Virus record (IMG/VR): IMGVR_UViG_3300009537_000195 | Location: 1 to 22,571 of that record | Direction: 5' to 3' (one strand) | Length of the DNA: 22,571 nucleotides | Source of the DNA: a virus | In this document: one piece after another, positions 1-22,571 of the stretch | Layout of the letters: each line of letters opens with the position of its first letter | Numbering within the stretch: the first letter of the stretch is position 1 | Translations under genes and position numbers: made by a program | The notes under the pieces: model-generated | Database searches by the model: none | Seen by the model: only the letters and a program-made list of their open reading frames with translations | What the model was told of the DNA's origin: nothing

Positions 1-17
1 AGATATTCTATCTTTTT

Positions 18-36
18 CTTATAGTGAGTCATATTA
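18..36 (-). promoter_or_regulatory. T7-type RNA polymerase promoter-like sequence, reading left
   Basis: Read on the minus strand, positions 36 to 20 give TAATATGACTCACTATA. This matches 16 of the 17 bases of the classical T7 promoter core (TAATACGACTCACTATA); the one difference is C to T at -12. The GACTC recognition block (-11 to -7) and the TATA melting block are intact. The next bases are AG rather than GG. A real promoter here would fire away from the structural genes, towards whatever lies left of the window. No single-subunit RNA polymerase gene is visible here. A library adaptor artefact is an alternative. Confidence 0.4.
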
Positions 37-59
37 CTTATATTGTGAGTTTATACTAA
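37..59 (-). repeat. Degenerate second copy of the T7-like element
   Basis: This stretch directly abuts the T7-like element. On the + strand both units begin CTTATA, continue into GTGAGT and end in an AT-rich TA(C)TTA/TACTAA block, the second with a TT insertion. On the minus strand the shared core is ACTCAC followed by TATAAG. It could be a decayed tandem promoter or a chance AT-rich similarity; only the first unit matches T7 closely. Confidence 0.25.
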
Positions 60-103
60 CATAGCAAGCATATAAATACTTCACAAGAGATGACAACTAA
101 GCA

Positions 104-188
104 TCTGACTCCGAGGCGGGACGTGGACAGGAGTTATTAGAGCAACTTAAAGCTAGGCGTAGTTGATTGGATAAGTGTAGGAGTCAGA
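104..188 (+). other. Structured leader: 9-bp inverted repeat upstream of the first ClpP gene
   Basis: TCTGACTCC at 104-112 is perfectly complementary to GGAGTCAGA at 180-188, enclosing 67 bases. A competing inner hairpin pairs GACTCC (107-112) with GGAGTT (130-135). The two pairings exclude each other, so this could be a switching 5' leader. The outer stem ends 3 bases before the ribosome binding site at 192-200. It does not fold as a tRNA: no T-arm consensus is present. The function is unknown. Confidence 0.35.
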
Positions 189-191
189 ATC

Positions 192-200
192 AAAGGAGGA
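192..200 (+). promoter_or_regulatory. Ribosome binding site that fixes the GTG start of the first gene
   Basis: AAAGGAGGA is a strong Shine-Dalgarno sequence. Its GGAGG ends four bases before GTG at 204. An in-frame TTG at 210 is the only nearby alternative. No in-frame ATG lies close, so GTG at 204 is the best start. Confidence 0.7.
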
Positions 201-203
201 TTA

Positions 204-965
204 GTGGGGTTGGACGATACTAAATCTATTTTAGCCAATGCTAGAGTAAAGGCTTTAGAAGCAGAAGCAGCAAAGCTTTTAGCTGAGGCTCGTTCCTCTG
301 AACTACATAATTCTTATGCAACAATCGAACTTTTAAGAAAACAGGAAGAGGAAGCAAAGAGGGTTGCTAGCGACTATCATCATAGAGTATACAGATTTGA
401 TGATGTTGTTCAGACAGTTTCAGTAAAGAAGTGTATGGAGGCTTTAGCTCAGTGGCACAGATTAGATATTGCAGAAAATCAGTCTCCAAGTCACTTGTCT
501 GTTGTCTTCTCTAGTCCTGGTGGTTCAGTTATTGATGGATTTGCGTTATTTGATTTTATTCAGGAGTTAAGAGGCAGTGGTCATGTTATCACTACTAAGG
601 CTCTTGGTTATGCAGCTAGCATGGCGGGTATTCTTTTACAGGCAGGAGATGATCGCGTAATGGCTGCTCAGTCTTGGTTGATGATCCACGAAGCAGCCTT
701 TGGTGATATTGGTAAGACCTCTGATATTGAGGATAGGGTTAAGTGGGTTAAAAAGATTCAGGATAGAACTACAGATATTTTTGTCTCAAGGATGAATTCT
801 GCTCTTGACAAGAGAGAAGCAGATGGTGAGACTCTTAAGAGAGGACAGCGCCTATCCAAGCAGACTTTCCAGAACAGGTGGCTTCGCAAGGATTGGTGGC
901 TTAGTTCTGATGATGCTTACTACCACGGTTTAATTGATCGTATAGATAATACAATGTCCGTTTAG
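204..965 (+). CDS. ClpP-like serine protease, copy 1 (candidate prohead protease)
   Basis: This 253-residue protein carries a ClpP/S14-type fold after a ~55-residue Glu/Ala/Lys-rich helical N-terminal extension. Visible hallmarks are the oxyanion motif SSPGGSVIDG (about 103-112), nucleophile Ser139 in GYAASMAG, His162 in LMIHEA, and Asp230 in RKDWWLS, aligned with the catalytic Asp of E. coli ClpP. The triad is therefore intact. Phages often use ClpP-like enzymes to process scaffold and capsid proteins during head maturation; that role here is inferred. It starts with GTG after a strong ribosome binding site. It is unusual in lying far upstream of terminase, before decoration-type genes, and in having a second ClpP-like gene at 4100. 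The N-terminal extension may act as a targeting or assembly segment. Confidence 0.85.
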   Translation: MGLDDTKSILANARVKALEAEAAKLLAEARSSELHNSYATIELLRKQEEEAKRVASDYHHRVYRFDDVVQTVSVKKCMEALAQWHRLDIAENQSPSHLSVVFSSPGGSVIDGFALFDFIQELRGSGHVITTKALGYAASMAGILLQAGDDRVMAAQSWLMIHEAAFGDIGKTSDIEDRVKWVKKIQDRTTDIFVSRMNSALDKREADGETLKRGQRLSKQTFQNRWLRKDWWLSSDDAYYHGLIDRIDNTMSV

Positions 966-993
966 GCGGAAGCTACTTGCCAATGTGAGGCTA

Positions 994-1023
994 AGACTCC
1001 AACGGATTAAGTCAGAGGAGTTT
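994..1023 (+). other. Intergenic hairpin resembling the one upstream of copy-1 ClpP
   Basis: AGACTCC (994-1000) pairs with GGAGTTT (1017-1023) through seven base pairs including one G-U, with a 16-base loop. The GACTCC-N16-GGAGTT pattern repeats that at 107-135 (GACTCC-N17-GGAGTT). It lies in the 107-base gap before the next gene. No U-run follows, so it is more likely a processing or regulatory hairpin than an intrinsic terminator. Confidence 0.35.
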
Positions 1024-1072
1024 ATGGGTAGTACGAGCGGTGTGAAAACACAGGAAAGGATAAAGAAATAAA

Positions 1073-1891
1073 ATGGCACTTACGTTAAGTAAAACTAGAT
1101 CAGGAGTTGTGGGTGACTTAGCCTATTGGCTTGGTACTGCAACCTTTGATAATGCTTATGCAGTTGGTGGGGAATCTTTTACGGCTGCCAATGCTGGCAT
1201 GAGTAATATTCTTTGGGCTAGTACAGTTCTAAGGGGAGCAGGAAATCAGGCTTCCGCTGCATGGGATGACGCTAACTCTAAGATTAAATTATTTGCAGAA
1301 GTTATTGGCCCTACTGCTGCTATTGATGGAGAAACTGCGGTTACAGGATTAATTCAGGATGATGATGCTGCGGCTTCAACTGGCGTTGCTGTCTATGCTG
1401 TTGTTGATTCTGATCCCGGTATTGTGGGGGCTGCAAGAGGCCACTTCGAGTTCGTCTCTCCTACCAATGCTGATGGACGCGGAGAGTGGAGTGCGACCTA
1501 TAAGAATCAGTTTTTTATTAAGGATAATGATGATGCTGCTACGGCTGGAACGGCGGTTCGTGCTGTTGCTGCGGGTGCAGGTTTAGAGTCTACTTTTGGT
1601 GCAGCCCTTGGTGCTAATGGGCCTCTGTACGTTAAGTTAGCCCACGGTGGAGTTGCTACAACTAACTTCCCCGATGTGTATGTTGCAGTTACAGAAGCAA
1701 CTACAGGGTCTACGCCAACTCTTTATTTTGATGAGGATGCGGCTGAGGAGTCTGAGCGGTTAATGGCAGTTGTGGTAGACAATACTGATGAAACATTCCC
1801 CGTTCTAACTGTCTATGGTTATGAGGAAGTTCCAGTAGGAACAGATTGTGATCTGGCAGTTGTTGATGTTTTTGCAGTTGGTATTCCGTAA
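1073..1891 (+). CDS. Putative virion decoration or appendage protein, long form with inserted Asp-rich domain
   Basis: This 272-residue, Ala/Thr/Val/Asp-rich protein is probably all-beta, with no signal peptide or membrane segment. Residues 21-77 align with residues 35-89 of the next gene (DNAYAVGGES versus DDAYASGGES, then DDANSKIKLF versus DVANEKFVVY). The short tail ending DVFAVGIP also aligns with the neighbour's end. Between them, residues ~93-241 form an extra domain also found inside the protein at 2265. That domain has GHFEFVSPTNADG, KDNDDAATAG, GAGLES and YFDEDA motifs. The family resembles small structural proteins of environmental phages that begin MALT and contain DxxYxxGGES; that recollection is from general familiarity. 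The role as capsid decoration or tail appendage is inferred from context. AAAGGA lies 12 bases before ATG. Confidence 0.55.
   Translation: MALTLSKTRSGVVGDLAYWLGTATFDNAYAVGGESFTAANAGMSNILWASTVLRGAGNQASAAWDDANSKIKLFAEVIGPTAAIDGETAVTGLIQDDDAAASTGVAVYAVVDSDPGIVGAARGHFEFVSPTNADGRGEWSATYKNQFFIKDNDDAATAGTAVRAVAAGAGLESTFGAALGANGPLYVKLAHGGVATTNFPDVYVAVTEATTGSTPTLYFDEDAAEESERLMAVVVDNTDETFPVLTVYGYEEVPVGTDCDLAVVDVFAVGIP
1349..1795 (+). repeat. Inserted ~149-residue Asp-rich domain, copy A
   Basis: This segment encodes residues ~93-241 of the gene at 1073. It aligns along its length with residues ~61-206 of the protein at 2265. Shared blocks include QDD-DAA-TGVA, GH-EF-SPTNADG, DND-AA--GTA, AAGAGLES, YFDEDA and MxVxVDNxDET. 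The copies are diverged at DNA level, so the duplication is not recent. The domain contains its own repeat of a DxDxAAxxGxA motif. Confidence 0.75.
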
Positions 1892-1900
1892 GGATAAATT

Positions 1901-2263
1901 ATGGCTATTACCATTAGTAGAAATTTACCTGGAACTACAGCAGATACAGCCGACTATCCAATTGATGTATTTCAACTTGGGGCCTATAAGGCTGTATTTA
2001 GGGTAATTACTATGGATGATGCTTATGCTAGTGGGGGCGAATCACTCGCCCCCTCTGACATAGGTTTTGCAAAAATTTATGCTGTTGCTGTTCTTTCTGC
2101 AAATACGGCAGCTCTTTCAGCATCTTATGATGTTGCAAACGAAAAATTCGTAGTTTACCCCGTTGCTGTTCCTGCTTATGGAACTACGGCAGATACCGTT
2201 ATCGAAACACCGTTTCCTGATCTTACAAATGTTCAGTTTACTGTTTTGATTGTGGGGAGATAA
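1901..2263 (+). CDS. Putative small virion decoration protein, short form of the preceding gene
   Basis: This 120-residue protein looks beta-rich and lacks membrane segments or cysteines. It aligns with the preceding 272-residue protein across the DDAYASGGESL region and the DVANEKF strand. After that strand it runs directly to its C-terminus (QFTVLIVGR), whereas the neighbour carries an extra ~150 residues. The pair therefore looks like bare and domain-inserted versions of one scaffold. It starts at ATG after AAGGATAAATT, nine bases beyond the previous stop. A structural role at the virion surface is inferred from neighbours and the small all-beta character. No enzyme motif is visible. Confidence 0.55.
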   Translation: MAITISRNLPGTTADTADYPIDVFQLGAYKAVFRVITMDDAYASGGESLAPSDIGFAKIYAVAVLSANTAALSASYDVANEKFVVYPVAVPAYGTTADTVIETPFPDLTNVQFTVLIVGR

Positions 2264-2264
2264 T

Positions 2265-3044
2265 ATGACTAATCGATTAGCTCGTAGAGCATTTACAAAA
2301 TCAGTAGCGGATACTGCTACTAGCACTACACTATTAGACGAAAACCCCGCTCGTTTGGGAGCATCTATCTATAATGATTCAACGGTTAATCTCTTTTTAA
2401 AATTAGGTGAATCGTTGGTAGCTGAGAGTTCAACGTCTGTTACATTCCAGGATGATAACGATGCAGCTACTACGGGTGTAGCTTTGTATGTTGTTGTGGA
2501 TCAAGTTAATCCTCTTGGTGATGGATATAATATTGGTCACTTAGAGTTTATATCCCCAACTAATGCAGATGGATCAGCTAGATTAAAGACTGGAACCAAT
2601 GCGTTTGTTCCGGTTAGAGATAATGATAATGCTGCTTCACGGGGTACAGCTATTAGTGCTCAGGCAGCAGGAGCGGGTTTGGAGTCATTAATGTTAGGAA
2701 CTAATCCTACTCTTATCCCTATCTATGATGATACGACTTATAGAACATTAACAGGAAAGTATTTGTATATCGCTAATCCAACCTCTCTTACGGCTGGTGG
2801 AGCATTACTATATTTTGATGAAGATGCAACCAATGATTATGAAAAGATCATGGGTGTGATTGTTGATAATGCCGATGAAACTGCATTAGCCTATCAGTTT
2901 AGTGCTACTGCTTCTTCAACTGATTTTACGGCTAGGTTAGTTCCGAATGATCTGTATGAAACTCCGTTTGGGTTTACAGGAGTTATTACAGGAATTTGGT
3001 CTTCCGATGCTTCTGGATCGGCTAGAATAACGGAATTCGTATAA
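2265..3044 (+). CDS. Putative virion appendage protein, long form with inserted Asp-rich domain
   Basis: This 259-residue protein is started at ATG 2265 rather than the in-frame TTG at 2250, because GGGGAG lies just before the ATG and the previous gene stops at 2263. Residues 11-48 and 213-257 match the 113-residue protein at 3618: RLGASIYNDS versus RLGATIYNDG, ATASSTDFTA versus TASTTAFTVE, and ITGIWSSDASGSARITE versus ISGIWDVANGSARITE. Between these halves, residues ~49-212 are additional and mostly correspond to the Asp-rich domain in the gene at 1073. The outer module is a type I associate with tail or capsid surface proteins of environmental phages (RLGAxIYND...GSARxTE). Its exact position in the virion is unknown. 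Its stop overlaps the next start as TAATG. Confidence 0.55.
   Translation: MTNRLARRAFTKSVADTATSTTLLDENPARLGASIYNDSTVNLFLKLGESLVAESSTSVTFQDDNDAATTGVALYVVVDQVNPLGDGYNIGHLEFISPTNADGSARLKTGTNAFVPVRDNDNAASRGTAISAQAAGAGLESLMLGTNPTLIPIYDDTTYRTLTGKYLYIANPTSLTAGGALLYFDEDATNDYEKIMGVIVDNADETALAYQFSATASSTDFTARLVPNDLYETPFGFTGVITGIWSSDASGSARITEFV
2445..2882 (+). repeat. Inserted Asp-rich domain, copy B
   Basis: This segment encodes residues ~61-206 of the gene at 2265, homologous to copy A (1349-1795). Conserved pieces are FQDDNDAATTGVALY, GHLEFISPTNADG, RDNDNAASRGTA, AAGAGLES, YFDEDA and MGVIVDNADET. In both copies the domain sits between segments of an unrelated small beta-rich protein, and the equivalent protein without it is encoded nearby. 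Confidence 0.75.
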
Positions 3045-3604
3045 TGCCGCTTTATCATAATAAAGAAAAAAGCAGGGCAGAGAGACAGCTTGAAGGAGCT
3101 GGCTTTATTGCTGAAACTTATTCTCGTATAGGCACTATGGGAGATGCGGGAGGAAACTATTATAGTTGGTCTAACGGATCTGTTGGTGAAGGAAACGCTA
3201 CTTTGATAGCGTTGAATAAGGGCGAGGTTATTACCAACCTCCATTGTCTTATTGGTACTGCTGGTGATACTGTTACATATGGAAAGATGGCTCTATATGA
3301 TAAGAGTGGTACTCAGTTAGCTATTACAGGAGACGAAAAAACCGCCTTTGATGATAATAGCGGATTACAGACAATGGCATTAACAGCGGCTTATACTGTA
3401 CCTACAACTGATGTATATTATGTCTGTGTTCTACAAGTAGCTACTACCGCTGCTACCCTGTTAGAGCCCTCTAGTTTTACGGGAGTGGGTGCTGCGGCAG
3501 GATCAGGAAAGCCTCTTAGTGTTTCTCAGGGAAATGCAGCCACACTAGAAGCATCAGTTACATTTACTGTTAATGCTCATAATGTTTGGTTTGCAGTTAG
3601 TTAA
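3044..3604 (+). CDS. Putative virion appendage protein sharing a beta domain with the gene at 15233
   Basis: This 186-residue protein is translationally coupled to the previous gene (TAATG, no clear ribosome binding site). Residues 63-128 align almost without gaps with residues 141-206 of the protein at 15233: ITNLHCLIGTAG versus ITNIHCWIVTAG, then SGTQLAITGDEKTAF versus SGTKLAETGNESTAF, then LQTMALTAAYTV versus LKTLALTSPYSI. The ends also match (NVWFAVS versus SVWVALS). The pattern suggests a jelly-roll-like appendage or receptor-contact domain. The N-terminal ~40 residues differ between the two, as expected if each anchors to a different place on the virion. Receptor binding is inference only. 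Confidence 0.5.
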   Translation: MPLYHNKEKSRAERQLEGAGFIAETYSRIGTMGDAGGNYYSWSNGSVGEGNATLIALNKGEVITNLHCLIGTAGDTVTYGKMALYDKSGTQLAITGDEKTAFDDNSGLQTMALTAAYTVPTTDVYYVCVLQVATTAATLLEPSSFTGVGAAAGSGKPLSVSQGNAATLEASVTFTVNAHNVWFAVS

Positions 3605-3617
3605 AGGAGAATAAATT

Positions 3618-3959
3618 ATGCCGTTATATGGACATCCACTCTCTGATGAGGAACTAAGAGCATTACCTGTTGAAACAATTTCGGGCAAAGCCGGAACTTC
3701 CACGATAACTTCTGTTGCTTCTTCTATTACTAGTGTGTCGTTATTAGCTGCTAATACTGATAGACTTGGTGCAACGATTTATAATGATGGTAATAAGAAG
3801 TTATATATTGCTTTTGGCTCTACTGCTTCAACTACCGCATTTACTGTTGAAGTTCATAAGGAACAGTATTTTGAAGTTCCTTATACTTATACAGGAGAAA
3901 TTAGTGGTATTTGGGACGTTGCCAATGGAAGTGCGAGGATTACTGAATTAGAGGCTTAA
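3618..3959 (+). CDS. Putative small virion surface protein, short form
   Basis: This 113-residue protein follows a good ribosome binding site (AAAGGAG). Residues 31-67 (TSVASS...RLGATIYND) and 68-110 (STASTTAFTV...GIWDVANGSARITE) match the two separated halves of the 259-residue protein at 2265. Here the halves are contiguous, joined at IAFG/STAST. This is therefore the bare version of that scaffold. Residues 1-30 are specific to this protein. A compact beta-sandwich is likely. Its stop overlaps the next start as TAATG. Confidence 0.55.
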   Translation: MPLYGHPLSDEELRALPVETISGKAGTSTITSVASSITSVSLLAANTDRLGATIYNDGNKKLYIAFGSTASTTAFTVEVHKEQYFEVPYTYTGEISGIWDVANGSARITELEA

Positions 3960-4096
3960 TGTTTGCTTCAAATACTCAGCCTCCGAAAAAGAAAAATATT
4001 GTCGATATTGAGCCTTGGGTTTGTCTTAGTTGTGGGCACTTGCTGGCTTATTATATTGTGAACTGTCCAATCTGCTATAAATACAGGGGTGAATAG
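3959..4096 (+). CDS. Small zinc-ribbon protein, 45 residues
   Basis: ATG at 3959 overlaps the TAA of the preceding gene, and the frame stops with TAG at 4094-4096. The protein starts MFASNTQPPKKK and has two CxxC knuckles, Cys22-Leu-Ser-Cys25 and Cys36-Pro-Ile-Cys39, ten residues apart, ending YKYRGE. That is a minimal zinc ribbon with a lysine-rich N-terminus. Coupled start, exact fit between neighbours and four-Cys geometry argue that it is a real gene. The function is unknown; nucleic-acid or protein binding is possible given its place before ClpP copy 2 and terminase. Confidence 0.75.
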   Translation: MFASNTQPPKKKNIVDIEPWVCLSCGHLLAYYIVNCPICYKYRGE

Positions 4097-4099
4097 ATA

Positions 4100-4801
4100 A
4101 TGGATGAAATTAATCTACAGTCTGAGGATTCACGATTTGTTACGCTTGGTTTGGAGAAAGTAGAAGCTGAAAGAGATTTATTTTTGGCGCAGAAGAAACA
4201 GGTTGAAATTGAAATTAGAAACTCTGAGCTTAGTTATAAAAGTAATTTAAGAACTCTTGATAGTTATGGAGTTCTTGAAGAGGAACGAGGAGTATTCACT
4301 TTCTATTCTATTATTACCGAAGATACCATTCTTCCCTTTATGAAAAGGTTGGATGCTTGGAGTGGAAGAAATATAGGAAAACCAATAACAATTATTTTTA
4401 ATAGTCCGGGCGGTGTAGTATTCGACGGCCTTGCTTTTTATGACTTCATGTGTGAGTTAAAGCGGCGGGGGCATAAGCTTACTACTAAGTGTATTGGTGC
4501 TGCAATGAGCATGGGAGCAATTCTGTTGCAGGCCGGTGATGAAAGAGTTATCTCTTCTAATGCTTTCTTCTTGATCCATGAGGTACAGCTTTTCATGGAC
4601 GATCATAGAGGATATTCAACTACTCAGTTAGACGATCAGAGAGAGCTTCAAAGAAAGCTACAGAAAAGGATTGTGGGTCAGTTAGCGGAGAGAAGTAGTC
4701 TATCTGTTGAAGAGATTGAAGAGAAGTGGAAGCGGCAGGATTGGATGATGGATGCCGAAGAGGCTCTTAAGTATGGTTTTGTTGATGTGGTAGATTATTA
4801 A
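4100..4801 (+). CDS. ClpP-like serine protease, copy 2 (candidate prohead protease)
   Basis: This 233-residue protein has a Glu/Lys-rich helical N-terminal segment (residues ~15-50) followed by a ClpP-like domain. Visible residues are FNSPGGVVFDG (~100-110), Ser137 in AAMSMGA, His160 in FLIHEV and Asp214 in RQDWMMDAEEA, so the triad is complete. The region around the nucleophile resembles copy 1 (SMxxILLQAGDxRV), so the two are related but well diverged. AGGGGTG lies upstream of ATG. Its stop overlaps the start of the large terminase gene (TAATG), so the two are probably co-translated. Head maturation is inferred: no other protease lies in the portal-scaffold-capsid block. Whether the two ClpP proteins form a mixed ring is unknown. 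Confidence 0.85.
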   Translation: MDEINLQSEDSRFVTLGLEKVEAERDLFLAQKKQVEIEIRNSELSYKSNLRTLDSYGVLEEERGVFTFYSIITEDTILPFMKRLDAWSGRNIGKPITIIFNSPGGVVFDGLAFYDFMCELKRRGHKLTTKCIGAAMSMGAILLQAGDERVISSNAFFLIHEVQLFMDDHRGYSTTQLDDQRELQRKLQKRIVGQLAERSSLSVEEIEEKWKRQDWMMDAEEALKYGFVDVVDY

Positions 4802-6267
4802 TGTCTAAGGAACTTTTAGATCCTAAAACCCTTGCTGGATTAGTAGAGAATAGCGCAGTTAAATTGCATTGGTTTTTGGAGCATGGATATAAACCACATT
4901 ACTATCAGCTTCTATTTCACATTATGAGGAACGACGGTCTTATGACCAGGTTCAAGCATTTGGTTGCTGGTAGGCGCGGAGGAAAGACGCTGGCTGCATC
5001 CGAAGATGTTGCATATTACAGTCTTCATCCTAATGAGCATCATAAAGATTATCATGGAGTAGATAAAAAAGATCCTTTGTGGATATGGTGTCTATCTGAG
5101 AATTATAAACAAGGCCGACCGGCTCTGTTAATGTTTAGGCAAACTCTTAGAAGGCTTGGATTACAGTCTGATAAAGATTATAAAGAGAATAAAACAGAAA
5201 AGCATTTTGAGTTTCCAGATGGAACTCTTGTAGAGTTTAAATCAGCACATGATCCTGAGTCGCTTAGAGGATCGGGCCTGGATTTATTGTGGTTAGACGA
5301 AGCTGCTATTATTACTAATGATGATGCTTGGAATATTGTAGTCCCATCTCTTGCTGATAAGCAAGGCGGGGCTTTATTTACGACTACTCCTCACGGTAAA
5401 AATTGGTATCATCAGATTTTCTTTGAGGATGAAGCTCTGGATAACCCTGATATCGGTAGAGTTGAATATAGGTCTATTGATAATCCTTACTTTCCTAAGA
5501 AGGAGTGGGAGCGTTTGAAGAGAGATTACCATCCCCTCCTGTTCAAGCAGGAGTTTGAAGCGTCATTTGATGCTATGGCAGGAGTTGAGCTTAGTGGTGA
5601 TTGGCTCCACTACTATACTTGGAAAGATTTAATTGAAGATGTTGGTGGTGAGAAAGGAAAAGCTAATCTTAAATTATATATAGGAGTTGATCCTGCAATC
5701 TCCTTATCGGATAGAGCAGATAAGTTTGCTATGGCTCTTATTGGTATAACCGAAGATAATATTAATGCATATCTTCTTGAGACATATTCAGACCGTATTC
5801 CTTTCCCCGAGCAAATTGATATGATTAAAACATGGTTCCACAAGTATCGGCCTCTAATGATCGGTGTGGAATCGCAGGCATATCAGGCTTCTCTAGCCCA
5901 ACAGGCAGCCAGATTAGAGGGATTACCTCCAATTATCCAGATGTTTAGTAGTGGTAAAAAGTCTGATAGGATACTTGGAATGGCTCCACTATTTAAAATT
6001 GGAAAAATCAAGGTTCGGAAAGAACATTTTGATTTTATTGATGAGTGGATTAATTTTGATTCCAAAGTTCGTAATACGAAAGATGATTGTTTAGATGCGG
6101 TTGAGATTGCTCTTAGAACAGCAGGAGCATTACTGCCTACTCCTTATGAGATTCCTTTAAAGAAGTCTGATAATTGGGAAGAGGCATTTAAACGTGACCA
6201 AAGAAGAGAACAAATGCACCGCGAGACTCGTGATCCACAGGACGAATACCTCGGGGGCATATTCTAA
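4801..6267 (+). CDS. terL: Terminase large subunit (DNA-packaging ATPase/nuclease)
   Basis: This 488-residue protein is a complete two-domain terminase, usual length for the family. The ATPase domain has Walker A GRRGGKT (57-63), Walker B DLLWLDEAA (161-169, Asp166-Glu167) and the TTTP coupling motif (194-197). The RNase-H-like nuclease domain has Asp297 in YIGVDPA, Glu357 in IGVESQA and the KDDCLDA cluster (427-433). It cuts concatemeric DNA and pumps it through the portal using ATP. Start ATG overlaps the stop of ClpP copy 2. No small terminase lies directly upstream, where it often sits; the helix-turn-helix protein at 9225 is the candidate. Confidence 0.95.
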   Translation: MSKELLDPKTLAGLVENSAVKLHWFLEHGYKPHYYQLLFHIMRNDGLMTRFKHLVAGRRGGKTLAASEDVAYYSLHPNEHHKDYHGVDKKDPLWIWCLSENYKQGRPALLMFRQTLRRLGLQSDKDYKENKTEKHFEFPDGTLVEFKSAHDPESLRGSGLDLLWLDEAAIITNDDAWNIVVPSLADKQGGALFTTTPHGKNWYHQIFFEDEALDNPDIGRVEYRSIDNPYFPKKEWERLKRDYHPLLFKQEFEASFDAMAGVELSGDWLHYYTWKDLIEDVGGEKGKANLKLYIGVDPAISLSDRADKFAMALIGITEDNINAYLLETYSDRIPFPEQIDMIKTWFHKYRPLMIGVESQAYQASLAQQAARLEGLPPIIQMFSSGKKSDRILGMAPLFKIGKIKVRKEHFDFIDEWINFDSKVRNTKDDCLDAVEIALRTAGALLPTPYEIPLKKSDNWEEAFKRDQRREQMHRETRDPQDEYLGGIF

Positions 6268-6279
6268 GAAAGGAAACTA

Positions 6280-6702
6280 ATGATTTTGCATCCTGTAGAA
6301 GTGCCGTTAGGAGCACCTGGCGTATGTATTATTTGCCACGGTACTCCTGATAGGACAAGAACTCCTATAATAAACACTATGAGATTTATTGATTCGGATA
6401 GGCCGGGGCCATTGAACGGTTGTATTTACTTATGTGCTGATTGTGTGAGAGCAGCAATGGTGGTTTTGGATTGGCCTGCGCCTGAATTGGTTGAATCTTT
6501 ACACGAAAAGGCCGGTAATTTAAAATCTCAGTTAGACCATGCACTTAGTCAAGTAGAGAGCCTATCTGATTTCCAACTAGCTATTAATACATTAGATGCT
6601 ATTGGTTTTAAATTTGAAGGAGACGAATGTTTGGAAGAGGAGTTACCAACAAAGAAAGACAGCTCTACGAAGCCCTCATCCGCACGCTCGAAGAAGAAGT
6701 AG
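6280..6702 (+). CDS. Cys-rich (probable zinc-binding) hypothetical protein
   Basis: This 140-residue protein carries Cys16-x2-Cys19 and Cys52-x2-Cys55 (CIIC and CADC), with an extra Cys48, consistent with one zinc site. A helical segment follows (residues ~65-105), then a low-complexity charged tail ending PSSARSKKK. AAAGGA precedes ATG. The last 76 bases are also read in another frame by the next gene, which may explain the simple tail composition. It sits between terminase and portal. No specific family is recognised; a packaging-associated or DNA-contacting role is only a guess. Confidence 0.65.
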   Translation: MILHPVEVPLGAPGVCIICHGTPDRTRTPIINTMRFIDSDRPGPLNGCIYLCADCVRAAMVVLDWPAPELVESLHEKAGNLKSQLDHALSQVESLSDFQLAINTLDAIGFKFEGDECLEEELPTKKDSSTKPSSARSKKK

Positions 6703-6914
6703 GATATTTAAGAGCAATGGTTGGTATTAAGGTGGTTGAGCCTAATACAGAACCACAAGAAGATAATACTGTTGAAATGAGAACTCATGCGATTACTGAA
6801 CCCGAAGAGGATTTAGAGTGGGAGCTTACATCAGGAAGATTGTCTTTGGAAGAATATGAGGAGCAGTTAAGACGATTAGGTGCTCCAAGTCCAAATATTA
6901 AACAGTTGGAGTAA
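6627..6914 (+). CDS. Small acidic coiled-coil protein overlapping the preceding gene
   Basis: This 95-residue protein starts at ATG 6627, inside the preceding gene, with GAAGGAGA a few bases before the ATG. Its N-terminus (residues 8-32, NKERQLYEALIRTLEEEVGY then LRAMV) is a convincing amphipathic helix. The rest is acidic, with a second helical piece (SLEEYEEQLRRLG). The next possible ATG, at 6717, would remove the overlap but lose the coiled coil and the ribosome binding site, so 6627 is preferred. The stop overlaps the portal start as TAATG. Function is unknown; a small packaging or portal-associated factor is possible. Confidence 0.6.
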   Translation: MFGRGVTNKERQLYEALIRTLEEEVGYLRAMVGIKVVEPNTEPQEDNTVEMRTHAITEPEEDLEWELTSGRLSLEEYEEQLRRLGAPSPNIKQLE

Positions 6915-9235
6915 TGGCAGAATATAACGAAAACAAAGAGCAACTTAGTGTATCTCAGTTAGTCACACCTCAAGATCATATCGCTAAGATAAAGTCTTTG
7001 ACTAAGGCTAGGTGGGAGCATGAGAGGGAGTGGAAACTAAACCACGCCTTTTATACCGGCAATCAGTATGCGTTTTTCCCTAAGCGTTCTTCTAATATGG
7101 TAACGCTGGCTACTGAGCCTGCCGAATTACCTAGATATAGAGTAAGGCTTATTTCTAATCAGATTATGCCGGGGGTTAGATCATATACCTCAAAGTTAAC
7201 AAAGACTAAGCCGGTTATTCATGCTGTCCCTAGTGTAGCTACGGAGAAAGCTTCTCGCGGTGCTCAGATTGCAGAGAGATTGGAAGAGCATTGGTGGAGG
7301 TCACTTAACCTTGAGGCTAAGAGAAATGAGGCTTGGACGTGGAGTTGTATTGGGGGACAGGGTTGGTGGAAGATTGGATGGGACTTTAATTCAGGTAAAA
7401 CTATTAACTATACTCTTGGCCCGGATGGCCTTCCTATTATATCAGATAAGATAGCATCCTTATTCCGAGAAACTATGGAGGAGCAAGGAGCAGAGGCTAT
7501 TGAGGCTACTGTTTCATTGGGGGAGGTTAGGGTTGATGTTCTTTCTCCACATGATGTTATCTTAGATCCTAGTCCTACTGACTATACAGAATGTAATTAT
7601 GCGTATTGTGTTCATAGGTTAGATCCTGATGAGGTTTACAATCGTTACAAGGTTAGATTGGCTCCTGATACTAGAGGGGTTGATTTAGATTCTCCCACTA
7701 TTCCATACACAAAGGACGACAATCAGGAAAAAGATTTAGTTACTATTTATGTAGGTTATTTTCGTAAGACTCCCTCTATGCCAAACGGTAAGTATGTTGT
7801 TTTTGCAGCCGGACATGAGAAGTTTTTGTATGAGGGCGATTGGCCTTATCCGTTTGATGAGTTACCATTAGTAAAGTTTCCTGGGCTGCAAATTCCGGGT
7901 AGTGTTTATGATAGAGCAATTGCTACTGATTCTAGACCTTTACAGTTAGAATTAAATAGAACCATATCACAGATTGTTGAGTATAAGAATCTAAATATCG
8001 TTCCTCAGTTTATAGCCCCCGCTAATTCTATGATGAGGAACAGGATTACAGGAGAGCCGGGAGCTATTTGGTTCTACAATCCTACCGCTATTGGTGGGGC
8101 AGGGAAGCCCGAGCCCGTTAATTTAGGCCAGCTTCCCTCGTATGTGTTCGATCATGTACAAAATATTATTGTTCGTATTAGAGAAATTTTCCAAATGACG
8201 GGAGTAGGTGAGGGAAATATTCAAGGCATCCCTAATCTTGAGGCTGGTGTGGCTATTGATCTCCTACAGGAATTATCAATCGATCAGATGGAGCCTCAAA
8301 TTCATCAAGGAGAGCAAGCGCTGGCTAGAGCGGGCACTATGATGTTGGCTTTTGCTCAGGAGTATTATGATGAGCCGCGTATAGCTAAGTTAATGGGCGG
8401 ACGTATAATGGCTGCTGAGTCATTTACTAAAAGCGATATTAAAGATATTGATATTTATATTGAAGCCGGTTCCGGTATCCCTCGAACTCGCGCAGGCAGA
8501 ATGTTTAGAATTAAAAGCATGACTGATGCTGGTCTTATTCGACCGGATACTGCCTGGAAATATTATGATATGGCAGACATGAAAACTATTGCTGCTAGAT
8601 TTGCTTTAGATGAGGAGAAAGCTTATCGTGAGAATGATCTTATTCTTAGGGGCTCTCCTATCAATGCTATTGCTGGTCAAAGCGCAATGCAGGCTGTTCA
8701 GCAGGGCATTAATCCTTCTACACAGCAATCTATTCAAAGTCCGGAAGAGGCACAGGGAATTGTTATGGATGCGATGTTAGAGCCTGGGCCGGCGGATAAT
8801 CATTTTGTTGAAATGGAAATCCATGCTATTGCTATTAAGAGTGAGGAATTTCAGTCTTATCCTATGGAAATTCAGAGAGCTTATTATACTCACTTTATTA
8901 AGCATCAGCAAATGGCGCAGGCTAGTTCGGCTGAAACTCAGCCTCCCAGGGTGTCCTATCAGATTAGAGGAACGGCAGGAGCTAGTGCCTCTGCTGAAAT
9001 TCTCAAGAAGTCTGGTGTTGATGTTTCGGTTGAGCAGATGGCAGAGCCTCCTCTTGAAACATGGGTGTCGGATTCAATTGATAAGCCGGACATGGATGAA
9101 GCAGGTAATGATCCATTCACGGAAGTTGATCTTGCTCTTGCTCAGAGTAAGTTACAGGAGCAGAGAGCTAGGACGGAGTTAATGGAGAAACGCGCCCGTA
9201 CTGCAAAGATTACTGCTAAGACAGATGAGACGTAA
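6914..9235 (+). CDS. Portal protein
   Basis: This 773-residue protein is large, in the size class of P22-like portals. It has an N-terminal region with Trp/Tyr-rich FYTGNQYAFF and NQIMPGVRSYTSKLTKTKP, a central RVDVLSPHDVILDPS segment and the helical stretch QLELNRTISQIVEYKNLNI. A GVGEGNIQGIPNLEAGVAI segment follows, seen in many environmental-phage portals. The extended C-terminus is Gln/Ala-rich and helical, as expected for a barrel or crown. It would form the dodecameric ring at one capsid vertex through which terminase packs DNA. It lies downstream of terminase and upstream of scaffold and capsid. Start is by TAATG coupling. The end overlaps the next gene by 11 bases. Confidence 0.85.
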   Translation: MAEYNENKEQLSVSQLVTPQDHIAKIKSLTKARWEHEREWKLNHAFYTGNQYAFFPKRSSNMVTLATEPAELPRYRVRLISNQIMPGVRSYTSKLTKTKPVIHAVPSVATEKASRGAQIAERLEEHWWRSLNLEAKRNEAWTWSCIGGQGWWKIGWDFNSGKTINYTLGPDGLPIISDKIASLFRETMEEQGAEAIEATVSLGEVRVDVLSPHDVILDPSPTDYTECNYAYCVHRLDPDEVYNRYKVRLAPDTRGVDLDSPTIPYTKDDNQEKDLVTIYVGYFRKTPSMPNGKYVVFAAGHEKFLYEGDWPYPFDELPLVKFPGLQIPGSVYDRAIATDSRPLQLELNRTISQIVEYKNLNIVPQFIAPANSMMRNRITGEPGAIWFYNPTAIGGAGKPEPVNLGQLPSYVFDHVQNIIVRIREIFQMTGVGEGNIQGIPNLEAGVAIDLLQELSIDQMEPQIHQGEQALARAGTMMLAFAQEYYDEPRIAKLMGGRIMAAESFTKSDIKDIDIYIEAGSGIPRTRAGRMFRIKSMTDAGLIRPDTAWKYYDMADMKTIAARFALDEEKAYRENDLILRGSPINAIAGQSAMQAVQQGINPSTQQSIQSPEEAQGIVMDAMLEPGPADNHFVEMEIHAIAIKSEEFQSYPMEIQRAYYTHFIKHQQMAQASSAETQPPRVSYQIRGTAGASASAEILKKSGVDVSVEQMAEPPLETWVSDSIDKPDMDEAGNDPFTEVDLALAQSKLQEQRARTELMEKRARTAKITAKTDET

Positions 9236-9737
9236 GATTTATAGTGATGAGGAAAAAGCTAAAGTACGTTTTGTCTTAGCTTCAAATGATGGTAATTTAG
9301 CTAAGACAGCTAGAGATACAGGAATTTCTAGAGACACAATTAAATCATGGAATAAGATTTGGTTGGAGGAAGGTACTCCTGAGAAATACGCTAAGCTAGA
9401 AGAAAACTATTTAAATAATTATGTCGCAGACGCAGAGCGTGTAAGAAATTTAGCTCTTAAAGAATTAGAATTAATGATCCGAAAGGATGATGTAAAGTTT
9501 AGAGATTTGATTGTAGCCTTTGGAATCTTGGAAGATAAGATTACTAGGGCTAAGGGATTAGCAACTAATCGTATTGAAACAGTAGTTCAAATGCCGGACT
9601 TAAAAGAGCTTGGTACTCAATTAGGGTCTTTTATTCAAGAGGCACTTGAAGCGGCGAAAGATCGTCGCAGAGAAATTGTTGAAGTAGATAGCGATATTGT
9701 TGTTAAGAAGGCACTTACTAAAGGTGAACAAGCATAA
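9225..9737 (+). CDS. Helix-turn-helix protein, candidate terminase small subunit
   Basis: This 170-residue protein has an N-terminal homeodomain-like helix-turn-helix (residues ~8-46: DGNLAKTARDTGISRDTIKS), followed by helices (~60-115) and a C-terminal tail. HTH at the N-terminus plus a helical oligomerisation core is the usual plan of small terminases, which recognise packaging sites and regulate the large subunit. A transcription factor is the main alternative. Its position between portal and scaffold rather than before terL is unusual. The start lies within the last 11 bases of the portal gene with only a weak ribosome binding site, so coupling to portal translation is likely. Confidence 0.55.
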   Translation: MRRKIYSDEEKAKVRFVLASNDGNLAKTARDTGISRDTIKSWNKIWLEEGTPEKYAKLEENYLNNYVADAERVRNLALKELELMIRKDDVKFRDLIVAFGILEDKITRAKGLATNRIETVVQMPDLKELGTQLGSFIQEALEAAKDRRREIVEVDSDIVVKKALTKGEQA

Positions 9738-9766
9738 AAATGGCATTCACGAAAGGATAAATAATA

Positions 9767-10735
9767 ATGTCTGTACCAAATAATGATGCATCGACAAATG
9801 ATACGATGACACGAGAGGAAGCAGTAGCAGCAATCCAGGCTGATGTTGATAGTCAATCTGACCCGGATCAAGTTGTTGATGCTTCCACACCTGTTAATAC
9901 TCCACCTGATCCTACTCCAACCGAGGACGCTCCACCGGATGAGGACGCTTGGAATATTGACGTAAATTCGCTACCGGATGATTTAAAACCATTTGCTAGA
10001 TCCCTTCAAGGGGATTACACCCGCAAGACTCAGCAGATTGCTGAGTTGCGGAAGCAGTATGATGAGTTTGGTGATCCTGATAGCGTAGCTCAGGCCGTAG
10101 CCTTGGCCCGAGCTTTTCAGTCTGATCCTGTAGGGACTCTTCGTAATGTGGAAGATGGGCTAAAGGAGATGGGATTGCTTGAACAGGCAACACCCCAACC
10201 TACTCCTTCTGCTACTCCACCTGATGATGACGACCCTGTGCTTGCAAAGCTGGCGCAGGAATATGGAGCAGATGAACCGCTTTTTCAGTTAGTTAAAGAC
10301 ATGCACTCCTCGCTCAAAGAGATCAAGTCGGAACACAAGACTTGGGAAGAAAAACAGAGAGAGCAGGAGCAGGCTCGTCTAGAACGAGAACAGGAAGAGT
10401 ATTTTGCCAGGTCGGAAACTTCGCTTCGTCAGACCCACGATAGTTGGGATGATGAAGACTTTGACGCGGTTTATGATCTTGTCCTTTCAACAGGGGGAGA
10501 CATGGACGAAGCTGCGAAACGGTATCAGTCTATTACAGACCGAGCCATTACGCGGTACTTGCAACGCAAAGGTGCTTTACCCACGGGCACGGGTGGTTTG
10601 CCTGGTACGGGGCTTGGAACACAGCCCATTGAGAGCGCAAAGAATTTCAAGGAAGCTACAGAGAGAGCTAAAGCTGATCTGGAAGCCTTAGCGGCTGCCG
10701 GTGATTTTGATTTAGCTGGTCTTCGTGGTGACTAA
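9767..10735 (+). CDS. Capsid scaffolding protein
   Basis: This 322-residue protein is highly acidic. It has a Pro/Asp-rich disordered N-terminus (residues ~30-60), a DYTRKTQQIAELRKQYDEFG segment typical of phage scaffolds, a second Pro-rich linker (~141-155), a strongly charged coiled coil (~180-215) and a Gly-rich stretch (~270-285). The C-terminus includes a helical NFKEATERAKADLEALAA segment likely to contact coat protein. Scaffolds direct coat assembly and are removed before or during DNA filling. Its position directly before the capsid gene supports the call. Codon use shifts towards CGN arginine codons and higher GC than upstream genes. Confidence 0.75.
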   Translation: MSVPNNDASTNDTMTREEAVAAIQADVDSQSDPDQVVDASTPVNTPPDPTPTEDAPPDEDAWNIDVNSLPDDLKPFARSLQGDYTRKTQQIAELRKQYDEFGDPDSVAQAVALARAFQSDPVGTLRNVEDGLKEMGLLEQATPQPTPSATPPDDDDPVLAKLAQEYGADEPLFQLVKDMHSSLKEIKSEHKTWEEKQREQEQARLEREQEEYFARSETSLRQTHDSWDDEDFDAVYDLVLSTGGDMDEAAKRYQSITDRAITRYLQRKGALPTGTGGLPGTGLGTQPIESAKNFKEATERAKADLEALAAAGDFDLAGLRGD

Positions 10736-10740
10736 GAAGT

Positions 10741-10758
10741 TCTAAGGCTACGCTTAGG
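10741..10758 (+). other. Hairpin upstream of the capsid gene
   Basis: CTAAG (10742-10746) pairs with CTTAG (10753-10757), loop GCTACG, with a possible extra U-G pair outside. A closely related sequence follows the capsid gene at 12010-12030. Both continue into GTAGAGTAAATGG/AGTTAGTAAAAGG. It lies six bases after the scaffold stop and may be an RNA processing or stabilising element. Confidence 0.45.
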
Positions 10759-10799
10759 TAGAGTAAATGGACTATAAAAAAGGAAAAGTGATATAAGAA

Positions 10800-12014
10800 A
10801 TGCCTGGTGCAACGCTTACTACGTTGGCTAACATTCTTAAGCGTCATTATCTCCCCCCGTATAGGGAGCAGCTTAACAACGGTGTTTATGTGTTAAGTAA
10901 GGTTTCTAGCGGTAAGGAGTTCCTGTATGGTTCAGACGCTCGCATTCCGTTACATACTGAACGGTCGGCTGGTATCTCTGCTCGCGCAGAGAGTGGTACT
11001 CTTGCGGATGCCGGTAATCAGGGTTGGCAGATTCTTTCTTACGATCTTGTTTATCCGTGTTATGGTCGCGTGAGGCTTACTGGCCCTTCGATTGAGCGGA
11101 CTTCTTCAAACGTTGGAGCCTTTCTTACGGCTATGAAGTCTGAAATGGACTTCATTCTCAATGATATGAAGAAGGATCTTGCAAGACAGTGTTATGGAGA
11201 CGGTACGGCTGCAATTGAAGTAGCCTCCAACGGTTCCTCGTCTACTACGGTTACTCTCTCTACTGAGGTTATCCGTAAGGGCCAGGTTTATGCAGGAATG
11301 GTTGCTGATATTGGAACCGCTGCTAACTATGATTCTAAGTTAGCTGCTGATGCTGTTGTCTCTGTTGACGAGTCGGCGGGTACTGTGGTTATGACCTCAG
11401 CCTCCGATCTGTCTTCGGGTGGCCCGTTCTATATCATTCGTTCTCTTAACGCATTAGCGTCTACCACTAACTATGAGATCAACAATGGTCTTAGTAAGCT
11501 GGTAAATACTACTGCGGGTGCTACTGTTGGTGGTCTTTCTTCGACTACTTATCCTGTATGGGATAATAACCGAGATACTGCCGGTGGTGCGCTTACTGAG
11601 GATCGTATGATTCAGTTGTATAACCTTGGCATTGCTAAGGGCGCAGACGTTGAGAAGTATGAGATTCTTACGTCTCTCGGTGGCCTTCGTCAGTTCTATA
11701 ACCTTAAGGTTTCTCAGGTTCGTTATGAGCAGCCCAAGGTTATTAGCGGTGGTTTCTCTGTTCTGGACTTCATGGGTCGTCCTCTTGTGGGCGATTATGA
11801 GGCTCCTTATGGAGAGATGCGGTTTCTCGATTGGTCGCACCTGTTTGAGTTCAGTAACAGGGATTTCCATTTCCTCGATGAGGATGGAGATACTTGGAAG
11901 TGGGTCAGTGGTGTGGATGCATACGAGGCCGTTCTGACGAAGTATATGGAGCTTGGCGCGGATAGGCGAAACGTACATTCGGTACTCACGTTTACCGATA
12001 CTACGGGCGTCTAA
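10800..12014 (+). CDS. Major capsid protein (HK97-fold)
   Basis: This 404-residue protein is the likely coat subunit. It lies directly after scaffold and before the head-tail adaptor. Features match environmental P22/HK97-fold coats: an N-terminal ANILKRHYLPPYREQLNN region, the IPLHTERSAGISARAESG segment, and an inserted beta domain at residues ~139-214 (KGQVYAGMVADIG, ADAVVSVDESAGTVVMTSAS). After it come YEINNGLSKLVN and a C-terminal EAVLTKYMELGADRRN. No separate N-terminal delta domain is visible, consistent with an independent scaffold gene. Codon use leans to CTT, GGT and CGT/CGC with higher GC than neighbours, as expected for the most abundant virion protein. The AAGGAA ribosome site is rather distant, 14 bases from ATG. 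Confidence 0.85.
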   Translation: MPGATLTTLANILKRHYLPPYREQLNNGVYVLSKVSSGKEFLYGSDARIPLHTERSAGISARAESGTLADAGNQGWQILSYDLVYPCYGRVRLTGPSIERTSSNVGAFLTAMKSEMDFILNDMKKDLARQCYGDGTAAIEVASNGSSSTTVTLSTEVIRKGQVYAGMVADIGTAANYDSKLAADAVVSVDESAGTVVMTSASDLSSGGPFYIIRSLNALASTTNYEINNGLSKLVNTTAGATVGGLSSTTYPVWDNNRDTAGGALTEDRMIQLYNLGIAKGADVEKYEILTSLGGLRQFYNLKVSQVRYEQPKVISGGFSVLDFMGRPLVGDYEAPYGEMRFLDWSHLFEFSNRDFHFLDEDGDTWKWVSGVDAYEAVLTKYMELGADRRNVHSVLTFTDTTGV

Positions 12015-12030
12015 GCATACAACGCTTAGA
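12010..12030 (+). other. Hairpin immediately downstream of the capsid stop codon
   Basis: TCTAAGC (12010-12016) pairs perfectly with GCTTAGA (12024-12030), loop ATACAAC. The TAA stop of the capsid gene lies in the 5' arm. The sequence is related to the hairpin at 10741-10758 before the same gene (both contain CTAAG...ACGCTTAG followed by an AGTAAA-GG stretch). Confidence 0.5.
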
Positions 12031-12045
12031 AGTTAGTAAAAGGTT

Positions 12046-12068
12046 TGGGCCGTACCTTAAACGGCCCA
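12046..12068 (+). terminator. GC-rich hairpin after the capsid gene (possible attenuator)
   Basis: TGGGCCGT (12046-12053) and ACGGCCCA (12061-12068) form a perfect 8-bp stem with loop ACCTTAA. It is the most stable hairpin I see in the window and sits between capsid and the next gene. In many phages a partial terminator follows the capsid gene to keep its transcript abundant. No U-run follows (CTCAAAACTATAA), so full intrinsic termination is doubtful; it may instead protect mRNA 3' ends. Confidence 0.5.
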
Positions 12069-12100
12069 CTCAAAACTATAAATTCTACATAGGATTATAT

Positions 12101-12526
12101 ATGTCTAATATGTTATGGCTACCAAATAAAGGTTTTACTAATCAGGAAATGAGAGAGGTTGATCGCGCTGTCTCTGAATACGATGAGCGACTATTCTTTG
12201 CTCATGATCCTGAAACTGATCTCTTTGTGATCTATATTAAGATGCCACACGGACAAGATCCATATCCTGTTTGTGGGTTTACTAATGTTCCCTCTAAATA
12301 CGATGCTCTAAAGTGGTTGAAGAAAAATGATTCGAGGGTACACGGAACAGATAAGTTATGGTCGGATCATATTAGTGAGGCTAAGAAAGAAAGAAGTAAG
12401 AAGACTCCTGAATTTGAAGATGCTCAAGAAGAGATTGCTGAGGCTGTTGAATCTTATGCTAGAAATAATCAGGATCTTCGTTACTGGAAGAGTTATTCAA
12501 AAGAGTTTGAAAGTAAGAATAGGTAA
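12101..12526 (+). CDS. Conserved-type hypothetical protein after the capsid gene
   Basis: This 141-residue protein is charged, with no membrane segment. Residues 18-70 (MREVDRAVSEYDERLFFAHD to TNVP) look like a small alpha/beta domain. Residues ~85-135 are Lys/Glu-rich and helical. A protein of this general look often follows capsid genes in environmental phages, but I do not recognise a named family. A neck, head-completion or capsid-associated role is inferred only from position. AGGA lies eight bases before ATG. Confidence 0.65.
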   Translation: MSNMLWLPNKGFTNQEMREVDRAVSEYDERLFFAHDPETDLFVIYIKMPHGQDPYPVCGFTNVPSKYDALKWLKKNDSRVHGTDKLWSDHISEAKKERSKKTPEFEDAQEEIAEAVESYARNNQDLRYWKSYSKEFESKNR

Positions 12527-12531
12527 ATAAA

Positions 12532-13179
12532 TTGACCGTTGCAGAGATTATAACGGATATAAAAGAGCATGGATTTACTGATTATACTGACGCTCAATTA
12601 GTTAGTATAATTAATGATGCAGTTTGGGATATTGACTCTAGAGAACAGTGGCCCTATTTGGATACATCTATTGATTTAACGTTTGCTGCTAGTTCCTCTA
12701 CTGCATCTAACTTTCCTGCTCAGTTCTCAAAAGTATTAAGTGTTGTTAATGCTTCTACTGGCGTTGTGTTAGTGCCAGAAGCTTTTGATGTAATCAGGAA
12801 AAGTTATCCAACTGCTCTTACAACTACAGGAGAGCCAACTAGATATTATTTCATTGGTACTCAGTTTAATGTATATCCGGTGCCGGGAGCAGCAACTACT
12901 TTGAAAATGGCGTATACTCAATGGCAGACTGAGTTAACTGCTGCCTCTATTGAAACTGCCATTCTCCTTCCTCCCAGGCATCATCGTTTAATTGTTCTTA
13001 AATCTCTTGAAAATATATATTTGAAAGAAGATGATCTTCAAACCTCTAATTTCTTCTCTAATCTTTTTGATAAGAGGTTTGCTAATATGACGTATGATAT
13101 GACGATGCAACAGTTTGATAGACCCCAAAGAATTTACAGTGTAGATTTTGATGAGGGTTGGGATTATTACGATAGTTAA
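12532..13179 (+). CDS. Head-tail adaptor protein (P22 gp4-like)
   Basis: This 215-residue protein starts at TTG 12532, five bases after the previous stop. It opens with the helical pattern typical of adaptor/neck subunits: TVAEIITDIKEHGFTDYTD, then QLVSIINDAVWDIDSREQWP. A beta region follows with FIGTQFNVYPVPG and a helical segment LPPRHHRLIVLKSLENIYLK, ending in an aromatic tail GWDYYDS. Such proteins form a ring under the portal and receive the tail nozzle. Placement after capsid and directly before the nozzle-like gene supports this. Its stop overlaps the next start (TAATG). No ATG alternative gives the conserved N-terminus. Confidence 0.65.
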   Translation: MTVAEIITDIKEHGFTDYTDAQLVSIINDAVWDIDSREQWPYLDTSIDLTFAASSSTASNFPAQFSKVLSVVNASTGVVLVPEAFDVIRKSYPTALTTTGEPTRYYFIGTQFNVYPVPGAATTLKMAYTQWQTELTAASIETAILLPPRHHRLIVLKSLENIYLKEDDLQTSNFFSNLFDKRFANMTYDMTMQQFDRPQRIYSVDFDEGWDYYDS

Positions 13180-15233
13180 TGTCGGTTGATAGTATTGATT
13201 TAACGGGAGGTTCTAGCACAATTAATCGTGCTGTTGCTCCGCATCTTATTTCCGATTATGAATTTGAGTTTGGTACTGATGTATTGTTTGATCGGCCTGG
13301 ATATGTAAGGCAGAGAGGCCCCCTTAAGAGAGCGCAGAATACAGACCCATCTAACACCCCTACTGTAGCTAGCTCTACTCCATATGCAATTGTGCATTGT
13401 ATTGATCCTGCTGGTATTGTAAAGGTAGGGCTTCTATTAAATGTTAGTAGTCAAATGCGTTTATATGTTCTATCTTCTGATTATGAAACTGCAACTAATG
13501 TAGATAATTGGGGAGTTGATGGCGATGTAATTGCCACAAGTCCAAGCGTGGGACAGGCAGGAGGTATATGGATTGGTTCTTCTTTAAACTTTGTTACTTC
13601 AAGTAATGCATTATTGTGGAGAGGGGCTAGTGTAGCAGGGGTTGTTGAACCCGCTACAGAAACTATTTCATGTACGAGAGGATCAACTACTGTTACAGGA
13701 TCGGGTACTAGTTTCCTAACGGAAGCATCCTCCGGTTCCTTTTTGTTTGCTAGAACAGATACGTTTACATCTACAAGCTGCTATATTGGTGTAGTAAAAA
13801 GCGTTACTAATGATACAGAGTTAGTATTAGAAGCAGGAGCTTTAGATACATCTACTACTAAGGCTTATACTTTAACTGGCCTTAGAAATAGACAGAATCA
13901 TCAGAGTAGAGGGAAAATTACTTGTACCACAACCTCAACTGCTCTTACAGGAGGTAATACCAAGTTCAGGTCAGGGGGGTTGGATAATAGTTGGTATTTA
14001 TTTAGGCGCAGAGACATGGCTTACATAGGTAAAGTTTCTACTGTTGTTGACGAGGATTCAATTACATTAGCTGCTAACGCTGCTGTAGACGCCACTAATG
14101 AAGAGTATGTAGCCATTGATATTGACAAAGGAAATGCTGTTGATTCTAATAATACGGCAACAGGATTTATTACTGCTACATATGCTAATCGGCAATGGTG
14201 GCTTGGAGCCAATTATAGTAATGGTTTAACAGATATAGGATCAACCGCTATTTTTTCAGATTTGTATGATGGAGAAAGTGTATATCTTGAAAAAAATGTG
14301 GGGGATTTAATTGTTGTTCCCAATTATTTCTCTGAGACAAATACCCCCATCTTAGGAGCAGTTGGTACGTTTAGCGGTTTAATGATTTTTAGGGAAAATG
14401 AAACTTCTTTGTTATTGGGAGATAGTCCCGATCAGTTTGTAACTAGGCCCCTGTATAAGGACGGACTACTGCATCCTCAAAGTATTGCTCCATATGAGAA
14501 CGGGATAGTATGGGCAGGCCGCAGAGGTATTCATTATTTTGATGGTGCTTCTGTTATTAATCTTACGAGAGATACATTAGGCGATTGGTATGTCCGTAAT
14601 TTTAATGATTATGATTACAAAACAAATAGTGTGTGGGCGATAGTTCACAGAGATCATTATATAGTTTATCTTGAAGGACAAGATACTACTTTTGTTATTA
14701 ATTTAAAGAGTGGTGCTGTATCAGAGTTTACTAATGTTCAAATTAGAGGAGGTACAAATCTACCGGGAGAGGCTACATTAGCATCCAACAAGCCGTGGGC
14801 TGTAATTAAAGATACAACAGGCGCATCATATATTGTTGATGTTGATAATTTATTTGATGAATCAGGAGTAGATAATCTTACTTGTACGGGAGAAACAATT
14901 GGCCCGAATATAAAACTAGAATCAAAGATATTTTCTTTGAATGAGTCTATGATAAAGAAGTTTTGGAAAGCATTAGCAATGAATTATAGAGCCGTTGGTT
15001 CAACTATTAAGGTTGAGGTTGCTACAGGATTAGACGGTTCTTATGCAGCCCTTACCCCTACTCCTAATTCATTTGCAACTAGCTCTACTTATGTTAGAAA
15101 GAGAGTTAAGTTTCATAAGTTTAATGAGTTTATTAGATTCAGATTAACTCCTACAACTGCAAGTGCTTTGTCTCAGTTTTGGTTTAATGATCTATCGCTG
15201 TTCTTCCGCTTCCAGAGGAAGGAAAGATTTTAA
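13179..15233 (+). CDS. Tail nozzle / DNA-stabilisation-type protein
   Basis: This 684-residue beta-rich protein resembles the P22 gp10 / T7 gp12 class that forms the short tail tube below the adaptor. The N-terminus (NRAVAPHLISDYEFEFGTDV) is characteristic of such stabilisation proteins. Residues ~161-232 and ~246-314 are two related beta modules (TISCTRGSTTVTGSGTSF and KITCTTTSTALTGGNTKF, each ending in a xSVTxDTxLxL-like strand). The remainder contains propeller-like strands (WAGRRGIHYFDGASVINLTR, IVHRDHYIVYLEGQDTTFVI). The C-terminus is aromatic and basic (LSLFFRFQRKERF). Coupling by TAATG on both sides places it in one translational unit with the adaptor and the next appendage protein. 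Confidence 0.65.
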   Translation: MSVDSIDLTGGSSTINRAVAPHLISDYEFEFGTDVLFDRPGYVRQRGPLKRAQNTDPSNTPTVASSTPYAIVHCIDPAGIVKVGLLLNVSSQMRLYVLSSDYETATNVDNWGVDGDVIATSPSVGQAGGIWIGSSLNFVTSSNALLWRGASVAGVVEPATETISCTRGSTTVTGSGTSFLTEASSGSFLFARTDTFTSTSCYIGVVKSVTNDTELVLEAGALDTSTTKAYTLTGLRNRQNHQSRGKITCTTTSTALTGGNTKFRSGGLDNSWYLFRRRDMAYIGKVSTVVDEDSITLAANAAVDATNEEYVAIDIDKGNAVDSNNTATGFITATYANRQWWLGANYSNGLTDIGSTAIFSDLYDGESVYLEKNVGDLIVVPNYFSETNTPILGAVGTFSGLMIFRENETSLLLGDSPDQFVTRPLYKDGLLHPQSIAPYENGIVWAGRRGIHYFDGASVINLTRDTLGDWYVRNFNDYDYKTNSVWAIVHRDHYIVYLEGQDTTFVINLKSGAVSEFTNVQIRGGTNLPGEATLASNKPWAVIKDTTGASYIVDVDNLFDESGVDNLTCTGETIGPNIKLESKIFSLNESMIKKFWKALAMNYRAVGSTIKVEVATGLDGSYAALTPTPNSFATSSTYVRKRVKFHKFNEFIRFRLTPTTASALSQFWFNDLSLFFRFQRKERF

Positions 15234-16033
15234 TGGCAATTAACGAGACAGGAATTAATCCTCTTACAAGAAATACTATTGGGGAGTGGACTACTGAACG
15301 CCTCCAAAAATATTTGATGGATATAATTCCTCGTTATGCCCCTCAGATTTCTGTTAGTTCAGGAGATTCGTCAACAGGAGGAACATTAGAGTTTCTTGTT
15401 GATGGAACAGAGTATGGAATTATAGATCAGCTAGAATTATTATCAGGAACCGGCACAACATTAACTGTTGATGATTTAGGTGGTTATGTAAAGGTTACTA
15501 TTGCATCATCCGGTTCCGTGCCTGATAATGATTATTTAGATGGGATGGGTTATGTGGCCCATACTTACCGCCAAATTTTAGCACAAGGTACTCAGGCTAA
15601 CGGAGCAGGTCAATTCGTTGCGGCTGCGGTTCCAATCCCCCCTGACTCCACAATAACTAATATACATTGTTGGATTGTAACAGCCGGAACGGGATCTAGT
15701 AATACGTATGCAGGTATTTATAATCTTAGTGGTACTAAACTAGCAGAGACAGGAAATGAGTCAACTGCTTTTAATTCAACAGGACTAAAAACTTTGGCTT
15801 TAACTTCCCCATATTCTATTTCGACAAAAGGTTTGTATTATGTAGGATGGACACACGATGCAACTGTAACAAGAGCAGCTTGGGCTGGAAACGAGGACGA
15901 TAGAGCCGTAGTTGCTGGCCCTGCCGGTGTTTTTCCAACTATTAATCACGGCAGCGGTTTAACATCTCTTCCTGCTTCTCTTACTCCTACTGCTGCTACT
16001 AATTCAACCTCAGTGTGGGTAGCTTTATCATAA
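15233..16033 (+). CDS. Putative tail-associated appendage protein
   Basis: This 266-residue protein is coupled by TAATG to the nozzle-like gene. Residues 1-45 look helical (TIGEWTTERLQKYLMDIIPR), perhaps an anchor to the tail. Residues ~46-92 are a short Gly/Thr-rich beta segment. Residues ~110-266 hold a domain homologous to that of the protein at 3044 (ITNIHCWIVTAG, SGTKLAETGNESTAF, LKTLALTSPYS, SVWVALS). It may be a fibre-tip or receptor-contact domain, on the tail here and elsewhere on the virion for the other copy. Function is inferred from position and domain sharing; no enzymatic motif is seen. Confidence 0.55.
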   Translation: MAINETGINPLTRNTIGEWTTERLQKYLMDIIPRYAPQISVSSGDSSTGGTLEFLVDGTEYGIIDQLELLSGTGTTLTVDDLGGYVKVTIASSGSVPDNDYLDGMGYVAHTYRQILAQGTQANGAGQFVAAAVPIPPDSTITNIHCWIVTAGTGSSNTYAGIYNLSGTKLAETGNESTAFNSTGLKTLALTSPYSISTKGLYYVGWTHDATVTRAAWAGNEDDRAVVAGPAGVFPTINHGSGLTSLPASLTPTAATNSTSVWVALS

Positions 16034-16045
16034 AGGATAAAACAA

Positions 16046-17032
16046 ATGGCGACTAATTTTGGTGGTGCTCGCTACTGGCGGGGTAAACTATACAAAACAT
16101 GGGATGATATGTCCGCTGCTGTTAAATCAGCGGGGATAAATCCGGATGACTTTTTAAAGAAACATCAGGCGGTACAAAAAGCATATGGTGTTAGTCCTCA
16201 GAATGTAACCTTACCAGGAAGCCCTGATGCTCCCTCAGAGGGCGCAGGAGGCCCCGTAGGCTCATCCGTTATTCCAGGAGTAGGTATCTACGGCATGATG
16301 CAGAGTCAGGCTGAGCTAGCTTATGAGCAGGCTCTTGGTTCTATTCAACAGAGAGAGCAGGACATATTGCAGCAGTATGGTTTTCAGGGTCAGTCAGGAG
16401 CAGAGGGAGTCACAAACATTACCGAAGATCCTACCTCTGCATATGGTGTTCTTCCAATGCTCCGTAGATCACAAGCCATTACTGGACAGAGGCAGGAAGA
16501 TATTACTGCTGGACGGGGTATTGGTAGACGAGGATTAGCAGAGCAGGGACAGGAAGATTTACAGTATCAGGCGGGATATGAGCAGGCACAAGCTTTCTCT
16601 GGATTCCGTAGAGACATTCAGGAAGCTGCTCAGGCTAGACAGGAAGCATCTTCCTCATTGGGGCAGACTAATCTACAGATTGAAATGGCTGCTTTACAGG
16701 ACGCGATTGCTAGTGGGCAGTTTACCCCGGCTGATGTTTCCTCTCTGTTGGAGGAGACTACAACTACTGGCGGAGGTAAGAAGAAAAAGCCTGGTCAAGC
16801 TGGTGGCGGAAAGGGCAAAGGACGACCTCCCAGGGGTAAAGGAAAACCTCCCAAGGGGGTAGTTACTGTTCCTGGCCCAACCAAAAATCAAATCTTATAT
16901 CAGCAAAGATTATTTAATACTACAGCACAGCTAAGAAAATATTTGCAAAAACGAGGAAAGAATCTTAGGTGGTTTAAGAAGAGGTATCCTAGTAAATGGA
17001 AGACTATAGTAGGTAAAGATAATGGCGTTTAA
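16046..17032 (+). CDS. Putative internal virion protein with basic Gly/Lys/Pro linker
   Basis: This 328-residue protein is Gln/Ala/Glu-rich and helical in the centre (~85-220, with GRGIGRRGLAEQGQEDLQY). A strongly basic low-complexity run follows at residues ~243-271 (GGGKKKKPGQ, GKGKGRPPRGKGKPPKG), suited to DNA contact. Residues 16-40 (YKTWDDMSAAVKSAGINPDD then FLKKH) align without gaps at offset 274 with residues 290-314 (FNTTAQLRKYLQKRGKNLRW then FKKRY), so the same small helical motif sits near both ends. Ejection proteins encoded after tail genes in short-tailed phages often look like this. AAAGGA precedes ATG. The end overlaps the next gene by 11 bases. Confidence 0.55.
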   Translation: MATNFGGARYWRGKLYKTWDDMSAAVKSAGINPDDFLKKHQAVQKAYGVSPQNVTLPGSPDAPSEGAGGPVGSSVIPGVGIYGMMQSQAELAYEQALGSIQQREQDILQQYGFQGQSGAEGVTNITEDPTSAYGVLPMLRRSQAITGQRQEDITAGRGIGRRGLAEQGQEDLQYQAGYEQAQAFSGFRRDIQEAAQARQEASSSLGQTNLQIEMAALQDAIASGQFTPADVSSLLEETTTTGGGKKKKPGQAGGGKGKGRPPRGKGKPPKGVVTVPGPTKNQILYQQRLFNTTAQLRKYLQKRGKNLRWFKKRYPSKWKTIVGKDNGV

Positions 17033-18494
17033 CTTTAGTAATACAATGTTCTTTGATACGGTTAAGACGAAGACTACTAACGCTTGGGTAGATAGTCTAA
17101 GTGTTCCTGCATTAAAGAAGTTCTTAGAAAAGAAGGGATATCCTAGCTATGCTTTAATGACCCCAAAGGGTATCCAGCAAACATTGGATGCATTTAAATC
17201 AGGTATCAAGCCAGATCAGTTTGGATCTTTCACTGGCGATTCTGGACGTGGGCATCCCAGGGGCGGTAGAATAGCGGATAGAGTATTTGAGATCACGGGA
17301 CAGACTCAAGCTCCCCGTAGTGGTGGTGTCCCGTCTATTGATGAAATAATGGGGTTACTAAGTGGGGCTGCTGGTCAACAACAGGTTCCTACTATTGATC
17401 TTCCTTCTGCTCCTGATTATAACGCCTTATTAAAGGGGATGAAACCCCCGAAGATTAATATTAAGAAGCTGAAACAGCAGATTCGTTCTTCGTATAAACC
17501 ATTAATCCAATCTTTAAGAAAACAGAGAAAGGCTGGTGAATTACAAAGTGAACAAAATCTTGCAGACATTGAAGGATGGTACAACCAAGTTGAGACTACT
17601 GCTGCTGAGGGTAGGGAGAGAAATATCGAGGCTGCTAACGCTGCTAAAACAACCCTAGATAATTCTGTACAGGCTTTCTTGGGAGCTATTGGTGGCGGTG
17701 CATCACCGGCTGCTGCTGATATTGCCAAAGCCGGTATTGCTTCTGCTGGTGGTTTAGCTGCTATCTCTCAGGCCCAGGCTGGATTTGACAATAGGCTTGC
17801 TGGTCTTATTGGGGCTGCTGAGGTTGATTCAATGAGAGCAGAGAAGAACCGCGCTTCTCAGCAAGCTCTTGAGACTACATTACAGATGTTACAGCTTAAA
17901 GGAGAGAGACGTTCAACTATTCTTGAAGCTGTAATGGGAGCTAAGCAACAGAATTATCAGAATAAATTACAGTTTATTCAGATGAAGGCTGGTTTTGCTG
18001 AACAGTCTTTCCAGAATGCTCTTGCTTTAGCTCAGATTAAGTTCGAGGCTGAGGCTGCTTTTGCTCAAGCCTCTGATCCTGCTGCTCTTATTCAGTCAGC
18101 TATTGATATTCAGTATGGAATTATTAGAAACCTTCAAATGCAGCGTAAGGATAAGAAATCTACGTTTGATAGAACCATGGAAATTCTTGAGGTTCAAGGC
18201 AAGAAGCTTGACAACATTAAGAAGACTATGGATATTTCAGGTACAGGCGGGGTATCTCAAACCGAAGCTAGAGGCATCAACAATGCTCTTGAAGATGCTA
18301 TTGGTTTGGGGAAACCAAACTCAGTCACTAATCCTACTGCGGTTGTAAGAATTGTTGTTAGCACTATTAGACAGCTTGGACTAGATCCTTATATGGGTGA
18401 GGGTAGAAGAATCAGGCTTGCATTCTTGCAGCGGTTCTTTAGACTTGGGCCTACCGGGCTTCCAATCTCAGAGTTTGGTGATATTGGAGCATAA
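17022..18494 (+). CDS. Putative ejection (internal virion) protein with SAP-like N-terminus
   Basis: This 490-residue protein has an N-terminal motif at ~26-59 (LSVPALKKFLEKKGYPSYAL then MTPKGIQQTLDAF), which resembles the helix-loop-helix SAP DNA-binding motif. A Pro/Gly-rich linker follows (to ~140), then a long helical region (~145-410). That includes an Ala/Gly-rich stretch (~215-250, QAFLGAIGGGASPAAAD) that could be membrane-active. The C-terminus is compact and basic. The profile of a long helical body with an Ala/Gly segment between a tail gene and a large terminal protein fits proteins packaged in the head and ejected to form a conduit. No lysozyme motif is visible. The start lies within the previous gene's last 11 bases. 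Confidence 0.55.
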   Translation: MAFNFSNTMFFDTVKTKTTNAWVDSLSVPALKKFLEKKGYPSYALMTPKGIQQTLDAFKSGIKPDQFGSFTGDSGRGHPRGGRIADRVFEITGQTQAPRSGGVPSIDEIMGLLSGAAGQQQVPTIDLPSAPDYNALLKGMKPPKINIKKLKQQIRSSYKPLIQSLRKQRKAGELQSEQNLADIEGWYNQVETTAAEGRERNIEAANAAKTTLDNSVQAFLGAIGGGASPAAADIAKAGIASAGGLAAISQAQAGFDNRLAGLIGAAEVDSMRAEKNRASQQALETTLQMLQLKGERRSTILEAVMGAKQQNYQNKLQFIQMKAGFAEQSFQNALALAQIKFEAEAAFAQASDPAALIQSAIDIQYGIIRNLQMQRKDKKSTFDRTMEILEVQGKKLDNIKKTMDISGTGGVSQTEARGINNALEDAIGLGKPNSVTNPTAVVRIVVSTIRQLGLDPYMGEGRRIRLAFLQRFFRLGPTGLPISEFGDIGA

Positions 18495-18496
18495 TA

Positions 18497-20704
18497 ATGG
18501 CTAATGTTTATGGTGGAGTAAAATCCCAAAGCGGGGGATCTACCGGAGTATATGGAGGTAAAGCCAAGAGCAGGAGTTTTTCTGGATTCTTTAAGAACTT
18601 TGCTCGTGACGTTGAGCAGGCTGCTACTGGATTCTTTGTTGGTGTTGGTGGTATAGTAGTAGATCCTATAGAAACCGCTAAAAAGATCTATGAGAGTTAT
18701 GGGGAGAGTAGCCCTTGGGGGCCACTATTTGTTGGTGATTTTGGCGAAGCAGGGAGACGGTTTTATTCTCATCCTCTTGGGCCTATTTTAGATGTTGCTA
18801 TAGTAGCGTCTGCTGGTGGAGCAGTAGCAGGAACAGCCGCAAGAGCAACGGGCAGACTTCCAAAAGTAGAGATGTGGGATACAGCTATTGCTGCTGGTAA
18901 GCCTGGGGAGGTTGGTATTTCTATGAAGCGGCTCTCCCCTAATCTTTTTACCAAGGCCAGGCAAAAAGCTTACATGAAGTTTGGTGATTCATTAGCAGAG
19001 TTATATGCCCCTGCCGGTAAATTTGTAGGCCCGTCTGCTAGACATGAGTTTGGAATGAGGAAGGTTGCTTCTGCTCGCAGGAGAGCAACAGCGTTTGCTG
19101 CTAGGGATGCATCTACTTTATTTGCTAAGGCTGCCAAGATTGCTAATGAGCCCCTAAGTTTGTCTCTATACGCTAGAGAGATATTTAAAAGACAGTACAA
19201 AAATCAGAAAGACCATGCCATTCCTTTGGAGACAGATAAACTTCCTAGGGGTATGAGATATTTAACTGAGGAATCTGCTGCTCTTCCTAGGGTATCTGTT
19301 ATTACTACTGAGAATTTCCCCAAGCTTATGGATAGATATCCAGTGTTTGCTACTACAAAAAATTTAGCCAAGGCTGCTAGAGATCCCGCAACTGGAAGAC
19401 CATTAGGTGTATTTCGGCTTAAATCAGGTAGGTGGAATACAGAATTACAATCTACTAATAAAATTCTGTCAACAATTTGGCACAAACCACAGCAATTATG
19501 GAAGTGGAATGTTTTGTTTGCCCCTCGTTATGTTGTAAACAGTGTGACAGGCACTACTCTTATGTTGGCTATGACTTCTAATCCAATACAATTCTTTGGT
19601 GGTCTGGTTAGTGCGATTCGTGGAGCTAAAGGATTAAAGGCTGCGGAAGAGTTTATTGATTATGGATATAAAAGCCTAAATCAGGGGTGGGTTAAGAAAC
19701 ATTATCTAGCCCCATATGAGGGATTCATTGGAGAGATTGAGTCTCAGCTTCTTCTTAGAGAAGCAAAGCCCAAGGGCAGGATTAGAGGGGCTGCTGTTAA
19801 AGTAGCTAGAGCACCGCTTGAGTATACAGCTAAGTTAGAGCAGGGACTACGAGCAGCCGCTATTAGAGAATTCGTTGTGAGACAGCCCGAGGTAAAGTCT
19901 TTAATGAAAGAAAGAGGGATATCTTTTGATAGAGCTGCTGATCTTGCTTCTCGTGATCCTAAGTTTAGGGCTAGGGTTGTTCAGGATATTGAGAACAGGA
20001 TGGGTCAGTATTATCATTTTGAAAGATCAGAGAATGTAATGAGACAGATTGTACCATTCTATGCTTGGGATAGGGCTTTAGTACGTCATGTTAGAAATTT
20101 ACCTGCTTACAAGAAGGACGCTATCTACAATGTGGGGGCGTTTGGCGGGGAATTAGTTGAGGAAGCCCTTGCTGGTGGGGAAGATTTCCCGGATAGTTTC
20201 TTGTATGGTCTTGTTCCTTTTGGAAAAGAAGGGGAAAGTAAATTAGGGGTTCCAGGTATGGCGGGAAGGATTCCTGTTGTATCAACTGCTGGTGCTAATC
20301 CTTACGCCACCGTTGCAGAGGTCATGAAACCTCTATTTGGTAAAAGACCACAAGATTTAATGGCAGGAGTCACCCCGTTTATAACGGCTCCTCTATCTGT
20401 AATAGAGGGTCGTAGTGCAACTGGCGAACCTGTAAGACAATTACCTGTACCTGGCCCCCTTGGTGTGGGAGCTAGTGCAGTTGCACAAATCTTTGAGACA
20501 CTACCCCTTGCCCGCCTTGTATCTGCTGCTACAGGATTAACTGAGCAGGATACATATACTACAAGTAGGGGGGAACAGCCGTTCTTATTCTCCAAAAGCT
20601 GGCAGGAAGTTTTAGCTGCATATCTTGGTATTCCCGTTAAACAGGTAAGCCCCAAGGCTGTTGAACGAAGGATTGGTCTGGCTAAAAAGTTAGGGCAGAT
20701 ATAA
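18497..20704 (+). CDS. Large putative ejection / polyvalent-type virion protein
   Basis: This 735-residue protein is basic and largely helical. Near the N-terminus are hydrophobic Gly/Ala segments (46-55 FFVGVGGIVV; 97-115 ILDVAIVASAGGAVAGTAA) that may insert in membranes. Two motifs resemble conserved segments I associate with very large phage internal or polyvalent proteins: WKWNVLFAPRYVVNSVTG (335-352) and IVPFYAWDRALVRHVRNLP (517-535). The C-terminal third is Pro/Gly-rich with short helices. I see no catalytic motif. Position after two helical virion proteins suggests co-packaging in the head and release with DNA. Its stop overlaps the start of the next small membrane protein as TAATG. 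Confidence 0.5.
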   Translation: MANVYGGVKSQSGGSTGVYGGKAKSRSFSGFFKNFARDVEQAATGFFVGVGGIVVDPIETAKKIYESYGESSPWGPLFVGDFGEAGRRFYSHPLGPILDVAIVASAGGAVAGTAARATGRLPKVEMWDTAIAAGKPGEVGISMKRLSPNLFTKARQKAYMKFGDSLAELYAPAGKFVGPSARHEFGMRKVASARRRATAFAARDASTLFAKAAKIANEPLSLSLYAREIFKRQYKNQKDHAIPLETDKLPRGMRYLTEESAALPRVSVITTENFPKLMDRYPVFATTKNLAKAARDPATGRPLGVFRLKSGRWNTELQSTNKILSTIWHKPQQLWKWNVLFAPRYVVNSVTGTTLMLAMTSNPIQFFGGLVSAIRGAKGLKAAEEFIDYGYKSLNQGWVKKHYLAPYEGFIGEIESQLLLREAKPKGRIRGAAVKVARAPLEYTAKLEQGLRAAAIREFVVRQPEVKSLMKERGISFDRAADLASRDPKFRARVVQDIENRMGQYYHFERSENVMRQIVPFYAWDRALVRHVRNLPAYKKDAIYNVGAFGGELVEEALAGGEDFPDSFLYGLVPFGKEGESKLGVPGMAGRIPVVSTAGANPYATVAEVMKPLFGKRPQDLMAGVTPFITAPLSVIEGRSATGEPVRQLPVPGPLGVGASAVAQIFETLPLARLVSAATGLTEQDTYTTSRGEQPFLFSKSWQEVLAAYLGIPVKQVSPKAVERRIGLAKKLGQI

Positions 20705-20931
20705 TGGAAGATAACAACAATCGTATAAGTGTATCCAGAGAAACACTAAGAGCAGAGTTAGTTACTTTGGAGCTTAGGCTGGTTGAAAAACTGGCTAGTG
20801 AAGAAGATTTAGAGGATCAAGAAAGGCGTATACGCTCCTTAGAGCGGTGGAAGTATGCTCTACCTACATCCTTTTTGTTTTCTATTAGTGCAATTATAAT
20901 AGCTTCTCTTGCAAAAGTTCTTGGTTTCTAA
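20704..20931 (+). CDS. Small membrane protein, XhlA/holin-like
   Basis: This 75-residue protein has a charged coiled-coil-like N-terminal half (residues ~10-50, ending DQERRIRSLERWKY). A single C-terminal transmembrane helix follows at ~52-71 (ALPTSFLFSISAIIIASLAK). That layout matches XhlA-type phage haemolysin/holin accessory proteins and other small lysis proteins, though no sequence signature proves it. No endolysin is encoded next to it in the window. An internal virion or membrane-anchoring function is an alternative, given coupling by TAATG to the large virion protein before it and to the gene after it. Confidence 0.55.
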   Translation: MEDNNNRISVSRETLRAELVTLELRLVEKLASEEDLEDQERRIRSLERWKYALPTSFLFSISAIIIASLAKVLGF

Positions 20932-22262
20932 TGCCACCTCCCTCTAAGTCATACCTTGAAAGTCAGACTAATGTCTTTAAGAAAAGTTTTCTAAAAACAC
21001 AGCTTCTTGGTGCTGCTCTTGGTCTTAGAGGCAAGGTAACAAAATCAAGAGATGAGTTGTTAGCAGATTTGGAGGCTGGATTTGGGAAGAAGGGGACTGT
21101 AGAGAAAGCTGTTTCAGATTTTTTTGGAAGTAGGATGAAACCTCCTAGTAATAAGTGGCAGCAGGCGCTTGAATTTATTGGCATGTTGACTCCCGCAGGA
21201 GGCGGCCTACGATCCGCAAGGGGTGTTACAAAAATACCCAAAGTATTTCATGTAACTTCTTCGTCTCCTGAAATTGCTATAAGGCAGCCTAGTGCAGGGT
21301 ATTCAAGAGGACTTCATGTTGGAGCTTTAGAGTCATCTGTTGCAAGAGCAAGAGTTATTGGTAAAAGCAAAAAACTATTTCAAGGTAGAATTGAAGCACA
21401 TAAATCAAGGGTAGCAAATCTTGAGGAGCGTGTTTCTGCCGGGTTAAGTGATTCGTATGTTAATAATCTACAAGAAATATGGACTTATGTATCACGGTCG
21501 CTAGAGAGAGAGGGGTTTGAACCATCCGCAGGTAATATTAGATCGCTACTTAAGAGAATGAAAGATAATCCAAAGCTTTCAAATAAAATAATTCCTCATG
21601 GAGTATGGGAGAGAGGATCGTTACGGGCAAATGACATGTTTGATGATCTTATTTCCAAGGACGTTTTCCCGTATGCTAATGCTGTTGAGATTGGCCCTTC
21701 TCCATCCTATTTCCTGCCTATCCCTAAGCAGCTTAGGTATCGAGAAGTTGATTTTAGAAAAACATCTGCAAGAGGATCAGGATTTGAGAATCCACTTAGA
21801 ACCACAGCAGGTGGTAGTCCTGGAAAACCCGCCTATTCACAAATAAAGTTACATAAAAGCGCAAACGATCACCTTAAGCGCATCCTTGAAAGAGCCGATA
21901 AAGAAGCAGTTTCTCCAATAAATATTTTAGAGAGTGATGTAAAGACGGGCCATGTAACTAAGCAAGAATACGACCTTATTATTGGTGAGCTTGTTCACGG
22001 GAAGACAATTGTGCCTATCTCTGGAATACATAATGTCCCCGGAAAACAATCATTAGCCGATATATTTTCTAATGAAGAGTTAGGGATTTTGGGCGATAAA
22101 GTAATTGATGCTTATAACACGGGTAAATTAGGCCCGTCTCAAGTTAATCTTATACTTAAGTTTTTCAAGGAGGGCAAGTCTGTCTCCTTTGGAATACATA
22201 AGTTTGATCCTGTCCCCGGTTCTCCGAGTGTTGACAAACTAATGAAGCTTATGGGGATATAA
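20931..22262 (+). CDS. Unknown protein with a faint ADP-ribosyltransferase-like motif
   Basis: This 443-residue protein is basic and begins MPPPSK. Residues ~1-95 are helical and Lys-rich. Residues 105-140 read VFHVTSSSPE, GYSRGLHVGALESSVARA. This resembles the first strands of ADP-ribosyltransferase-like domains in phage polyvalent proteins, which pair a xxHGT motif with GxHFG and an Ala/Arg helix. Residues 249-260 (ANAVEIGPSPSY) could be a later strand of the same fold. The Gly of HGT is Val here and I cannot place a catalytic Glu, so activity is uncertain. Residues ~150-195 form a probable coiled coil. TAATG joints on both sides tie it to the virion operon. If packaged, it could enter the host with the DNA. 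Confidence 0.4.
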   Translation: MPPPSKSYLESQTNVFKKSFLKTQLLGAALGLRGKVTKSRDELLADLEAGFGKKGTVEKAVSDFFGSRMKPPSNKWQQALEFIGMLTPAGGGLRSARGVTKIPKVFHVTSSSPEIAIRQPSAGYSRGLHVGALESSVARARVIGKSKKLFQGRIEAHKSRVANLEERVSAGLSDSYVNNLQEIWTYVSRSLEREGFEPSAGNIRSLLKRMKDNPKLSNKIIPHGVWERGSLRANDMFDDLISKDVFPYANAVEIGPSPSYFLPIPKQLRYREVDFRKTSARGSGFENPLRTTAGGSPGKPAYSQIKLHKSANDHLKRILERADKEAVSPINILESDVKTGHVTKQEYDLIIGELVHGKTIVPISGIHNVPGKQSLADIFSNEELGILGDKVIDAYNTGKLGPSQVNLILKFFKEGKSVSFGIHKFDPVPGSPSVDKLMKLMGI

Positions 22263-22571
22263 TGCCGCCTCCCCCAAAGACAAGACCCCGCGTTGCTACT
22301 GGACTCAGCCTAGCATACAGACGTATGTTTGCTAAGTCTCCTAAAGAGAAGGCCAAGGTATTCTCTAGGCTAGGTACTCAGCCTGTTACTACTGAGGACT
22401 TAGATTTTAGGATAGAGAGATTTAGTTTTCCTTTATTACAGAAAGAAACAGCGTCCTTTAATAATTTCCTTGATAAACATCTTAGACGGGGTGCTGCTTT
22501 CGGTACTGTCCCATCTAATATTCATGTGGCCAGATATAAGCTCGGGGAAACAAAAATTCCTAATCGGGTTA
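22262..22571 (+). CDS. Start of an unknown virion-operon gene, cut by the window edge
   Basis: ATG at 22262 overlaps the previous stop (TAATG). The frame stays open to the last base: 103 codons without a stop. The protein begins MPPPPKTRPRVATGLSLAYR and continues basic and mixed helical (SPKEKAKVFSRLG, FPLLQKETASFNNFLDKH). The Pro-rich start echoes MPPPSK of the preceding gene, perhaps a shared packaging or processing tag. No domain can be recognised in this fragment. Confidence 0.65.
   Translation, partial: MPPPPKTRPRVATGLSLAYRRMFAKSPKEKAKVFSRLGTQPVTTEDLDFRIERFSFPLLQKETASFNNFLDKHLRRGAAFGTVPSNIHVARYKLGETKIPNRV

Follow-up and report, generated by a model that had tools for sequence, protein, structure and literature searches.

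Most of the promiscuous accessory domains described from phage particles have an Ig-like fold. According to Fraser et al. 2006, as summarised in PMC7602432, a single Ig-like domain type occurs in unrelated virion proteins, as decoration, as an insertion into the coat protein and in tail fibres; such domains are accessory, often absent in relatives, and thought to project from the particle. On phage heads the Ig-like case is Hoc of phage T4, for which an action of charge in clustering and dispersal has been proposed (PMC10385173). Likewise, domain mosaicism, i.e. the presence of a common homologous fragment in unrelated phage proteins, has been described and often concerns receptor-binding proteins (Smug et al. 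2023, PMC10684548); the word "decoration" is absent from the main text of that paper and no description of the domain treated here was seen in it. That one domain can be distributed over unrelated virion proteins is therefore already known from both the Ig-like domains and domain mosaicism. The domain presented here appears to be a second case unrelated to the Ig-like folds: we found no description of it in the open-access literature, and it has no name in Pfam or PHROGs.

The DNA analysed (22,571 nucleotides, or 22.6 kb; in the following "the window") is a virus record encoding a tailed phage, as indicated by PHROG matches to a terminase (gene at 4801), a portal (6914) and a major head protein (10800). 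Between two ClpP-like paralogues of the head-maturation protease lie four small genes, P1 to P4 (Table 1), and, ahead of P4, the gene of a 186-aa protein (3044). Close relatives of the window were sought by the terminase and none were found.

Table 1. Coordinates of the protein genes, inserts and repeat units discussed in the text (window numbering).
Feature	Position	Strand	Evidence
ClpP-like head-maturation-protease paralogues	204-965 and 4100-4801
P1, 272 aa, scaffold 1 with inserted domain	1073-1891	+	BLASTP with P3 and P2, AlphaFold
Inserted domain in P1, residues 93-241	1349-1795	+	BLASTP with P3, repeat profiles, AlphaFold
Repeat units of the P1 insert	about 1349-1510, 1511-1672, 1673-1795	+	three-repeat profiles
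P2, 120 aa, bare scaffold 1	1901-2263	+	33% to P1, E 3e-9; phrog_26402
P3, 259 aa, scaffold 2 with inserted domain	2265-3044	+	match to P1 insert, P4, scaffold-2 profile
Part of P3 that bare scaffold 2 lacks	about 2409-2900	+	spliced alignment with P4; bare scaffold-2 profile split
Homologous domain core in P3	2439-2882	+	homology to P1 insert
P4, 113 aa, bare scaffold 2	3618-3959	+	both P3 flanks; frame of phage MW202524

One segment in two unrelated scaffolds

P1 and P3 have a segment of ~150 aa in common (44% identity, E 2e-33 in BLASTP). The Smith-Waterman score between the two inserts is 277, compared with a mean of 34 and a maximum of 67 among 1000 shuffles (z 40). At the DNA level the two copies are ~66% identical over 250 bases and hence do not represent a recent copy; the window contains no further copies of the domain. 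An initial annotation, made from the letters alone, had already proposed that these proteins carry the same domain, the four genes lie where it had placed them, and its coordinates for the domain in P1 are exact. For P3 it had placed the domain at 2445-2882; the homologous core is 2439-2882, and comparison with the empty site of bare scaffold-2 proteins gives about 2409-2900 for the whole extra segment. Every sequence block that it had listed (GH-EF-SPTNADG, AAGAGLES, YFDEDA and VDNxDET) is present.

Both inserts are rich in Asp and Ala and strongly acidic (pI about 4.05, 14-15 Asp, few Lys or Arg). This bias, together with scattered and inconsistent sub-threshold matches to Pfam, might suggest that two low-complexity stretches resemble each other through composition alone. 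We assign this explanation a negligible probability, because the shuffles above preserve composition, 30 sequences align co-linearly, the insert has a confident predicted fold, and a profile built without the window sequences detects both window copies at E 1e-30; the shuffles and the independent profile rule it out.

The proteins around the common segment belong to two scaffolds. In scaffold 1, P2 matches the N-terminal part of P1 (Table 1; z 14 against shuffles) and is also similar to phrog_26402 (E 2e-7), a PHROG without assigned function. The C-terminal strand that follows the insert is too short and too divergent to be demonstrated from P1 and P2 alone, their pairwise comparison in this part being not significant (z 0.06); weak support comes from a profile of other family tails, for which the score of P1 was reached in 3 of 500 shuffles. 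In scaffold 2, P4 matches both flanks of P3 (50% over 36 aa and 41% over 63 aa), and a profile of bare scaffold-2 proteins from which P3 had been left out is split around the insert, with profile positions 6-56 aligned to P3 residues 7-57 and positions 31-92 to residues 197-258 (E 1e-13 and 5e-19 for the two halves). An unannotated frame of phage MW202524 is furthermore 50% identical to P4 and covers 85% of the length of P4. Profile comparison finds the two scaffolds unrelated (hhalign probability 0.1%); a similarity between P2 and P4 (z 4.8) was considered as a link between them, and profiles gave no confirmation. The earlier proposal of one scaffold for P1 and P2 and a second, unrelated one for P3 and P4, each occurring both with an internal insert and bare, is thus borne out.

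Repeats and predicted fold of the insert

The insert consists of three tandem beta repeats of ~47 aa, ~140-150 residues in all. Profiles of the three units align with each other in register (hhalign E 1e-7, 3e-9 and 1e-14). In the AlphaFold prediction for the insert alone, based on 30 sequences, about 12 strands span 157 residues (pLDDT 85, pTM 0.83). Each unit is composed of a strand, a short helix carrying the DDxAA motif and then three further strands; the third unit is shorter and less regular than the others. In a prediction of the whole P1 (pLDDT 81, pTM 0.73) the insert segment is seen again within an otherwise all-beta scaffold. The near-invariant positions in the alignment of 30 are Ala, Gly, Tyr, Leu and Asp and include no conserved catalytic-looking residue set; conservation would accordingly be structural and not catalytic. 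Acidic turns, YFDEDA and DDxAA, recur along the domain.

By sequence, the insert has no match above cut-off in PHROGs, Pfam or PDB. A recurrent Pfam match to IcmS (best E 2e-5) lies below the Pfam cut-off, covers ~39 residues in L013 and is regarded as spurious. Foldseek and VIA-align revealed no convincing structural relative of the insert alone in PDB, and none was found for the whole P1, although such a missing match is no proof of a new fold. In BFVD, the only good matches to the whole P1 are partial and concern proteins of ~100 aa, i.e. about the size of the bare scaffold; one example is R4TP20 of Haloarcula virus HCTV-1, with a TM of 0.65 by target length. With its internal repeats, three in number and each of about four strands, the predicted insert may resemble a beta-trefoil; the solved trefoils 3tc2 and 3h6r compare with it at E 4-6 and TM below 0.2, and no Z reached 2 in VIA-align.

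Carriers in other phages and history of the insert

The initial annotation had recommended a profile search with the isolated domain. Profile-guided scans of IMG/VR recovered 38 contigs with a convincing copy (34 by the domain profile and four more), and two bacterial MAG contigs were found with an alignment of the copies in Mtd-type proteins (see below). A mixed alignment gave no match in bacterial genomes, and of 395 genomes of one phylum the single one with the insert was the seed itself. No carrier was found among deposited phages by tblastn; as single queries, P1, P2 and the L004 insert had no match there, and P3 had no relative in IMG/VR. The copies reside in scaffold 1, scaffold 2, a phrog_766 head decoration protein, Mtd-type tail proteins and fibre-like proteins, i.e. 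in at least four unrelated scaffolds. The modular rebuilding of structural proteins that had been suggested for the window is well founded and extends to scaffolds (phrog_766, Mtd-type) outside it.

That these copies form one family is indicated by reciprocal profiles. A profile of the Mtd-type copies alone matches the majority of the other classes at E 1e-14 to 1e-20, the L025 and L027 copies at 1e-8 and the window copies marginally (0.002 and 0.19); with Mtd-type and window copies both left out, the window is matched at E 1e-33 and 1e-30 and the Mtd-type copies at 1e-14 to 1e-22. We conclude that the family is real and that the copies in the window represent a divergent branch of it.

Scaffold 1 carries the insert in L007, L008, L025-L028, L035 and L065-L068 and, more distantly, in L023 and L003-L005; L011, whose start is cut off, is probably a further case. 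Where the neighbourhood is visible, many of these genes directly follow the major capsid gene. In the marine-type contigs L025-L028 the inserted scaffold-1 gene is succeeded at once by a bare one, so that the inserted-plus-bare arrangement of the window is repeated in other phages. The carrier in L009 is a head decoration protein (phrog_766, E 4e-19, residues 11-142) that also matches a solved capsid decoration protein (9ocb, E 2e-8); the gene after it, at position 4600 of L009, is likely to be a capsid gene, judged by position only. L010 and L012 encode fibre-like carriers, which both have a partial copy in addition to a full one, and the carrier in L006 is a short fusion.

A further group (L013-L024, L041-L050) comprises Mtd-type proteins that possess the second domain of Mtd (PF21916, E 1e-23 to 1e-18), with a match to the Mtd structure 1yu4 at E 5e-14. 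The L018 carrier aligns with the Mtd-type tail protein of Caudoviricetes sp. vir525 on both sides of the insert, with 55% identity over 243 residues ahead of it and 62% over 58 residues behind it; vir525 has only a short linker at this position, i.e. an empty site. In L018 the variable region begins ~20 residues after the end of the insert. Eleven Mtd-type loci have a template repeat downstream, and in 10 of these the mismatches lie entirely or almost entirely at template adenines (e.g. 15/15, 16/16 and 17/17), which is the mark of a diversity-generating retroelement; mismatches are mixed in L049 (19/33 at template A), and no template repeat was found in L021. A reverse transcriptase gene (RVT_1) lies downstream in L042 and L045. 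This group accordingly exhibits the second domain, the C-terminal variable region and, in L042 and L045, the nearby reverse transcriptase of retroelement targets. The window shows no sign of such an element; P1 to P4 are not of Mtd type and also lack the phrog_766 scaffold.

Bare hosts comprise P2, P4, the vir525 tail protein, the bare proteins of L025-L028 and the phrog_766 relatives, so the domain is optional. In a tree of 30 inserts both window copies group with L008 and L011 in a fully supported clade (100/100), where P3 is the only scaffold-2 carrier, all other members being on scaffold 1. This distribution requires that the insert has passed from one scaffold to another at least once. 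When L066 is added, the P1 and P3 inserts pair as sisters, but support is weak (71/75) and other arrangements are not rejected (p 0.13-0.21); the insert may have been copied within this phage lineage. The tree was rooted by midpoint and by itself does not give the direction of change. It might be argued, then, that the long forms came first and that the bare proteins lost the insert by deletion, as some of them indeed may have; as a general account we hold this to be quite improbable, since an insert present in at least four unrelated scaffolds implies at least several gains, and bare scaffold-2, phrog_766 and Mtd-type proteins are widespread, whereas P3 is the sole scaffold-2 carrier found.

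Proposed role and comparison with described systems

On balance we favour the interpretation that the insert is a self-contained domain set into loops of unrelated virion proteins, where it would serve as an accessory contact module on the virion surface. The sequences directly show the common segment and its repeats, its placement inside the proteins, the bare states and the occurrence in several scaffolds; the fold is predicted. A location on the virion surface, which the initial annotation had assumed, would follow from the host proteins of the relatives, capsid-decoration and Mtd-type receptor-binding proteins; within the window itself, the cassette (1073-3959) lies ~7 kb from the phage's own capsid gene, so that decoration is not indicated by position in this phage, adjacency to the capsid gene being confined to scaffold-1 relatives. 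In the proposed mechanism, the domain would be placed in a scaffold loop without destroying the scaffold, the scaffold would anchor the protein to the head or tail, and the inserted domain would project outward as a non-enzymatic accessory module, adding contact surface for the cell envelope, for glycans or for particle-particle interaction, as phage Ig-like domains may do. By this analogy a binding role would be likely.

The main and serious rival to a binding role is stabilisation or charge shielding: the insert, although mobile, might act physically, by stabilising the anchored protein or the capsid, by binding cations through its acidic turns or by forming an acidic repulsive coat, without any specific ligand. 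The low pI and Asp content of both inserts, the recurrence of the acidic YFDEDA and DDxAA turns and the charge-based action proposed for T4 Hoc (PMC10385173) are in its favour. A position beside the hypervariable site of Mtd-type receptor-binding proteins, however, is not where a general stabiliser would be most needed, and the existence of bare versions of the scaffolds means that the insert is unneeded for their folding; we therefore regard a purely physical role as the less probable of the two, albeit one to be taken seriously. Going beyond the contact module outlined above, the domain could represent a new three-fold-repeat fold and a dedicated, transferable module for contact with hosts or surfaces, used both in capsid decoration and in retroelement-mutated receptor-binding proteins beside the hypervariable site, a proposition that we put forward only tentatively.

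A second promiscuous domain suggests that pluggable modules are common to virion surfaces and that certain loops are tolerant of insertion. Natural pairs of inserted and bare proteins in one genome make the function of such a module directly testable, and an insert beside a hypermutated receptor site raises a sharp question about its role in host recognition.

Compared with described systems, the insert is like the phage Ig-like domains in being optional and spread over several unrelated classes of virion proteins. Unlike them, its 30 members yield no Ig family match above cut-off (one weak match to Big_1, E 0.009), and its three predicted repeats differ from a single Ig sandwich; Foldseek likewise lists no Ig domain for it, although a missing match does not exclude a fold. 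The capsid stabilising or decoration proteins of the phrog_766 kind, 9ocb chain H and 5wk1 chain X among them, have their scaffold in common with the L009 carrier, and the deposited relatives match this scaffold part only (about residues 5-115) and are without the insert. The Mtd-type carriers resemble Mtd, the major tropism determinant of Bordetella phage BPP-1, in the second domain and in the adenine-mutated template that feeds the variable region, while BPP-1 Mtd itself has no insert. Finally, as in domain mosaicism (PMC10684548), a homologous fragment extends across unrelated proteins; in the present phage both states, with and without it, occur twice in one genome.

Surroundings of the cassette and a further shared module

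The P1-P4 cassette, in which two scaffolds occur with and without the three-repeat insert, is flanked on both sides by paralogues of a ClpP-like head-maturation protease, which share 31% identity (Table). The 186-aa protein encoded between P3 and P4 has a domain in common with the C-terminal half of a 266-aa protein encoded elsewhere in the window (34%, E 2e-20). It is thus a third module that this phage carries on two differing N-terminal parts; a DUF4082 match in the 266-aa protein was sub-threshold.

Table. Coordinates of proteins in the window and on other contigs (L-numbers)
Feature	Location	Match
ClpP-like head-maturation protease	window 204-965	phrog_94, E 9e-38
ClpP-like head-maturation protease	window 4100-4801	phrog_94, E 4e-40
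186-aa protein	window 3044-3604	
266-aa protein	window 15233-16033	
Scaffold-1 protein, different insert	L029 1611-2732	
Scaffold-1 protein, different insert	L032 2935-4080	
Scaffold-1 protein, insert with His-rich flanks	L023 3245-4735	
Scaffold-1 protein, insert with His-rich flanks	L035 3148-4437	
Mtd-type protein	L042 315-2135	
Mtd-type protein	L043 2669-4489	
Mtd-type protein	L014 and L015 2537-4474	

Scaffold contexts and inserts

Part of the model of P1 (window 1073-1891), which carries the insert within scaffold 1, resembles BFVD entry R4TP20 with a TM of 0.65 by target length; R4TP20 is a protein of ~100 aa from HCTV-1, a haloarchaeal tailed virus. The part matched is probably scaffold 1, so that this scaffold may range across both bacterial and archaeal viruses. 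Its loop seems to tolerate several domains, judging from L029 and L032, where another insert, unrelated to the three-repeat domain, occupies the same region. In L023 and L035, His-rich repeats whose match to YmaF is sub-threshold lie on either side of the insert.

Insert-free scaffold 2 was observed in two settings in L051-L061, namely in short stand-alone proteins and in fibre-like proteins, long and repetitive (up to 1096 aa), whose C-terminal domain it forms.

Variable region of Mtd-type carriers

The Mtd-type proteins of L042/L043 and of L014/L015 come from different samples and are near-identical, differing at the C-terminal variable region. This is the pattern to be expected from an active diversity-generating retroelement.
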